64,000 bases of DNA from an uncultured delta proteobacterium. Lineage in GTDB: Bacteria; Myxococcota; Myxococcia; Myxococcales; 40CM-4-68-19. The notes beneath the pieces are model-generated. The model saw nothing but the letters and a program-made list of their open reading frames with translations, had not been told where the DNA came from and did not search any database. Below are positions 1-64,000 of the stretch, piece by piece. The translations under genes were made by a program, and so were the position numbers. The stretch covers positions 62,001 to 126,000 of the forward strand of contig CAIWCD010000007.1 in NCBI GenBank assembly GCA_903911145.1, given 5' to 3'. Numbering within the stretch: the stretch's first letter is position 1; each line of letters opens with the position of its first letter.

Positions 1-929
1 CGAGAGGTCTTGCCGCCGCCGAGGATCTCGCTGAGCACATCGCCCGCGGCCTCATCGTCGGAGAACTGCTTCACGCCGTTCCACACGAGGGAGAAACGCG
101 GCACTTCGGCCACCTTGTCCTCGACGTTCTCGACGACAACCTTGTCGAGCTTCGGCTGCGCCACGTCGGGACGCGCCGGCATCTTGTCGTTGACGATCGG
201 CCCGAAGTACTTCTCGATCAGCGCCTTCGCGGCCGCCGGATCGAAGTCGCCGACGATCGCGAGCGACGCGTTCTGCGGCCCGTACCAGGAGCGGAAGAAG
301 CCCTTGAGGTCGTCGATGCTCGCCGCCTGGATCTCGGGGATGCTGCCGATCACGCACTCGTAATACGGGTGCGGCGACGGGTAGAGCACGTCGCAGAGCT
401 TGAGTTGGCCGACGCCGTACGGCCGGTTCTCGTAGCTCTGGCGCCGCTCATTCGAAACGACATCGCGCTGCACCGACAGCTTCTTCGCGTCGAGGGTGTC
501 GAGGAGGAACGCCATCCGATCGCTCTCGATCCAGAGAGCAGTGCCCAACTCGGGCGCGGAGACGACCTCGAAATAGTTGGTGCGATCGAAGCTCGTCGTC
601 CCGTTTGCCATCGCGCCCGGGATGGTGCCGATCGACTGCAGAACGTTGAACGGCGCAGGCTGCACGTGCTTGCTGCCCGAGAACATCATGTGCTCGAACA
701 GGTGCGCAAAGCCGCTCTTGCCGGGCGTCTGGTTGGCCGCGCCGACGTGGTACCAGATGTTGACCGCGACCTGCGGGAGCCGGTGGTCCTCGCTGAGAAT
801 GACGGTGAGGCCATTCTGGAGTTTGTACTTCTCGAACTTGATCTCGGGGTCCGACGCACGCGCAGGAAGCGCGAGCGAAAGTGCGGCAACGGCCGCAAGG
901 GAAACGAGGCGATTCAAAGGGGCCTCCAT
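1..929 (-). CDS. M16-family zinc metallopeptidase (3' end outside window)
   Basis: Probable periplasmic zinc peptidase of the pitrilysin/insulinase family (M16). From the ATG at 929, 309 codons are visible and the frame runs off the left edge. Residues 1-25 resemble a Sec signal peptide (MEAPLNRLVS, an Ala/Leu core, then ALPARA). The inverted zinc motif HLFEH lies at about residues 76-80. The third zinc ligand is expected in VSNERRQSYE at about residues 158-167, so the visible N-terminal domain looks active. M16 genes of this size often come as tandem catalytic and non-catalytic halves, so a partner may lie to the left. The family assignment is firm; the substrate is unknown. Confidence 0.9.
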   Translation of the reverse strand, partial: MEAPLNRLVSLAAVAALSLALPARASDPEIKFEKYKLQNGLTVILSEDHRLPQVAVNIWYHVGAANQTPGKSGFAHLFEHMMFSGSKHVQPAPFNVLQSIGTIPGAMANGTTSFDRTNYFEVVSAPELGTALWIESDRMAFLLDTLDAKKLSVQRDVVSNERRQSYENRPYGVGQLKLCDVLYPSPHPYYECVIGSIPEIQAASIDDLKGFFRSWYGPQNASLAIVGDFDPAAAKALIEKYFGPIVNDKMPARPDVAQPKLDKVVVENVEDKVAEVPRFSLVWNGVKQFSDDEAAGDVLSEILGGGKTS

Positions 930-967
930 CGATGCTGTGCGGGTGGATAGGACGAGGCGGCGCGCTA

Positions 968-1417
968 TCACGGGGAAAGCGGTGCGGCAAGCCGGCTATT
1001 GCTGTAGGCGGGGTCGGTCGTGACCTCCTGCCCAAGCCAGTCGGGCCTATCGAACGGTTCGTCTTCGGAGGCGAGTTCGATCTCCGCCATCCAGAATTCT
1101 CCTCGAGGGAGATCGAGAAATTGATCGAGTTCCCAGCGGCCGATTCGATAACGAAGTTTCGATAACGACGATTTGCAGAGCGCGAAGAGCGTGGGTCCGT
1201 CCTCGAGGGGAATTGGATATTCCAGCTCGGTGCGCGACATCAGGCCCGGCCCTTTGATCGTCAGTCGCAGCGAGCGGACACCGTCGGGATCAGTCGTCTC
1301 GCGCACCCGCACCGACGGCTTCGAGGAGAGATAGCCTTGTCGCAACGCGAACGGCGCGGGCAGCACAGGCAGCCGCTCACGCAGCACGAGAAATTTCCGC
1401 TCGATCTCGATCGCCAT
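968..1417 (-). CDS. CYTH-domain protein (triphosphate tunnel metalloenzyme)
   Basis: A 149-residue CYTH protein, the family of bacterial triphosphatases and class IV adenylate cyclases that bind triphosphates and Mg2+ in a beta tunnel. It opens with MAIEIERKFLV, the family ExExK signature. Basic and acidic tunnel-strand residues follow (RVRET, RLTIKG, RTELEY), and it ends with the usual YSNSRLA. I chose the ATG at 1417 because the signature follows directly; the frame stays open upstream to an ATG at 1477, which would add a 20-residue Arg/Ser-rich extension. It lies 10 bp after the hydrolase gene on the same strand and may be co-transcribed. An inorganic or organic triphosphatase is likelier than a cyclase, but the sequence does not settle it. 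Confidence 0.88.
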   Translation of the reverse strand: MAIEIERKFLVLRERLPVLPAPFALRQGYLSSKPSVRVRETTDPDGVRSLRLTIKGPGLMSRTELEYPIPLEDGPTLFALCKSSLSKLRYRIGRWELDQFLDLPRGEFWMAEIELASEDEPFDRPDWLGQEVTTDPAYSNSRLAAPLSP

Positions 1418-1427
1418 TGGTTGCTTT

Positions 1428-2060
1428 CTACAACTGATGCTTCGCGACGAACGCTCGCAGATCCTTGAGCTCGTCATCGCAGATCTCGTGGCCCATCGAG
1501 TAGGTGTGCCAGTCGACCGAGCAGCCGCTCTCCTCGAGCGTTGCGCGCGTGGTCTGCCCGTAGACGATGGGGAGGATCTCGTCGCGCGTGCCGTGTGCTG
1601 CGAAGATCGGCAGGCGCGCGAGCGTTTCGCGGGGAGCCCGCTGCGCGAGCGGAATCATCGGCGGGACGGCCGACAGCGAGATCACCGCGCGCGCGAGGTC
1701 GGGTCGCAGCAGCGCAAGCGAGAGCGCCACGCCGCCTCCCTGCGAGAAGCCGAGCAGGATCGGCGCCCGCCCATCCCGCTTCGCAATCGCCGCGACCGCC
1801 TCCGTCGCTGTCGTCACCGCTTCGGCGACGTCATCGGGATTGAAGTCGATGCCCTCTCCGCGCGGCACCAGCGGATACCAGGCATATCCGCCCCACGGCA
1901 GTGGCAGCGGCGCGCGGATCCCGACGCAGGCGAGGCGCGGATCGATCGCCGCACCGAGCGAGATCAGATCGTCTTCACTCGCGCCGTACCCGTGGAGCAT
2001 CACCAGAGTGCCGGTGGCGGGAAGCTGCTGTGCCGCGCGCTCGATTGTGTAGAGGGCCAT
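1428..2060 (-). CDS. Phospholipase/carboxylesterase-family alpha/beta hydrolase
   Basis: A 210-residue single-domain alpha/beta hydrolase of the phospholipase/carboxylesterase (YpfH/acyl-thioesterase-like) family, cytoplasmic with no signal peptide. The nucleophile elbow is GFSQGG, the acid is in HGTRDEILP, and the base is in SMGHEI near the C-terminus, so the Ser-Asp-His triad is complete. The oxyanion strand is VMLHGYGA. The ATG at 2060 (MALYTIERAAQ) fits the family start; an ATG 24 bp upstream is possible. The CYTH gene follows on the same strand. The substrate cannot be read from the sequence. Confidence 0.88.
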   Translation of the reverse strand: MALYTIERAAQQLPATGTLVMLHGYGASEDDLISLGAAIDPRLACVGIRAPLPLPWGGYAWYPLVPRGEGIDFNPDDVAEAVTTATEAVAAIAKRDGRAPILLGFSQGGGVALSLALLRPDLARAVISLSAVPPMIPLAQRAPRETLARLPIFAAHGTRDEILPIVYGQTTRATLEESGCSVDWHTYSMGHEICDDELKDLRAFVAKHQL

Positions 2061-2161
2061 GGCGCGTCTTCTACTCTGCTTCACGTCGCCGCTGCTTGCC
2101 GCAACTGCTGGCGCGAGCGCACTTGCGGGTGTTACACCGACGCTCTCTGACCGAGGGAAAC

Positions 2162-2479
2162 ATGCACAAGCCCGGAAGCGAAGAAGAAGAGTATTTCGCC
2201 CGCGAGAACGCGGAGAAGATGCGCAAGCTGGCCGCGGAGCAGCGCGCGCACCTCGCGGAGAGCGAGAAGGCGAAGCTGCGCCAACTGCACCACAAGCGCT
2301 GCCCGAGCTGCGGGATGGAGCTGCACGACGTCACGTATCGCAACGTGAAGATCGAGCGCTGCTTCGCCTGCAACGGCACGTTCCTCTCGTCAGGCGAGTT
2401 CGAGAAGCTTGCGAAGGCGGAGCCCAAGGGCGTGATGAGCGATGTGCTGCGGCTGTTTGAGCATAAGCACACTCCGTAG
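2162..2479 (+). CDS. Zinc-ribbon protein of the zf-TFIIB family
   Basis: A small soluble protein of 105 residues. The N-terminal half is a highly charged helix, probably coiled coil (EEEEYFARENAEKMRKLAAE). The C-terminal half is a zinc ribbon with paired cysteines CPSCG and CFACN about 20 residues apart, followed by the GEFEKL acidic tail typical of the bacterial zf-TFIIB-like family. The ATG at 2162 is preceded by GAGGGAAAC. Its role is unknown; members are often assumed to bind nucleic acid or act as small metal-binding adaptors. It runs divergently from the hydrolase and convergently with serC, with repeat element E in the gap. Confidence 0.8.
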   Translation: MHKPGSEEEEYFARENAEKMRKLAAEQRAHLAESEKAKLRQLHHKRCPSCGMELHDVTYRNVKIERCFACNGTFLSSGEFEKLAKAEPKGVMSDVLRLFEHKHTP

Positions 2480-2484
2480 GGAGC

Positions 2485-2617
2485 GCTGCGGAGCATCGCT
2501 GGTCGCGGCCGTGCTCAAACATGCATGCGCGGCCGACGTTAAGAGCGCGCTCCGATCGAAGTTGGGAGGGGCCGCTCCTGAACTGCGCGCGGCCGCGACC
2601 AGCGGCTGCTCCACAGC
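2485..2617. repeat. Element E: palindromic intergenic repeat, family 2
   Basis: This non-coding element fills the gap between the convergent zinc-ribbon gene and serC, beginning 6 bp after the former's stop. Arms at 2485-2511 and 2590-2617 are reverse complements except for one bulged base and two mismatches. The 78-bp interior starts with TGCTCAAACATGCAT and ends with CCTGAACTGCGCG. These inner boundaries recur, inverted, in element F (55727-55853), while the arms do not. It could act as a bidirectional transcript end, but no U-tract follows. Confidence 0.75.
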
Positions 2618-2651
2618 TTAGACAAGTCGGAAAGAGGAGCTTCGAGATCGG

Positions 2652-3770
2652 CTAGCCGTTCCTCTTCGCGAAGTCGTGCATGAAGGTTGCGAGAGACTCG
2701 GCCCACTCGAGGAGGACGGCGTTGTAGAGCGAGACGCGGATGCCGCCGAGGGCGCGGTGGCCCTTGAGGCCGACCATCCCGGCCTTCTTCGCTTCGGAGA
2801 CGAATTTCTCTTCGAGCGCTTCGCTGCCGAGACGGAAGACGATGTTCATCATCGAGCGCGACGACTGTTCCACGGGGCAGCTATAGAAGCCGCCGGACGC
2901 AGAGATCGCGCTGTAGATGGCGCCGGCCTTGGCGCGATTGACCTTCTCGATCGCGGTGAGTCCGCCCTGCTCTTTCAGCCACGAGAGCACGTTGCGCATC
3001 AGGTAGATGCCGAACGTGGGCGGCGTGTTGTAGAGCGAGTTCGCCTCGGCGTGCGTGCGGTACTGGAAGATCTTCGGGATGTCGCGCCGGCCGCTCTCGA
3101 CGAGATCCTTCTTGATCACCACCACGGTCACGCCGCTCGGCCCGATGTTCTTCTGCGCGCCCGCGTAGATGAGTCCGAATTGGCTGACGTTGATCGGCCG
3201 CCAGAGAAAGTCGCTCGACATGTCGGCGACGAGCGGCGCGTGCGCGGTCGGGAAAGCCGCGCCAGGAGAGGACGCGAACTGCACGCCGTGGATTGTCTCG
3301 TTGGTCGTGAGGTGCACGTAGCTCGCGCCGACGTCGTTGAGTTCGGTCGGCGTGCGCGTGTAGCTCTTCTCCTTGCCATCGCCGGTGCCGGTCGTCGCCG
3401 AGACGTACGCTTCGCCGCCGAGCATCGCCGCGACGCTCTTCGCTTCGGCCACGGCCTTCTCGCCCCAGGCGCCGCTGAGCGCATACGCAGCCTTGCCTGT
3501 GCGCGGGAGCAGATTCATCGGAACAACCGCGAACTGCTGCGAGGCCCCGCCGGTCTGGAACAATATGTTGTACTCAACAGGTATATTCAAAAGCTCTCGC
3601 AGGAGCGCGAGCGCCTCCTCGTGAACCGCGTCGTACTCGCGACCGCGGTGGCTGTGCTCCATCACCGACATGCCCGAGCCCTGGAAATCGAGCAGCTCGG
3701 CCTGCGCGCGCTCGAGTGCGGTGAGAGGAAGAGCGGCGGGTCCGGCATTGAAGTTCATCACGCGAGCCAT
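2652..3770 (-). CDS. serC: Phosphoserine aminotransferase
   Basis: PLP-dependent enzyme converting 3-phosphohydroxypyruvate to O-phospho-L-serine in serine biosynthesis (it also acts in pyridoxal phosphate synthesis in some bacteria). The 372 residues match the usual family length. It opens with the hallmark FNAGPAALP, has SVMEHSHRG and [10 protein letters not shown] for cofactor and substrate phosphate binding, and the Schiff-base lysine is K207 in [13 protein letters not shown]. The ATG at 3770 is preceded on the minus strand by GGAGGCACCCG. serA and serB are not in the window. It faces the divergent cupin gene across about 70 bp. Confidence 0.97.
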
Positions 3771-3842
3771 CGGGTGCCTCCGTTGAAGCGTGCTCGCTTA
3801 TCATGCGCGCCCATTTCAACCGTAGTGCGGCGGAGACAAGCG

Positions 3843-4307
3843 ATGGCCAAAATCGATCTCGCGGCAGTCCCTGAGCAGCGCGGCGCGCGATATCCCGCGC
3901 CTTACGATGCGCCCTGCAAAGAGCGGCGCGTGCGGCGACTCGGCGATGCGGCGGGTCTGACGCGGCTCGGAGCGAGTCACATTCGTCTGCCGCCCGGAGC
4001 CTGGTCGAGCCAGCGCCATTGGCACTCGCACGAAGATGAATTCATCGTCGTGCTCGAGGGAGAAGTCGTGCTGGTGACAGACGCGGGAGAGGAGATCCTG
4101 CGCGCGGGCGATTGCGCAGCATTCAAAGCGGGCGTGCGCGATGGACACTGCGCGCAGAACCGAAGCGCTCGAGACGCGGTGCTGCTCGCCTTGAGCAACC
4201 ACAGCGACGAGGACTTCGGTGAGTACTCAGACATCGACCTGAAGTTCACCCCGCAGCCGCACGGCGCTCCCGGCGAGTTTCTGCGCAAGGATGGATCGCG
4301 CGCCTAG
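3843..4307 (+). CDS. Cupin-domain protein
   Basis: A 154-residue single cupin. The first conserved cupin motif is HWHSHEDEFIVVLEGEVVLV (His, His and Glu metal ligands), the second is AGDCAAFKAGVRDGH. It begins MAKIDLAAVP with no signal peptide, so it should be cytoplasmic. The long C-terminal part after the barrel (SDIDLKFTPQPHG) resembles proteins annotated as cupins near sugar or transcriptional functions, but nothing specifies a substrate. It ends 4 bp before the convergent cytochrome gene. Could be a small dioxygenase, isomerase or binding protein. Confidence 0.85.
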   Translation: MAKIDLAAVPEQRGARYPAPYDAPCKERRVRRLGDAAGLTRLGASHIRLPPGAWSSQRHWHSHEDEFIVVLEGEVVLVTDAGEEILRAGDCAAFKAGVRDGHCAQNRSARDAVLLALSNHSDEDFGEYSDIDLKFTPQPHGAPGEFLRKDGSRA

Positions 4308-4311
4308 CGCG

Positions 4312-5556
4312 TCACCGGCCTGCGGCCTGCTCCTGCGCGCGCTTGCCGAGCAGCCGCACGTAGTCGGCGAGCGGCTGGTAATCGCTCTCGGCGATCACGC
4401 CGTTCCAACGCGGCATCGGCGTCCCGGGCTTCTGTTTGGGCGCATCGCGAATCCAGGCGATCAGCTCCTCGTCGTGCGCGTATTTCGCGCCCGCGCCGCG
4501 CAGGTCGTAGGTCCCGAGCCCGGAGTCGCCGTGGCAGCTCCCGCAGGCGTAGGTTCTGTACGCACGCTCACCCGCGCTGGCATTGGTCGCGAGCTGCGGC
4601 GCGTCTTCGCGCACGACGCGATTCGAGATTGCCGGCACGGAGCGAAGGTAGGCGAAGAGTGCGTCGGACCAGTCGTCGCTCAGGTTCGGATAGCGAGGCA
4701 TCGGCGCTCGCACCGGCCGGTGATCGGGACGAAAGCCATCCTGCAGCGCGCGCCGGAAGTCGCTCTCGCTCCAGCGTCCGAGCCCCGTCTCGGCATCGGG
4801 CGTGAGATTGGCCGTCGAGATGATGCGCTGGTTGATGTCCGGCATCGCGTTGCCACCGCCGAAGAAGCCCGCGCTCAACTCCGGCTTGAGCTCGTTGTTC
4901 GACGAGAAGTCCTTCGAGTGGCAGGCGAAGCAGCCGAGCACGCCGGTCGCGAGGTAGTGACCAAAAGCGACCTTGTCGTCCGCGAGTTTCGGCGTGGCGA
5001 TCGGCCCCGTCGGCAAAGGCAGCGGCTTCATCACCAGGCGAAAGAGCAGCTTCGCCAGAAGCGTCGGCTGGCCTGCGGGCTGGCGCCCCTTGCGCGCAGC
5101 AAGTTCGGGCGCGTCCGAACGCAGATAGGCAATGATCGACGCGAGATCCTCGTCCGAGATGTTCGGCAACTTCACCATCCAGGGCGGCGAGTAGTGACTG
5201 TCGCGATGAATGCCGGTGCGGATGATCACCGCGAGCTCGCCGTCGCTCCACGAGCCGATCCCGTCCACCGGATCGCGCGTGATGTTCTGCGACCAGGCGC
5301 GCCCGAACTGCCGCGGCAGGTCGGTGATCTCGCGCCCGCTGAACACCTGCGTCGCGGGATCGCGATGGCACTCCGCGCAGAGCATCCCCGAGAGCAGGCG
5401 GCCGTGCTCAACGCGCGATGGAGTCACCTCGACGTGGAGCTCGAGTTTCGGCACCGCGTAGTGGGGAACGCCGCTCGCGCCAACGAGGGCAAGACTTACG
5501 CCGACCGCCACCAGCGCGGCCGCGACGACTCCGCCGATCAGTTTCAATGCACGCAT
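4312..5556 (-). CDS. Membrane-anchored tri-heme cytochrome c
   Basis: A 414-residue c-type cytochrome with three heme-attachment motifs: CAECH at residues 60-64, CFACH near the middle and CGSCH in the C-terminal third. Residues 3-28 form one hydrophobic segment (signal anchor), placing the heme domains in the periplasm. Three cytochrome c domains in about 400 residues is the layout of the cytochrome subunit of membrane alcohol, gluconate or sorbitol dehydrogenases, but no dehydrogenase subunit is adjacent, so its electron donor is unknown. Repeated SDEDLASIIAYLR-like segments after each heme site are typical of these domains. The MMPL gene lies about 60 bp upstream on the same strand. Confidence 0.9.
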   Translation of the reverse strand: MRALKLIGGVVAAALVAVGVSLALVGASGVPHYAVPKLELHVEVTPSRVEHGRLLSGMLCAECHRDPATQVFSGREITDLPRQFGRAWSQNITRDPVDGIGSWSDGELAVIIRTGIHRDSHYSPPWMVKLPNISDEDLASIIAYLRSDAPELAARKGRQPAGQPTLLAKLLFRLVMKPLPLPTGPIATPKLADDKVAFGHYLATGVLGCFACHSKDFSSNNELKPELSAGFFGGGNAMPDINQRIISTANLTPDAETGLGRWSESDFRRALQDGFRPDHRPVRAPMPRYPNLSDDWSDALFAYLRSVPAISNRVVREDAPQLATNASAGERAYRTYACGSCHGDSGLGTYDLRGAGAKYAHDEELIAWIRDAPKQKPGTPMPRWNGVIAESDYQPLADYVRLLGKRAQEQAAGR

Positions 5557-5619
5557 TTCCCCTCCGGAGAAATGGTTTGTACACCAACGATCTACGGGCC
5601 GGAGCGAAGAACTGCGGGA

Positions 5620-7836
5620 CTATCTTCGCTTCTCAAACAGCTTCGCGAGCGGCTTCGGACACCACCAGTTCCATCGGCCCATCAGGTCCATCGCAGCCGG
5701 CACGATGAGCAGGCGCACCAGCGTCGCATCGAGTGCAACTGCGAGCGCCATTCCGAAACCCATCGCCTTCATCAGCACGACCTGGGCGGTCGAGAAGGCG
5801 AGGAAGACGACGACCATGATCATCGCGGCACTGCTGATGAGACGACCGCTGCGCGCCATTCCTGCTGCGACCGCCTGCGCGTTGTCGCCGGTTGCTTGCC
5901 ACTCCTCCTGCATGCGCGAGAGCAGAAGCACCTCGTAGTCCATCGAGAGGCCGAAGACGGCGCAGAAGAGCAGCACGGGCAGAGTCGGTTCGGTGAGCGC
6001 AGGAACAAAGCGCAGGAGCGAGTGACCGTGGCCCTCCTGAAAGACGAAGACGAGCGCACCGAATGACGCGGCGATCGAGAGCAGATTCATCAGCACTGCC
6101 TTGATCGGCAGCAGCACCGAACCGAGCGCGAAGAAGAGAATCAAGAGCGTTGCGCTGATGACGAGCGCGAGGGCCTGCAGCGCGTGCTGCTCGATGAACG
6201 CGAGCACATCGACATCGAGCGCGGTCTGTCCGCCGAGCACGAGTTCGCCATCGGCGGGCGCGGGCAATCGCTGGATCGCGCGCACGAGAGCGCGAGCAGC
6301 ATTGCTCTGCGGCGCCTCATTCGTCACCACGTTGAGGAGCACCGCACGCTTTCCCACGCTCGACTTCCACGCAAAGAGCAGCGACGGCGCGAGATCCTTC
6401 TCGGGCGTCTGCGCCATCGCGATCACGTCATCGCGATCGAGCGTCGCATCGACATCGACGATGCTCTCCACGCGCACGACGCCAGGCAGTTTCTGGATCG
6501 CCTGCGAGAGATCAAAGAGAGGCCCGGCACGCGCCGGCGTGAAGCCTGGCGCGGTCGGGAAGAGCGCGACGACCTGGATGCGCGTCGCCGCCTGCAGCGG
6601 GAAATAGGTGTGCAACTCCTCGTAGCCGCGGCGCGCTTCGGTGCCCGCGGGCAGCACGGTCACATCGGCGGTGGCGAGATCGATGCGGAAGAACGGCGTG
6701 CCGAGCGCGACCAGCGAGAGCACAGCGGGCACGAGCACAACGAGCGGCCGACGCATCACCTTCGCCGCCACGCCGCGCCAGAACGCCTCGTCGCCGCCCG
6801 GCTTCCAGTGCAGCCACGAGAGATTTCCCGCATCGATGCGATCGCCGAGAACCGCCAGCAGCGCGGGCAGCAGCGTCAGCGACGCGAGCACCGCGAGGAA
6901 GACGACGAACGCGCCGCCGATGCCCATCGCCGAGAGATAGCTGTGCGGGAAGCAGAGGAGACCCGAGAGCCCGACGAAGACGGCGAGCCCGGAGAAGAGC
7001 ACCGCGCGGCCTGCGGTGGCGATGCCGCGCGCGATCGCGTCCTCGTTGGAAAGCCCTGCGGCCCGCTCGTCGCGCACGCGGCTGACGATGAAGAGCGAGT
7101 AGTCGATCGCGACGCCGAGGCCGATGAGCGAGACGACATTGATCGTGTACTGGGCCATGTCGGTGAAGTGGCTCAAGGCCGTGACCATGGCGACGCCGCC
7201 GACCACCGCGACTCCGCCGACGAGCACCGGCAAGGTCGCCGCGACGATCGAGCCGAAGACCGCGATGAGCACGAGCAGCGCGAGAGGAAGAGAGAAGATC
7301 TCGGCGCGGATCAGATCGTGCTCGAGCAGCCGATCGAGGTCCCGCTTGAAGGCGAGATAGCCCGTGAAGGTCGGCTTGAGCAGGCCTGGCTTGAACTCGC
7401 CGCGAATCTCCTCGGAGATGAGGCCAACCTCGCGCAGCGTGCCCTTCACGGCGATGAGCGCGAGCGCGTGCGTCTGATCGGCGGAGATGAACGCGTCGCT
7501 GTAAGGATGCGGCAGATCGACGGGCGAGATGACTTGCTGCACGCGCGGGTCGGCGCGGAACCCGTCGAGCTGTTCATGCAGCGCGCGATCAAAGCGAGGA
7601 TCGCTCGCGAGCACGCCGTCCGCGTGAAGAACCAGCGTGAACGAGGCCTGGCCTGGCTGTCCGAGATCGTGCTCGATCAACTCCTGCGCGCGCGTCCAGC
7701 CGATCCCATCGATCGTCGGCGTCGTGAGCGGGCCTCCGCGCACGAGCATCGCAAGGCTCACGACGAGCATCGCGCCGCTCGCGATCAGCACGGGCTTCGG
7801 TCTGCGCGCAATCGCGCGTCCCCAGTTGCTCAACAT
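5620..7836 (-). CDS. MMPL/RND-superfamily transporter
   Basis: A 738-residue inner-membrane exporter of the MMPL family. The pattern is one N-terminal TM helix, a large periplasmic loop, five to six TM helices, then the same again (second loop about residues 400-540). The family signature GVAIDYSLFIVSRVRDE is in the first membrane half and GLSMDYEVLLLSRMQEE in the second; both retain the aspartate of the proton relay. The ATG at 7836 (MLSNWGRAIARRPK) is preceded by GAGGAG; longer starts would add an implausible basic tail. Relatives export lipids or hydrophobic molecules. No membrane-fusion partner is nearby. Confidence 0.92.
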   Translation of the reverse strand: MLSNWGRAIARRPKPVLIASGAMLVVSLAMLVRGGPLTTPTIDGIGWTRAQELIEHDLGQPGQASFTLVLHADGVLASDPRFDRALHEQLDGFRADPRVQQVISPVDLPHPYSDAFISADQTHALALIAVKGTLREVGLISEEIRGEFKPGLLKPTFTGYLAFKRDLDRLLEHDLIRAEIFSLPLALLVLIAVFGSIVAATLPVLVGGVAVVGGVAMVTALSHFTDMAQYTINVVSLIGLGVAIDYSLFIVSRVRDERAAGLSNEDAIARGIATAGRAVLFSGLAVFVGLSGLLCFPHSYLSAMGIGGAFVVFLAVLASLTLLPALLAVLGDRIDAGNLSWLHWKPGGDEAFWRGVAAKVMRRPLVVLVPAVLSLVALGTPFFRIDLATADVTVLPAGTEARRGYEELHTYFPLQAATRIQVVALFPTAPGFTPARAGPLFDLSQAIQKLPGVVRVESIVDVDATLDRDDVIAMAQTPEKDLAPSLLFAWKSSVGKRAVLLNVVTNEAPQSNAARALVRAIQRLPAPADGELVLGGQTALDVDVLAFIEQHALQALALVISATLLILFFALGSVLLPIKAVLMNLLSIAASFGALVFVFQEGHGHSLLRFVPALTEPTLPVLLFCAVFGLSMDYEVLLLSRMQEEWQATGDNAQAVAAGMARSGRLISSAAMIMVVVFLAFSTAQVVLMKAMGFGMALAVALDATLVRLLIVPAAMDLMGRWNWWCPKPLAKLFEKRR

Positions 7837-7985
7837 CGTGTTGCTCCTCACGGACCCACTGCGCTGGCTGGTGAACTTGAATCGCGCACCCTCGCGCACT
7901 TTCGCTCGAGCGGCCCCGGCTCACTTGTGCCACGTTCGCGCATCGCCCGTGCCCAAACTCTGCAGAGAGAGAGAGAAGAGTCACC

Positions 7986-8639
7986 ATGATGAAGCCGCGC
8001 CGCGCTGCCGTCCTCGCACTCGTGCTGATCTCGCTGCAGTTCACGACCACTGGCTGCATCGGGCGCTTCGCGCTCACCCGCAATCTCTACAAAGCCAACC
8101 TCTCGATCAACGAGAAGTGGCTGCGCGCGATCGCCACGTTCGCGATGATCGTCGTGCCCGTCTACGGCGTCACGCTGCTCATTGATGGAGGCGTGCTCAA
8201 CACGATCGAATTCTGGGGCGGGAAGAATCCTGTCGATGGCGAATCGATCGATCGGCAGACCCCGACGACACCAACCGCGACCGCGCCCAGTGCGGCCCGG
8301 AGAGATTCGAGTGCAGGGCATCCGACGGAGTTCGCGCTCACCGACGAGGGAAGTACGTTGCGCGTAACGCTCTCGGCTCAGGGAGACCCAGCGCGCAGGA
8401 TGATGCTCACGATGCGCGGAGAGAATGCCGAACTGCGCAGTGACGATGGCGCGCTGATCGCATCACTGGGTGTGAACGATGACGGCAGCGCGCAGGTGCG
8501 AGATGCAACGGGAGCGGTGCTCGACGAGAAGAGTGCGGCGCAGAGAGGATCGCTTGTGGCCGCGCTGAGAGCGGGCGGGAGCCCGTTTGCGCAGACGATC
8601 GAGCTGCAGCGCGGGCCGATGCTCGCGCGAGCGCGATAA
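7986..8639 (+). CDS. DUF3332-family lipoprotein
   Basis: A 217-residue predicted lipoprotein. The N-terminus has a basic start, hydrophobic core and the lipobox TTTGC (ISLQFTTTGCIGRFALT), so Cys22 should be lipidated. The segment to about residue 85, including IGRFALTRNLY, a second hydrophobic stretch (FAMIVVPVYGVTLLID) and NTIEFWGGKNPVD, matches the DUF3332 pattern as I know it. The remainder is a Thr/Ser/Ala-rich linker and a beta-rich tail. The function of the family is unknown. The start MMKPRRAA follows a purine-rich GAGAGAGAGAAGAG tract. It runs divergently from the MMPL gene. Confidence 0.75.
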   Translation: MMKPRRAAVLALVLISLQFTTTGCIGRFALTRNLYKANLSINEKWLRAIATFAMIVVPVYGVTLLIDGGVLNTIEFWGGKNPVDGESIDRQTPTTPTATAPSAARRDSSAGHPTEFALTDEGSTLRVTLSAQGDPARRMMLTMRGENAELRSDDGALIASLGVNDDGSAQVRDATGAVLDEKSAAQRGSLVAALRAGGSPFAQTIELQRGPMLARAR

Positions 8640-8690
8640 ATTGAAGCGGTAGCGCAGAACTGTGCGGCGAGCGGCGAAGGAGAGCACGCG

Positions 8691-10130
8691 GTGAAGATCG
8701 TGATCGATGTCGATGTCGCGAATGAGCGCGGAAGGCTCGCGAAGAGCCTGGCGCGCATCGAGAGCGCGCTGGAGAATCTCGAGCCGGGCCGCGCGCAGAG
8801 CGGTGCGGCGCCGATCGGCCTGCACGCCGGCACGCCGGGGACCTTCTGGAAACGGTTCCGCCAGACACACATGGGAAGGAATCTGCCACTCATCCTTCTG
8901 ATGTCCGGGCTGATGGAATATCAGTTCGTGCGGATGGGGCATCCAGTGTTCGGAGTGCTGATCTTCATTGGGATCATCGGCCAGAGCATCCTCCGCAACG
9001 GGCTGCTGCTTCCGGCGGACCCGGCTGCGCAGCAGACGCTCGACCTGATGCCGGCGCGGCCGCACATCGGGTTGGGCGCGACCATCGGGGACGGCGCGAT
9101 TGTCGAACCTGGCGCAACGGTGGAGGTGGGCGCGAGCGTCGGTGCGGGCGCGGTGATCCAGCGCGGCGCAGTGGTGCGAATGGGCGCGTCGATCGGCGCG
9201 CGCGCGGTGGTTGAAAACGACGCGATCGTCTCGTGGGGCGCCGACGTTCGACGCGACGCAGTCGTCGGCGCGCATGCACGCGTTGGTGCGGGAGCAACCG
9301 TGAAGTCGGGTGCGCACGTCCCGCGCGACTTGCGCATCTTTCCCGGAGGTGAATGGGGCGGAAAGGCTGCCCGGGATGTCGTTGCCGGGGATGATGCGGG
9401 CGATACGCGATTCAGCAAATCGCGCGCCACAGATGTTGCGTCTGCGCGAACCGCGACGCCTCTCGCTGCGCCAAGCGCCGCGTCGACCGACCCGCGCGCC
9501 GTGAAATTCAGCGAGCTGTTCGCGCGCATCGACGCGCAGATCGATCTCGCGCCGGCGCTGGTGCGCGAGCATCTCGGCGCGTCAGCTGGCGGCGTGCGCG
9601 CGCTGCGTGGAACCTGCACAGCCCTGCTCGCGCGCGAGCACGCGCTGCGCACTGAGGCATCGCCCGAGGCGGTCGCGCAACTGCTTGCCGAACGGGACGG
9701 CATCAACGGGCGCATCGCGACCAGCGATGATGCCCAGACCCGCATGTCGCTTCAGAGCGCGATCGCGGCCATCGACACGCAGGTGCAACAGCGCAAACTG
9801 CTCGCACGCAGCGCCGATCGCCTCGATGCCGAGCTGACGCGGCTCTTCTGGACGCTCGACGGATTGGTGGCCCAGCTTGTGCGGCTGCGCAGCGCGGGAG
9901 CAGATGCCACGCAAGCGCCCGACGCGCGGCTCAGCCAGAGCGTGCAGCAACTGCAGTCCGAAGTGGCAGCTATCGCCGACGCGCTCGAGGAAGTTTCGCG
10001 CGGAGTTGCAACGGCTGGCGATGCGCAGGTGCCGACCGAGAACATCGCCGCCGAGAGCGCAGTCGCGCCGCCGGGACAGGCGGCCGCATCCTCTACGCAG
10101 TCCGCCCTGCGAGTGCGCGCAGACGAGTAG
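8691..10130 (+). CDS. Membrane protein with left-handed beta-helix and coiled-coil tail
   Basis: A 479-residue protein I cannot name. The GTG at 8691 has AAGGAGAG upstream. Parts visible: a basic linker; one or two hydrophobic helices (LPLILLMSGLMEY and GVLIFIGIIGQSIL, about residues 65-105); a run of hexapeptide repeats at about 125-210 (IGDGAIVEPGATVEVGASVG and following), the left-handed parallel beta-helix of acyl- and acetyltransferases and bactofilin-like assemblies; then a charged C-terminal half with heptad-like Leu/Ala spacing (coiled coil). No acyltransferase catalytic histidine context is evident, so a scaffold role is at least as likely as an enzyme. Its end faces the DEAD-box helicase gene. 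Confidence 0.6.
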   Translation: MKIVIDVDVANERGRLAKSLARIESALENLEPGRAQSGAAPIGLHAGTPGTFWKRFRQTHMGRNLPLILLMSGLMEYQFVRMGHPVFGVLIFIGIIGQSILRNGLLLPADPAAQQTLDLMPARPHIGLGATIGDGAIVEPGATVEVGASVGAGAVIQRGAVVRMGASIGARAVVENDAIVSWGADVRRDAVVGAHARVGAGATVKSGAHVPRDLRIFPGGEWGGKAARDVVAGDDAGDTRFSKSRATDVASARTATPLAAPSAASTDPRAVKFSELFARIDAQIDLAPALVREHLGASAGGVRALRGTCTALLAREHALRTEASPEAVAQLLAERDGINGRIATSDDAQTRMSLQSAIAAIDTQVQQRKLLARSADRLDAELTRLFWTLDGLVAQLVRLRSAGADATQAPDARLSQSVQQLQSEVAAIADALEEVSRGVATAGDAQVPTENIAAESAVAPPGQAAASSTQSALRVRADE

Positions 10131-10190
10131 CTCGCAGCTTCACGCTCGTCGAAGTGCGCTCGACCGCCTGCGGAGCGCTACCTGCGCGAC

Positions 10191-10216
10191 GATTGGTATG
10201 CCAATCAAATTGATTG
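10191..10216. terminator. Alternative hairpins between convergent genes
   Basis: GATTGG-TATG-CCAATC at 10191-10206 forms a 6-bp hairpin. The overlapping CAATCAA-A-TTGATTG at 10202-10216 gives a mutually exclusive 7-bp stem. Both sit between two converging genes in an AT-rich patch. There is no clean U-run, so termination in either direction is an inference. Confidence 0.35.
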
Positions 10217-10242
10217 CTGTTCAAACCATCTCGGGAAGCGAC

Positions 10243-11652
10243 TCAGCGGCGCGTCTTCGGACGCCAGGAACCGAGCCGCTTGGGAGCCTGGCCCGTGCCA
10301 GCGCCCGCCGGCGCGCTGCCCGACGGAGCACCTGACGAACCGCGCGACGCTCCGCTCGATCCGCCGCGACCGCCGCCGTGCCCGCGGCCGCTCCCTGCCG
10401 ACGAGCGATTGCCGCTGTTGCCCTGCGGCTTGCGTCCACCGCGACGTTCAGCCGGCCGCGAATCTCCCTGCCGCTGCTTGGGCGCGGAGAGGCGCGGTTG
10501 GTGCTTCACTGCGTTCTGGAACGCCTCGTCGTCGCGCGGCACCGTCGTGCGCGACACCGTGGTGCGCGTGAGCTTCTCGATGTTGCGCAGGAGATCGTGC
10601 TCGTCAGGAGCAGCGAAGCTCGAGGCCCGCCCGCTCGCAGAAGCGCGCGCAGTGCGGCCGATCCGGTGCACGTAATCCTCGGGCACGTTGGGCAGATCGA
10701 AGTTGATGACGTGGCCGATCTCCGCAACGTCGATGCCGCGCGCCGCGATGTCGGTGGCGACGAGGACGCGATACTTCCCGTCCTTGAACCCATCGAGCGC
10801 GTGACGGCGCTGGCTCTGGGAGCGGTCAGCGTGGATCACCGCGACTTCGTGTCCAGCCGACACCAACCCCTTGGCGACCCGATCGGCGCGTCGCTTGGTG
10901 CGCGTGAAGACGAGCGTCGAAAGGTTGTCTTGCGCAAGCAATGAGCAGAGCAGCGCGAGCTTCTCTTCGTGGCCGACGAGGAACACTTGCTGCGTCGCAC
11001 GCGAGGCCGTGTCGCCGCTGCGTGCCACTTCGACGCGCACCGGATTCTTCAGATGCTGCGAAGCGAACGTCGCGACCTCGCCCGCCATGGTGGCAGAGAA
11101 GAGCATCGTCTGCCGGGCGCGCGGCAGGCGCGCGAGGATGTAATCGAGCTGGGGCTTGAAGCCCATGTCGAGCATCCGGTCGGCCTCGTCGAGCACGAGC
11201 ATCTCGACGCCGTCGAGGTGGGCCGTGCGGCGATCGAGGTGATCCTTCAGCCGGCCCGGCGTGGCGACGATGATCTCGACGTTGGCGCGGAACGCATCGG
11301 CTTGCGGATTCATCCCGACGCCGCCGATCACGACGGCCGAGCGGATGTTCTGGTTGCCGCCGAAGCGCTCGGCCTCCTCTCCGATCTGCAGCGCGAGTTC
11401 GCGCGTCGGCGCGAGCACAAGTGCACGCGGACCGCGAGCAGCGCCGGTGCGCGCGTGCTGCGACATCCGCTCGATCATCGGCAGAAGAAACGCCGCGGTC
11501 TTGCCGGTGCCCGTCGCGGCGCAGCCGATCACATCGCGCCCTTCGAGTCCGGGCGGAATCGCGCGCGCTTGAATCGGCGTCGGTGCTTCAAAGCCTGCGA
11601 CCTCGAGCGCGGCGAGCGCACGCGGAGAAAGTCCCAGCGATGCGAACGTCAC
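10243..11652 (-). CDS. DEAD-box ATP-dependent RNA helicase (RhlE-like)
   Basis: A 469-residue RNA helicase. Q motif region GFEAPTPIQ, motif I ATGTGKT, Ia PTREL, II DEAD, III SAT and VI HRIGRTARA are all intact and in order, giving a complete two-RecA core of about 375 residues. The last 90 residues are a Gly/Ser/Arg-rich low-complexity tail of RGG character, typical of cold-shock and ribosome-biogenesis helicases that bind RNA nonspecifically. Its ATG overlaps the stop of the upstream orphan gene (ATGA), so the two are translationally coupled. RhlE-like is the best fit; exact orthology is not certain. Confidence 0.95.
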   Translation of the reverse strand: MTFASLGLSPRALAALEVAGFEAPTPIQARAIPPGLEGRDVIGCAATGTGKTAAFLLPMIERMSQHARTGAARGPRALVLAPTRELALQIGEEAERFGGNQNIRSAVVIGGVGMNPQADAFRANVEIIVATPGRLKDHLDRRTAHLDGVEMLVLDEADRMLDMGFKPQLDYILARLPRARQTMLFSATMAGEVATFASQHLKNPVRVEVARSGDTASRATQQVFLVGHEEKLALLCSLLAQDNLSTLVFTRTKRRADRVAKGLVSAGHEVAVIHADRSQSQRRHALDGFKDGKYRVLVATDIAARGIDVAEIGHVINFDLPNVPEDYVHRIGRTARASASGRASSFAAPDEHDLLRNIEKLTRTTVSRTTVPRDDEAFQNAVKHQPRLSAPKQRQGDSRPAERRGGRKPQGNSGNRSSAGSGRGHGGGRGGSSGASRGSSGAPSGSAPAGAGTGQAPKRLGSWRPKTRR

Positions 11653-12089
11653 TTGATGAGCTCCTTCAGAAGATGCGCGCCGAGATCGCGCAGGCCGTCG
11701 GCGAGCAGCTCCCTGCCCTTCTCCGTCTCGAGCGCGTTCGTCATCATCTCCGGCGCATAACCGAGTTCGAGATTGAGCATCACCATCGCCGCCGAGATCG
11801 ACGGAGTCAGCGCCGCGGCCTTCACGCGCGCGCGCCGCTTGACGAGGCCCGCGGAGAGATTGTCGACGAGCTCATCCTCGCCCGTGCGCGGGCCGGTGCG
11901 ATCGCGCAGCGCCGCGGAGAGGCCGCTGTAGAGCGCGTCGAGGATGCGCGGGCTGTGCACCGCGCGGTCCATCCGCTCGTGCGCTTCGTCGAAGTCGACG
12001 TTCGCTGAGCTGGCATAGGTGGACGCAACGATGAGAGCGAGATCTTTGCGTGTAATGACGTGCGGCAGACGCTTCGAGAAGAGGTTCAC
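11649..12089 (-). CDS. Hypothetical protein coupled to the DEAD-box helicase
   Basis: A 146-residue mostly helical, soluble protein with no recognised domain. It begins MNLFSKRLPHVITRKDLALI and ends in an amphipathic helix GLRDLGAHLLKELIK. There is no signal peptide, metal site or TM segment. Its stop codon overlaps the helicase start by ATGA, so the proteins are probably made in fixed proportion. A role with the helicase is a contextual guess only. The frame has normal codon use for the region, which supports it being real. Confidence 0.6.
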   Translation of the reverse strand: MNLFSKRLPHVITRKDLALIVASTYASSANVDFDEAHERMDRAVHSPRILDALYSGLSAALRDRTGPRTGEDELVDNLSAGLVKRRARVKAAALTPSISAAMVMLNLELGYAPEMMTNALETEKGRELLADGLRDLGAHLLKELIK

Positions 12090-12153
12090 GCGCCCTCTCT
12101 AGCTCATTTACGCTCCGCGAAGACGGGATATCGCTCCACGGGGCGTGATGATC

Positions 12154-12849
12154 TCACGCGAGCGCGACGTAGATCTCCTGCACGTCATCGTCGGCATCGA
12201 GCGCCTCGAGGAACGACTCGGTCTGCTTGCGCTGCTCCTCATTGAGAGCGACTGGATTCTTCGCGCGCCAGCCGAGCTTCGCTGAGGTGACGGTCCACTT
12301 CGCGGCGATCAGCGCCTTGGCGACAGAGTCGAGATCGGCCGCCTCGGTGAAGAACCGCGTCGCGCCTTCATCCGCGCTCTCGAGATCCTGCGCACCCGCC
12401 TCGATCGCGGCGCTCTCCGGATCGGCGCCCGCAGGAGCCGCCGCTTCGATGAAGCCCTGCCGATTGAAATCCCAGGAGACGCTGCCGCTGACGCCGAGCT
12501 GGCCACGCTTGAAGATGTTGCGCACGTTGGTGGCCGTGCGCGCACGATTGTCGGTGAGGCACTCAACAATCACCGGCACCTGGTTGGGCGCGAACCCTTC
12601 GTAGGCGATGCTGTCGTAGTTGACCTTCTCGTCGAGCAGGCCCGCCCCCTTCTTGATCGCGCGCTCGAGCGTATCCTTGGTCATCGAGGCCTTCTTCGCC
12701 GCCTCGACAGCCATGCGCAGCCGCGGATTCAAGTCGGGGTCGGCCCCGCTCTTGGCAGCGATGATGATCTCTTTCGCGAGCTTGCTGAAGATGCGCCCGC
12801 GCGCGTCGGCCGCTTGCTCACGGCCCTTCTGTTTCCATTGAGCGCCCAT
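12154..12849 (-). CDS. YebC/PmpR (TACO1) family protein
   Basis: A 231-residue YebC-family protein. It opens [20 protein letters not shown], which places it in the YeeN-like branch rather than the MAGHSKW branch. The three-domain pattern is intact, including ANVRN-type [12 protein letters not shown] and [11 protein letters not shown], and the acidic C-terminus [14 protein letters not shown]. These proteins were long annotated as transcription regulators; recent work on the family supports a role in translation of difficult peptide stretches. The gene is monocistronic as far as I can see, divergent from the msrAB gene by 86 bp. Confidence 0.93.
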
Positions 12850-12935
12850 TGGGCGCGCACCATAGCAAGAAGCAGAATCGGCGTGGTCGCGTAACGATTC
12901 CGGGCGACAAGCATCTGAGCAGATACGGAGGCGTC

Positions 12936-14102
12936 ATGAATCGTTTGCTCAAGCTCGCTGGAAGATTCGCTCTCGCTGGTCTCGTCACGCTCGCATGCAC
13001 GCGGCCGGGCGCGTCGGATCCGATCGGCAATCCCGCGCTGGGCAAGGCTCCGGGGCACGCTGGGCACGGCACTGCGCTCGTCGCCACTGGCAACAACAAG
13101 CTGGCGATCTTCTCGCAGGGCTGCTTCTGGGGCGTTGAGGAGCGCTTTCGCCGCGTGAAGGGAGTCGTCGCAACGGCGGTTGGATATACCGGCGGTCATA
13201 CCGAGAATCCGACCTACGAAGATGTCTGCAGCGATCAGAGCGGCCACGCCGAGTCGGTGCTCGTCGAGTTCGATCCGGTGCAGGTCCCCTACAGCGAACT
13301 CTTGCGCTTCTTCTTCGCGACGCACGACCCCACCAGCGGGAATGCGCAGGGGCCCGACCACGGCACGCAGTATCGCTCGGCGATCTACACGTTCGGCGCG
13401 CGCCAGCAGAGCGAAGCGCTGGCCGCGCGGGACGAAGCGCAGCGCTCACTTGAGTCGCCGATCACGACGGAGATCGCTCCCGCGGGCCGCTTCTGGATCG
13501 CCGAGGATTACCACCAGCAATGGGATGAAAAGCACGGCGCGCGCTCCTGTCCGTTGCCGCATCGGCCGCATCTCAAGTCAGGCGCGTCGCCGCTTGGCGC
13601 GCTTGCGCCGCACACCGATGCCACTGCGATTCCCGCGACACCCGCGACTGCGCTGCCGCCGGCGCTCCACGCAAAGCCGAGCGATGAGGAGCTGCGCAAG
13701 AAGCTTACGCGCGCTCAATATGATGTGACGCAAAAGGAAGGCACCGAGGCGCCGTTCAGGAATGAGTATTGGGACAATCACGAGCCCGGAATCTACGTCG
13801 ACGTCGTCTCGGGCGAGCCGCTCTTCAGCTCGTTGGACAAGTATGATTCCGGCTCGGGGTGGCCCAGCTTCACCAGGCCGCTCGAGCCCGCGAACGTGCA
13901 GACCAAAAGCGATCGCAGCTTGCTGATGAGCCGCGTGGAGGTCCGCTCGAAGAACGGCGATTCGCACCTCGGACATCTCTTCGACGATGGCCCTGCACCG
14001 ACCGGCCAGCGCTACTGCATGAACTCGGCGGCGCTGCGATTCGTGCCCGCGGCCAAGCTCGCTGAAGAGGGATATGGGAAGTATCAATCGCTCTTCAAGT
14101 AA
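12936..14102 (+). CDS. msrAB: MsrA-MsrB methionine sulfoxide reductase fusion, lipoprotein
   Basis: A 388-residue fused peptide-methionine sulfoxide reductase. MsrA comes first (catalytic Cys in [10 protein letters not shown], then [15 protein letters not shown] and EDYHQQW, to about residue 205), then an Ala/Pro linker, then MsrB ([18 protein letters not shown] to [11 protein letters not shown], with the catalytic Cys in RYCMN). Together they reduce both S- and R-sulfoxides. Start [10 protein letters not shown] with GGAGG upstream; the hydrophobic N-terminus ends in a lipobox-like VTLAC, so it should be a periplasmic lipoprotein repairing oxidised envelope proteins. The MsrB zinc cysteines are absent ([12 protein letters not shown]), as in one known subtype. 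Confidence 0.95.
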
Positions 14103-14149
14103 TCACTGTGCCCGAGCGCGCGGACCAGCCGACCAGATATCCGCGATGG

Positions 14150-16828
14150 TTAAATGGCGGAGAGCAGATCGATTTTAATCAGCACGGTATCGCCGTTGGC
14201 GACGCCGCGCGTGCGAAGGGCGCCAAGTTCGCTGCCGAAGTTCAACCCGCGATCGAGCGGCGGCGCGATATCGTTTGAGGCCTGGTGCGCATAGACAAAA
14301 TAGATGGTCGAGCCCGTGCGCCATTCCCAACGCAGCACAAGCTGGGCATTGAAGCCCACTTGCCGGTCGTCATTGTTCGGCGAAAGGTCGGCAGGCAGCG
14401 ATGGGGAGAGCTGATTCAACCGGATCGTGGCTTTCCCGGGCGCTGCGACGGCGCGCATTGGCGTCCCATAAGACACGCCAGCGGTGAAGAGCTGGGCATA
14501 GGCCTGAAACGTCAGATAAGGGGTAAACGCATAAGTGCCGCGCAGCAGCATGCTGACCGAGCGGGCCTGCTGCGGCGCGAGCAGATAGAGACGCTCCTGC
14601 GTAACGGCAATGGCCGGATCGAGAACAACCGTCGGATTCGCTCCCGCGCCAGGAAGCGCACTGGCCGGACGGATTTGTCGGAATACTCCGGCCGATTCCG
14701 AATAGGAGATATCCAGCGAGCCATCGAGCTGCGGCAAAGGACGGAACATTCCCGTCGCCTCGAGTTGGTTGGTCCGCTCGAAGCCATTGAGAGCACGAAT
14801 CTCGGTGAAGCTGAGTTGCGCCTGCGCCCGCTTGCGCGCGTCAGTGGAGACGAATCCCCAGACGCCCAACGTCGGCCGACGCTCGATGGGCGTGCCGTCC
14901 TGGAGTTCTCGGTCATCGACGTACGGCGCCTGCAGGAGCGAGCCGATATCGACAAACCATTGCGCATTGGTCGTAAAGGTCAGCTCCAGCATCGCATCGC
15001 GCTCAAGCGTGTGGTTGAAACCAGCATCGCGGATCTCCCGCGCACCAAAGAGCAGTTGGATACTTTGACGCCAATCGTTCTGATGCGGGTCGCGCAGCGC
15101 GAAGTATCCCATCAGGCGCGTGAGATTTGCGCGCTGGAGATATCCCAGTTGATCGACGGTAAAGGTTGGAGAGAGGCGATCGGCGTTGACGGCGAAGACC
15201 GTATGCTCCGTCTCGCGTGAAAGCTTTCCAGAGAGCGCCCAACCCGTCGAGGTCTGGCCGATCTGGGTACCATCGAGCAAGGTTTCGCGGATATGTCCGG
15301 TGAGCAGCGAACCGGAGCCCTGCAGGGTCAGGTTCCACGAGCGATCCTGATTAAAGAGCGTGATATCGGCAGAGCCGACATGCGCGTGGGTTCCATCGAG
15401 GCCCAACGAAGGTTCGGTTGATATCGGATCCACCGCGGTTCCGGTCACGCCAACCAACAGATTGTCGCCGAATGCCGTGCGCACGCGCGCGGCCCCGGTG
15501 GCCCGCTCTTCAATCACGCGCTCGCTCACAACGTTTCCATCAGAGCCAAGCAGTTGCGCATCGACGCGAGGCTCGAACGCGGCAAGCAGTCCCACGCTTG
15601 AGCGACCAATCGCGCCGCTCAGTTTGACCGCGCCGAGCACCGGGACTGCCTGCGGCTCATAGACGAGTTGGTTGATATCGACTCCGAGATCGCTGGCACT
15701 TGGCGAGGCGCGTCCAATGCGCCGCGAATAGAAGAGTTGATATGCATCGCCACCATAGGGACCGCCGAAATCGATATGCAGCGGCGATTTGAACAGGTCG
15801 AGGCCTTCGAGGAAGAACGGCCGCTTCTCCGGATAGAACGTCTCGAACGTGGATAGGTTCAACACACGCTGATCGGCCTCGACCTGGCCGAAGTCGGGAT
15901 TGATGGTTCCGACGAGCGAGAGATCGCTGGCGAGGTTGTAACGGAAATCGAGACCAATACAGGCACCGGCCTGGCGGTGCGCATCGAGGCCAATCGACGA
16001 GCAGAGCCCGAGCGCTGGATCGGGCACGCGTCCGGGCGCGGGAGCATTGCGGGTTAATCTCGCGCCGACATAAGGACGCAGCTCGATCTGCTTCACCGGG
16101 TGGATACCTTCAAGCCCATCGAGAACGCCAAGCCGGCTGATATTCCCGGCCCGGCCGCGCGGCTGAAAGCGCCACTGGTCCTGCTCGTGACGGCGAGAGA
16201 GATTGCGGAAGATATCGAAACCGAATTGCGTCGCGTGCTCGGGAATGCGCAACACGCGCAGCGGGATCTGCATTTCAACCGACCAGCCCGAGGGATTGAG
16301 CGCCACCTTCGATTCCCAGGCCGCGTCCCAATCGGTGGTCATATCGGTGTCATTGAAATGCAGCGCATCGAGCTGCTGCCCCGCCGCGAAGACCTGGAAG
16401 TGATAAGCCGTGCGGCGATCGAAGGTGGTATCGAGGTCAACCGAGACCCAATCCCCTTCTATCCAGCGATCGCGCCGGCTGAGCGTCGCCACCGGCAGCT
16501 CCGGGTCATCGCATTGAATGCCGATATAGAGATATTCGTCGTCCCAGAGCACCTTGAATCGCGTCTGCACCGTGGGTTGCGCGCCTTCGTCGGGCTCCTC
16601 CTGCGTAAAGCCGTCGTTGAATGCAACCGAGCTCCAGGCCGCGTCGTCGAGCTTGCCGTCAATCTCGATTGAACCGGTGCGACGCGCGGCGTGGGCGATG
16701 CGTGCGAGCAACTCTTCCGCGGGCAGCGCGGCTGCAGGTGCAGGAGTGGCGGGCTCCTGCGCGCGCGCGATCGAGGCGGAGGCAAGAACGAGAAGCGCAA
16801 CGAGTTGTGCGCTGCGAAACGAAGGCAT
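14150..16828 (-). CDS. DUF5916 outer-membrane protein with CBM9-like N-terminal domain
   Basis: An 892-residue secreted protein. Signal peptide at residues 1-23 (MPSFRSAQLV to SIARAQ). Residues about 45-230 form a carbohydrate-binding family 9-like beta sandwich (IEIDGKLDDAAW, DDEYLYIGIQCDDPE, GWSVEMQIPLRVL). The rest is the DUF5916 region, with alternating amphipathic strands (FYPEKRPFFLEGLDLF is the usual landmark) that read as an outer-membrane beta barrel. I prefer ATG 16828, with GGAAGA upstream, over the ATG at 16867. Codon use is looser than in its neighbours (for example a TTA leucine codon at 16055-16057). Ligand and role are unknown. The divergent neighbour is tolB. Confidence 0.85.
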   Translation of the reverse strand: MPSFRSAQLVALLVLASASIARAQEPATPAPAAALPAEELLARIAHAARRTGSIEIDGKLDDAAWSSVAFNDGFTQEEPDEGAQPTVQTRFKVLWDDEYLYIGIQCDDPELPVATLSRRDRWIEGDWVSVDLDTTFDRRTAYHFQVFAAGQQLDALHFNDTDMTTDWDAAWESKVALNPSGWSVEMQIPLRVLRIPEHATQFGFDIFRNLSRRHEQDQWRFQPRGRAGNISRLGVLDGLEGIHPVKQIELRPYVGARLTRNAPAPGRVPDPALGLCSSIGLDAHRQAGACIGLDFRYNLASDLSLVGTINPDFGQVEADQRVLNLSTFETFYPEKRPFFLEGLDLFKSPLHIDFGGPYGGDAYQLFYSRRIGRASPSASDLGVDINQLVYEPQAVPVLGAVKLSGAIGRSSVGLLAAFEPRVDAQLLGSDGNVVSERVIEERATGAARVRTAFGDNLLVGVTGTAVDPISTEPSLGLDGTHAHVGSADITLFNQDRSWNLTLQGSGSLLTGHIRETLLDGTQIGQTSTGWALSGKLSRETEHTVFAVNADRLSPTFTVDQLGYLQRANLTRLMGYFALRDPHQNDWRQSIQLLFGAREIRDAGFNHTLERDAMLELTFTTNAQWFVDIGSLLQAPYVDDRELQDGTPIERRPTLGVWGFVSTDARKRAQAQLSFTEIRALNGFERTNQLEATGMFRPLPQLDGSLDISYSESAGVFRQIRPASALPGAGANPTVVLDPAIAVTQERLYLLAPQQARSVSMLLRGTYAFTPYLTFQAYAQLFTAGVSYGTPMRAVAAPGKATIRLNQLSPSLPADLSPNNDDRQVGFNAQLVLRWEWRTGSTIYFVYAHQASNDIAPPLDRGLNFGSELGALRTRGVANGDTVLIKIDLLSAI

Positions 16829-16969
16829 TGGCGGTCTTCCAACGCACGGGGCGCGCGCAAATTTCATTCATTGCAGATTCGCACGAGGATATTCCAGTTC
16901 TGGGTGCCTACGCCTGCGCCAGTGAGTGCGTTTCTCGCGGCGCGCCAACTCCTGCGATAGAACCGGCCC

Positions 16970-18289
16970 GTGAAAACTAGGACACCTTCGATTCCCTTCG
17001 CATCGCTCGCCCACGCGCTCTTGCTCTGCACCGCATTCGCGCAGCCCGCGCTCGCTGACCGGCCGGTCATCAACATCGAGCATGCCGGCATCCAGGCCTA
17101 TCCGGTCGCGATTGCGCCACCCGTCGGCGAGCCGACCTCGGGCAAGGCCGTCCTCGACGTGCTCAGCGGCGACTTCACGCGCAGCGGCCTCTTCCGCATC
17201 CTCGACCCCGCCTCGTTCCTCGCCGATCCGAACAAGGAGGGATTCACCGAGCAGACGATCGATTTCAGCAAGTGGACGACCGTCGGCGCGTCGGGCCTCG
17301 TGAAAGCGAAGAGCGTCATCACGGGCGACAACGTGCAGGTCGAGTTCCACTTCTACGACACCGCGAAGAACGCCGAGGTGCTGCACGGCACGTACAGCGC
17401 GCCCGTGGCCAGCCTGCGCCAGATCGCGCACCGCTTCGCCGATGACGTGATGAAGTTCTTCACGCAGGAGCGCGGCGACTTCCAGACCCGCATCGCCTAC
17501 GTGCGCGAGACAGGCGACGGCAAGCAGATCGTCGTCGCCGACTCGGACGGTGCCAACGCGCAGGCCGTCACGGGCGCGTCGATCAACCTCTTGCCCGGCT
17601 GGGCCCACGATGGGCACACCATCGCGTTCACCAGCTTCCGCGACGGCGCCGCGCACATCTATACGGTCGATGCGCTCACGCGCGCCATCAAGCCGCTGGT
17701 GCTGATGGGCGACTACGCGAGCGGTCCCGTCTTCGCGCCAGATGGCCTTCGCTTCACCTTCTCCGCGTCGCTCAACGGCAACACCGATATCTTCCTCTCC
17801 GAGGCTGATGGCTCCGCCGGCCGCAAGCTCACCGAGGCGCGCGACATCAACACTGCCGCAACCTGGAGCCCCGACGGGAAGCAGATCGCGTTCATCTCCA
17901 ACCGCGCGGGAAATCCGCAAGTCTACGTGATGAACGCGGACGGCTCGAACCAGCGGCGCCTCACGTTCCAGGGCAACTACAACCAGGAGCCGGCCTGGTC
18001 GCCCAAGGGAGATCTGATCGCCTTCTCCGGACGCGACGAGCTGCGCTCCTTCGACATCTATACGGTCGCGGTGGCGACGGGGAAGGTCGCGCGGCTGACG
18101 CAGAACGCGGGGACCAACGAGAAGCCGAGCTGGTCGCCGAACGGGCGCCACCTCATCTTCAGCTCGACGCGCACGGGAAAGCGGCAGCTCTGGACGATGT
18201 CGCCGGACGGGACGAACCAGCAGCGCATCACCGATGAGCCGCGCTCTGCGGGCGATCCCTCGTGGGGGCCGTTCCCCGCCGGGAATTGA
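16970..18289 (+). CDS. tolB: Tol-Pal system periplasmic beta-propeller TolB
   Basis: A 439-residue TolB, the periplasmic protein linking Pal, TolA and outer-membrane lipoproteins in cell-envelope constriction. Signal peptide at residues 1-29 (ending QPALA). The N-terminal alpha/beta domain includes SGLFRILDP. From about residue 190 there are six propeller blades with the WSPDGKQIAF-type PD40 repeat (FAPDGLRFTF, WSPDGKQIAF, WSPKGDLIAF, WSPNGRHLIF). The start is a GTG at 16970. tolQ, tolR, tolA and pal are not in the window, so the gene is separated from the rest of its system. Confidence 0.95.
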   Translation: MKTRTPSIPFASLAHALLLCTAFAQPALADRPVINIEHAGIQAYPVAIAPPVGEPTSGKAVLDVLSGDFTRSGLFRILDPASFLADPNKEGFTEQTIDFSKWTTVGASGLVKAKSVITGDNVQVEFHFYDTAKNAEVLHGTYSAPVASLRQIAHRFADDVMKFFTQERGDFQTRIAYVRETGDGKQIVVADSDGANAQAVTGASINLLPGWAHDGHTIAFTSFRDGAAHIYTVDALTRAIKPLVLMGDYASGPVFAPDGLRFTFSASLNGNTDIFLSEADGSAGRKLTEARDINTAATWSPDGKQIAFISNRAGNPQVYVMNADGSNQRRLTFQGNYNQEPAWSPKGDLIAFSGRDELRSFDIYTVAVATGKVARLTQNAGTNEKPSWSPNGRHLIFSSTRTGKRQLWTMSPDGTNQQRITDEPRSAGDPSWGPFPAGN

Positions 18290-18307
18290 TTGGTTGCGCA
18301 ACCAATC
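18288..18307 (+). terminator. Perfect 20-bp palindrome at the tolB stop
   Basis: GATTGGTTGC/GCAACCAATC is an uninterrupted inverted repeat that includes the last two bases of the tolB stop codon. It is followed by TATTTG rather than a long U-run. It is probably the transcript end of tolB, of the short-U type. Confidence 0.45.
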
Positions 18308-18406
18308 TATTTGCCTCACGCGCAAGGCCTTGCCTAGAGCGGTCGCGCGCATCCGCTGTCGATTGTCATTCCGTGATGTGACGCAGGTCACGGACATTCC
18401 GTCCGC

Positions 18407-19060
18407 ATGCGACTATCCACTCCGCGCTCGATACTCGCGTTTCATCACAATCTCCCGAGGTTGCTGTTGACCACCCTGCGCTCACTCCCACTGCTCGCCG
18501 CGCTCGCGCTGATGAACGTCGCCTGCATGAGCACGTTCGCGTCGGGACTGCGCTCGCGTCCGCACGACGTCTCCGCGTTCCGCGGCGTGCCCATCGACGT
18601 CGATGCCTCGGAGCTGACGATCCTCGGCGACGGAGAGCGCCCGCCGGTCGTGCAGCCTGATCTGGGCGCGCTTGGAAACGTAGCCGGCGGCACCGGGTTC
18701 ATGGAGGTCGGGCCGACCAGGGAACGCCGCGACACCATCTTCGCGCTCACCAGCCTCTTCGGCGACGCGCAACCTGGCGCGGAGAAGGCCCGCGTGAAGA
18801 TCGCCTACGGCTTTGACAGCTCGGCGCTGACGATGTTCGTTCCGTGCCTCACGCTCCTCGTGATCTTCGACTGTCCGATGCAGAAGTTCGAGGTTGCGAC
18901 CGACCTGACCATCGAGCTGCACGGCAAGCGCTACACCGGGCACGGAACGGCGACGCGCTGGATGACCATGTACAGCGTGGAGGCGTTCGAGCCCGCCAAA
19001 GGAGAAGCACTCGGCGCGGCGCTCGACGATGCGATTCGTCGCGGCGGGGTGACGCCATGA
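18407..19060 (+). CDS. Putative lipoprotein of unknown function
   Basis: A 217-residue predicted lipoprotein: hydrophobic core LRSLPLLAALALMNVAC with a Cys at the expected lipidation point (about residue 40 from the ATG at 18407). A TTG at 18467 would give a more normal signal-peptide length, so the start is uncertain. The mature part has no recognised domain; it contains a short internal hydrophobic segment (LTMFVPCLTLLVIFDCP) with two cysteines. Its stop overlaps the next gene by ATGA, so the two lipoproteins form a coupled pair. Confidence 0.65.
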   Translation: MRLSTPRSILAFHHNLPRLLLTTLRSLPLLAALALMNVACMSTFASGLRSRPHDVSAFRGVPIDVDASELTILGDGERPPVVQPDLGALGNVAGGTGFMEVGPTRERRDTIFALTSLFGDAQPGAEKARVKIAYGFDSSALTMFVPCLTLLVIFDCPMQKFEVATDLTIELHGKRYTGHGTATRWMTMYSVEAFEPAKGEALGAALDDAIRRGGVTP

Positions 19061-19752
19061 TGCGCGCGAACGAGGTGGAGCAGCTCACGCAACGGCTTCT
19101 GCTGCTCCTGATCGCAAGCGCGATCGGATGCACGACTCCCGGTACGCACCCGGCGTTCATCGTGCGCGCGCGTCCGACTGAAGCGTTTCCGGTGACGTGG
19201 GATGGACGCACGACCGACGGGCTTGCTGGACAGGTCGCCGGAGGAGTCGTCGGGGTGGCCGGTTCCGGCCTGCCCGGAGACACGGCGCAGAGAGGCATCG
19301 CGGCGGTTCAGGCGACCGCACCGGGCGCGCGATTGAGAATCGCAGCACACCAGCTCGTCGCCGTGCTTGAGCTGCACGACAAGCTCAAGGGCGCCGATGC
19401 GAGCGACGTCGACGCTGCCTACTTCGGCAACCAGGTGCGCGCGAAGATCAAGCTGGCCGCGCCCGATGCGCAGGTGATGACGCGAGAGAACGTACTGGTG
19501 CTGCTGCGCTCGACGGGTCGCGCACTCGCGGACTGCGAGGGGGAGTGCGAGGTCGATACGGGCCGTCGCCTCGGTGCAGATCTCGTCATCAGCGGCGAGC
19601 TGATCCGCGTCGGGAGCAAGCTCAAGCTCGACCTGCGCCTGCACGACACGCACAACGGCCAGCTCCTCGCCGGCGCCACCGCAGAGGGAAAGACGGTCGA
19701 TCAGCTCGACGGGGATCTTCCCCGCGCAGTGAACGCGCTGATCACGAAGTAG
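19057..19752 (+). CDS. Lipoprotein with CsgG/FlgO-like C-terminal domain
   Basis: A 231-residue lipoprotein with signal peptide and lipobox (LLLIASAIGC). The C-terminal half, VMTRENVLVLL followed by CEGECEVDTGRRLGADLVISG, is a pattern I associate with CsgG/TolB-N/FlgO-like domains found in many deltaproteobacterial lipoproteins, where an outer-membrane or periplasmic assembly role is usual but the partner is unknown. The preceding part has a Gly-rich linker (GLAGQVAGGVVGVAGSG). Translation is coupled to the upstream lipoprotein (ATGA at 19057). It ends 2 bp before the end of the convergent Omp85 gene. Confidence 0.65.
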   Translation: MMRANEVEQLTQRLLLLLIASAIGCTTPGTHPAFIVRARPTEAFPVTWDGRTTDGLAGQVAGGVVGVAGSGLPGDTAQRGIAAVQATAPGARLRIAAHQLVAVLELHDKLKGADASDVDAAYFGNQVRAKIKLAAPDAQVMTRENVLVLLRSTGRALADCEGECEVDTGRRLGADLVISGELIRVGSKLKLDLRLHDTHNGQLLAGATAEGKTVDQLDGDLPRAVNALITK

Positions 19753-19754
19753 GG

Positions 19755-22700
19755 TCAGAGCGTGTCGATGTTGAAGTAGAGGCCGGCGCGCGGCTCGCCG
19801 AGATCGGGGTCGGGACTCAAGTTGACGCCGATGTCGATCGCGATCCGACCGATCGGCGTGCCCCACCGCACACCCGCGCCCACCGCGTCTCGCAGCACCA
19901 TCAGGCCCGCATCCGACGCGCAGGCAGGCGACGAGCCGCGGAAGAAACAGGTGAGGTCGACCGGCTTCACCCAGAGATTTCCCGCGTCGTAGAAGAGCGC
20001 GACCTCGAGCCCTTGAATGATGGGCACAGGAATGCGCAGCTCCGCGCCCAGCGCGACCGATTCGTCTCCACCTGTCGATGCGGTGCCCGCCTGCAGCGCC
20101 GCCGTCGAGTTGGTGCAGGCGAGCCCGGTGATGATCGCCAGGCATCCCTGCACCTCGGAGCGGAGCTGGTTTCGCACGTCCTGCGGCTGCAGCGCGTCCT
20201 GGTTGAAGCCGCGCAGAGTCGCCGCGCCGCCGAGATAGAAACGGCGATCGCCGGGCACCTGCGAGGCGGGATCGATCAGCAGGATGCGCCCGACCTTCGC
20301 GTGCAGCATCACCGAACTGCGAAACGGCAGCGGCACATATCCGGCGACGAGTCCTTGCAGCTGCAGCAGATTGACGTCGATCGAGCTGGTCGCGAGCGAG
20401 CGCAGATAGTCGGCCGACACCTGCGCGTAGAAACCCGAGCGCGGAATGCCGGGATCGTCGCGCAGATCGAGCGTGAGCGCGGGCCGCAGAGAACCGAAGA
20501 GCATGTTGCCGTTGGGCTGCGTGAAGATGCGCGCATCGGTGCCGGCAAGGATGTCCGCGAGAGACTGCACGCCCTTCGCGAGCTGCTGGAAGCCGACCTC
20601 GTACGTCACGCTCGCGCCAAACGGGCGGGAATGATTGGCCGCCACCGAGACCTGCGCGGAGTATTTGGTCAGGTTGTACGTGTACTGCACCGCGCGCTGG
20701 TGGATGAGATCGAGACTCCCGCGCAGCAGGTCGCCAAACGGCGGAAGGCGCGGCATCGAGAGCCCGAGATCGACAAGCCGCTCGAGCGGATCGTTCGGCA
20801 ACTGGATCGATTGCGTGCAGTACGGCGTGCTGCCAGGCGACACCTGCTGGCCGTCGGGCAGCGTGTTTCCACAGGTCGGCACGAGAAAGCGCCAGTAGGG
20901 AAAATTCGCGCGGCCCAGCGCAGAGAACGTCAGATTGCGCCCGAAGAGATTCGCCTGCGTCCACTGCAACGACGCGCGCGGACCATCAGCCTTCGAGAGG
21001 CCGATGCTCGCCTGCACCTCGCGCCGCGGACGCTCGCGCAAGGTGATGAGCACCGTCTTCTCCGCCTCGGCCTCCTCGGGATTTCGCGGCGTGAGCGACG
21101 CGCTGAAGAAGAGTCCGGTCAGCAGGAGCGCCTGCTGCGCGCGATCGAGCCCGTCTGGAGTCAGCAGGTCACCCGGCTTCATTCCCACGAGCTCGCGCAC
21201 GAGCGACTCCTGCGTGCGCTGCTCGCCCGTCACCTCGACGTAGGCGACGTGCACGAGCGGTCCGGCCTGCACGCGATAGGTCACCTCGACAGTCGACGTC
21301 CCCTTCGCGGCACCATCGGCCGGCTCGTGGAACACCTCCTCGTCCTCGACCTTGCAGTAGAAGTGGCCGCGTCTGGTGAAGAGCTGCGTGAGCGCGGCGC
21401 GCCCTTCTTCGGCGCTCAGGTAGCTGAATGGCTGCCCGATGCGCAGAGAGAGCGCGGCGTCTGCCTCGGCAATCGGAACGTCGTCGCTGCCGCCCTGGAT
21501 CTTCAGCAGCGAAACCATCGTTCGCAGACCCGCGTTGATCGGGATCACCACCCGCACGTGCCGCAGCGGCGAGGCTGCGTGCTTCGGAGCACTCCCCGAA
21601 AGCGGAGCGCCATCGAGCGGCTCGAGCTTCTCCTCGTCGACGCGCGCCGAGAGATAGCCCATGCTCTTGTAGAGGTCGGCGATCTGCCCGCGCACGCGCG
21701 AGTAGAGGACCGGATCGTAGAGCGTGTCGGCGTCGAGCTCGAGCCGCGCCGGCCCTGCCGGGATGCGCCCCATCAGGCCGCCCCTGGCCAGCTTGTTCAT
21801 GTCCGCGCCAGACGCCGGGTCGCTCGAGCGAGGAGGCAGCCAGGTCATCGCATCGTTGAGCTCGAGGAGAACTCGATCGCGCAGCGAATCTTCCGTGAGC
21901 GCCTCGACGCCGGTGAAGTCGATCTTCTCGACGCGCACGCGCGGGCCTTCATCGAGCGCAAACGCGATCGAGACGGAGCCGTCCTGCGCGCGCTGCTCCC
22001 GCCAATTGCTCTTCACGAAGAAGAAGCCGTTCTGCACATAGAAGGTTCGCAGCCTTCCAGCGAGCTCCGAGGCCGCCTGCGCGTCGAGCGGTTCATCGCT
22101 GGAGAGCTCGAGCTTGCCGAGCAGAAGATCCGTCGGGAACGACTGGTTGCCGCGAACGCGAAAGTGCACCAGAGGTCCACTCTCCAGCGGGATGGTTACG
22201 CGCGCGAGGCCGCGCCCCTGGGCGTCGCCCGCGTTTTCGATCCTCGGCTCACCCACGCGCGCGCGCAGATATCCGGCGCTGCGAACGCGGGCACGAACGT
22301 TGCGCAGACCTTCTTCGAGCTCGGAGAGATTGAGCACATCCCCGTGCGAGAGCTGCAGCGCCGCCACGAGCTGATCATGTTCGAGGCCGAGCTTTCCGGC
22401 GAAGGTGATGCTTGCGATCCGCGTCGCGTCTCCCTCCACGATGCGCAGCGCGAGCTGCACGCCGCTCGCTGTCTCGTTGGGCTCGGGCGTGATGGCGACG
22501 TCGCGATATCCGATTCGGAAGTAGGCGCTGCGGATCGCTTCGATGACGCGCGGAATCGCCTCGGGCTGGTACTCCGCGTTCACCGCCAGATTCGCCGTCT
22601 GCACCAGGATCGTCTCGGGCAACGCGGCGTGGCCGGGGAAGGAAACCTGGACGAGCTTGAGGACCGGCTGAAGCACGAACACCACGCGCACAGCGCTCGC

Positions 22701-23042
22701 CCAACCAGCCGGGAGCTGCGCTGCAGAGACCTCTTCGGCCCACGCCGAGACCCGCGAGAAGCGTCCGCTCCCGTGCAGCGCGCGCACGGTATCGCGCACG
22801 TCGCGCAGGTCGAGCGGCGCGCCCTTGTCGACTGCGATGTACGCAGTGAGTTCCTTCAACTGCGTCTGCGGCGCGCCCTCGAAGCGAACCTCGAGCACAC
22901 GCGGCGAGACCAGCATCACTTGCGGCACGGGCCCGGTCGGCGCGCGCGGCTCGTCGTCATCGGTGCCGACCGAGGCCTGCGTGGCGAACGAGATCGCGAG
23001 CAGAGCCGCACAGAGCGCGGGCGCCAGCGCGCGTCGGCTCAC
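19755..23042 (-). CDS. Omp85-family outer-membrane assembly protein with about seven POTRA repeats
   Basis: A 1095-residue Omp85 protein that inserts or exports proteins at the outer membrane. Signal peptide at residues 1-23. I count seven POTRA-like repeats, starting near VLEVRFEG, LVQVSFPG, IASITFAG, VHFRVRGN, VEKIDFTG, SLLKIQGG and VAYVEVTG, each ending in a GYxxA/GFFF-type strand. The C-terminal about 400 residues are the 16-stranded barrel (LQWTQANLFGRNL, FYLGGAATLRGF, ending GLYFNIDTL). TamA has three POTRAs and E. coli BamA five. Its ATG overlaps the stop of tamB (ATGA), so this is most likely the TamA partner of that gene. Confidence 0.92.
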   Translation of the reverse strand: MSRRALAPALCAALLAISFATQASVGTDDDEPRAPTGPVPQVMLVSPRVLEVRFEGAPQTQLKELTAYIAVDKGAPLDLRDVRDTVRALHGSGRFSRVSAWAEEVSAAQLPAGWASAVRVVFVLQPVLKLVQVSFPGHAALPETILVQTANLAVNAEYQPEAIPRVIEAIRSAYFRIGYRDVAITPEPNETASGVQLALRIVEGDATRIASITFAGKLGLEHDQLVAALQLSHGDVLNLSELEEGLRNVRARVRSAGYLRARVGEPRIENAGDAQGRGLARVTIPLESGPLVHFRVRGNQSFPTDLLLGKLELSSDEPLDAQAASELAGRLRTFYVQNGFFFVKSNWREQRAQDGSVSIAFALDEGPRVRVEKIDFTGVEALTEDSLRDRVLLELNDAMTWLPPRSSDPASGADMNKLARGGLMGRIPAGPARLELDADTLYDPVLYSRVRGQIADLYKSMGYLSARVDEEKLEPLDGAPLSGSAPKHAASPLRHVRVVIPINAGLRTMVSLLKIQGGSDDVPIAEADAALSLRIGQPFSYLSAEEGRAALTQLFTRRGHFYCKVEDEEVFHEPADGAAKGTSTVEVTYRVQAGPLVHVAYVEVTGEQRTQESLVRELVGMKPGDLLTPDGLDRAQQALLLTGLFFSASLTPRNPEEAEAEKTVLITLRERPRREVQASIGLSKADGPRASLQWTQANLFGRNLTFSALGRANFPYWRFLVPTCGNTLPDGQQVSPGSTPYCTQSIQLPNDPLERLVDLGLSMPRLPPFGDLLRGSLDLIHQRAVQYTYNLTKYSAQVSVAANHSRPFGASVTYEVGFQQLAKGVQSLADILAGTDARIFTQPNGNMLFGSLRPALTLDLRDDPGIPRSGFYAQVSADYLRSLATSSIDVNLLQLQGLVAGYVPLPFRSSVMLHAKVGRILLIDPASQVPGDRRFYLGGAATLRGFNQDALQPQDVRNQLRSEVQGCLAIITGLACTNSTAALQAGTASTGGDESVALGAELRIPVPIIQGLEVALFYDAGNLWVKPVDLTCFFRGSSPACASDAGLMVLRDAVGAGVRWGTPIGRIAIDIGVNLSPDPDLGEPRAGLYFNIDTL

Positions 23043-26000
23043 TCGCCCTCCCAGCGCATCTTGAGATCGAGACCGAAGTCGGTGCCGACATACTCGTGCT
23101 CGTTGTCGAGCTGGGCCTGCAGTGAGATGGCATCGGAGAATCGCCAGCCGAGCTGCACGCGGGCTCGCCGCGAGGTGAGCCCTTCCATCACGCGCAGGTC
23201 GAGCTGGTCGCTGACCAGGTGCGCGCTGAAGCGGGCCATCGCCTCGAGGCGCGCGCCGCCACCGCTGGTGACGTTCGAGTAGTCTGTGACGAAATCGATG
23301 TTCGGATCGCGCAGCACCGGATTTTTCGGAATCAGGCGGCGCACCTCCTGCGAGAAGCCGGTCAGCTTGTTCACCGCTTCGATGCCGAGCGCGAGGCCGC
23401 TGTCGGCACCCGAGAGGTTCACCTGGTTCTGCGAAACGAAACCGAAGGTGAGCAGCGAGCCGATGTCCGCGTCGGAGAGCACCGGATCGCTCGAGAGCTT
23501 GAGCTTCGGATCTGCCGGCGTTCCGAATGCGTGCAGCCGCACCTTGTAATCTTTCACCTGCGCCGAGGCGAGGAAGTCGAACGCGGGCCGGATGCGCTGC
23601 CGATCGGTGAAGCTGAGCACGCCCTGCTCGATGACAAACTCGTTGCCGCGAAACTGCGCCGTCCCGTGCACCGTGTTGATCGAACCGAGCAGGCCGAAGC
23701 TGCGGCTGGTGCCGGTCAGCGTGAGCTTCCCGCCGAGGTCCGCACGCGCGAGATTGTTCTCGATGCGCACGCCGCGCTCGAGCTGGATATCAACGTCGAA
23801 GTGCACGAGCAGATCGCTGCGTTCGAGCACGCGCGGCTGCGGCGGCCTCCGGCTGAAATCGAGCATGCTGCGCTCGATGTCGATGTCCTCCGCGTAGACC
23901 ATCCGGCTCAAGTGCAGCGCGCCCGCGAGCGTCGAATCTTGAGGCGGGCCGCTGAGCGTAAGATCGCCGTCGACGGTGGCGGCCATCCCTTCTCGCAGCG
24001 TGGCGCTGACGTCGCTCATGTGCAGCGCGATGTCGAGCCGCTCGGGCTTGAGCTCCGTCATCTCGACGCGCCCGCTGAGCTTGGCCTGCCCGTTGTTGAT
24101 CTTCCCCTCGAGCTCGTCGATCGCGATTGCGTCCTGGCTGAACGAGATGCTCCCGTTGAGTTCGCGCAGCGCGAAGGGGATGCCGCGCAGTCGCAACTCG
24201 CCCTGCTCGACCCGGAGATTGCCAAGCACCGTCGGCGACTTCTCCGGACCGTTCACGACCGCCTGCGCGGAGAATCGGCCAGCCGCGTGTTCGAGATCGG
24301 GAACCATCGTCGGCAGCATGCGTGCGTCGATCGATGCGCTCGTGTGCAGGTCGAGGCGACCATCGCGCGAGCGCGTCCCCTGCAGGAAGAAGGTCAGGTC
24401 GTCGCCGCGCATCGCCAGTCTCTTCACGTCGAGACCGCTCGGCCCGTAATCGATGTGGCCGCGTCCATCGTTCTCGAACTCGAGGCCCGCGCGGCGCAGC
24501 AAGAGCCGCGACAGATCGATCGACGCGCGGCTGTCGCGCCAGTGCAGCAGCGAGCCGGTCAGCGAAACATCCGCCGACGCCTCGCCGCCCTCGAAGCTCG
24601 CTTGCGGCACGAAGCTCTGGAAGTAGCCGCTCAAGTCCGGAAAGCGCAGCTGCACAACGCTTGAGTAGGCGAACTCGCCGACCAGCCGCGAGGCCCCCGT
24701 GAGCGAGTGCGTGCCGACGTTTCCCTTCCAGCTCATCTCTTTTCCATCGACGAGCAGCGAGATGGCGCCGTCACCGAGTGCGGCTTTTCCCGCGAAGCCA
24801 TCAGTGAACGTCGTCTCGATGTCGATGAGCGGATGAGACGCGACCCCGCGCACGGTCATCGTCGCGGCGAGCGGCCCGGTGAGCGAGGCGGCCTTCATCG
24901 AGTCGAGGTCCGAGAGAGTGAACTTCTCGGTGGCTCCGTCGATCGCCAGTTTCCACTCGGGCCCGAACGTTCCCGCGATCTTCAGCTGCGCGTCGCCATG
25001 GCGCAGATTGATTCCGTCGATCAGCAGCCTCGGAATCTTCCCGTGCAGCGTGAAGTGCGCGTCGCCGTCAGCGAAGGTCTGATCGAACATCGTCACGTTC
25101 GCAAACGTGAGCGACGCGCTCCCCTCTGGCGATGCGACCGGTCCCTGCACGTCGATGCTTCCAGTCACCTGCCCCTCGACGTCTTTTCCGTCGGTGAGCG
25201 ACGAGATCGACGGCACCAGTCCCACCGCGAGATCGATGAGATCGTGCAGATAGGCGTCGGGCAGCTCGACGTGCGCGACGGCAGGGATCGCATCGTCGTT
25301 GAAGTCGAGCGCGACATCCGCCTCGTAGCGCGAGCGCCCCTTCTGCGCCTCGATGTCCGAGAGGTGCAGTTTCATGTTCTGGAACGCGACCGTCGACGCG
25401 ACATCGCCGAGCGAGAGATCGAAGAAGTGCAGTCCGTGCACCTCCGCGTCGGCGTTGATCGTCTGATCGCCATACGGCCCGAGGACCGTTCCATCGACCG
25501 TCGCCTTGCCCTTCCAGGGAATGCTCGCGAGGTGTCCGCGGAAATCCTCGAGCGCGAAATCCTCGCCCTGCACGTGCAGATTCAGTCCGACCTTCACGTC
25601 GGTCGAGAGCGTTCCATCGACGGTGAGCTGCGAGTTCTGGACGTTGAGCTTCGCGCCGGCGAGCGTGACTTCCTTCGCGTCGATCTTCACGGGCGCGACC
25701 AGCTTGCCGCGTGCGAACTCGAGGATCTTCTCGGCCTGCGCGCGCTCTTCGAATCGGCGATCGAGAATGGCGAAGTCGGACAGCTCGAGCGCTGCGTCAC
25801 CGCCGAGCTGCAGCGGAGAGAGCGTCCCCTTCACGCCCGCGCGGCCGCCGACCTTCAAGACGACGTGGCTGCGCACAAGACCCAGACGATCGAGCAGCTC
25901 CGCGAGCTCCATGTCGTGCAGCGTCGCCTCGGCGGTGACCGGCATCGCCCCCGCGAACGCGAGCTGCGCGCGCACATTTGCGACCCCCTTGTTCGAGAAG

Positions 26001-26959
26001 GGGATCATCAGCGGATCGACCTTCACTCCCGCGGGCGTGAGATCGAACTTCGCGTTCAGCTCGCCCGGCGCGAACCCCTCGAGAGCCAGCGCCTTGGTGC
26101 GCAGATCTCCGCGCACGTGCGGCTTGCCATGCACGACGTCAACCGAGGCGTCGACCGCGATGCTGCCTTTCACGTCGGCGAGCGTGTTGGGGATGAAGCG
26201 ATCGGTCGCCACGCGCAGATCGTCGACGCGCACGTTGGCCGCGGCCTCGATGCGTGGATCGCAAAGGTCCTCCATCTTGCCGGTGACGAACGCCGACAGC
26301 TCGGTGCCGATCAGATCGGCCTTGTCGACCGTGAGCGTTCCCGTACCGCGCAGATCGAGATGGGCCGCGATGCGCGCGGAGATCAGGCCCGCGCCATGCC
26401 CCGGCATCTCGAGCGAGCCGCCGCGCGCCGACGCATTGACCGCCAGCACCTGGCCTTTGCCATCAAGCGCCGCCTGCAGCCGCGGCACGACCACGCGCAT
26501 GCCATCGCTGTTGCGCATTTCGAGCGATGCTTTGCGCACCGTCACGCGCCCGAGTTCGAACGCATCAACCACTGGAGGGATGCACTCGCCAGTGCTTTTC
26601 TTCGCTTCCGTTGCCGGCGGCAACTGCAGCACCAGATTCGGATGATCGACCTCGAGCCGCTCGAGCCGCAACCGCTGCACGAGCGGTCGCACCACGACGT
26701 GGATGAAGACGCGCGAGACAGTGAGGTGCAGCGCGCCAGCTTCATCGCCAACCTCGAGGCCATCGATGGTCAGCTGGCCCGCAAGCGGATCGACCGTGCA
26801 GCGCGCAACCTTCACATGCGCGGCCGAGGCCTCCTCGATGGTGGCGACCGCATACGCGCAGATGTTGTTCGAGACAAAATCGGTCCGGGCCACCACCAAA
26901 GCGAAGGCGGCTACGAAGAGCGCTGTGAGCGCCAGTGCCACCAGGATGCGAGGGAGCAT
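23039..26959 (-). CDS. tamB: TamB/AsmA-like translocation and assembly protein
   Basis: A 1306-residue protein with one N-terminal TM anchor (residues 4-26) and a very long beta-rich periplasmic body that spans to the outer membrane. The last 350 residues carry the TamB C-terminal domain (former DUF490), with landmarks RGNEFVIEQGVLSFTDRQRI and ending DLKMRWEGE. Family members form a hydrophobic groove for lipid or beta-barrel protein passage. Length is normal for the family. Translation of the Omp85 gene is coupled to its end, making a TamB-TamA-type operon. The ExeA-like gene starts the same minus-strand run 14 bp upstream. Confidence 0.92.
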   Translation of the reverse strand: MLPRILVALALTALFVAAFALVVARTDFVSNNICAYAVATIEEASAAHVKVARCTVDPLAGQLTIDGLEVGDEAGALHLTVSRVFIHVVVRPLVQRLRLERLEVDHPNLVLQLPPATEAKKSTGECIPPVVDAFELGRVTVRKASLEMRNSDGMRVVVPRLQAALDGKGQVLAVNASARGGSLEMPGHGAGLISARIAAHLDLRGTGTLTVDKADLIGTELSAFVTGKMEDLCDPRIEAAANVRVDDLRVATDRFIPNTLADVKGSIAVDASVDVVHGKPHVRGDLRTKALALEGFAPGELNAKFDLTPAGVKVDPLMIPFSNKGVANVRAQLAFAGAMPVTAEATLHDMELAELLDRLGLVRSHVVLKVGGRAGVKGTLSPLQLGGDAALELSDFAILDRRFEERAQAEKILEFARGKLVAPVKIDAKEVTLAGAKLNVQNSQLTVDGTLSTDVKVGLNLHVQGEDFALEDFRGHLASIPWKGKATVDGTVLGPYGDQTINADAEVHGLHFFDLSLGDVASTVAFQNMKLHLSDIEAQKGRSRYEADVALDFNDDAIPAVAHVELPDAYLHDLIDLAVGLVPSISSLTDGKDVEGQVTGSIDVQGPVASPEGSASLTFANVTMFDQTFADGDAHFTLHGKIPRLLIDGINLRHGDAQLKIAGTFGPEWKLAIDGATEKFTLSDLDSMKAASLTGPLAATMTVRGVASHPLIDIETTFTDGFAGKAALGDGAISLLVDGKEMSWKGNVGTHSLTGASRLVGEFAYSSVVQLRFPDLSGYFQSFVPQASFEGGEASADVSLTGSLLHWRDSRASIDLSRLLLRRAGLEFENDGRGHIDYGPSGLDVKRLAMRGDDLTFFLQGTRSRDGRLDLHTSASIDARMLPTMVPDLEHAAGRFSAQAVVNGPEKSPTVLGNLRVEQGELRLRGIPFALRELNGSISFSQDAIAIDELEGKINNGQAKLSGRVEMTELKPERLDIALHMSDVSATLREGMAATVDGDLTLSGPPQDSTLAGALHLSRMVYAEDIDIERSMLDFSRRPPQPRVLERSDLLVHFDVDIQLERGVRIENNLARADLGGKLTLTGTSRSFGLLGSINTVHGTAQFRGNEFVIEQGVLSFTDRQRIRPAFDFLASAQVKDYKVRLHAFGTPADPKLKLSSDPVLSDADIGSLLTFGFVSQNQVNLSGADSGLALGIEAVNKLTGFSQEVRRLIPKNPVLRDPNIDFVTDYSNVTSGGGARLEAMARFSAHLVSDQLDLRVMEGLTSRRARVQLGWRFSDAISLQAQLDNEHEYVGTDFGLDLKMRWEGE

Positions 26960-26973
26960 GGACGAGGGCGATG

Positions 26974-27957
26974 CTAACTCGGCTTGGCCAGGCCCGCGAG
27001 ATAGCGATCGATCTCACTGAGGTCGAGCGGCCGCTTCACCTCGGCCGGAGGGCTCGAGATCGCGGCAGGTGGCGAGGAGATCGCAGCCGGCAAGGCCGCA
27101 CTGGGCGCGGTCGGGAGAGCTTCCGGTGATGCAAGCGTGTCCTGCCCATCGAGGCCAATTTCGAGCGCGATGCGCGTGATCATCGCCTCGTCGATCACCG
27201 GCACGCGCGCGACGCATCCCTCAAAGAGCGCGTTGTCGCAGAGCGTGTTGATCACGCGCGGCGTGCCGCCCGAGAAGCGATGGACCGCCTGCACGGCGCC
27301 CGCAGTGAAGGGCATGCGCGACGCGCCGGCGAGACGCAGCCGGTGCTTGATATAGGCCTCGGTGCTCTCGGCGTTGAGATGGCTGAGCCGATACTTCACG
27401 GCGACGCGCTGGGCGAGCGGCGGATCGAGCTTCAGATTCTGCTCGATCTCCGGCAGGCCGAAGAAGATCAGCGAGAGCAGCTTGCGCTCGGGAACCTCGA
27501 GATTGAGCAGCCCGCGAAACTCCTCCATCAGCTCACGCGAAGCGAGCATCTGCGCCTCATCGATGAGCACCACGGCCTTCTTGCCCTGCTCGTAGATCTC
27601 GACGAGCCGCTGGTAGAGCTGGCCGAGCAGCGCGAGCCGATCTTCGCTGGGAGCCTCGACGCCGAGCTGGAGCGCGATCCGCTTGAGCAGCCAGTTCGCC
27701 GTCACGCCGCTGTGGATGATCACCAGCAGTGCCGCTTCGTATTCACTCTCGGGCAGGGAATCGAGCAGCCGGCGCGCGAGCGTCGTCTTGCCTGCGCCGA
27801 TATCGCCAACGAGAATTCCCAGGCCCTTCATCTGCGAGCAGACGTGGGTCAAGCGCACCAGCGCCTGCGCGTGCTGCGGCGAATTGAAATAGAAGCGCGA
27901 GACGGGCGCGTTGGAAAACGGCTCCTGCGCGAGCTGATAGTAGTCCAGATAGTTCAT
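26974..27957 (-). CDS. ExeA/GspA-like AAA ATPase
   Basis: A 327-residue ATPase of the ExeA family. Walker A is GDIGAGKTT, Walker B VVLIDEAQ, sensor region FFGLPEIEQNLKLD, and the arginine-rich end QRVAVKYRL. The start MNYLDYYQLAQEPFSNAPV is the family hallmark. ExeA partners with ExeB/GspB to place secretins through the cell wall; here no GspB or peptidoglycan-binding domain follows. The C-terminus is instead a Pro/Ala-rich stretch with a short duplicated AISSPPA unit. It sits between tamB and a large TPR gene on the same strand. A role in pilus or envelope assembly is plausible but not shown. Confidence 0.88.
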   Translation of the reverse strand: MNYLDYYQLAQEPFSNAPVSRFYFNSPQHAQALVRLTHVCSQMKGLGILVGDIGAGKTTLARRLLDSLPESEYEAALLVIIHSGVTANWLLKRIALQLGVEAPSEDRLALLGQLYQRLVEIYEQGKKAVVLIDEAQMLASRELMEEFRGLLNLEVPERKLLSLIFFGLPEIEQNLKLDPPLAQRVAVKYRLSHLNAESTEAYIKHRLRLAGASRMPFTAGAVQAVHRFSGGTPRVINTLCDNALFEGCVARVPVIDEAMITRIALEIGLDGQDTLASPEALPTAPSAALPAAISSPPAAISSPPAEVKRPLDLSEIDRYLAGLAKPS

Positions 27958-27997
27958 ATCAAGCTCATATCGAGTTCATATCACGCGGCTATCGACG

Positions 27998-30886
27998 TCA
28001 TATGAAGCCGATCTTTCGATTTCGCTGAACTGGTGCCCCAGGATTGCTCGACTCCGACTTCTTGCCCTCGGTCGGTTCCGCTCCGAGTTCCTCGCCGAGC
28101 GCCTCGCCGAACTCGTCGCGAGAGGTGGCCGGCGGCGCGACCGGTGGAGCCTTCGGAGGCGCGCTGGGTTTCCCCAGCCCGGGCGCGGGGCGACGGATCG
28201 GCGCAGACGTCGGACGTGTGCCGCTCGCACTCGAGTCGCCGCTCGGGGCGGGCGTGTTCTGGATTGGCGCCGAGACAGGACGGATGCCAGACGCGTTCGT
28301 CGGCAGCGGCGTCGAGATGGATCCACCGAGCCGCTGGATGCGCGCCGCCGCGTCGCGAAACCCGCGCTCCGAGCGCTCGATCGCCTTGTACTGCTCGATC
28401 GCGAGCCCACGATCGCCCAGCGCCTCGTAAGCTTGTCCCAGCTCGTATGCGAGCGCACGCAGAGCGGGCGGATTCAAGCCCGGCTCCTCGAGCGCACGGC
28501 GCAGCACCGCGACTGAATCCTGCGGCCTGCCCTTCTCCATCGCGCAGACCGCGAGAATGGTGATGCAGTCGATCTTGCGCACGCCGCCGCCGAACTGCAG
28601 CGCCAGTTCAAACTCGGCGATGGCGTCGTCGAGCAGCCCCATCTCCTTGTAGGCGATGCCAAGATCGTAGTGGGTCTGCGCGTCCTCGCGTCGAATCGCT
28701 TCGTGCACCTGTGAGCGCAGAGTGCCGCCGGTCGTCTCGGCCACCTCGTTCATCAGGTCGAGCCGCTGCACGTCGAGCGGTGCGCCCTCTCCCGTCATCG
28801 ATTGCGCACCGACGGCTTGCGCGAGATCCTCGGCGATCAAGGCGTTGCCAGCCCGCGGCGAGATTGGCCGCGCGTCGAGGAGAGTCGGAGGCGACTCTTG
28901 CGTATCGTCCGGGCTTTCTTCTGGCGAGAGCTGCGCGAGCCGCTTGCGGGCCGCCGCGTGTGACGGCTCTGCAAGCAGGATCCCCTCGAGGATCGCACGT
29001 GCATCCTCGCCGAGCCCGGCGTCGATATAGAAATCGGCCTCCGCGAGATCAGATGCGAAGGGATCTTCGTCGCCGAGGGCAGACGCATTCAGCGGCTGTG
29101 GCTGCGTGTCGTGCTCACCGACCTCCTCGGCCTCCTCGACGAACTCCTCGGCCTCGAGATCGGCTTCAGCCGCATAGACGGCCGGATCGATTGGCTGCGT
29201 GATCGGCGACGCAGAGTTCGGCGCGCTCTTCCCCGGCGGCGGCGAGCGCGGAACGGGGAGCGGACCGGATATGTCGAGCTGGTGCAGGACGTCGGCGATC
29301 GTGACCTCGCCAGACTCGTCCGCGCCATACTCTTCGACAGCGACGGGCCGCCCGCGCGGAGGATCAATGCGCGTCTTCTCCTCGAACGGATCGCTCTCGA
29401 TCGCCACCCGCGCGGTCGGGAACGGCCCGAGCTTGGCCGAGAGCTGCAGCGCAGGATTCTTCGGATCGAGTTTGCGCAGCTCGGCCTTCGCCGCATCGGC
29501 CCGCGGATCGCTGCGCGCCGAGTAGAGCCGAACGAGCTTCGCCAGCGACTCCGCAGCGTCGGCCGGGCGCTTCATCGCCAACGCCAGCGTCTTCGCCTTC
29601 TCGTGCGCCTCGGTGCTGTCGGGATCGAGCGCGAAGATCTTGCTGAGATGCTCAAGCGCCTTCTCGTGCAGACCGTACTTCACGTAGACGTCGGTCTCCT
29701 TGAGCAGCTTGGGGATCGAGTTCGACGACTGCGGCGGGCCAGGCGGTGGCGGCGGCGCCGAGAGTCCGCGGGCTGCGACCGGCGCGCTCTGCGACGTGGT
29801 GCCCGAGAGCCGATCCATCTCGCTGGCGATCGTCGCAATCGCGGGCTGCGACAGCGGCGGTGCGGGAGGAGGAACCGACAGTGTCGACCCGCTCTTCGGC
29901 CGCGAACCCGGGCGGCCCGGTCCGCTGCGCCGCGCGCCCGGCGCGAGAAATCCCGGAGAGGTCGTCTCCTTCTTCGCCGCGTTTCCTGACTGCGCAGTGA
30001 TGATCTGCCGCAGCATCGCCTTGACGTCCGCGTCCTCGGGCGCGAGCTCGGTGATGTGCTCGAAGACGCGCCGCGCATCGTCCTTGCGGCCCGCATCGAA
30101 GTGCAGTCGCCCGAGCTCCTTGAGCACCGAGACGGTCTTGTTGATCTGCCCGAGCTCTTCGAATGCTCGCGCGAGCATCTCGAGCGTCTGCAGATCGCGC
30201 GGATTGGCCTTGAAGCAGATCTGCAGTTTCGCCAGCGCGCGCTTCGCGTCACCGCGTCCGAGATAGCTCTCGGCCAGCTCTCGCGCGAGCGTCGCATCGC
30301 CCTGATCGAGATGGCTGATGCGCTCGGCGACGCGCAGATAGTCGTCGGTCCGTCCATGCTTCTTGAGGTACTCCGCCGCGCGCCGCAGCTCGGTGACAGC
30401 CTCGACGAAATTGTCCTGCCGCGCGTACTGCTCGCCGAGACGGATTCGCGCCGCGACGTTGTCGGGGTCGAGCTCGACGAGCTTCTTGAGCGTATCGAGC
30501 GCCGACTTGAGATCGCCGACCTTCTCGTAGTGCGCGGAGACCGCCTGCCACTCCTTCGTGGCATCTCCGAGCAGCCCGAGCTGCTGGTAGAGCTCGGCGA
30601 GCTTGATGTTGACTTCGATCCGCTCGACGACCTTGAGCACCTGCTTATAGAGCGCGACGGCCTTCAAATAGAAGCCCTGCGCCGCATACGTCTTGGCGAC
30701 CCGCTCGAAGCAGTCGGCCGCCTCCGCGTGCCGGCCCATCTTCTGATCGAGCTCGGCGAGCTTCTGCAGAATGCGGACATCGTCCGGATCAAAGTCGAGC
30801 GCGCGCTGAAATTCCTTCGCGGCTTTGTCGAGCTGCCCTTTCGCGATCAGCTTCGCGGCGGCCTCGATGACCTTGTTCTTGTCCAT
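27998..30886 (-). CDS. Large tetratricopeptide-repeat protein
   Basis: A 962-residue soluble protein. Residues 1-300 are a near-continuous TPR solenoid (GQLDKAAKEFQRALDFDPDD and seven or so further repeats). A Pro/Ser-rich linker follows, a second TPR block at about 385-470, an acidic Pro-rich linker, more TPRs at about 640-870, and a Pro/Ala tail ending RNRKIGFI. There is no signal peptide or TM, so it should be a cytoplasmic scaffold. Proteins with this layout next to accBC and pil genes occur in myxobacteria, to my knowledge. Its partner is not evident. Confidence 0.85.
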   Translation of the reverse strand: MDKNKVIEAAAKLIAKGQLDKAAKEFQRALDFDPDDVRILQKLAELDQKMGRHAEAADCFERVAKTYAAQGFYLKAVALYKQVLKVVERIEVNIKLAELYQQLGLLGDATKEWQAVSAHYEKVGDLKSALDTLKKLVELDPDNVAARIRLGEQYARQDNFVEAVTELRRAAEYLKKHGRTDDYLRVAERISHLDQGDATLARELAESYLGRGDAKRALAKLQICFKANPRDLQTLEMLARAFEELGQINKTVSVLKELGRLHFDAGRKDDARRVFEHITELAPEDADVKAMLRQIITAQSGNAAKKETTSPGFLAPGARRSGPGRPGSRPKSGSTLSVPPPAPPLSQPAIATIASEMDRLSGTTSQSAPVAARGLSAPPPPPGPPQSSNSIPKLLKETDVYVKYGLHEKALEHLSKIFALDPDSTEAHEKAKTLALAMKRPADAAESLAKLVRLYSARSDPRADAAKAELRKLDPKNPALQLSAKLGPFPTARVAIESDPFEEKTRIDPPRGRPVAVEEYGADESGEVTIADVLHQLDISGPLPVPRSPPPGKSAPNSASPITQPIDPAVYAAEADLEAEEFVEEAEEVGEHDTQPQPLNASALGDEDPFASDLAEADFYIDAGLGEDARAILEGILLAEPSHAAARKRLAQLSPEESPDDTQESPPTLLDARPISPRAGNALIAEDLAQAVGAQSMTGEGAPLDVQRLDLMNEVAETTGGTLRSQVHEAIRREDAQTHYDLGIAYKEMGLLDDAIAEFELALQFGGGVRKIDCITILAVCAMEKGRPQDSVAVLRRALEEPGLNPPALRALAYELGQAYEALGDRGLAIEQYKAIERSERGFRDAAARIQRLGGSISTPLPTNASGIRPVSAPIQNTPAPSGDSSASGTRPTSAPIRRPAPGLGKPSAPPKAPPVAPPATSRDEFGEALGEELGAEPTEGKKSESSNPGAPVQRNRKIGFI

Positions 30887-30962
30887 CGGTCCTAAGGCTT
30901 GCTGCGCGACGCGCGAGGCGAGGTTCTCGAGGCTTGAACAGCAGACGAATTCCGGATCGGTG

Positions 30963-30992
30963 ACACTAGTGGCAAGCGCCCGGGACGGTCAA
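30963..30992 (-). promoter_or_regulatory. Possible sigma-70-type promoter for the TPR gene
   Basis: On the minus strand, TTGACC (30992-30987) and TAGTGT (30968-30963) are 18 bp apart, about 75 bp before the TPR start codon. The -35 box is good and the -10 box is weak. Confidence 0.3.
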
Positions 30993-31041
30993 GTTTATCG
31001 GACGCCGCGACCCAGCCCAAGCCATTGGACAGACGCCGCTT

Positions 31042-32418
<1,377 letters not shown>

Positions 32419-32421
32419 CGA

Positions 32422-32892
32422 TTACGGCTCGAGACGAAAGAGCGGCTCGCCGTACTCGACCGGGCTGCCGTTCTGCACCAGCACCTCGACGATGCGGCCC
32501 GGCGTCTCCGCCTCGATCTCGTTCATCAGCTTCATTGCCTCGACGATGCAGAGCACCTGCCCCTTCTTCACCGCCACGCCGACGTCGACGAACGACGGCG
32601 CATCGGGCGAGGCCGAGCGATAGAAGGTACCGACGAACGGCGAGTTCACCGTGAAGCTCTTCGCGTCCGGCTTCGGCGCAGCTGGAGCGGGAGCCGCGGC
32701 AGCGACGGGCGGATGCAGCGGGGCCGCCACTGGCGCCGCCGTGTGCGTGGACGCGTGCGTGTGATGCGCGGTCTGCGCAGGAGGATGCCCGAGCCGCAGC
32801 TCGATGCGCTCCTCCCCATCGGTCCAGTCGAGGCGCGAGACTTCCGTCCCTTTGAGCGCCGCGAGGATTGCCTTGAGCTTGTCGACGTCCAA
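32422..32892 (-). CDS. accB: Biotin carboxyl carrier protein of acetyl-CoA carboxylase
   Basis: A 156-residue BCCP. The short N-terminal domain ([21 protein letters not shown]) is followed by a long Ala/Pro/His-rich mobile linker and the biotinyl domain. The biotinylated lysine is in [14 protein letters not shown]; the thumb is [10 protein letters not shown]. It carries CO2-biotin between AccC and AccAD in the cytoplasm. It lies 4 bp downstream of efp and 3 bp upstream of accC on the minus strand, the usual efp-accB-accC order. Confidence 0.97.
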
Positions 32893-32896
32893 GCGC

Positions 32897-33466
32897 TTAG
32901 CCGACGCGCGTGATGTAGGCGCCAGTCCGGGTGTCGATGCGCAGGACGTCGCCCTCGTTGATGAAGAGCGGAACGTTCAGCGTGTAGCCAGTCTCCATCG
33001 TCGCCGGCTTGAGAGCGCCGGAGACGGTGTCGCCGCGCACGCCCGGGTCGCACTTGGTGACCTTGAGCTCGACCGCGTTGGGCATCTGCACGCTGATGGC
33101 GCGCCCGTTCCAGAAGAGAACCTTCGCGTTCTCGTTCTCCTTCAAATAGTTCTTCGACTCGCCCAGACCCTTCTCATCGACGTGCGTCTGGTCGAACGTC
33201 TTGGTGTCCATGAAGACGAAATGCTCGCCCTCTTTGTAGAGGTACTGCATTTCCTTTTCTTCCATGTCGGGGCGGCCGACCTTGTCGCCCGACTTGAAGG
33301 TCGGCTCGAGCGTGCGCCCGGAGATGAGATTGCGAATGCGGGTGCGCACGAACGCCGAGCCCTTGCCAGGCTTGACGTGCTGGAACTCGACGATCTCGAA
33401 CGGGTCCCCGTCGACGAGAATCTTCAGCCCGTTGCGAAACTCGCTCGTATCGATGACGTCGGCCAT
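32897..33466 (-). CDS. efp: Translation elongation factor P
   Basis: A 189-residue EF-P, which relieves ribosome stalling at polyproline. It has the three-beta-barrel length. The modification loop is [13 protein letters not shown], with a lysine at the tip, so lysine modification (EpmA/EpmB-type) or no modification is expected rather than rhamnosylation, which needs arginine. Domain III ends [13 protein letters not shown]. The ATG at 33466 has GGGAGCACGGGC upstream. Pro-rich neighbours such as the TPR and PilT proteins are the kind of client it serves, though that is inference. Confidence 0.97.
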
Positions 33467-33559
33467 GCCCGTGCTCCCTGGAGAAATGGGAGCGGCTCAT
33501 TACCCCAAGTGGGGCCGCCCGTAAAGGCCGTGAGCGTCGGAGGCAAAATCGAGATGCGG

Positions 33560-33922
33560 CTACAGCTGCTCGGCGAGCTTGCCGCCCGCGATGCGCAGCT
33601 CGTAGCGGGCCCGTCCGACGTTTCCATCAGGGCCGAGCGCGACCACCGCGAAATAGTCCGGCGTGAGCAAGCGGGCGATCGCGATCATCTTCTCGGTGCG
33701 GATCGAGACTTCGCTCGCCTTGCCCATCTGCAACGAATCGGCGGCCTGGCGTACCTGCGAGAGAATCGACGAGTATTCGACGAGAAGCGTCTCGACCTCG
33801 ACGCCCGGCGCGACCTGGTGCTCGACCGTCTCGACGGAGATGCCGTCGAATCCCATGATGCTGGCGGCGAACGCACCGTCGACGCGCCCGCAGATTCCCT
33901 CGAGGTCGTCCCGGAATGCCAT
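33560..33922 (-). CDS. Roadblock/LC7-domain protein (MglB-like fold)
   Basis: A 120-residue single Roadblock/LC7 domain: MAFRDDLEGICGRVDGAFAA, then MGFDGISVETVEH, and the central helix VEYSSILSQVRQAADSLQMG. Such proteins dimerise and act as GTPase-activating or scaffold partners of small Ras-like GTPases; MglB is the known example in myxobacteria. No GTPase gene is adjacent. I chose ATG 33922; a GTG at 33934 would add four residues. It sits between efp and the mini-TPR gene on the same strand, in the pil-to-efp interval. Confidence 0.82.
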   Translation of the reverse strand: MAFRDDLEGICGRVDGAFAASIMGFDGISVETVEHQVAPGVEVETLLVEYSSILSQVRQAADSLQMGKASEVSIRTEKMIAIARLLTPDYFAVVALGPDGNVGRARYELRIAGGKLAEQL

Positions 33923-33965
33923 CTCGGCCTGCACCTTCCTGCGCGGTCATCCCGCGCACCGCACG

Positions 33966-34187
33966 TCAGCTTCGCCGCCGCTCCTGCACCCGCGCCATCA
34001 GCGCCCGCAGCAGCTCAATCTCTTCCTGCGCCGAGGGCCCGAGCGCGATCAACCTGCGCTGCGCCTCCGCCTGCTGCTCGACGGAGCCACCCTCTGCGAG
34101 CCGCTGGTAGATCTCCCGTGCGCGTCCGTTGAGCCCCTGCCGAGAGTAGAGTTCGGCGAGCATCATCGTCGGCGCCTGCTCGCTCAT
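33966..34187 (-). CDS. Small TPR-like protein
   Basis: A 73-residue helical protein starting MSEQAPTMMLAELYSRQGLN, with one TPR-like helix pair (LYSRQGLNGRAREIYQRLAEGG) and a C-terminal basic helix ending RVQERRRS. The start at 34187 has GGTGA close upstream; a longer frame to 34319 would add Arg/Ala-rich sequence that looks like a shadow of no gene. Near the Roadblock gene, it may be its partner or regulator, but this is only context. Confidence 0.65.
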   Translation of the reverse strand: MSEQAPTMMLAELYSRQGLNGRAREIYQRLAEGGSVEQQAEAQRRLIALGPSAQEEIELLRALMARVQERRRS

Positions 34188-34224
34188 CGGGTCACCACCG
34201 GCGCACCGCCAACCCGCTGCGTCG

Positions 34225-34818
34225 CTATGGCGCCGAAGAGAGGCAGCTCGAACTATCGAGGCTGCTGCTCGTCGGGACTGCGACCGGAAGGTACTCATTC
34301 GTGCTGATGGTGCTGCCATCGAGAAGTCGCCCCTCGATCCGCACGTGGAGGCGCACCGAGGTGACCGTGGAGAGCTGCGCGGCCACTGCCGCGGGAATCA
34401 GGATGGCCGCCGTCGTCAGCGTTCCTCCTGCCGCCGCCACGCCACCGATCGGCTCCACCTGCTGCGGGATGTTGACCAGCGAGCCGTCGGTCGACTCATA
34501 GGTCGTGATCGCCTGCATCGCGAGGAAGTCGTTGGTGTTGAGCCGCCCGAGGGACGGGTTTCCGTTCTGCGTGAGGTTGTTCTTGATGACGATTCCCACC
34601 GAGAAATCGCGCGCAGTGTTGAACGACTGGAAGGTGTACTCGGCCGTGGCCGCACTGTAGCTGCAGCTCGTCGCCGCTCCAGCCGCATCGAGCGCTTCCG
34701 ATGTCGTCGGTGGGATCAGCTTCTGGATCTCCAGCTCCGAGTTCTGGTTCTTCGTCGAGCAGGAGCCCACGCAGAGCGCAACCGAGGCAAGCAGCAGACA
34801 GGTCATCTTCGTGTTCAT
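34225..34818 (-). CDS. Putative lipoprotein downstream of pilQ
   Basis: A 197-residue predicted lipoprotein: MNTKMTCLLLASVALCVGSC has a signal peptide and lipobox (VGSC). The mature protein is beta-rich, Thr/Ser/Ala-rich, with a TFQSFNTARDFSVGIVIKNNL segment and no domain I recognise. GGAGAG precedes the ATG at 34818. It starts 11 bp after pilQ ends, so it is in the pil operon. An outer-membrane partner or pilotin-like role for PilQ is possible from position; the sequence itself does not resemble Tgl or PilW, which are TPR proteins. Confidence 0.75.
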   Translation of the reverse strand: MNTKMTCLLLASVALCVGSCSTKNQNSELEIQKLIPPTTSEALDAAGAATSCSYSAATAEYTFQSFNTARDFSVGIVIKNNLTQNGNPSLGRLNTNDFLAMQAITTYESTDGSLVNIPQQVEPIGGVAAAGGTLTTAAILIPAAVAAQLSTVTSVRLHVRIEGRLLDGSTISTNEYLPVAVPTSSSLDSSSCLSSAP

Positions 34819-34829
34819 GGCCGTCTCTC

Positions 34830-37562
34830 CTACTGCTTGGGTTCGTCGGACGAAGTCGAGAGCGTCGACTCGGACCGATTGATGATGTGAGGAGTGATGA
34901 AGATCAGCAGCTCCGTGCGCTGATCGCTGACCTGCTTCTTCTTGAAGAGCCAGCCGAGGATCGGGATGCGCGAGAGGACCGGCACCTCGTTCCACGACTC
35001 CGAGTTCTGGCGCGTGTAGATGCCGCCGATGACCGCAGTGTCGCTGTCCTTGACGAGCACCTGCGTCTTCGCTTCGCGGTTGGAGATCGCCGGCTGGCCG
35101 TTCGCGCCCGTGAGCTGCGCGTTGGGCTGGTTGTTGGTCGCCGAGATCTTCATCTGGATGCTGCCCTCCTGCGTGACGTGCGGGGTGACGCGCAGTTCGA
35201 GTTTCGCCTCAATGAACTGGGTGTTCACGCCCGACGCCGAGACCTGCGAGAACGGGATCTGCACACCCTGCCCGATGCTCGCCTCGACGTTGTCGAGAGT
35301 CTGGATGCGCGGCGAGCTGATGGTCTTGAGCGTGCCCGAGTTCTCCGCTGCCGAGAGGCGCAGGTTGAGCTGGGCTGCGCCGCCCGCGCTGCCGAGGACG
35401 AAGCCGAGACCACCGCCGCTGTTCACACCGATCGCCGCCGGCATGTTGACCGCGAAGTTCGGCTGCGTGACGTTTGAGAGGCCGCCGATCGGCGCCGTCG
35501 AGTCATCGGCCGCACCGGCCACCTGGAGGATGTTGGGGAAAACGAGGCCAGTCGAGTTTCCCGTCGCAGGCGAGAGCGAGACGTTGCCGCCCCACTGGAT
35601 GCCGGCCGCGCGCGTGAAGTTGACCGAGGCTTCGACGATGCGGCTCTCGATGAGAACTTCGGGAGTCTGCGTATCGAGGTTGCGGATGATGCCTTCCGCG
35701 CGCAGCAGCGAATCCTGGACGTCCTTGATGATCAGCGTGTTCGTGCGCGCGTCGACTGAGACCGTGCCGCGCTCGGTGAGCGAGTCCTTGATCTTGTCGA
35801 CCAGCTGCGCTGCGGTCGCGTTGTTCACGGGGATCAGACGGACCTTGAGCGGCTCGTAGGTCTGCTTGACCTTCGCCGCGTCCGCTGCGTCCTTCTGCTC
35901 CTGCCGCAGGCGCTCGATCGGCGCGACCCGGATGATGTTGGAGATCTCCTCCTTCCCGAGCCCCTTCGACTTGAGGATGATGTCGAGAGCCTGGTCCCAC
36001 GGAACGTTGCGCAGACGAATGGTCACCGTCCCCTTCACGTCGTCGGCGAGGATGATGTTCTTCTTGCTGATGTCGGCGATGGCACCGAGCAGGTTGCGGA
36101 TGTCGATGTCCTTGACGTTGAAGTCGACGCGGCGACCGGTGTAGTTGCGGTCGTCGAGCACGCTCGGCTGCGGCGAGGCAGAAGCGGGCTCGGTCGTTGC
36201 GGCCGCTGCCCGCGCGGGGATCGACACCGCAGGCTGCTGCGCGAAAACCGGGTCGGCACCGAACTTCCACGAAAGCCCGCCCATGTGCGCCGAGATCTCG
36301 TCCTTGCAGGGCGCGTGGAGCGACGCGATGATCTTCACCACGCCGGGCATCGACGGAACGCGATAGGCAGAGACCATGTCGAGCGCGCCGCCAAGCGCCG
36401 TCGCATCGAGATTGCGCTCGAGCCGCTCGGGAAGGTTCGCGTCGGAGATTGTCAGCACGACAGTCTTCGGATTCGGATGACCGACCTCGAACTTGAACGC
36501 ACCGTCGATCGCGATCGCGACCTGTGTATGTTCGACGCTGCTGTCGAGATCGACCGAGCGGATGTTCGCAAGGACCTGCTTCGCTTCGAGCTTCACGGTG
36601 GGCTTTGCAGGGGGCACCGACGCGACTGTCAGAGGCTGGGCTTCCGAGGGAGCAAGCGGCGTCGGGTGATTCGCGGCGACCACGGCGCTCCCGACGACGA
36701 CGTCGAGTCCGTCGGCACGACGCTGGACATCGTAGGCCGGCATGCGATCGCCCTGCCCGTCGAGAACCACGCGCGTTCCGTCTTCATGGCGGGCGATCCG
36801 CACGCCCTTGAGATCCCCCTTGCCGTCGAGCTTGCGCGTGACGCCAGAGACCCCGTGCAGGTCGACCGCGAGGCGGGCCGGATCCTTCAGCTCAATCACG
36901 GAGAAGTGCGCGATCTGCCCGTCCGTCGAGAGCCGCACACGCGCCTGGCCGTGCGCTTCCTGCACGGACACGCCCGACAGCTTGTGCGCCGCGTGCTTGA
37001 CCGTACGCGAGTCTTCGCGCTGCACAACGAGATTAGGATCGGTCGGGGCCGAGTTGCTGGCCTCCGCGCTCGCGGTCGATGCGCTCTCGACACCAGCAGC
37101 GTTCGTTTCGCCCGCAGGCGACGTGTTCAAAGGAGACGCAACCGGCGCGGTCGTCGCGGCATGCTCGGCCGCGACAGTGACGAGCAGATCGTTCCCCGCC
37201 GCCTTGACATCGTAATGAGCGTCGCCATCGAGCACCACCACGAGTCGGCCGACGCGGCGACCTGCCTCGTCGAACTGCGCCGCCGTCACGCCCTTGACCG
37301 CACCGCTCTTGAGGTCGATGCCCGGCGCCACCGCGGTCACATCCGCGCCGGCCAGATCGATCACCAGTCGCGACGGCTCAGCGAGCTTGAACACCGTGAA
37401 CGAGGGCCGCTCGGTGCCGTGAATGGCCAGCTTGCCCTGCGCATCCAGCGCCTCGACCGACGTGACTCGGTTGAGCGCCTCGGCAGTGCCCGCGCGTGCG
37501 GCAGATGCGCCACACAGCAGCACGAGCAGCGCCAGCGTCATCTTGCGACCGTGCGAAATCAT
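34830..37562 (-). CDS. pilQ: Type IV pilus secretin PilQ
   Basis: A 910-residue secretin forming the outer-membrane pore for the type IV pilus. Signal peptide at residues 1-24 (ISHGRKMTLALLVLLCGASAARA). Three AMIN domains (about 28-130, 190-300 and 330-440) bind peptidoglycan. Next come the N0/STN domain (GRRVDFNVKDIDIRNLL), an N1 domain (RLIPVNNATAAQLVDKI) and the secretin barrel (GSIQMKISATNNQP, VPVLSRIPILGWLFKKK). The long frame upstream to 37808 is a shadow inside pilP; ATG 37562 fits. Three AMINs is more than the two common in gammaproteobacteria. Confidence 0.96.
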   Translation of the reverse strand: MISHGRKMTLALLVLLCGASAARAGTAEALNRVTSVEALDAQGKLAIHGTERPSFTVFKLAEPSRLVIDLAGADVTAVAPGIDLKSGAVKGVTAAQFDEAGRRVGRLVVVLDGDAHYDVKAAGNDLLVTVAAEHAATTAPVASPLNTSPAGETNAAGVESASTASAEASNSAPTDPNLVVQREDSRTVKHAAHKLSGVSVQEAHGQARVRLSTDGQIAHFSVIELKDPARLAVDLHGVSGVTRKLDGKGDLKGVRIARHEDGTRVVLDGQGDRMPAYDVQRRADGLDVVVGSAVVAANHPTPLAPSEAQPLTVASVPPAKPTVKLEAKQVLANIRSVDLDSSVEHTQVAIAIDGAFKFEVGHPNPKTVVLTISDANLPERLERNLDATALGGALDMVSAYRVPSMPGVVKIIASLHAPCKDEISAHMGGLSWKFGADPVFAQQPAVSIPARAAAATTEPASASPQPSVLDDRNYTGRRVDFNVKDIDIRNLLGAIADISKKNIILADDVKGTVTIRLRNVPWDQALDIILKSKGLGKEEISNIIRVAPIERLRQEQKDAADAAKVKQTYEPLKVRLIPVNNATAAQLVDKIKDSLTERGTVSVDARTNTLIIKDVQDSLLRAEGIIRNLDTQTPEVLIESRIVEASVNFTRAAGIQWGGNVSLSPATGNSTGLVFPNILQVAGAADDSTAPIGGLSNVTQPNFAVNMPAAIGVNSGGGLGFVLGSAGGAAQLNLRLSAAENSGTLKTISSPRIQTLDNVEASIGQGVQIPFSQVSASGVNTQFIEAKLELRVTPHVTQEGSIQMKISATNNQPNAQLTGANGQPAISNREAKTQVLVKDSDTAVIGGIYTRQNSESWNEVPVLSRIPILGWLFKKKQVSDQRTELLIFITPHIINRSESTLSTSSDEPKQ

Positions 37563-37596
37563 CCGGTGCTCCTTCGCTTCAACAAAGATGGTCACG

Positions 37597-38175
37597 CTAT
37601 TTTCCCCGGCTCGCTGCCGTGCCCAGCGATTCGCCGTCACGCAGCTGTTGTTCCGACGCCATGTCCGCCGCGTCCTGCACGACCTTGAGCGGGACCGTCT
37701 GAGGATAGACCCGGCCAGTTGCGTGATCGGTGATCGTTTCAGTGATGATGATCTGGTCTCGCTGGATCGACGTGACCTTGCCCCAGTTCTGTCCGATGAA
37801 CGAGCCAAGGTAGACAGACCAGCCGCGCCCGTCCGGGTCCTCGACCATCGCCATCGGCGACGCCGTGCCCGTCACGGTGAGTGAGAGCCTGAGCTTGTCG
37901 ATCGGCCAGCGCTGCAGCGGAGTCGGCTTGCCACCCGGGATCTTCACCGGCGTGACTTCCTTCACGGCGAAGACATTCTGGAACGGGTCGCGCTTCCCGA
38001 CGGGAGAGTAGACGTAGATCGATGTCGGCTCTGCCGGCTTCTCGGTCTCGTCCGCCGCGGCAACAACCGGTTTCGGCGCAGGAGGCGGACGCGGAGGCGG
38101 CGGTGGCTCACCACACGCAAGGCCTCCCGCAAGCATCGCCGCGAAAGCGGCGCCCAGCTTCATCGAGCGGCTCAC
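37597..38175 (-). CDS. pilP: Type IV pilus inner-membrane lipoprotein PilP
   Basis: A 192-residue lipoprotein with lipobox GGLACGEPP, a long Pro-rich linker, then the compact PilP beta domain (YVYSPVGKRDPFQNVF, PLQRWPIDKLRLSLTVTG, AMVEDPDGRGWSVYLGSFIGQNWG). It links the PilN-PilO inner-membrane platform with the N0 domain of PilQ. Its start overlaps the pilO stop by 4 bp, and pilQ follows after 34 bp. Length and motifs are normal. Confidence 0.95.
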   Translation of the reverse strand: MSRSMKLGAAFAAMLAGGLACGEPPPPPRPPPAPKPVVAAADETEKPAEPTSIYVYSPVGKRDPFQNVFAVKEVTPVKIPGGKPTPLQRWPIDKLRLSLTVTGTASPMAMVEDPDGRGWSVYLGSFIGQNWGKVTSIQRDQIIITETITDHATGRVYPQTVPLKVVQDAADMASEQQLRDGESLGTAASRGK

Positions 38176-38777
38176 TTCGCACCTCCAGCCGGCGGCGTCT
38201 GGGGCAGGAAGCGGAACGTGGTCGCGACGTAGCTCGACTGCACGACAAGCTTCTCGTTCACGAGCTTCGGGGTGCTCATCTTGATGTTGGTCACGTTCAC
38301 GATGCGCGCGAGCTTCGAGAGCGAATCGAGGAAGACGCCAATCTCGTGGTAGTTGCCCGTCACCGACATCACGACAGGAATCGCCGCGTAGAAGCCCTGC
38401 GGCTGCTCACCCTGCGGCTCGATGTTGTTGATGACGAGCCCGCTCTTATTGCCGATGTCGCTGATCGAGCTGATCAGCTCCGCCATGTTCGTCTCGTTCG
38501 GCAGCTCGGTCAGAGCCTGGGCCAGCTTGCGCTCGAGGATCTCCTTGTCGTGCTTGAACTGGGCCAGGTTGTTCGCGATCTGCTGCTTCTGAATCAGATC
38601 GTTCTCGAGTGCGTGCAGCTCCTGCTGCTTGCGGGCGATCTCGTCGAACATCGGCTGGATCACGAAGTAGAAGTTGGCACCCGTCAACAGCGCAACGACC
38701 ACGCCGAGCCCCGCCAGCTTCTGCGCAAGCGGGATCTTGTTGAGCTGGTTGACAATGTCTTGTCCGGTCATCGCCAT
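38172..38777 (-). CDS. pilO: Type IV pilus assembly protein PilO
   Basis: A 201-residue bitopic inner-membrane protein: one TM helix (LAGLGVVVALLTGANFYFVI), a coiled coil (EIARKQQELHALENDLIQKQ), then a ferredoxin-like periplasmic domain (ISDIGNKSGLVINNIEPQGE, PVVMSVTGNYHEIGVFLDSL). It heterodimerises with PilN to align the pilus machine. The ATG at 38777 lies 34 bp after pilN. It is coupled to pilP at its end. Confidence 0.95.
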   Translation of the reverse strand: MAMTGQDIVNQLNKIPLAQKLAGLGVVVALLTGANFYFVIQPMFDEIARKQQELHALENDLIQKQQIANNLAQFKHDKEILERKLAQALTELPNETNMAELISSISDIGNKSGLVINNIEPQGEQPQGFYAAIPVVMSVTGNYHEIGVFLDSLSKLARIVNVTNIKMSTPKLVNEKLVVQSSYVATTFRFLPQTPPAGGAK

Positions 38778-38811
38778 GAGAGCGTCCCCGTGAGCGGGCG
38801 AAGCGTGGTCA

Positions 38812-39348
38812 TCACGCTGAGTAGTCGGCGTGGCACGAGATCTCCCAATCGACGACCCCGTCCCCGCGCTGGTTCGCGTGGCGGATGACGACGTCGCTGA
38901 AGTGCTTCGAGGATTTGAGCTTCTTGCTGAAGACGGAGAGGTCCTCGTAGTTGACGGCGCTCCCCTTCATCGAGACGTTGCCGCCCGCTTCCGCGTACTC
39001 GGCCAGCCAGACCCGCGCAGGGATCAGGTTGGAGAGCTCGTCCATGACCTTGACCGGTCCGGTGCGGCCCTTTTTGAGGTTGTCGAGGATCTTGAGCTTG
39101 TCCTCGAGCGCCTTCTTTTCCGCGTTGATCGACTTGACCTCGCCGATCGTCTTTTCGAGCTTCGCGATGTCGTCGCGCGTCGAGGAGATGCGCGCGTTCA
39201 GCGCCGTCTCATCGGCGTCGACACGCGTGTACCAGAGGTAGTTGCAGAGCGACGCCAGAACGATCACCAGCGCACCGACGACGATCTGTTGACGACCCGA
39301 TTCGCGTTTCTTGCTCGCACGAACCGGGAGGAGGTTGATCCGAATCAT
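38812..39348 (-). CDS. pilN: Type IV pilus assembly protein PilN
   Basis: A 178-residue bitopic protein with the short cytoplasmic tail MIRINLLPVRASKK that binds PilM (the INLLP motif is diagnostic), one TM helix, a periplasmic coiled coil (RISSTRDDIAKLEKTIGEVK) and a small C-terminal domain. Its start overlaps the pilM stop by 4 bp (ATGA), so PilM and PilN are translationally coupled. Length matches the family. Confidence 0.95.
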   Translation of the reverse strand: MIRINLLPVRASKKRESGRQQIVVGALVIVLASLCNYLWYTRVDADETALNARISSTRDDIAKLEKTIGEVKSINAEKKALEDKLKILDNLKKGRTGPVKVMDELSNLIPARVWLAEYAEAGGNVSMKGSAVNYEDLSVFSKKLKSSKHFSDVVIRHANQRGDGVVDWEISCHADYSA

Positions 39349-40415
39349 CGCTCGTTGCTCCGGCGCAGCGCGAGGCCCACGCCCACAGCGGCCGACAGGG
39401 CCACTTCGAGAATGTAGTTGGGATCGAAGCGACGGTTGTCGATCTCGATCGACTTGAACGGATTGAGGATCTCGACGGGAACGCCGACGCGCTGCTCGAT
39501 GACCTTGAAGAGCGCCGGGATCTTCGCCGTGCCGCCTGCGAGGTAGAGCCGCGCGATGTGGCTGTCGGCCGCCGTCGCGGTGTAGAAATCGAGGCTGCGC
39601 TGGATCTCGCCGGCCATCTGATCGGCGACACCCTGGATCACGCGCTCGACCTCCTGCGGAATCACCGAGTCCGCGTCGCGAGCTGCGTCGCCGCCGACCT
39701 TCAGCTTCTCCGCCTCGTCATACGAGACGTTGAGCTGCTTCTGAATCTCCTCGGTGAACTGGTTGCCACCCATCGTCACATCGCGCGTGAAGGTGGTCAG
39801 GCCGTTCGCGAGCACATTGATGTTGCAGACCGAGGCGCCCGCATTCACGAGGACGACCGTCTCTGCCTTCGAGAGCTGGTAGTTGATCTCGAACGCGTTC
39901 TGCACTGCGAAGGCATCCACATCCACGACCACGGGCGTCAGGCCCGCCTCGGCCACGACCGAGGTGTAGTCGTTGATCATGTCCTTCTTGGCCGCGACGA
40001 GCAGCACGTCCATCTGACCAGTGCCTGTGTCCGACTCGGGCCCGGTGAGGATCTGCACGTCGATGTTCACGTCCTTGACATCGAACGGGATGTACTGAGC
40101 CGCCTCCCACTGGATGCTCTCCTCGAGCTCCTCCTGGGTCATGCGGGGCATGGAAATCTTCTTGATGATGACCGAGTGGCCGGAGACGCCGATCGCGACC
40201 TCACGGTTCTTCAGCTTGAACTGGCCGACGAGGTGCTTGATTGCCTCGACAATCGCGGTCGAGTTCATCAACGCGCCATCGACAATGGCCTCGGGAGGAA
40301 GCTGCGCGACACCGAACGCTTCAAGCGCAAACGAACGCTTGTTCTCTCGCAACTGGACGAGCTTCACCGACGATGAGCCGATGTCGAGCCCGAGGGCGAG
40401 CCTGCTTTTTGCCAC
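39345..40415 (-). CDS. pilM: Type IV pilus ATPase-like protein PilM
   Basis: A 356-residue actin/FtsA-fold cytoplasmic protein that binds the PilN tail. Phosphate-1 motif LGLDIGSSSVKLVQL, phosphate-2 VLVNAGASVCNINVL, adenosine motif YLAGGTAKIPALF. I prefer the GTG at 40415 (MAKSRLALGLDIG after GGGAG), the normal PilM N-terminus; an ATG at 40457 would add 14 basic residues and may be a product of the leader region. It is the first gene of pilMNOPQ. The promoter should lie between here and the regulator gene. Confidence 0.95.
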   Translation of the reverse strand: MAKSRLALGLDIGSSSVKLVQLRENKRSFALEAFGVAQLPPEAIVDGALMNSTAIVEAIKHLVGQFKLKNREVAIGVSGHSVIIKKISMPRMTQEELEESIQWEAAQYIPFDVKDVNIDVQILTGPESDTGTGQMDVLLVAAKKDMINDYTSVVAEAGLTPVVVDVDAFAVQNAFEINYQLSKAETVVLVNAGASVCNINVLANGLTTFTRDVTMGGNQFTEEIQKQLNVSYDEAEKLKVGGDAARDADSVIPQEVERVIQGVADQMAGEIQRSLDFYTATAADSHIARLYLAGGTAKIPALFKVIEQRVGVPVEILNPFKSIEIDNRRFDPNYILEVALSAAVGVGLALRRSNER

Positions 40416-40460
40416 GGCCACACTCCCACGAGGGCGCTTGAATCGGCCCCCAGACATCGG

Positions 40461-40480
40461 CCCGTTTCGAAGGAAACGGG
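40461..40480 (-). promoter_or_regulatory. Perfect hairpin in the pilM leader
   Basis: CCCGTTTC-GAAG-GAAACGGG is an 8-bp perfect stem with a tetraloop, about 46 bp upstream of the preferred pilM GTG. If pilM begins at 40415, this lies in its untranslated leader. There is no U-run, so it is more likely a leader structure or protein site than a terminator. Confidence 0.4.
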
Positions 40481-40527
40481 GTTCTCCCTAAGACGTTGGT
40501 GACGCTATCACTGTCCAGAATCTCGAC

Positions 40528-40549
40528 AAAAAAAATGGCAGCGCATGCC
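40528..40549 (-). terminator. Weak terminator-like site after the NtrC-type regulator
   Basis: Reading the minus strand, GGCA-TGCGC-TGCC is followed within one base by eight U residues. The stem is only 4 bp, so termination would be partial. It would separate the regulator from pilMNOPQ. Confidence 0.3.
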
Positions 40550-40610
40550 TTGCATTCACCTGACGACGTAGCGGACCGGACGTCATAGCGCAAAACTGCG
40601 GAATGGAGAA

Positions 40611-41981
40611 CTATTCCAATCCATAGTCGCGAATCTTATAGAGCAGCGCGCGAGGGGAGAGCTCGAGAAGCTCGGCGGCGCGGCTGCGATTGCCGCTCGT
40701 CTGGACGAGTGCGCGGCGGATCAGATCGGCCTCGACAGCACGCGCTGCGCGCTTCACGCTGAGGTCGCCTTCGATGAGCGGCGGCGGCTGGTGGCCGGCG
40801 GGAGCATCCTGCGCGATCGATTCGGGGAGCGCGTCGATCTCGATCTGCTCGTCGTCGCTCATCACCAGCGCACGCTCGAGAGCGTTTTCCAGCTCGCGCA
40901 CGTTGCCGGGCCAGCGGTAGCGAACCAGGCGCTCAAGCGCCGGTGCGGAAAGCGGGCGGGCGCGGACGCCAAGCCGCTGCGCGTGTCGCTCGATGAATCG
41001 CGCTGCGAGCTGCGCGATCTCCTCGGGTCGCTCGCGCAGAGGCGGGAGGTGGATGGCAACGACGTTGAGCCGGTAGAAGAGATCCTCGCGGAAGCGGCCC
41101 TGCGCGACAGCCTCCTTGAGATCGACGTGGGTCGCGGCGAGCACCCGCACATCGACCTTCACTCCGCGGCTCTCGCCGACGCGGCGGATCTCTCCTTCCT
41201 GCAGGACGCGAAGCAGCGAGACCTGCAAGGAAGGAGGAAGGTCGCCGATCTCGTCGAGCAGGAGCGTGCCGCCGTCCGCCTCCTCGAAGAGGCCGCGCCG
41301 TGCGCTCTGCGCTCCCGTGAACGCTCCCTTTGCGTGACCGAACAGCTCGCTCTCGATGAGCGCAGCCGGGAGCGATGCACAATTGATGGCGACGAACTGA
41401 CGGTCGGCGCGCTGTGAGAGCTGGTGGAGCGCGCGGGCAATGCGCTCCTTGCCGGTGCCGCTCTCTCCCGTGATCAGCATCGTCGCCTTGGTGGGCGCGG
41501 CCTTCTGCACGATGCGCATCACTTCGCGCATCGCCGCACCCGTCGCGACGAGCTCGCTGCCGACGCGCGAACCTTCGAGCTCCCGCCGCAGCAGCCGGTT
41601 CTGCGCACGCAGCCGCTCCCGCTCCTCGGCCTTGCGCAGCACGAGCAGGACCTCGTCGGGTCGGAACGGCTTGCCGAGATAATCGTAGGCGCCCGCCTTC
41701 ATCGCCTCGATCGCCAGCTCCTGGGAGCCGTACGCGCTCATGACGATGATGGTCAGCTCGGGAGCGATCGCGAGCGCGCGCGGCACCAGCTCAAGTCCGC
41801 TCATCTTCGGCATGCGCACGTCGGTCACCAGCGCGTCGTAATCGCGAGCGGCCAGCTCTTGCAACGCCTCCTCTCCATTCGACACCGCGCGCACCTCGTA
41901 GCCGCGATCGGAGAGAAGAATGGTGAGGACGTGGCGGATCGACTCTTCATCATCGGCGATGAGGATCGAACGCAAGGACAT
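40611..41981 (-). CDS. NtrC-family sigma-54 response regulator
   Basis: A 456-residue three-domain regulator: receiver ([10 protein letters not shown] with phospho-Asp in [11 protein letters not shown]), AAA+ sigma-54 activator (Walker A GESGTGKE, the sigma-54-contact loop GAFTGA, Walker [13 protein letters not shown], arginine-finger region [10 protein letters not shown]), and a Fis-type HTH ([21 protein letters not shown]). All key residues are present. It lies 6 bp after nadK and about 195 bp before pilM on the same strand. PilR is a good guess, but no PilS kinase is in the window. Confidence 0.95.
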
Positions 41982-41987
41982 GGATGA

Positions 41988-42830
41988 TCACGCTCCCCAG
42001 TGCAGCTTCGCGCGAAGGATGCTGAAGGGATCGACGTCGGGATTTCCCACGAGCAGCGTGCGGTGGGGCGCGAGTGTCGCGCGCACGACGTCTCCGCGGC
42101 GCAACTCGCAGCCGCGCGTTCCATCGACGGAGAGGAACATTTCCGCATCGCCTGCGAGAAAGATCTCGATCGGCATCGAGGCCGGCAGCACGAGCGGCCG
42201 CTGCGTGAGCGAGTGGGGACAGATCGGCGTGAGCAGCACCGCCTCGAGCGTCGGATAGACGATTGGGCCGCCCGCCGAGAGCGAATAGGCAGTCGAACCG
42301 GTCGGCGTCGCGACGATCAGCCCGTCGGCCTCGTACTCTGCCGCGAGCCGTCCACCCACTGAAGCGGTCAGCCGCGTCAAGCGCGCAAGGTCTCCTTTCG
42401 AGATCACCGCGTCGTTGAGCGCGAACCCCTTCTGCACCACCTGATCGCCCCGCCGCACCTCGAGCGCGAGCATCGAGCGGCGGCTCACGGGAAGCTCGCC
42501 CGACAGAGCGCGCGCGACCATCTCGGCGGCCCGTTCGCGCGGCGCTTCGGTGAGGTATCCGAGCGTGCCGAGATTGACGCCGAGAATGGGCACCTCGCGT
42601 CCCGCGCAGAGTCCGGCAGCGTGCAGCAGCGTGCCGTCGCCGCCGAGGACGACGAAGAGATCGGCGCGCTGGCCCAGTTCAAGACCCCGCGCGTTCGGCA
42701 GATCGGGAAGGCCGGTGCCCTCTTCGATCAACGGACAATGTCCCTGCCGCTGCAGCTCGATTGCGAGGAGGCGGCAGAGCGCGACGGCCTGGGCGTTGCC
42801 GAGCTTGGGGACGAGGGCGATGGTGCGCAT
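41988..42830 (-). CDS. nadK: NAD kinase
   Basis: A 280-residue ATP-NAD kinase making NADP+. It opens MRTIALVPKLGNAQAVAL, with the diphosphate-binding GGDGTLLHAA, the NDAVISKGD loop and the second glycine-rich block TPTGSTAYSLSAGGPI. The start at 42830 fits the family; the frame stays open upstream, but only into rarA antisense. The divergent rarA starts 65 bp away. The regulator gene follows 6 bp after its stop. Confidence 0.96.
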   Translation of the reverse strand: MRTIALVPKLGNAQAVALCRLLAIELQRQGHCPLIEEGTGLPDLPNARGLELGQRADLFVVLGGDGTLLHAAGLCAGREVPILGVNLGTLGYLTEAPRERAAEMVARALSGELPVSRRSMLALEVRRGDQVVQKGFALNDAVISKGDLARLTRLTASVGGRLAAEYEADGLIVATPTGSTAYSLSAGGPIVYPTLEAVLLTPICPHSLTQRPLVLPASMPIEIFLAGDAEMFLSVDGTRGCELRRGDVVRATLAPHRTLLVGNPDVDPFSILRAKLHWGA

Positions 42831-42895
42831 CGCCGCGCAGGCTACAGGAAGAGCGAGGCGGGCGCGCGCGCAGATCGATCCTATAGTCGCAGACC

Positions 42896-44326
42896 ATGTC
42901 GCTCGATCTCTTTGAAGCCGCCGCCGAGCGGGACCTGTCGAACAAGCCGCTCGCGGAGAGGATGAGGCCGCGCACGCTCGACGAGGTGGTCGGCCAGGAG
43001 CATGTGCTCGGGCCGGGGACGCTGTTGCGCCGCGCGATCGAAGCCGACCACGTTCCGTCTCTGCTCCTCTGGGGACCGCCCGGATGCGGAAAGACGACGC
43101 TCGCGCAGGTGGTCGCGGCGGCAACGAAGTCGGAGCTCGTCCAGCTCTCGGCCACCGAGGCGGGAATCAAGGACATCCGCGAGGTGGTCGCGCGCGCGAA
43201 GGAGCTACGGGCGCACCAGCACAAGCGCACGCTGCTCTTCATCGACGAGATCCACCGCTTCAACAAGGGGCAGCAGGATGCCCTCCTCCCTCACGTCGAA
43301 CGCGGCGTGATCACGCTGCTCGGCGCGACGACGGAAAACCCGAGCTTCGAGGTGAACGCGGCGCTTCTTTCGCGCACGCGCGTCTTCGCGCTTCGCCCTC
43401 TCGAAGAGACCGATCTGCACGCCCTGATGATGCGCGCGCTCATCGACAAGACGCGTGGGCTCGGCGAAATGGGCCTCGTCGCGTCGCCGGATTTTCTCGA
43501 TCACGTCGCCCGCCACGCGAGTGGAGATGGACGGCGTGCGCTCGGTGCGCTCGAGGTGGCGGCCGCGCGCGCGCAATCCGAGGGGCGCGGCAAGCTCACG
43601 GTCGAGGACGCCGAAGAGGCGCTGCAGCAGAAGACGCTCCTCTACGACAAGGGCGGCGACGCGCACTACGACACCGTCTCGGCGTTCATCAAGTCGATGC
43701 GAGGCAGCGATCCCGACGCGGCGATCTACTACCTCGTGCGCATGCTCGAGTCGGGAGAGGAGCCGCGCTTTCTCCTGCGCCGGATGGTCATCTTTGCGAG
43801 CGAGGACATCGGAAATGCCGAGCCGCGGGCGCTCTCGGTCGCGGTCGATGCGCTGCGCGCCTTCGAGCTCATGGGGCTCCCTGAGGGGGTGCTGCCGATG
43901 ACGCAGGCAGCGGCGTTTCTTGCGACCTGCCCGAAGAGCAACGCGGTGATCAAGGCCTACGGAGCCGCGCGCGCGGCAGTGAACGAGCATGGCCCCCTGC
44001 CCGTCCCGATGAAGCTGCGCAACGCGCCGACCGCGATGATGAAGTCGATGGGTTACTCGGGCGGATACAAGTATCCGCACAACTTCGAGGGGAACTACGT
44101 CGCCGAGGAGTATCTGCCCGACAAACTGCGGGGCGCGCGCTTCTACCAACCGGGAGTGAGCGGCGAGGAGAGGGTGATTGGCGAGAGGATGAATGCGGCG
44201 AGGGAAGAAGTGGAGCGCGCCCGCGCCGCGCAGGCTGACCCGACCACTGCGAACGAGCGAGAGAGAAAGCCTGGGCCGAGTTCGGGAGAACTGCACGCGG
44301 CGCTGCACAAGAAGAAGGAAGGCTGA
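42896..44326 (+). CDS. rarA: Replication-associated recombination protein A (RarA/MgsA)
   Basis: A 476-residue AAA+ clamp-loader-like ATPase acting at stalled forks. The N-terminal peptide MSLDLFEAAAERDLSNKPLA is the SSB/PCNA-type tail of the family, Walker A is GPPGCGKTT, Walker B LLFIDEIHRFNKGQ, sensor 1 LLGATTENPSFEVN. The MgsA C-terminal oligomerisation domain follows (LRNAPTAMMKSMGYSGGYKYPH). The last 50 residues are a charged linker (ERERKPGPSSGEL). The gene is divergent from nadK. Confidence 0.96.
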   Translation: MSLDLFEAAAERDLSNKPLAERMRPRTLDEVVGQEHVLGPGTLLRRAIEADHVPSLLLWGPPGCGKTTLAQVVAAATKSELVQLSATEAGIKDIREVVARAKELRAHQHKRTLLFIDEIHRFNKGQQDALLPHVERGVITLLGATTENPSFEVNAALLSRTRVFALRPLEETDLHALMMRALIDKTRGLGEMGLVASPDFLDHVARHASGDGRRALGALEVAAARAQSEGRGKLTVEDAEEALQQKTLLYDKGGDAHYDTVSAFIKSMRGSDPDAAIYYLVRMLESGEEPRFLLRRMVIFASEDIGNAEPRALSVAVDALRAFELMGLPEGVLPMTQAAAFLATCPKSNAVIKAYGAARAAVNEHGPLPVPMKLRNAPTAMMKSMGYSGGYKYPHNFEGNYVAEEYLPDKLRGARFYQPGVSGEERVIGERMNAAREEVERARAAQADPTTANERERKPGPSSGELHAALHKKKEG

Positions 44327-44407
44327 AGCACAGGCGCCGATCCCACGATGGCGGCCTGAGTTCAAGACTGCACCTGCGCGCGCGGCGATGGTAATGCGCC
44401 CACTCCC

Positions 44408-46927
44408 GTGGCCATCGACCTCTCCCTCCTCAATCCGCAGCAGCGCGCCGCCGTCATTCAGACGGAAGGGCCGCTCCTCGTGCTCGCGGGAGCAGGCTCG
44501 GGCAAGACGCGCGTGATCGCGCATCGCGTGGTTCACTTGATGGACAAGGGTGTCTCGCCGCGCGCGATTCTCGCGGTGACCTTCACCAACAAGGCCGCAG
44601 CAGAGATGAAGGAGCGCATCGTCAAGCTGGCCGCGGATGGCGACGCGAAGGCCGGTGCGCAGCGGTGCCGCGGACTCACCGTCAGCACGTTCCACGCGTT
44701 CGGCGTGCGCGTGCTGCGCAAGGAGCATCACCACCTCGAGCTGCCGGCGAAATTCGCTATCTTCGACTCCGGCGATCAGGCCTCGTTGGTGAAACGGCTC
44801 CTGCGCGACATCAATGTGGAGGATCGCCGCTTCGATGTTCCGCGGCTCGTCTCGACGCTGAGCCGGCGGCGCACGGGGGGTGGCAAGAAGCAGATTCTCA
44901 CGCCGACGTCGCCCGACGATGGCGACGCGCTCGCGCACGGACAGGACCCGGAATACGAGCTGCTCTGCGACGAGCTGTTGCCGCGCTACGAATTGGGCCT
45001 CAAGGCGATGGGCGCCGTCGACTTCGACGATCTGCTCCTCTTGCCGCTCAAGCTGTTCAAGACCAATCCGGCGGTGCTCGCGCAGTACCAGAGTCGCTTC
45101 CGCTATCTGCTCGTCGACGAATACCAGGACACAAACCAGACGCAGCTGGAGCTGCTCGAGCTGCTTGCGGGGATGCGAAGAAACCTCTGCGTCGTCGGCG
45201 ATGACGACCAGAGCATCTACGCGTGGCGCGGCGCGCAGGTGGAGAACATCCTCTCGTTCGACAAGCGCTTCCCTGGCTCGGTCGAGATCTTCCTCGAGCA
45301 GAACTACCGCTCGACGAGTGCGGTGCTCGACGCGGCGAACGCGGTGATTGGCAAGAACAGCGAGCGCAAGAAGAAGAAGCTCTGGACCGATCGGGGTCGC
45401 GGCTCGAACATCCGCCTCGTCGTCGCGCCCGATGATGAAGGCGAGGCGAGGTGGGTCGCGGACGAGATCGTGCGGCTCTCCTTCGAGGAGAAGATTCCGC
45501 GGCACGAGATCGCGGTGCTCTATCGGACCAACGCGCAGGCCAAGCCGCTCGAGGAGACGCTGCGGCTCGCGGGCGTTCCCTATCGTGTCGTCGGCGGGAC
45601 GAGCCTCTTCGATCGCAAGGAGGTGCGCGACCTGCTCGCGTACCTGCGCGCCGCGATGAATCCGCGCGACGAGGTGAGTCTCCTGCGCATCATCAATGTG
45701 CCGGCCCGGGGCATCGGAGATCAGACCGTCGCGAAGGCGCAGGAGCTTGCGCGCAAGAAGAAGCTGCCGCTGTTCGAAATCCTCCGGCGCGCGGATCACC
45801 ACGCTGAACTCGAGCAGGCGCACGAGCGGGTGCTGGCCTTTTCGCGCATCGTCGAGAAGTACGGGCCGCGCCTGTCGCGCGCCGGGTTCGCGAGTGCCGC
45901 GCGCGCGTTGGTCGAGGAGGTCGGGCTCTTCGATGAGGCCAAGCGGGGCGCGCAGAGCCTTCCCGCCCAGGCGCGGCGCATCGAGGCGGTGGAGGGCCTG
46001 CTGCGGCAGCTCTCGGAGTACGAGAAGCGGCAGGAGATGAAGGCGGCCGAGCGAAGGCTCGAGCTTGCAGGCGCCGCACAAGGAGACGCTCTGCCCGAGG
46101 ACGAGAGCGATGCACCTGAGCCCACGACTGCTCTCGACCCGCAGCCGCGTGACAGTTTGACAAATGATGTCTCGGTGTCACACGCTCCGAGCGTCGAGGT
46201 TCCGCAGAGCGACGAGGATGCTGTCGAGCTTGCCCCGGAGGCGATCGCGGCAGTCCAGCTGGCCTGGGATGCGCTGGCGGCACCGAGCGCGCGCGAGTCA
46301 GGATCGATCGCGTCGTTTCTCCGCGGGCCGCCCGAGACGAAACCGAGCGAGCCTGTGCCCCGCGAGATGACCACGCGCGACATCGGCGAGGCGATGCGCG
46401 AGGACACCGAGATTGACGAGGAGCTTGCGGCAGGGCTCTCGGGATATCTCTCGCGGCTCGCACTCGACCAGCGCGAGGCCGCCGAGGAGGGTGGCGATGC
46501 GGTGACCTTGATGACGCTCCACGGCGCCAAGGGGCTCGAGTGGCGCGCCGTCATCCTCTGCGGTCTCGAGGAGGGGCTCCTGCCCCACTCGGGCAAAGGG
46601 TTCGACGACGGCGGCGATGGCCCGCAGGCCGACGGCGTGCTCAACCTCGACGAGGAGCGGCGGCTCACCTACGTCGGCATCACGCGCGCCCGAGAGAAGC
46701 TCGCCATCACCCGCTGCCGCGAGCGAATCAAGAGAGGCAAGCCGCAGCCGCGCACGCCCAGCCGCTTCCTCGAGGATCTGCCGCTCGAGCTGCTCGACGT
46801 GATCGACGTCGCCGGTCCGCAGCCCGAGGGCACCGAAGAGGTGAAGCAGCAGAAGGCGACGAACTTCTTCGCGGCGATGCAGGCCCTGCTGTCGACGAGC
46901 GAAGAGAAGCCGCCATCAGCAAAGTAA
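44408..46927 (+). CDS. UvrD/Rep/PcrA-family DNA helicase with acidic insertion
   Basis: An 839-residue superfamily 1A 3'-5' helicase. Q motif LNPQQRAAV, Walker A AGAGSGKT, motif Ia TFTNKAAAEMK, motif II DEYQDTNQTQ, III GDDDQSIYAWRGA, IV EQNYRS, V TLHGAKGLEW, VI LTYVGITRAREKL: all intact. Residues about 545-695, between IV and V in the 2B region, hold a Pro/Glu/Asp-rich stretch not seen in E. coli Rep or UvrD as I recall them. GTG start at 44408 (MAIDLSLLNPQQ). Rep or PcrA is the closest role. It follows rarA by 81 bp. Confidence 0.95.
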   Translation: MAIDLSLLNPQQRAAVIQTEGPLLVLAGAGSGKTRVIAHRVVHLMDKGVSPRAILAVTFTNKAAAEMKERIVKLAADGDAKAGAQRCRGLTVSTFHAFGVRVLRKEHHHLELPAKFAIFDSGDQASLVKRLLRDINVEDRRFDVPRLVSTLSRRRTGGGKKQILTPTSPDDGDALAHGQDPEYELLCDELLPRYELGLKAMGAVDFDDLLLLPLKLFKTNPAVLAQYQSRFRYLLVDEYQDTNQTQLELLELLAGMRRNLCVVGDDDQSIYAWRGAQVENILSFDKRFPGSVEIFLEQNYRSTSAVLDAANAVIGKNSERKKKKLWTDRGRGSNIRLVVAPDDEGEARWVADEIVRLSFEEKIPRHEIAVLYRTNAQAKPLEETLRLAGVPYRVVGGTSLFDRKEVRDLLAYLRAAMNPRDEVSLLRIINVPARGIGDQTVAKAQELARKKKLPLFEILRRADHHAELEQAHERVLAFSRIVEKYGPRLSRAGFASAARALVEEVGLFDEAKRGAQSLPAQARRIEAVEGLLRQLSEYEKRQEMKAAERRLELAGAAQGDALPEDESDAPEPTTALDPQPRDSLTNDVSVSHAPSVEVPQSDEDAVELAPEAIAAVQLAWDALAAPSARESGSIASFLRGPPETKPSEPVPREMTTRDIGEAMREDTEIDEELAAGLSGYLSRLALDQREAAEEGGDAVTLMTLHGAKGLEWRAVILCGLEEGLLPHSGKGFDDGGDGPQADGVLNLDEERRLTYVGITRAREKLAITRCRERIKRGKPQPRTPSRFLEDLPLELLDVIDVAGPQPEGTEEVKQQKATNFFAAMQALLSTSEEKPPSAK

Positions 46928-46937
46928 CGCGCATCTG

Positions 46938-46966
46938 TTGACACCCACAGGCAGATCGCATAGATC
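46938..46966 (+). promoter_or_regulatory. Sigma-70-type promoter for rplM-rpsI
   Basis: TTGACA (46938-46943) is a perfect -35 box. After a 17-bp spacer comes TAGATC (46961-46966), a weaker -10. It is 98 bp upstream of the rplM ATG, leaving room for an untranslated leader of about 65 nt. Confidence 0.55.
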
Positions 46967-47036
46967 CCGCCGCCCCTTGTTTTCGGCCACTCTGGCGCTG
47001 CAGGGGAAATCTTACGAATTCTGCTCTGGAGCAGCG

Positions 47037-47474
47037 ATGAAGACCGCAATGGCAAGCCGAGAGACCGCCGACCGCAAGTGGGTGGTCATCGACGTGAACG
47101 ATAAGGTGTTGGGGCGCGCCGCGACCCAGATCGCCAGCATTCTGCGCGGCAAGCACAAGACCTCGTTCACGCCCCACGCTGACTGCGGTGACTTCGTCGT
47201 CGTCGTCAACGCGGAGAAGGTCAAGCTGACCGGCAAGAAGTGGGCGGACAAGCTCTACCGACACCACACCCAGTTCCCGGGCGGCCTCAAGACGTTCACG
47301 GCGCAGCAGGCCGTTGCGCGTGAGCCGACCCGCCTTGTCGAGGACGCCGTGCGCCGCATGCTTCCGCGCACCGTGCTCGGCCGCGAACTGATGCGCAAGC
47401 TCAAGGTGTACGCGGGAGAGCAGCACCCGCACGCCGCGCAGCAGCCGCAGACGATCGTGGCGAAGGACGCCTAG
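47037..47474 (+). CDS. rplM: 50S ribosomal protein L13
   Basis: A 145-residue L13. Characteristic WVVIDVNDKVLGRAATQIAS, LRGKHKTSFTPH, the GDFVVVVNAEKVKLTGKKW block and the C-terminal VRRMLPRTVLGRELMRKLKV are present. The ATG at 47037 is preceded by CTGGAG. L13 is an early large-subunit assembly protein and in many bacteria its leader autoregulates the rplM-rpsI operon. rpsI follows after 91 bp. Confidence 0.98.
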   Translation: MKTAMASRETADRKWVVIDVNDKVLGRAATQIASILRGKHKTSFTPHADCGDFVVVVNAEKVKLTGKKWADKLYRHHTQFPGGLKTFTAQQAVAREPTRLVEDAVRRMLPRTVLGRELMRKLKVYAGEQHPHAAQQPQTIVAKDA

Positions 47475-47565
47475 ATTTTTCCGCTCGGCTCTTCGCCGTG
47501 CGATTGACTTGAATCCCGGCGCTCTCCGTGGGCGCCAGCAATGAAGCTTCAGGAAGGAAGCAAAG

Positions 47566-47961
47566 ATGGCCAAGGAACTGCTCGTCACCGCCACTGGACG
47601 CCGCAAGGAATCGATCGCTCGCGTGCGTCTCAAGCCGGGCACCGGCGAGTTCGCCGTCAACGATCGCACGCTCGATGAGTACTTCGGGCGCGCCACCAGC
47701 AAGATGGTCTTGAAGCAGCCGCTCGAGGTTGTCGAGCAGCTCGGCAAGGTCGACATCTCGATCAACGTCTGCGGCGGCGGGCTCTCGGGCCAGGCCGGCG
47801 CGATCCGCCACGGCATCAGCCGCGCGCTGATCAAGCTGAACGTCGAGTGGCGCCCTGCGCTCAAGAAGGCCGGCTTCCTGACCCGTGACTCGCGCTCTGT
47901 CGAGCGCAAGAAGTACGGCCAGCCGGGCGCGCGCAAGCGGTTCCAGTTCAGCAAGCGCTAA
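47566..47961 (+). CDS. rpsI: 30S ribosomal protein S9
   Basis: A 131-residue S9. [20 protein letters not shown] at the start, [20 protein letters not shown] in the middle and the [10 protein letters not shown] end that reaches the P-site tRNA. The terminal KR is the conserved one. The ATG at 47566 has AGGAAGG upstream. A terminator-like hairpin follows at 48012. Confidence 0.98.
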
Positions 47962-48011
47962 GCCGGACAAGGCGTGGCCGCTTCGCGGCCCGCTTACAAT
48001 TCGAGTTCGCC

Positions 48012-48043
48012 AAAGGCCCTGCCGGCATCCCGGTGGGGCCTTT
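48012..48043 (+). terminator. Rho-independent terminator after rpsI
   Basis: AAAGGCCC and GGGCCTTT form an 8-bp stem around a loop that itself pairs (CCGG-type). It is followed by GTGTATTCT. A second stem, GGCCGC-TT-GCGGCC-like, lies just upstream at about 47976-47990. It closes the rplM-rpsI transcript before pilT. Confidence 0.6.
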
Positions 48044-48182
48044 GTGTATTCTGCACACGATCCTTCGTGTCATTCCTACACGAAGCGTCGCAGTGCACGG
48101 TCTCGCAATCGCGCTTGGGAGGCACGCCGCGACCTGCTACGGTCCGCGCCATGATCCACTCGCTGCGGCGGTCGAGGAATCG

Positions 48183-49490
48183 ATGGAACTGAACGAGATT
48201 CTCGGCGTCGCGCTCCGCGGCGGTGCCTCCGACATCCATTTGAAGGCGGGCCTTCCGCCGATGTTCCGCGTCGACGGCTCGCTGGTGCCGCTCAAGGATG
48301 CGCGCCGCTTGCCGCCCGAAGAGATCGGCCGCATGGCGTTCGGGATCATGAACGACTACCAGAAGGAGAAGTTCAAGGCGCAGAACGAGCTCGACCTCGC
48401 GTATGGCGTGCCCGGCCTGGGGCGCTTCCGCGTCAACGTCTTCCAGCAGCGCGGCACCATCGGCGTCGTGCTGCGCGTGATCCCGTTCAAGATCTCGACC
48501 ATCGAGCAGCTGATGCTGCCCAAGGTCCTCGAGAAGATCGCCGGAGAGCAGCGCGGGCTCATCCTCGTCACCGGCACCACGGGCTCGGGCAAGAGCACCA
48601 CGCTCGCCGCGATGATCGATCACATCAACACCAACGAGACCTGCCACATCATGACGATTGAGGATCCGATCGAGTTCCTCATTCGAGACAAGCGCAGCAT
48701 CGTCAACCAGCGCGAGGTCGGCGTCGACACGCTCTCGTTTGCGCACGCACTCAAGAGCTCGCTGCGGCAGGACCCCGACGTGATTCTCGTCGGCGAAATG
48801 CGCGACCTTGAGACGATCGAGACCGCGCTGGCGGCGGCTGAGACGGGACATCTCGTGCTCTCGACGCTGCACACTCTCGACGCCACCGAGTCGATCGCGC
48901 GCATCGTCTCCGCGTTCCCGCCGCACCAGCAGAAGCAGGTCCGCCTCCAGCTCGGCTCGGTGCTCAAGTCGGTCATCTCGCAGCGGCTCGTGCCCAAGGC
49001 CGACGGCAAGGGTCGCGTCGCGGCGATCGAAGTGCTCGTCTGCAACGGCCGCGTGCGCGAAATGATCGAGGACAAAGATCGCACCAAGGAAATCGCAGGC
49101 GCGATCTCGCAGAGCTACACGACCTACGGCATGCAGACGTTCGATCAGTCGCTGATGGGCCTGCTCAAGCAGAACCTCATCACCTACGACGAGGCGCTGC
49201 GGCAATCGACGAATCCGGACGACTTCGCGCTGCGCGTGTCGGGCATCAGCGCGACGAGCGATTCCAGCTGGGACAGCTTCGAGCAGAAGACCGAGCCGGT
49301 CGCGCCCCCTCCGCCGTCGGGTGCGAGCAAACCCACGCTGGGCGCGGTCGGGAGCTCGAAGACCTCGGGACCAGGCAAGCCTCCATCCTCTCCGCCACAC
49401 CCGGCGACTGCGCCTCGCGTGCCCTCGTCCCCGGGCGTGAAACAGGCGCCGCCCGAGAGCGACGACGACTTCAAGATCGAGCGGTTCTAG
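48183..49490 (+). CDS. pilT: Type IV pilus retraction ATPase PilT, with Pro-rich tail
   Basis: A 435-residue hexameric ATPase that depolymerises type IV pili and powers retraction. Start MELNEILGVALRGGASDIHL, the PAS-like N-domain, Walker A TGTTGSGKSTT, Asp box MTIEDPIEFLI, Walker B VGEMRDLETIETALAAAETG and the AIRNLIRE-like region GAISQSYTTYGMQTFDQSL. The catalytic core ends near residue 360; about 70 more residues, rich in Pro/Ser/Gly, extend beyond the usual end. Next to recX (GTG overlapping its stop, TAGTG), away from the pilMNOPQ cluster. Confidence 0.95.
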   Translation: MELNEILGVALRGGASDIHLKAGLPPMFRVDGSLVPLKDARRLPPEEIGRMAFGIMNDYQKEKFKAQNELDLAYGVPGLGRFRVNVFQQRGTIGVVLRVIPFKISTIEQLMLPKVLEKIAGEQRGLILVTGTTGSGKSTTLAAMIDHINTNETCHIMTIEDPIEFLIRDKRSIVNQREVGVDTLSFAHALKSSLRQDPDVILVGEMRDLETIETALAAAETGHLVLSTLHTLDATESIARIVSAFPPHQQKQVRLQLGSVLKSVISQRLVPKADGKGRVAAIEVLVCNGRVREMIEDKDRTKEIAGAISQSYTTYGMQTFDQSLMGLLKQNLITYDEALRQSTNPDDFALRVSGISATSDSSWDSFEQKTEPVAPPPPSGASKPTLGAVGSSKTSGPGKPPSSPPHPATAPRVPSSPGVKQAPPESDDDFKIERF

Positions 49491-50014
49491 TGCCCCGAGC
49501 AGCGAAGAGTCCGCGGCCCGAACCGACACCCGTCGAGCGTGCGCTCCGGCTGCTCGCGTTCCGTGCGCGCACGGAGCACGAGCTCGATCAGGCGCTCGCC
49601 CGCGCGAAAGTCACGCCCGCCGACAGAGCCGCGGCGCTGGCGCGGATGCGCGAACTCGGGTACATCGACGACCCCTCGCTGGCCCAGGCTCGCGCACGAC
49701 AGAGGCTCAGCAAGGGAGACGCTCCGCGGATGATCGCGCAGCGGCTTTTGCAGCAAGGAGTCGCAGCGGAAGAGGCGCACGCGGCGGCGAAGCAGGCCAC
49801 CGCAGGAGCCTCCGAGGACGAGCTGGCGGTGCAGGCGCTCGCGAGGCGGCTGCGCGGACGGCCCGTGAAGGACGAGAAGGAGCGCAGGCGGCTTTTGCGC
49901 GCGTTGATGCAGCACGGTCATCGCGCCTCGTCGGCAGTGAAGGCTTTGCGGTTGGCGATGGACGGCGCCGAGGTCGAGAGCGCAGAGGTGGACGCAGATG
50001 TCGATGTCGAGTGA
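49490..50014 (+). CDS. recX: Regulatory protein RecX
   Basis: A 174-residue helical protein that binds RecA filaments and limits recombination. Three-helix repeats typical of RecX: RALRLLAFRARTEHELDQAL, MRELGYIDDPSLAQARARQR and the C-terminal RLRGRPVKDEKERRRLLRAL. The GTG at 49490 overlaps the pilT stop (TAGTG). It overlaps the next gene by 17 bp. recA is not in the window. Confidence 0.88.
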   Translation: MPRAAKSPRPEPTPVERALRLLAFRARTEHELDQALARAKVTPADRAAALARMRELGYIDDPSLAQARARQRLSKGDAPRMIAQRLLQQGVAAEEAHAAAKQATAGASEDELAVQALARRLRGRPVKDEKERRRLLRALMQHGHRASSAVKALRLAMDGAEVESAEVDADVDVE

Positions 50015-50951
50015 CTTCCGGACCGCATCCCGCCTCGCCGCGCTGGCGCTTTCGCTGCTCGTCGCCTCGTGCGCGACCACCGGCAAGGACACGCTCGACA
50101 TCAACAAGCCCGTCGACGCGACGCGGCCCGTGACGGGCGCCGAAGCGAGCAACGCCGAGAAGGCCTACAAGAAGGGCCTCGAGCAGAAGTCGAGCAGCAA
50201 CTACATCGACGCGACGAAATTCTTCGAGTACGTGCGCAACAATTTCCCGTACTCGCAGTTCGCGGCGCTCTCGGAGCTCGCGCTCGCCGACATGGCCTAC
50301 GAGCGGGCCGAGTTCGCGATCGCGGCGGCCGACTACGCCGACTTCGTCAAGGCCCACCCTTCGCATCCGAAGGCCGACTACGCGGCCTACCGCGTCGGCC
50401 TCGCGCACTTCGATGATCGCAGCTCGGAGTTCTTCATCTACCCGCCCGCGCACGAGAAGGATCAGGGACCGGTGCGGGCCGCGCTCGAGGCGCTGCAGAA
50501 GTTCGAGCATGTCTATCCGAAGAGCGAGCTGGTGCCTGATGCGCGGCGGCTGATGGACGAGTGCCGCTCGCGGCTGGCGGCCCACGCGCGCTACGTCGCG
50601 GACTTCTACTGGAAGCGCAAGGCCTGGACTGGCGCGGCCGGGCGCTATCTCGAGCTGGCCGATGCCTACGGAGATCTCAACAGCGGCAGCGTCCGCGCAG
50701 ACGCACTCTGGCGCGCGGCGCAGAGCTTCGAGAATGCCGGCCGCCCCGACGACGAGCGGACGATCCTGCGACGGCTGATCGAGGACGCGCCCAACGGTTC
50801 GCATCGCTCAGAGGCCGAACAGAAGATCGCGAATCTCGCTGCGCCGGTTGCGACGCCTGCGCCCGCCGCGGCGCCTGACCCTGCTGCAGCGCCCGCGGCC
50901 GTTCCGTCAACGCTGCCCGCAGCGCCAACCGCTCCTGCAGCGCAGCCGTGA
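49998..50951 (+). CDS. BamD-like outer-membrane lipoprotein
   Basis: A 317-residue TPR lipoprotein resembling BamD, the essential lipoprotein of the outer-membrane protein insertion machine. Signal peptide and lipobox LLVASCATTG. TPRs include KAYKKGLEQKSSSNYIDATK, FPYSQFAALSELALADMAYE and AHPSHPKADYAAYRVGLAHF, which match the BamD tyrosine-rich pattern. The last 50 residues are an Ala/Pro tail. It overlaps recX by 17 bp. BamD is more likely than other TPR lipoproteins, but no other bam gene is close. Confidence 0.8.
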   Translation: MSMSSDFRTASRLAALALSLLVASCATTGKDTLDINKPVDATRPVTGAEASNAEKAYKKGLEQKSSSNYIDATKFFEYVRNNFPYSQFAALSELALADMAYERAEFAIAAADYADFVKAHPSHPKADYAAYRVGLAHFDDRSSEFFIYPPAHEKDQGPVRAALEALQKFEHVYPKSELVPDARRLMDECRSRLAAHARYVADFYWKRKAWTGAAGRYLELADAYGDLNSGSVRADALWRAAQSFENAGRPDDERTILRRLIEDAPNGSHRSEAEQKIANLAAPVATPAPAAAPDPAAAPAAVPSTLPAAPTAPAAQP

Positions 50952-51009
50952 ACGGCACAATGCAGCCTGCCAATTCGTCCCGCCGCGCGCGGGCCGCGAG
51001 GAGACCTCG

Positions 51010-51945
51010 ATGAGTGATCGCGCATTTCTGCTGCGGTTCATCAGCGGCAAATACCAAGGTGGCGAGTACCCGCTTCAGGAGGCAGGCGAGCTCGTCATCG
51101 GCCGCTCCTCCGAGCTGGACATGGTCCTCATCGAGGACATGGTCAGCCGCAAGCACGCAAAGATTTCTCTCGCACCCGGCCAGATCTCCATCGCCGATCT
51201 CGGCTCGACCAACGGCACGTTCGTCAACGGCGAAAAGATCAAGAAGGCGCGCCTCAAGGAAGGCGATCGCATTCTCATCGGCACGAGCATCCTGAAGCTG
51301 GTCGGCGCAGACAAGCAGGCTGGCGGAGCGGTGGTCGACACCAAGGCCGCGCAGCAGCAACTCGAGCGCACTGCGGCCGCGCAGGAGAAGAAGCAAGGTG
51401 GTCGCAGCGCAGTGGCGGGTCGCCTCGAGGAGGTGCCGCTCGTAGACCTGCTCCAGCTGCTCTCGACCTCGAAGAAGACGGGCGCGATCGTCATCAAGGG
51501 GTACCGGCAGGGGCGCGTCTATCTGCGCGGCGGCAAGGTCGTCAACGCGGTGATCGACGCGGACACGACGCTCTTGCCGAAGAAGGCGCTCAACCGGATG
51601 GTGATGTGGACGCAGGGTGGGTTCGAGTTCGTGCCGCAGGAGGGAGAGCTGCCGCCCTTCCCCAACGAGCTTTCCGAGCCGACCGAGCAACTGGTGATGG
51701 ACGCGATGCACCAGGCCGACGAGCTGGCGAGTGGGAATCTTCCTGCACCGACAATGGCCATCGGCCTCTCGATGCCCCTGACCGCGCCGCTGCGCGACCT
51801 TCCCCCGGACGAGATCGATCTGATCCAGCTCGTGCACAACTACGGCGTCGTGCAGGCCGTGCTCGATCGTGCATCGGGGAGCGATCTCGAGACGGCGCAG
51901 AAGATTGCGTCGCTGCTGGCGCGCGGGTATGTGCGGCAATTTTAG
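51010..51945 (+). CDS. FHA-domain protein with DUF4388
   Basis: A 311-residue cytoplasmic protein. Residues 1-100 are an FHA domain, which binds phosphothreonine peptides (LVIGRSSELDMVLIEDMVSR, KHAKISL, DLGSTNGTFVNG: the Arg, Ser and Asn of the binding face are present). Residues about 135-235 fit DUF4388, common with two-component and FHA proteins in deltaproteobacteria (LEEVPLVDLLQLLSTSKKTG). A C-terminal helical part follows. ATG at 51010. It suggests signalling by a Ser/Thr kinase; none lies in the window. Confidence 0.88.
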   Translation: MSDRAFLLRFISGKYQGGEYPLQEAGELVIGRSSELDMVLIEDMVSRKHAKISLAPGQISIADLGSTNGTFVNGEKIKKARLKEGDRILIGTSILKLVGADKQAGGAVVDTKAAQQQLERTAAAQEKKQGGRSAVAGRLEEVPLVDLLQLLSTSKKTGAIVIKGYRQGRVYLRGGKVVNAVIDADTTLLPKKALNRMVMWTQGGFEFVPQEGELPPFPNELSEPTEQLVMDAMHQADELASGNLPAPTMAIGLSMPLTAPLRDLPPDEIDLIQLVHNYGVVQAVLDRASGSDLETAQKIASLLARGYVRQF

Positions 51946-51997
51946 TTTGAGTGCAAACTAAAATCGTTGGCATAGCAATCATTGGAGTGCCAACGAT
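51941..51997. terminator. Double hairpin between converging genes
   Basis: First hairpin: TTTAGTTTG-AGTG-CAAACTAAA (9-bp stem, 51941-51962). Second: ATCGTTGGCA with TGCCAACGAT (10-bp stem, 51963-51972 with 51988-51997). The first overlaps the FHA gene's stop codon. The stems are AT-richer than their surroundings. Likely a bidirectional terminator for the FHA gene and the EF-hand gene. Confidence 0.6.
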
Positions 51998-52026
51998 CTC
52001 TGCGGCGCGCGAGAGTCGGCCGCGCA

Positions 52027-52680
52027 TTACGGAGACAGGCGCAGCTTGAGCGCGAGCGGAATCGCAGGACTGGTTTCGCCGCCGAGCAGCCAATCGCCGC
52101 GCGGATCGTGAGCGAAGGTTCCCGTGTTGGCGTCGGCGATCGCGCACGCGCTGCAGTAGACCTGCGTGGGCACGTGGCCGGTTGCATCGGGAGCATCGTC
52201 GATGAACACGAGATGCCGCCGGCCGCGCCAGTCGCCGCTCCCCGCGGGCCAGGCCGCCGAGAGAGTCAGCCGGACCGTGAGCAGCGCGGTCGAGCGCGCG
52301 TCTGCCCCGAGATGATCTCCGCGGACGCTGCCCGCAACCCGCGTGAGCTGAACCTTCGCGTCGTCGATCGACAGCGAGACGTGCAGCTCGGCCGTCCGCG
52401 CGAGGTGCTCGAGCAGCGCCGCCTGCTCGCTCGCGTCGAGCTGCCCATTGCGATCGCGATCAAAAATCGCGCGCAGCGCCTGCGCGGGCGGACCCGGCGC
52501 GATCTCCTCGTCGATGACAAGCTCGATGCGCGACGCGGAGAGCCGCAGCTCGTCTCGCTTGGGGTGATCGAGCGGGTGCGAACGGGCCTCGCGCGCAACG
52601 AGAATCGCGACCAGCGCGAGCCCGATGAGCGCCAGCGAAGGAGCGCACCGCGCCCCGGCCAGCTCTGGACTACGAGCCAC
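52027..52680 (-). CDS. Exported protein with one EF-hand
   Basis: A 217-residue protein with a hydrophobic N-terminus (residues 15-33, signal peptide or anchor). It contains a canonical EF-hand loop DRDRNGQLDASE with D, D, N and E at positions 1, 3, 5 and 12, so it probably binds calcium in the periplasm or outside. There are two cysteines (VYCSACAIADANTG). The rest is not recognised. It overlaps the Ig-like gene by 11 bp and is likely co-transcribed with it. Confidence 0.75.
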   Translation of the reverse strand: MARSPELAGARCAPSLALIGLALVAILVAREARSHPLDHPKRDELRLSASRIELVIDEEIAPGPPAQALRAIFDRDRNGQLDASEQAALLEHLARTAELHVSLSIDDAKVQLTRVAGSVRGDHLGADARSTALLTVRLTLSAAWPAGSGDWRGRRHLVFIDDAPDATGHVPTQVYCSACAIADANTGTFAHDPRGDWLLGGETSPAIPLALKLRLSP

Positions 52681-54172
52681 CGTCGGTTGGCGCGGCGAAC
52701 GAGAAGGTGTTGGAGACGGTCTCGTTCGCGAGCGAGCCCTGCGAGTTGAAGAGCGTTCCGGCGCCCGGATCGAACGTGCGCGTCACCGTCGCGCTGACCG
52801 TGCACTGCGAGATGCCGGTGTTCCCGGAGATCTGCGGCGAACCGAAGGACTGCAACTGCGTGTCGGTCTCCTGCCGATAGGTGCTGGGAAGTCCGGGCCC
52901 GCTGATGTTGCCGGTCGGCGGATCGAAGAGGATCCCCGGATTGTGCGGATCGAGCTTCGGCACCGCGTTGAACACGTTGCCGGTGAGCGAACCGTCGGGG
53001 TTGCAGGCCGCCGCAAGCGCGAATCCGTCGGAGCCATCGGCGCTGTCAACGGCGAGCTTATTGAAGTTGATGTCGTTGAGCCGCACGACCAGGTTGTTGA
53101 GTTTCGCGCCGCTCGGCGTGCCCGTGACATGAGAGCCGTGCGTCGAGTTGCTGACGTCGGCCTCACCGCTCCAGATGATGCGCAGCGCGCGCCAGACCAT
53201 GCGCGGGTTCTGCTGCTGGCCGCCCGAGTTGTCGTCGTACCTGCCGTTGCCGTTGACGTCGATGAAGAACTCGCCGGTGTCGTGCACGTTGTTGTCGTTC
53301 GAGTCGACGAACGGTTCGCCGTTCGCGTTCTGATCGAAGAAGCCGGGGACGCCCGGAACCGCAACCATCAAGGTCGCCACGCCATCGCGCGGGTTGTGCG
53401 TGATGCCGTTGTTGCCGACCCAGCACGGCTCGGCATCGCAGGTGGTCGGATCGTTGCTGCAGATGTTCGGACAGAGTGAGCGGGCATGTCCGTCGGGGCC
53501 AAACGGGTCGACGTCAAGCGGCGGAGTCGCGCCCGGGTTGATCGTGTAGACGAGCAGCTGCTTGCCCGAGGTGTTGTCGGTGATCCACGAAAGCTCGCCC
53601 GCCTCGGCGTAGGGCTCGATCGACGCGTTCGGAATCACCGCGCCATTCGCGTCGACGGCGTTGGCGGTGCAGAGCACGTGGATCGGATTCGCCAACTCCG
53701 GAACGAGCCCCCCGACGTTCTGCGAGGCGCAGGAGAACTGGAGCGACGTCGCCAAGCTGCCGGCGGGCGTGAGCGCGACGGTGACCGCCTGGCTGACCGA
53801 ACTGCCGCTGAACGATGAACTCGCAGTGATCGTGATGTTGCCGCGACCGCGGCGCGGGACCGTGAGCACAGCCGTCGCCGCGCCAGACTGTGAATTGACG
53901 TCGACGACGAGCGGGTTGGCCGTGGGTGTTCCGTCGATCGTGAAGACGCCGTCGGTGGCGACGAAGTGGACGGGCGTGCCATCTGTCGCGGGGGCGCCGC
54001 CGCTGGTGACCTTGGCCGTCACGGTGATTGGGCTCTGACCGTCGCCGCCGATGCTGGTGGGCGAGGCGGTCACGCTGAGCGCGGGCGTCGTCGAGCAGGC
54101 ACCGAGAGCGAGGGCGAGTGGGAGGATGACGAGCAGATGTGTTCGGGCCGCGGTTCGGACGGGTCGGGTCAT
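52670..54172 (-). CDS. Ig-like (invasin/BIg-type) surface lipoprotein
   Basis: A 500-residue lipoprotein: signal peptide and lipobox LALGACSTT. The first about 120 residues read as one Ig-like, invasin-type domain (SITVTAKVTSGG, TAVLTVPRRGRGNITIT). The middle holds NDNNVHDTGEFFIDVNGNGR, a calcium-binding dockerin/thrombospondin-like pattern, and paired cysteines (CPNICSNDPTTCDAEPC). The end is Ser/Gly-rich. It should sit at the cell surface; its partner is the overlapping EF-hand gene downstream. Function unknown. Confidence 0.78.
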   Translation of the reverse strand: MTRPVRTAARTHLLVILPLALALGACSTTPALSVTASPTSIGGDGQSPITVTAKVTSGGAPATDGTPVHFVATDGVFTIDGTPTANPLVVDVNSQSGAATAVLTVPRRGRGNITITASSSFSGSSVSQAVTVALTPAGSLATSLQFSCASQNVGGLVPELANPIHVLCTANAVDANGAVIPNASIEPYAEAGELSWITDNTSGKQLLVYTINPGATPPLDVDPFGPDGHARSLCPNICSNDPTTCDAEPCWVGNNGITHNPRDGVATLMVAVPGVPGFFDQNANGEPFVDSNDNNVHDTGEFFIDVNGNGRYDDNSGGQQQNPRMVWRALRIIWSGEADVSNSTHGSHVTGTPSGAKLNNLVVRLNDINFNKLAVDSADGSDGFALAAACNPDGSLTGNVFNAVPKLDPHNPGILFDPPTGNISGPGLPSTYRQETDTQLQSFGSPQISGNTGISQCTVSATVTRTFDPGAGTLFNSQGSLANETVSNTFSFAAPTDGGS

Positions 54173-54305
54173 AGGAGTCTGACAATCTAGCCCAAGCGGA
54201 GAGCACAGAAAGAAAAGAGCAGAGCGTCGAAATGATGTCGGGCGTGAAAGAAGCGGCGTTGGCGCGCGTAGAGGTCAACACCAGTCGAAATCCAGGGAGG
54301 CCATC

Positions 54306-54542
54306 ATGATCCGCACTGCTCTCGCATTCGCCTTCGCCGCTGTGGTGGGACTTGTCGCGCTGAAGGTCGCGTTCGGTGTTCTCGGCGGAGCGATCGGGAT
54401 CGCCTTCGCGCTCGGATGGTTCGCGCTCAAGCTGGTCTGCATCGGCGGAGCGGTCTACTTCGCGCTCTCGATCGTCAGCCCCGACAGCGCCGCGCGCGTT
54501 CGGGGCGCACTCGGTGTCGGCGGAACTCCGCGCCCCTCTTGA
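54306..54542 (+). CDS. Small membrane protein
   Basis: A 78-residue protein with two closely spaced hydrophobic helices (AFAFAAVVGLVALKVAFGVL and FALGWFALKLVCIGGAVYFA), followed by a short polar tail. AGGGAGG precedes the ATG at 54306. No family I know. It stands alone in a gap between two genes on opposite strands, with its own ribosome-binding site; it lies 39 bp before the amidase gene. Confidence 0.65.
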   Translation: MIRTALAFAFAAVVGLVALKVAFGVLGGAIGIAFALGWFALKLVCIGGAVYFALSIVSPDSAARVRGALGVGGTPRPS

Positions 54543-54581
54543 CTTTGGCGAGTTCACCCGGGTGGGCAGCTCTGCTATGGT

Positions 54582-55685
54582 GTGAACGTGCGCTGCCTCC
54601 GTCTCCCCATCGCTCTGCTGCTCGCGCTCGGTGCGTCTGCATCGCGAGCGGACGTGCCTGCCGGTCCGGCTGCGCGTGCAGAGGGCAGCCCACTCGTCGT
54701 CGTGCTCGACCCGGGCCACGGCGGACCGTTCCCGCACGATGGAGCGCACGGGGCCAAGGGACTCGTCGAGAAGAGCATCGCGCTGCAGATCGCAAAGCGA
54801 CTTCGCGAACAGCTCGAGGCCGCAGGGGCGACGGTGCTGCTGACGCGCGAGGATGACGCGGCCGACGTCTCGCTGGCCGATCGCGCACGCTTCGCCAACG
54901 AGGCCAACGCGGATCTCTTCGTCTCCATCCACTGCAACTCGATGGCGACGCGCCACGATCGCGCTGTGACGCGCGGAGTGGAGAGCTACTTTCTCTCGCC
55001 CGACCCGACCGACGCGGAGGCGAAGCTGCTCGCCGAACTCGAGAACGGCGGGCCGACGGCGGTGCCGGTGCCGAAGACGGGGAACGCGGTCTCGGGACTG
55101 CTCGCCGATCTCGCGCTTGGCCAGGCGCGAAACGACAGCGCCGCGCTCGCCGAGACGCTGCATCACTCGCTCGTGAAGCGAACCGGCGCGCCGAGCCGTG
55201 GCCTGCGCCAGGCGCCGTTCCTCGTCCTCTCTGCGACACGCATGCCCTCGGCGCTGATCGAGGTCGGCTTCATCTCGCATCCGGGCGAAGGTCGACTGCT
55301 CGCGAAAGAGGCGTACCAGGACAAGATCGCCGAGGCACTCGCGCAGGGAGTCCGCGATTTCGCCGCGCACGTCCTGATGCGCCGGCTGCTCCCGCCCACC
55401 GAGGACGCGCGCGCCGCCCTGCTCGCCCAGCGCAGCGAGGCTGCGAAGGAGCGCAGCGAGAGAATGGGGCCGCAGGGCGGATCGTTGGAACACAAAGCAT
55501 CTGCGCAAACCGAGGCTGGGAGCGGTCCGGCGGTCACGGCGCCGAATCCCGCTGCAGCACCGAGCAGCCCGGCCCCGGGTGACACCGCTGCGACGGCACA
55601 GGCACCTTCCGAAGCAGAGAAGCTCGGCGCGACCGCAGCAACCCCGATAGCAACGCCCGTCGCGCCCCCCGCAAGTACGCCCTGA
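54582..55685 (+). CDS. N-acetylmuramoyl-L-alanine amidase (Amidase_3)
   Basis: A 367-residue secreted zinc amidase that cleaves peptide stems from peptidoglycan. Signal peptide at residues 1-26 (RLPIALLLALGASASRADV). The zinc His is in VVLDPGHGG, the Glu in AKGLVEKSIAL, the second His in FVSIHCNS, and the catalytic Glu in ALIEVGFISH, so all ligands are present. The catalytic domain ends near residue 265, followed by an Ala/Thr/Pro-rich tail. The GTG at 54582 is assumed; a GTG two codons on is possible. No AMIN domain. Likely a cell-division amidase of the AmiA/B/C type. Confidence 0.93.
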   Translation: MNVRCLRLPIALLLALGASASRADVPAGPAARAEGSPLVVVLDPGHGGPFPHDGAHGAKGLVEKSIALQIAKRLREQLEAAGATVLLTREDDAADVSLADRARFANEANADLFVSIHCNSMATRHDRAVTRGVESYFLSPDPTDAEAKLLAELENGGPTAVPVPKTGNAVSGLLADLALGQARNDSAALAETLHHSLVKRTGAPSRGLRQAPFLVLSATRMPSALIEVGFISHPGEGRLLAKEAYQDKIAEALAQGVRDFAAHVLMRRLLPPTEDARAALLAQRSEAAKERSERMGPQGGSLEHKASAQTEAGSGPAVTAPNPAAAPSSPAPGDTAATAQAPSEAEKLGATAATPIATPVAPPASTP

Positions 55686-55726
55686 GAAGTCTCCCGACTC
55701 TCGCAATTTCTCTCCGTCCGGACCAA

Positions 55727-55853
55727 GCCGCGGGGCCGTGGTGATGCTGGCCGCGCGCAGTTCAGGGGCGGCCGCAAGATCCCCCGCAGCGAGCACGGAC
55801 GTCAGCCGCGGATGCATGTTTGAGCACGGCCAGCGTTACCACGGCCCCGCGGC
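55727..55853. repeat. Element F: palindromic intergenic repeat, family 2
   Basis: 27-bp arms at 55727-55753 and 55827-55853 are reverse complements except for two positions, both of which would be G-U pairs in a plus-strand transcript. The interior is the inverted counterpart of element E: the boundary sequences TGCTCAAACATGCAT and CCTGAACTGCGCG recur exactly, while the arms differ from E's. It fills most of the amidase-rph gap, starting 41 bp after the amidase stop. Confidence 0.75.
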
Positions 55854-55893
55854 GAGCATTGAGCTGGCCGCCAAACCGCGGTAGCAAGCGCCC

Positions 55894-56652
55894 ATGCGTC
55901 AAGGCCGCCAGACAGACCAGCTCCGCTCCGTCGTCATCACCACCGACTTTACCGACCACCCCGAAGGCAGCGTGCTCTGCTGCTTCGGGCGCACGCGCGT
56001 TCTCTGCACTGCGACTGCCGAGGAGAAGGTTCCCAGCCACGTGAAGAACTCCGGGCGCGGCTGGGTCACCGCCGAGTACGGGATGCTCCCGCGCGCGACG
56101 CACACGCGCTCCGATCGGGAAGCGGCGAAGGGAAAGCAGCAGGGACGCACGCAGGAGATCCAGCGACTGATCGGGCGCAGCCTGCGCGCGGCGGTCGATC
56201 TGGTCGCGATGGGCGAGCGGCAGATCGTCATCGACTGCGACGTTCTTCAGGCCGATGGCGGCACGCGGACGGCGGCGATCACGGGCGCGTATGTGGCGCT
56301 GGGGATCGCGCTGCGCCGCATGCAGCGCGGCTCGGCGATGCGTCCGCCGGTTTCGGCCGTGAGCGTGGGACTGCTCAAGGGCGAGCTGCTCGTCGACCTC
56401 GATTACAACGAAGACTCGACCGCGGATGTCGATCTCAACGTCGTCTCGAACGCGGCGGGAGAGCTGCTCGAGGTACAGGGAACCGCTGAGCACAAGCCGT
56501 TCACGCCTGCGCAGCTTGCAGCGATGGTCGAGGCCGCGACGCGTGCCTGCAGCCAGCTCCACCTCGCGCAACAGGTCGCGCTCGATGAGTGCGCAGCGCG
56601 CGATCTGGCCCGCCACGCAGCAGCGGGGGCGAGCGGAGGCAAGGGCCGATGA
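55894..56652 (+). CDS. rph: Ribonuclease PH
   Basis: A 252-residue phosphorolytic 3'-5' exoribonuclease that trims tRNA 3' ends. [20 protein letters not shown] at the start; phosphate- and RNA-binding residues in [52 protein letters not shown] and [17 protein letters not shown]. Normal length and all signature blocks. rdgB follows by ATGA overlap, the usual rph-rdgB pair. A nearby tRNA cluster may supply its substrates. Confidence 0.97.
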
Positions 56653-57263
56653 GACTGCTCGTCGCGACCAGCAACGAAGGCAAGCTCGGAGAGGTGCGCG
56701 AGATCCTCGCGCCGTTGCTCGCGGGCGGCCCGCACCAGCTCTTCTCTCTTGCGGGGCTCGCCCTGCCCGCTCCGGCCGAAACGGGCGAGACGTTCCACGA
56801 CAACGCTGCGATCAAGGCGAGCGAGAGCGCGCTCGCGAGCGGTCTGTGGACGCTCGCCGACGACAGCGGGATTTGCGTCGACGCGCTCTCGGGCGCGCCA
56901 GGCGTGCGTTCGGCGCGCTATGCCAATTCGGACGACGCGCGTCGCCAGAAGCTGCTCGGCGCGCTCTCCTCGGTTCCTGCGGCCCGTCGCGGGGCGCACT
57001 TCTTCTGCGCGGTCGCGCTCGCCTCGCCGGACGGCAAGCGAATCTTCCGTGCCGAGGGACGCGTTGACGGACAGATCGCCCTTGCTGCGCGAGGCGCGGG
57101 CGGCTTCGGGTACGATCCGATCTTCATCCCTGACGAGACGCCGGCGCAGACGCTTGCGGAGCTCTCCGTCGACGAGAAGAACAAGCTCAGCCATCGCGGC
57201 CGCGCGCTGGCCCGCCTGGCCCCTCTGCTCGAGCGCCTGCTGCGCGACGGCGATCTCGCATGA
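56649..57263 (+). CDS. rdgB: XTP/dITP diphosphatase (RdgB/HAM1)
   Basis: A 204-residue house-cleaning enzyme that hydrolyses non-canonical purine triphosphates. [20 protein letters not shown], the metal-binding [32 protein letters not shown] and [10 protein letters not shown] motifs are intact. The ATG overlaps the rph stop (ATGA), indicating coupling. Length is usual. Confidence 0.96.
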
Positions 57264-57289
57264 CGCAGAAATCTCTTTGGCAGCAGTGC

Positions 57290-57318
57290 TTGCACTCGCG
57301 AGGTCTTCCTGCTAATTC
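57290..57318 (+). promoter_or_regulatory. Possible promoter for the tRNA cluster
   Basis: TTGCAC (57290-57295) and TAATTC (57313-57318) are separated by 17 bp and lie 17 bp before tRNA-Pro. Both boxes are only partial matches. Confidence 0.3.
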
Positions 57319-57334
57319 CCCGCGCCGCATTTGA

Positions 57335-57408
<74 letters not shown>

Positions 57409-57443
57409 CTTTCGCGGATGTAGAGGCACAGGTGAGGGTTTAC

Positions 57444-57520
57444 GCGCCAGTAGCTCAGTTGGATAGAGCATCGGCCTTCTAAGCCGGCGGTCGGGGGTTC
57501 GATTCCCTCCTGGCGCGCCA
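57444..57520 (+). tRNA. tRNA-Arg (anticodon TCT)
   Basis: Acceptor GCGCCAG/CTGGCGC, D stem GCTC/GAGC, anticodon loop CTTCTAA between TCGGC and GCCGG, T loop GGTTCGATTCC. The CCA end is encoded (57518-57520). Confidence 0.95.
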
Positions 57521-57559
57521 GTTGAACCCGGTGCAGAAGAGGTGAAGCGGTCGTCTGTG

Positions 57560-57631
57560 GTGGCTGTAGATCAATGGTAGATCACTGGACTGTGACTCCA
57601 GGTGTTGCGGGTTCGAGTCCCGTCAGCCACC
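57560..57631 (+). tRNA. tRNA-His (anticodon GTG)
   Basis: Acceptor GTGGCTG/CAGCCAC with a G at -1 (57559) facing C73, anticodon stem CTGGA/TCCAG with loop CTGTGAC. No encoded CCA. A run of six T (57634-57639) follows directly and may end the transcript. Confidence 0.95.
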
Positions 57632-57693
57632 CCTTTTTTCCACCCTCGACGAACAGACAGAAGGCAGCCAAAAAAGGAGTGCGAATCGACTCC

Positions 57694-57722
57694 TTGACAC
57701 CCGCGCAGATCGCAAGTAAACA
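57694..57722 (+). promoter_or_regulatory. Sigma-70-type promoter for tRNA-Lys
   Basis: TTGACA (57694-57699), 17-bp spacer, TAAACA (57717-57722), 25 bp before the tRNA. The -35 is perfect. Its spacer shares CAGATCGCA with the rplM promoter. Confidence 0.55.
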
Positions 57723-57747
57723 GCGCGGCCTCTTTCGCCAAGACTTC

Positions 57748-57823
57748 GGGAGCGTAGCTCAATTGGCAGAGCAATGGACTCTTAATCCATAGGTTGAAGG
57801 TTCGATTCCTTCCGCTCTCACCA
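57748..57823 (+). tRNA. tRNA-Lys (anticodon CTT)
   Basis: Acceptor GGGAGCG/CGCTCTC (one G-U pair), D stem GCTC/GAGC, anticodon stem ATGGA/TCCAT with loop CTCTTAA, T loop GGTTCGATTCC. CCA is encoded. Confidence 0.95.
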
Positions 57824-57828
57824 GTGCA

Positions 57829-57864
57829 GGCCCCAGGATTCGCGTCCTGGGGCCTTTTTCTTTT
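57829..57864 (+). terminator. Strong Rho-independent terminator after tRNA-Lys
   Basis: GGCCCCAGGA and TCCTGGGGCC form a perfect 10-bp stem around TTCGCG, followed by TTTTTCTTTT. It begins 6 bp after the tRNA. Confidence 0.92.
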
Positions 57865-57883
57865 CGTCGCCCCCCGGCCGCCA

Positions 57884-57912
57884 TTGACGCCCGACGGCCC
57901 CTTCCGCTATGT
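57884..57912 (+). promoter_or_regulatory. Possible promoter for tRNA-Leu
   Basis: TTGACG (57884-57889), 17-bp spacer, CTATGT (57907-57912), 18 bp before tRNA-Leu. The preceding terminator implies that the tRNA needs its own promoter. Confidence 0.4.
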
Positions 57913-57930
57913 GAGCGCCGTTTCGTCATT

Positions 57931-58015
57931 GCGAGAGTGGCGGAACTGGCAGACGCGCTGGCCTTAGGAGCCAGTGAGGCAACTCGTGCGGGTTCGAGTC
58001 CCGCCTCTCGCACCA
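57931..58015 (+). tRNA. tRNA-Leu (anticodon TAG)
   Basis: 85-nt class II tRNA. Acceptor GCGAGAG/CTCTCGC, anticodon stem CTGGC/GCCAG with loop CTTAGGA, a long variable arm (TGAGGCAACTCG), T loop GGTTCGAGTCC, encoded CCA. Confidence 0.95.
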
Positions 58016-58044
58016 ACCTGCGCTCTTGAGAGAGCGCGCTTCAT

Positions 58045-58075
58045 CGGCCCCGCCGCTGCACGGGGCCGTTTTTTT
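58045..58075 (+). terminator. Rho-independent terminator after tRNA-Leu
   Basis: CGGCCCCG and CGGGGCCG pair around an 8-nt loop, then a run of seven T. It lies 30 bp after the tRNA and 21 bp before the tig start. Confidence 0.9.
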
Positions 58076-58095
58076 CTCTCCCGGAGGTAGTCCCC

Positions 58096-59373
58096 GTGGT
58101 CCAGTCGCGCGTCGAAGATCTCAGCCCTGTCGTCAAGCGTCTCTCTGTCGAGCTCGCGCCCGAGCAGGTCAAGCGGGAGTTCGAGAGCGCGGTGACGCAG
58201 CTCTCGCGGACCGTGCGGCTCAAGGGCTATCGCGCCGGACACGCGCCGCGACGACTCGTCGAGCGCCACTTCGCGGACGACCTCAAGCGCGACGTCGCGC
58301 AGAAGCTCGTGCATCTCTCGATCAACGAGGCGCTCAACGAGCACAAGCTCGATCCCGTCGCGCCGCCCCGCGTGGAGAACGGCGAGGTCCTGAACGGTGA
58401 AGTGTTCAAGTACGTCGCCACTGTCGAAGTGCGTCCGGTGGTGGACCCGAAGGAGTACGAGGGTCTCGCAGCTCCCCGCTCCGACGCTGCGCTGAGCGCC
58501 GCCGAGGTCGATGAGCGCCTCGAGGAGATGCGCACGGAGCAGTCGGTGTTCACCGAGGTCGAAGGCCGCGACGTCGTCGAGGCGGGCGACTACGCGACTG
58601 TGGATTACGTCGGCACGATGGACGGCGCGCCCCTGCGTGGCGCTTCGCGCGAGGGTGTGCTCCTCGAGATGGTTCCGGGATCGCTGCTCGAGAACAAGGC
58701 CGAGGCGCTCGTCGGTGCGCGCATCGGCGAGACGCGCGAGCTGGGCGTTACGTTCCCGAACGACTACGCAGTCGAAGATCTGCGCGGCAAGGAGGCCTCG
58801 TTCATGGCCACCGTCAAGGGCATGAAGCGGCGCAAGACGCCTGAGCTCGACGACGCGTTTGCGAAGGATCTCGGCATGGAGTCGCTCGCGAGCCTGCGCA
58901 CGCAGGTCGAGAAGGATCTCGGCGAGCGGCACAAGGAGAAGCTCGAGTCGGCGCAGCGCGAGGCGCTCCTGAATGCGCTGCTCGCGAAGAATCCGATCGA
59001 GGCGCCGCCCGCGCTGGTTGAGCGCAACGTCGACGCGATGCTGCGCGGAATGCTCGAGGGCTTCGAGCGCCGCGGCCTCGACGTCTCGCAACTCGGCGTC
59101 AATCTCGATCGCCTGCGCGATGACCTGCGCGAGCGCGCCCAGACGGAAGTGAAGGCGTATCTCGTGCTCGACGCGATCGGCGACAAGGAGAAGATCGAAG
59201 TCACCGACGAGGATCTCGAGAAGCAGTTCGCGAAGATGGCGGGCGAGATGAACCAGACGCCGGACAAGGTGAAGCTGGCCTTCAAGCGCGCCGATGCGCT
59301 CGCGTCGCTCAAGAGCCGCCTCAAGCAGGACAAGGCGTACCAGTTCATTCTCGCGAAGGCGTCGTTGAGCTAG
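58096..59373 (+). CDS. tig: Trigger factor
   Basis: A 425-residue ribosome-bound chaperone. The ribosome-binding signature is present as GYRAGHAPRRLVERHF, in place of the usual GFRxGKxP, so the Lys is His here. A PPIase domain follows (VVEAGDYATVDYVGTMDGAP) and the helical C-terminal arms (KTPELDDAFAKDLGMESLAS). GTG start at 58096 with GGAGGT upstream. It heads the tig-clpP-clpX-lon cluster; a 797-bp spacer with two repeat elements separates it from clpP. Confidence 0.95.
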   Translation: MVQSRVEDLSPVVKRLSVELAPEQVKREFESAVTQLSRTVRLKGYRAGHAPRRLVERHFADDLKRDVAQKLVHLSINEALNEHKLDPVAPPRVENGEVLNGEVFKYVATVEVRPVVDPKEYEGLAAPRSDAALSAAEVDERLEEMRTEQSVFTEVEGRDVVEAGDYATVDYVGTMDGAPLRGASREGVLLEMVPGSLLENKAEALVGARIGETRELGVTFPNDYAVEDLRGKEASFMATVKGMKRRKTPELDDAFAKDLGMESLASLRTQVEKDLGERHKEKLESAQREALLNALLAKNPIEAPPALVERNVDAMLRGMLEGFERRGLDVSQLGVNLDRLRDDLRERAQTEVKAYLVLDAIGDKEKIEVTDEDLEKQFAKMAGEMNQTPDKVKLAFKRADALASLKSRLKQDKAYQFILAKASLS

Positions 59374-59381
59374 GCCGGTCG

Positions 59382-59627
59382 GCGCGCGCAAGCGGCGGGG
59401 AACTCGGCGGCGAACACGCGCCTGTGCGCTCTCTGCGCGATGCGCGGCGGTCGGTCGTGGAGTGTGCGGAGTTCGAGACGCCCCTTCGGGGATGCGGTCT
59501 CCGCTCACGAGCGCGCCTTTTGGTCCCGGACCTTGGCGCTGGGCTTATCGGACGCGATTCACGACTGAGCGTCGTGATGGTCGGAGCGAAATGTTCGCCG
59601 TCCGAGCTCCCCGCCGCTTGAGCGCGC
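59382..59627 (+). repeat. Element A: long inverted-repeat element, family 1
   Basis: A 246-bp non-coding element starting 9 bp after the tig stop. Arms at 59382-59416 and 59592-59627 are reverse complements with two mismatches and one indel. Inside the left arm lies ACACGCGCCTGT, inside the right arm CGGAGCGAAATGT, and in the middle a block (59507-59542) that matches element C at 35 of 36 positions. The 136 bp from here to element B contain no gene I can support. Confidence 0.85.
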
Positions 59628-59763
59628 CTCTGCAGATGAGACGCATCGACGACGGGCGCGATGCGGGTGCGCCGGTTCTGCGCCAAGAAGAATCAAAGAC
59701 AAGAGAACATCACGCTGCTTTTCTTTGCTTGTCCCCTCGATCGACACGACCTGCATTTCGCCA

Positions 59764-60004
59764 GGCGCGCACGGCGGTGGGGAGCGGCCGGCCAACATTT
59801 CGCTCCGGAAAGCCCGCCGCGCAGTCGGGAATCGTGCAGCGCGAACCCAAGCGCCGGCTCCGGGAGCCAAGGCGCGCTCGTCAGCGCTGCAGGAATTTTC
59901 CGCGACGGATCGGCCGCGCGCTGACTCCACGACCGACAGTCCTGCGACACGCCCGAGGGCCACAGGCGCGTGTTGGCCGGCCGCTCCCCACCGCCGTGCG
60001 CGCC
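59764..60004 (-). repeat. Element B: long inverted-repeat element, family 1, inverted
   Basis: 241 bp, opposite orientation to A. Perfect 34-bp arms at 59764-59797 and 59971-60004. Read on the minus strand it has the same order: ACACGCGCCTGT, central TCCCGGA flanked by complementary bases, then CGGAGCGAAATGT. The arm sequence differs from A, C and D at many sites. Confidence 0.88.
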
Positions 60005-60108
60005 GAGATGGAATCAAGAACTGGCGATCCCCGCACGCATGTTGGCCGGCCGCTCCCCACCGCCGTGCGCGCCGAGACGAAATCAGCAACTGGCGAACCG
60101 CGCACTCT
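59971..60108 (+). repeat. Two tandem 69-bp direct repeats before clpP
   Basis: The right arm of element B plus 35 bp (59971-60039) is repeated as 60040-60108. The 34-bp arm part is identical; the remainder differs at about eight positions. The second copy ends 62 bp before the clpP start codon. Only two units exist, so it is not a CRISPR array. Confidence 0.88.
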
Positions 60109-60170
60109 CGGTTAGAGTTCAGGAAACCCGTCCAACAGCCGATAAGACTCAGCAGCGGAGTGCATTCAAA

Positions 60171-60791
60171 ATGAGCTTCTTGATCCCGATCGTCGTCGAG
60201 CAGACCCACCGCGGCGAGCGCAGCTACGACATTTATTCGCGCCTGCTGAAGGACCGCATCATCCTGCTCGGCAGCGAGGTCACCGACGATTCGGCCAACG
60301 CGATCATCGCGCAGATGCTCTTTCTCGAGAGCGACGATCCCGACAAGGACATCAACCTCTACATCAACAGCCCGGGCGGTTCGGTCACGGCCGGCATGGC
60401 GATCTACGACACCATGCAGTACGTGAAGCCCGCGGTCTCGACGATCTGCATCGGCCAGGCCGCGTCGATGGGCGCGCTGCTGCTCGCGGCGGGCGCGAAG
60501 GGCAAGCGCTTCTCGCTGCCGCACTCGCGCATCATGATCCACCAGCCGTCCGGAGGGTTCGGCGGGCAGGCCTCGGACATCGAGCTGCACGCCAAGGAGA
60601 TCCTGCGGCTCAAGCACATCCTCAACGAGATCATGTCCAAGCACACCGGGCAGCCGGTTGAGCAGGTTCACAAGGACACCGATCGCGACAACTTCATGAG
60701 CGCGGCCGACGCGAAGGCCTATGGGCTTATCGATGAAGTCATGACGCACGGGCATGCACGTCCGGGCGCTGCACCGACTCCGGCGAAGTAG
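60171..60791 (+). CDS. clpP: ATP-dependent Clp protease proteolytic subunit
   Basis: A 206-residue serine peptidase forming the ClpXP chamber. Catalytic Ser in [11 protein letters not shown], His in [13 protein letters not shown], Asp in [13 protein letters not shown]. The start [20 protein letters not shown] at 60171, with GCGGAG upstream, is typical; the long N-terminal open frame before it is repeat sequence. clpX follows 13 bp after its stop. Confidence 0.97.
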
Positions 60792-60804
60792 ACAGGGGCG
60801 TACT

Positions 60805-62049
<1,245 letters not shown>

Positions 62050-62064
62050 TCGAAATGCGCGTAT

Positions 62065-62308
62065 GCGCCCGAGGCGGCGGGAGGCGGGCGGCGAACACGC
62101 ACCTGTCTGTCTCGGGGCGCGGCGAAGAGGCTCAAGCGTAGAGTGCGCGGAGTGGGGAGGGCTCGAGCGGGATTCGAGCCTCCGCGCACGAGCGCGCCTG
62201 TTGGTCCCGGACCTTGGCGCTGGCGAAACCAGAGGCGCGGCATAAGCGAAACCGGAGCGTTCTATCGGGGCGAAATGTTCGCCGCCCGCCTCCCGCCGCC
62301 TCGGGCGC
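62065..62308 (+). repeat. Element C: long inverted-repeat element, family 1
   Basis: 244 bp, starting 15 bp after the clpX stop. Perfect 33-bp arms at 62065-62097 and 62276-62308. Interior ACACGCACCTGT at the left boundary, GGGGCGAAATGT at the right, and a central block (62188-62223) almost identical to that in A. Same orientation as A. Confidence 0.88.
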
Positions 62309-62337
62309 TTCCTGCAACAAGAGAAGATTAGATGCGC

Positions 62338-62357
62338 TCTCGCGAGATTTCGCGAGA
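62338..62357. other. Perfect hairpin between elements C and D
   Basis: TCTCGCGA-GATT-TCGCGAGA: an 8-bp stem with a 4-nt loop, in the 96 bp between elements C and D. There is no U-run. Nothing else is recognisable in this interval. Confidence 0.45.
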
Positions 62358-62404
62358 CGATGGCGCGCTCGTTTCTTCGGCTCTTGACCGGTCATTTCCC
62401 GCGA

Positions 62405-62652
62405 GGCGCTTGAGGCGAGGCGGGGAGCGGCGGGCGACATTTCGCTCCGATATCCCGCTCCGGTTTCGCCTGGCACGCGCAGAGGGTTTCGATAGCGCCC
62501 GACTCCGGGAGCAAAAGGCGCGACCCGCATGCGGAGCATTGCATCTCGCGTTGCATCCACGTCTCCGCATGCTCCACGCCTGAGTGTCTTCGCCGCTCCC
62601 CGAGACATACAGGTGCGTGTCGCCCGCCGCTCCCCGCCTCGCCTCAAGCGCC
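62405..62652 (-). repeat. Element D: long inverted-repeat element, family 1, inverted
   Basis: 248 bp, opposite orientation to C. Perfect 35-bp arms at 62405-62439 and 62618-62652. On the minus strand the order is again ACACGCACCTGT, central TCCCGGA, then CGGAGCGAAATGT. Its interior is closest to that of C over both flanks (for example GCGAAACCGGAGCG in both). It ends 91 bp before the lon start. Confidence 0.88.
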
Positions 62653-62743
62653 GCTCCATCACTCTCTTACTGACAGACCGCGATCGAGGCATTACGCTCC
62701 GCGCCCGCCCGCGCCTCACGCGCTCGGGCGTTGGAGGCAACCC

Positions 62744-64000
<1,257 letters not shown>

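Follow-up and report, generated by a model that had tools for sequence, protein, structure and literature searches.

The window analysed here, a 64,000 nt stretch of DNA from an uncultured delta proteobacterium, belongs to a genome of 5.3 Mb that is assembled in 53 contigs and 99% complete (G000, hereafter the host genome). It carries copies of two families of long hairpins, F2 (136 nt) and F1 (246 nt). Copy F of the F2 family occupies the spacer between an amidase gene and rph, and its arms (hairpin 55727-55853) enclose a loop of 73 nt. The predicted RNA fold of this copy has a z-score of -6.5, and that of the minus strand is -7.2. A second F2 copy and four copies of F1, the latter at the tig-clpP-clpX-lon genes, are also present in the window (Table 1).

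Table 1. Hairpin elements of families F1 and F2 in the window, and the parts of F2 copy F (R1 and R3, covariance model scores).
Feature	Position	Strand	Remarks
F2 element copy F, whole hairpin (136 nt)	55724..55859	+	R1 covariance model, 135.6 bits
Copy F, left flank motif CTCTCCGTCCGGACC	55710..55724	+	F's version of CTTTTGNCCGGTC
Copy F, left arm, 27 nt	55727..55753	+	Outer part semi-conserved, middle private
Copy F, left loop edge CGCGCGCAGTTCAGGGGCGGCC	55752..55773	+	Near-invariant across F2 alignment; core motif kept in other genera
Copy F, apical segment	55774..55807	+	Three length classes across F2 copies
Copy F, right loop edge GCGGATGCATGTTTGAGCACGGC	55808..55830	+	Near-invariant; GCATGTYYGAG kept in G001, G002 and G011
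Copy F, right arm, 27 nt	55827..55853	+	Complements left arm except two G.T positions
F2 element copy E	2479..2620	-	R1, 138.4 bits; right end abuts stop codon of convergent gene
F1 element A	59381..59628	-	R3, 177.4 bits; begins 7 nt behind tig stop codon
F1 element B	59764..60004	+	R3, 163.2 bits; 34-nt perfect arms; inverted pair with A
Tandem partial repeat	60036..60104	+	Contains another right arm of element B (60039-60073), with some of the bases downstream of it
F1 element C	62065..62308	-	R3, 215.2 bits; 15 nt behind clpX stop codon
F1 element D	62405..62652	+	R3, 219.9 bits; inverted pair with C; CTCTTGACCGGTCAT flank motif just upstream

Copy number and placement of the two families

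A covariance model built from more than 30 relatives of copy F, which were collected by DNA search of the host genome, retrieved 33 full copies of F2 and one truncated copy. F1 is represented by about 31 copies, and essentially all elements of both families lie outside called genes. The original prediction had described a conserved interior between copy-specific but self-complementary arms for the copies in the window, and this design turned out to be genome-wide. It had also proposed a scan for inverted repeats. This was run without prior assumptions on 40 stretches picked around known copies (855 kb of the host genome; loops of 20-320 nt), and all 53 strong inverted repeats that it detected were F1 or F2 elements; rarer hairpin families may exist beyond the scanned 855 kb.

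The elements are located immediately behind stop codons and have a fixed orientation. In 21 of 32 F2 copies the right end falls between -7 and +2 nt from the stop codon of a convergent gene, and in two further copies a partial repeat of the right arm, in tandem, shifts the end away from it; in contrast, none of the left ends of these 32 copies is placed near a stop codon in this way. F1 elements show the same tendency. The adjacent stop codon is TAG in 26 of 32 F1 and F2 cases, as compared with 46% genome-wide (p = 5e-5), and this right-end TAG belongs to the stop of the adjacent gene, being missing at copies away from stops. Some copies face gene starts or have the other orientation. Where elements form inverted pairs, the order is always (-,+) with the right ends outward, as seen for three F2 pairs, eight F1 pairs and two pairs in G011, a genome of the same family as the host. 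Most F2 copies are flanked by CTTTTGNCCGGTC; within the intergenic DNA of the sampled stretches this motif occurred only to the left of F1 and F2 elements and was always oriented alike (12 hits to the pattern, with some overlap). Based on the common flank motif, the placement behind stop codons and the order of the inverted pairs, F1 and F2 probably belong to one system, in agreement with the initial proposal that a common system stands behind both families.

Partial tandem repeats of the right arm were observed in both families, both in the window (Table 1) and elsewhere in the host genome (G000:C12:18719 and G000:C30:109939), as well as in G001, a genome of the same genus (L121 and L141). 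In the host genome copies, the loop edge precedes the arm. These repeats may be a trace of the mechanism by which the elements move or replicate.

Paired arms and fixed loop edges

The stems of F1 and F2 change on both sides together while the loop edges stay. In the alignment of F2 copies hardly any variation is seen in the loop edges CGCGCGCAGTTCAGGAGCGGCC and GCGGATGCATGTTTGAGCACGGC, and each copy has arms of its own of ~26 bp; arms measure between 24 and 31 nt, and left and right lengths vary in concert (r = 0.86). Over 435 pairs of F2 copies, core identity was uncorrelated with arm identity (r = 0.08 for the left and 0.00 for the right arm), whereas the identities of left and right arm followed each other (r = 0.74). 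The corresponding values for 120 pairs of F1 copies were r = 0.11 and 0.14 for core versus arms, and r = 0.89 for left versus right arm. Arms differ even between copies whose cores are 90-94% identical. A structural alignment of 33 F2 copies revealed that 97.8% of the pair cells are paired; changes affect both sides in 209 cells but a single side in only about ten, and covariation amounts to 0.475, as compared with 0.103 in shuffled and ≤ 0.065 in slid alignments. For 16 copies of F1, with the helices inside the loop included, 92% of cells are paired and covariation is 0.376 versus 0.116 upon shuffling. The rule that had been predicted for both families, a fixed loop edge with a private stem, thus holds in quantitative terms, i.e. 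in core-arm independence, in left-right tracking of the arms and in covariation. The F2 arms are not wholly private: their outer ~10 bp (AAGCCGCGGGGC..) are semi-conserved, the semi-conserved outer sequence being GCCGCGGGGC, and one bulged base recurs at an identical position in about half of the copies. The F1 arms contain a semi-conserved GGGGAGCGG block.

Of 866 arm positions in F2, 825 were Watson-Crick pairs, 15 were G-U, nine A-C and 17 other; in F1, 475 of 486 positions were Watson-Crick and four G-U. The G-U share of the F2 arms (1.7%) is below that of nine tRNAs from the same genome (5.2%), which favours perfection at the DNA level, through either selection of DNA hairpins or template switching, over selection at the RNA level alone. 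The remark in the original prediction that the only two arm mismatches of copy F would be G-U pairs in a plus-strand RNA is correct for that copy; across the family, however, no significant strand signal was obtained. A first count of G-U versus A-C mismatches (13:3) had seemed to favour plus-strand RNA, but the ratio was 15:9 (p = 0.31) in a cleaner structural count, and G-U pairing was rejected as proof of such an RNA.

These figures also bear on the alternative that the elements are a structured RNA family, acting at each site as a 3′ UTR element or small RNA through an internal loop that binds a protein or ligand, and with stems that covary under RNA-level selection only. Like the structured RNAs in Rfam, the elements have conserved unpaired segments between covarying helices, an arrangement that recurs at the inner stem of the G001 elements described below and inside F1, and both the location behind stop codons and the stable folds would be in keeping with such a role. 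However, the arms of both families are almost devoid of G-U pairs, G-U is not significantly commoner than A-C, dispersal is of a mobile-like kind and limited to four genomes, and none of the curated covariance models of Rfam 15 matches F1 or F2. Moreover, some copies point the opposite way or towards gene starts, and many are in inverted pairs. We regard a structured RNA family as unlikely. At permissive thresholds, Rfam returned only weak matches far below the family thresholds, e.g. to eukaryotic microRNA models, and these were rejected.

Relatives, empty sites and exchange between copies

Searches with structural models identified F2 homologues in G001 and in two genomes of the same family, G002 and G011; the family's other eight genomes count as non-carriers. 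With stricter filters, structural models found no F2-like elements in 133 genomes of other families of the order, and a DNA search of 59 relatives detected no elements outside the host genome. For F1, the yield in relatives was a single short palindrome, in G005. G001, G002 and G011 retain the loop-edge motif AGTT ... CATGTYYGAG, while arms and apical parts differ. An ancient RNA family spread across many phyla was considered and dismissed: a 19-base core pattern had three matches in 85,000 genomes, which have unrelated surroundings and look like chance, and no match in viral contigs.

Most copies in G001 have the arm GGTCTGGGGGAGGGGTCC in common. Their inner 5-bp stem varies (CAGGC, CATGC, GAGGC, CGGGC, CACGC), each time together with its complement, and most of these variants are separated by paired transversions, for which there is no G-U route. 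G011 has two arm types within one inverted pair, and this pair is present at two loci; recent duplicates in this genome exhibit a one-sided, uncorrected A to G change in one arm. Two arm types also occur in G002, along with two mixed copies, among those read, that combine the left arm of one type with the right arm of another and are mismatched. Since arms are common to copies in all three genomes, they travel with the core when the element multiplies.

Upstream of rph, neither an element nor a palindrome is present in the seven relatives that were read. The amidase-rph spacer measures ~10-15 nt in most relatives and ~100 nt in G001, as compared with 208 nt in the host genome, the Rph proteins of the host genome and its relatives being about 74% identical. 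Likewise, the tig-clpP spacer comprises tens of nt in relatives (three loci read) but ~800 nt in the host genome. No convincing case of an orthologous insertion in G001 was found among 15 loci of three relatives, a comparison made on 16% of the host genome. Because the empty sites lack arms as well as core, elements insert as whole units, arms and core together; these units, often in the form of an inverted pair, are insertions absent from the relatives.

The original prediction had envisaged an enzyme, encoded by the element or the host, for which the loop-proximal sequence is the recognition site and which turns flanking DNA into a palindrome by copying or extending it, so that the arms would be built at insertion. 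Arms that differ between copies with closely similar cores are what one would expect from this process. It is at odds, however, with the outermost bases of the arms, which the copies share along with the bulged base, with the arms held in common in G001, G002 and G011, with the arms common to two host genome copies that lie at different loci and differ in their apical cores, and with empty sites that lack the arms. Two observations that had been named in advance as refuting the idea, i.e. arms that can be aligned across copies and arms inserted with the interior as one unit (the rph and tig-clpP sites lack both), have now largely been made, and construction of the arms from flanking DNA appears highly improbable.

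The same sites bear on a mobile core that enters the loops of pre-existing palindromes, e.g. terminators, in which case the arms would be target DNA. Although a fixed interior, variable arms and a location behind genes would follow readily, there is no palindrome at the empty rph and tig-clpP sites of the relatives, no F1- or F2-like arms lacking a core were present in the 855 kb scanned (loops of 20-320 nt only), and the outer arms have a family consensus. We consider this origin scarcely credible.

Besides insertion, there are signs of exchange between copies. Each of the three apical classes occurs with both the TT and the CC variant of the F2 right edge; and copy C31:97832 has the arms of C37:87176 but the apical segment of C35:6027. 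The simplest reading is that cores are exchanged between copies and the arms left in place, which would explain part of the decoupling of arms and core.

An F2-like element lies close behind clpX in G002 (G002:C181:12942-13059), on the same contig as clpP, and the host genome has an F1 element there (element C in Table 1). The 3′ side of clpX is possibly an insertion hot spot common to both genomes.

Known hairpin systems and a possible origin of the elements

F1 and F2 resemble REP/BIME elements (TnpA-REP/RAYT, Y1 HUH), which are extragenic dispersed palindromes, many of them near stop codons (PMC12306157), that form inverted pairs, have unpaired stem bases as recognition points and tolerate stem swaps (PMC8266576). 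In contrast to REPs, which measure 14-40 nt, both families are considerably longer, with long conserved loop edges and private stems. They have no GTAG foot within the element, and a Y1_Tnp gene is lacking in the host genome. As to size class, dispersed intergenic location and long non-coding stem-loops, F1 and F2 are similar to the ERIC/RU stem-loop families and to MITEs (PMC2267715, PMC2759123). MITEs, however, are defined by terminal repeats common to copies, whereas in F1 and F2 no part is less conserved than the terminal arms; the host genome has no shared terminal inverted repeats beyond the outer ~10 bp of the arms, and arms are shared in G001. Since defining features of both classes were looked for and not found, F1 and F2 are dispersed hairpin repeats that are members of neither REP/RAYT nor MITEs. 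An intrinsic terminator was rejected as well: reading along the gene strand, GACCGGTCAAAAG follows the hairpin, and the T run is located on the other strand, at the far side.

A reverse transcriptase or HUH protein had been suggested as a possible companion of the elements; a shared reverse transcriptase and a Y1 HUH protein were looked for in the family and neither was found to do so. No Y1 HUH transposase is encoded in the host genome, whereas the 11 other genomes of the family have such genes (11/12); genes of this type are abundant in G001-G011, with up to 21 per genome. A RAYT partnership was rejected, as the best HUH loci of the relatives have no element nearby. So was an element associated with a reverse transcriptase (retron, DGR or group II), because the carriers have no such enzyme in common: three reverse transcriptases are present in the host genome and none in G001, G002 or G011. 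Neither a transposase partner nor a parental IS was found for F1 or F2.

The explanation that we favour, and consider probable, is a single system of non-autonomous, dispersed REP/BIME-like hairpins, of which F1 and F2 form two branches and in which the helices need only pair. The identity of such an element would reside in the conserved unpaired loop-edge (internal-loop) sequences atop a long helix. A structure-recognising enzyme, perhaps now lost, may have moved the elements by acting on folded single strands, by analogy with TnpA-REP; recognition by TnpA-REP and single-strand transposases is structure-based, with unpaired bases being important and stems swappable (PMC8266576). After insertion, the stems would drift in pairs through helix selection, through replication template switching in which one arm serves as the template for the other, or through both, while function and gene conversion among the copies would keep the cores similar. 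An element located behind a stop codon would probably form a hairpin at the mRNA 3′ end that limits exonuclease attack or translation of downstream sequence, a 3′ UTR role to which its position points; REPs ≤ 15 nt from a stop codon are reported to affect translation (PMC12306157). Against this explanation stand the lack of a Y1 HUH transposase in the host genome, the best HUH loci of the relatives, which have no element, and the G002 hybrids, which live with mismatched arms.

Template switching could also have a larger part than in the origin favoured here. During replication it keeps hairpin stems paired (PMC8794818), and the mechanism is documented for E. coli quasipalindromes too (PMC7202029). 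Quasipalindrome correction of this kind would account for paired changes and perfect stems; in contrast to F1 and F2, it is a mutational process and not an element. A mobile hairpin system in which templated copying inside the element keeps renewing the stems as perfect pairs, leaving identity in the unpaired loop-edge motifs only and giving each copy a private stem decoupled from its core, we hold to be unlikely. It is less likely still that active rewriting by template switching, or by a dedicated activity, copies a mutated arm onto the other and makes arm turnover much faster than that of the core. The excess of doubly over singly changed cells and the arm lengths that change in step would be expected from such an activity, as would arms that keep no memory of core relatedness and the paired transversions in the inner stem of G001. 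On the other hand, inverted loops, the predicted by-product, were not seen among the F2 copies, the recent duplicates in G011 retain their one-sided change, and in old copies selection alone could lead to the same outcome.

It is an open question in molecular evolution how the two sides of a stem change together without a broken intermediate. Between them, F1 and F2 supply > 60 paralogous hairpins in a single genome. These are of two designs, are almost perfectly paired, show a decoupling of stem from core that can be measured, and have relatives in sister genera, which allows models of selection and of template switching to be pitted against one another. The two families also contribute a REP/BIME-like system that marks gene 3′ ends in a host without the usual Y1 transposase.

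Two reverse transcriptases of the host genome deserve mention. One is a 507-aa ORF with a YGDD motif (G000:C51:12639-13280; L190 1099-2622, minus strand), and 5′ of it lie three long hairpins that share the arms TGCGGCCGGGTCCCGGAAGG and have 102-112 nt loops (L190 2467-2618, 2775-2924 and 3088-3229); the enzyme and its hairpins possibly constitute a retron- or DRT-like unit. The second, of about 366 aa and with a YVDD motif, is located at G000:C6:6021-6671 (L187).

Follow-up and report, generated by a model that had tools for sequence, protein, structure and literature searches.

A repeated hairpin arm ahead of clpP belongs to a dispersed hairpin element and is probably not a clpP control switch

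The window, i.e. the whole stretch of 64,000 nucleotides that was analysed, carries tig, clpP, clpX and lon as a run of genes in one direction. Open reading frames and homologues in relatives delimit tig, which encodes trigger factor (58096–59373, plus strand; putative start codon, stop codon TAG at 59371–59373), clpP (60171–60791, plus strand) and clpX (60805–62049, plus strand; GTG at 60805 as the assumed start). Two hairpin modules of one family, here called family I, lie between tig and clpP. Element A (59381–59628, plus strand, sense), recognised by its inverted repeat and a match to the covariance model R1 (see below), begins 7 nt past the tig stop and its arms (59381–59407 and 59602–59628) are paired at 25 of 27 positions. 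Element B (59764–60004, core on the minus strand) is convergent with A and has perfect 34-nt arms, an R1 match and a fold z-score of -8.85. Viewed on the plus strand, the left arm of B (59764–59797) is the 3' arm of the minus-strand module, and the inner right arm (59971–60004), identified by inverted-repeat comparison, is its 5' arm. A second convergent family-I pair is found at 62050–62743, between clpX and lon: element C (62065–62308, plus strand; perfect 33-nt arms) begins 15 nt past the clpX stop and faces element D (62405–62652, minus strand; perfect 35-nt arms), and both match R1. The clpX–lon spacer is about 694 nt here; in the two relatives that could be measured, the distance to the lon match is 581 nt and 1247 nt, so that C and D are candidate insertions only.

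The right arm of B is present twice. As the first-pass annotation had noticed, the 34 bp at 59971–60004 recur exactly at 60040–60073 (minus strand; 34/34 identical), the far copy ending 98 nt ahead of the clpP ATG at 60171, and the accompanying 35-bp tail is duplicated in diverged form. Repeat comparison gives two adjacent 69-bp units of arm plus flank, 59967–60035 and 60036–60104, which agree at 62 of 69 positions. Because the core of B is oriented on the minus strand, the duplicated piece consists of the 5' arm of B and its upstream flank. All seven differences between the units fall within the 35 positions outside the arm (P = 0.006 under random placement, arm conservation thus being judged on 7 differences); the extra arm is changed at 0 of 34 positions versus 7 of 35 in the flank. 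B is the sole copy among 28 scored with a further copy of its own arm (at least 80% identical, within up to 700 nt). The suggestion that this is a recent duplication holds as far as a local tandem duplication is concerned but not for its age, since the tail has diverged at 7 of 35 positions and the event can hardly be very recent, barring rapid change of the tail.

Relatives generally have little sequence between the two genes. Measured from the tig stop to where the clpP match starts, the spacer is 797 nt here and 21–60 nt in 27 of 28 relatives (distinct genomes with tig and clpP on one contig, duplicates merged), and a long leader of the A/B type is accordingly not conserved ahead of clpP in these genomes. 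Of 60 genomes, 57 have a tig match; the comparison drew on 30 tig loci, 29 of them outside the own genome, together with loci of named relatives. Judged by tig, the nearest of these named relatives are MAGs carrying the label Myxococcales or Deltaproteobacteria. The one exception (G015) has a spacer of 1269 nt that seems, by eye, to carry other genes (toxin-antitoxin-like and acetyltransferase-like), and the tig–clpP spacer may therefore accept insertions more than once. The comparison yielded no empty site; the relatives are distant, and the tig match in the one same-genus genome is partial and lies at a contig end. The likely history is insertion of REPIN/MITE-like repeats in the short tig–clpP spacer, followed by a local tandem duplication: A and B would have arrived as a convergent pair, and a 69-bp stretch comprising the 5' arm of B and its outer flank would afterwards have been duplicated in tandem. 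As an account of the repeated B arm, insertion plus duplication is well supported; it presupposes that family I is, or was, mobile and that insertion came before duplication, both of which we infer.

Family I is abundant in its own genome, a draft of 53 contigs that is about 99% complete. Searches of this genome with B and C recovered further copies on other contigs, and R1, a covariance model that was derived from 24 copies and covers the 3' part of the core, identifies 32 copies (E ≤ 1.2e-8; next match E 0.38). In the relatives set, none of the 59 further genomes gave an R1 match at E 0.001. With laxer settings in 11 same-family genomes, the best match (26.7 bits, E 6e-4) occurred in a single genome (G006) and is marginal; own copies score far higher, at 44–121 bits, and it was provisionally treated as chance. 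In a search of 195 genomes of the phylum the own genome alone was positive, this search being weak because its filters recovered just 18 of the 32 own copies. Exact matching of two patterns gave no homologue in viral contigs. The full unit of about 245 nt comprises two arms of about 34 nt (P1) and helices P2–P5, which surround a junction; GCGAAATGT, where P5 meets P1, hardly varies, and the arms share a consensus across copies, about GGCGC..GCGGGGAGCGG..AACA.

Sixteen of the 32 copies make up eight pairs with under 1 kb between the partners; every one of these is convergent, and no tandem or divergent pair occurs at that distance. According to a simple gene finder, 30 of 32 copies overlap called genes by at most 40 nt or not at all, and in 16 of 32 the start lies no more than 31 nt downstream of a same-strand stop codon; the latter could reflect a function at 3' ends and to that extent speaks against the insertion reading. 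Family-I copies adjoin many unrelated genes, and inspection of their flanks by eye revealed no clear target-site duplication. At C24:160668–161025, the tails of two truncated modules adjoin each other directly, as if a deletion had occurred between a convergent pair. Rfam 15 returned only tRNAs in the window at gathering score; at E 10, the interval 59371–62750 gave one match (E 2), which lies inside clpP. At a permissive threshold, nine hairpin loci gave one match (E 0.89), far below gathering.

ERIC- and Correia-type MITEs form intergenic, structured and repeated families. Like MITEs, family I is a short multicopy element bounded by terminal inverted repeats. The stem-loop repeat families of bacteria are also intergenic, structured and repeated, as far as the accessible part of their description goes (PMC2267715). 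Going by description, family I is set apart from these and from the MITEs by its long arms, which match within a copy and diverge between copies. REPINs are portrayed, in the portion of the source available, as extragenic inverted doublets with many copies and predicted hairpins (PMC3116915). They share with family I the extragenic location, the high copy number and the inverted arrangement (32 copies and eight convergent pairs in family I), as well as compensatory hairpin changes, which in the portion of that source available are located within the REPIN spacer (PMC3116915). The same portion describes REPIN ends as conserved and the spacer as less so, whereas in family I the arms vary, the internal motifs are conserved and the units measure about 245 nt (PMC3116915). 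That text also ties REPINs to a Y1 transposase (PMC3116915), in contrast with the own genome, where Y1_Tnp (PF01797) had 0 matches while 5 of 14 control genomes were positive; the search for mobilising enzymes, which covered Y1 and RT families, identified none, and this counts against the insertion reading.

Palindromic repeats tagged with GTAG or CGTC, as characterised in the available part of their source, have stems of 5–13 bp, a terminal tag and frequent GT pairs (PMC3733652). Dimers, sub-families that differ in their stem residues yet keep them complementary and, for some families, confinement to one species are likenesses to family I, as far as that part extends; arms of about 34 bp and the scarcity of GU (5 of 895 aligned positions) are differences (PMC3733652). 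GTAG or its complement occurs within 12 nt of the arm foot in just 6 of 28 family-I copies, at no fixed position, and CGTC or its complement in 10 of 28. Identity with REP/RAYT elements was rejected, as no Y1 transposase was found in the 53-contig draft and the GTAG tag test failed.

The arms of family I match within a copy while their sequence changes from copy to copy, which is unusual. Twenty-eight copies were scored, three of the 32 having no detectable arms and one other copy being left out, and their arms show 869 Watson-Crick pairs, 5 GU, 21 mismatches and 9 gap columns (97% Watson-Crick), a figure favoured by the selection and delimitation of copies through their inverted repeat and including several shortened arms. 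Between copies, arm divergence averages 22.7% and is uncorrelated with that of the core (24 copies, 276 pairs; r 0.016), although a trend could be masked by saturation and generous gapping, and in the three closest copy pairs it is slightly lower (0.19). Covariation is strong: among 24 copies, both sides have changed in 39 of 57 pairs and 94.9% of cells are paired, values of which neither is reached in any of 500 shuffles, although the structure is at an advantage here, having been derived from these very sequences. When the partner is slid by 1–3 columns, pairing falls to 34–54% and both-side changes to 12–20 pairs. Covariation in stems is usually read as showing that RNA structure is under selection. 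No published description of the matched-but-diverged pattern was found by title or abstract, which is no proof that it is unpublished.

A second family of hairpins behaves in the same way, and the two are connected by a 14-nt motif, GACCGRTCAANAGC, found downstream of many family-I modules. This motif has 38 sites (no more than one mismatch) in the own genome versus 2 for a reversed control; ten matches are exact, all of them near a hairpin element. Four of the exact matches are away from family I, each downstream of another matched hairpin; the arms are perfect in three of these hairpins and paired at 26/27 in the fourth. Considering all 24 matches away from family I, nine have an upstream hairpin, always with a loop of at least 42 nt, and an empty short-loop hairpin was seen upstream of none. 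The motif is not significant in the interval between A and B on either strand (745 and 1459 of 2000 shuffles scored as high). The duplicated tail next to B was also considered as a diverged version of it and rejected, an equal or higher score being reached in 373 of 2000 shuffles for tail 1 and in 1649 of 2000 for tail 2.

Family-II loops carry GCCGCTCCTGAACTGCGCG, which has 33 matches (no more than one mismatch) in the own genome, one in the 59 others and two in the window. The two window copies are a hairpin at 2497–2604 (plus strand) with inner arms of 15 nt and a 78-nt loop, lying 17 nt past a TAG at 2477–2479, and a hairpin at 55727–55853 (minus strand) with 27-nt arms (25/27 paired) and a 73-nt loop. 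Thirty of the 33 copies were examined, 28 of which entered the GU count (one lacks arms and one is too short). Between copies, identity is 93.7% at the first loop end and 98.2% at the second (27 loops, with the bait sequence overlapping the second end), compared with 43.7% at the 11 variable arm positions. Complementarity of the inner 16 bp is 96.0% within a copy versus 57.9% across arms of different copies, so that arm matching despite variation between copies is stronger in family II than in family I. Nearly fixed loops combined with long stems that are matched in a copy-specific way offer a natural test of replication keeping inverted repeats matched. With one family-II copy, Rfam gave four matches (E 0.93–4.6), all far below gathering. 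A third type of hairpin, with the same tail motif downstream, was noted at three loci (L145, C13:45314; L147, C18:157115; L172, C48:234210); it has CCGATCC.. arms of 13–14 nt and a loop of 52–53 nt which, by eye, contains a smaller palindrome.

How the arms stay matched can be explained in several ways, none of which we hold with confidence. The explanation to which we lean, tentatively and at somewhat below even chances, is that the arms are kept matched at the DNA level, by template switching during replication or by gene conversion. Such homogenisation would explain why the redundant third arm of B is unchanged while its flank has diverged. The non-Watson-Crick positions of the arms also point this way, as they are mostly true mismatches whereas core helices are richer in GU: arms of families I and II together have 10 GU to 34 mismatches and core helices 29 GU to 21 mismatches (Fisher p 0.0007, with core counts tallied by hand), or 16 GU to 16 mismatches for P3 and P4 alone (p 0.016 versus arms). 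This contrast is modest: of the 29 GU cells, 10 come from a single core column, the alignment method differed between arms and core, and the cells are not independent. Template switching has been proposed to maintain hairpins in RNA genes such as those for rRNA, in the accessible portion of the source (PMC8794818). Under the model as set out there, stems should be perfect and their two sides should change in concert, which is the likeness to family-I arms; that portion deals with RNA genes and not with dispersed repeats, and its extension to family I is ours (PMC8794818). If homogenisation operates, arm sequence would be renewed without regard to the conserved core, and the three identical arms of B would be a direct trace of it. 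In a broader form, which we regard as speculative and rather unlikely, several mobile hairpin families would share GACCGRTCAANAGC and have their stems rewritten as matched pairs at the DNA level, perhaps at each copying event.

Alternatively, family I may be a selected RNA element, its copies being transcribed and their stems maintained by compensatory selection, for instance as a 3'-end stabiliser, processing site or terminator. The strong covariation extends to the core helices and is not confined to the arms, GCGAAATGT is conserved at the P5/P1 junction, half of the copies start just past a stop codon and the core helices tolerate GU, all of which suit such an element. The lower share of GU in the arms argues against it, if only modestly, as do convergent pairs lying between co-directional genes, which leave one partner antisense. 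We consider this reading possible, with the odds clearly against it; compensatory selection on a DNA hairpin remains as a further variant of selection.

It is improbable that the arms are target DNA, the core having inserted into the loop of a pre-existing hairpin and each copy hence having its own matched arms. Arm divergence that does not track core divergence, and the location just past stop codons, would be expected from such targets, but the arms have a consensus common to copies, and the nine hairpins upstream of GACCGRTCAANAGC all have loops of at least 42 nt, with no empty short-loop hairpin among them.

The first-pass annotation had further proposed that the left arm of B might alternate between the near and the far right arm and thereby switch the structure of the clpP leader. 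The pairing it invoked is real: the left arm is a perfect reverse complement of either right arm, over 35/35 positions with the outer and 34/34 with the inner one. Constrained folding of 59740–60170 yields both long hairpins, at -221.1 (inner) and -222.0 kcal/mol (outer) on the plus strand and at -246.4 and -248.2 kcal/mol on the minus strand; as these energies are about equal, both hairpins are possible and neither is clearly favoured. This near-equality and the undecayed redundant arm would be compatible with control of clpP expression. However, 27 of 28 relatives have no long spacer, the same elements stand beside many unrelated genes, the core of B is antisense to clpP, and a scan of 59300–60250 detected no sigma-70-type promoter or intrinsic-terminator pattern, such patterns being weak evidence in GC-rich organisms. 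A leader switch is thus very improbable, and the duplicated arm is part of a dispersed hairpin element. Relatives should be checked before hairpins near a gene are called its leader.

Copies of an msd-like retroelement have reportedly been found in Nannocystis exedens, and myxobacterial msr-msd regions resemble family I in arm length and total size. That family I consists of such copies is nevertheless the least probable of the readings, and a retron msr-msd was rejected, because although the own genome has three RVT_1 matches, the loci of all three RT genes lack a family-I module and Rfam gave, tRNAs apart, 0 matches at gathering score and none that is relevant at E 10. Two of the three RT-domain genes (L077–L079, on contigs C6, C23 and C51), L078 and L079, resemble each other by eye, as do the genes around them, and the L079 locus contains 20-nt inverted repeats of another sequence with gaps of 102–163 nt.
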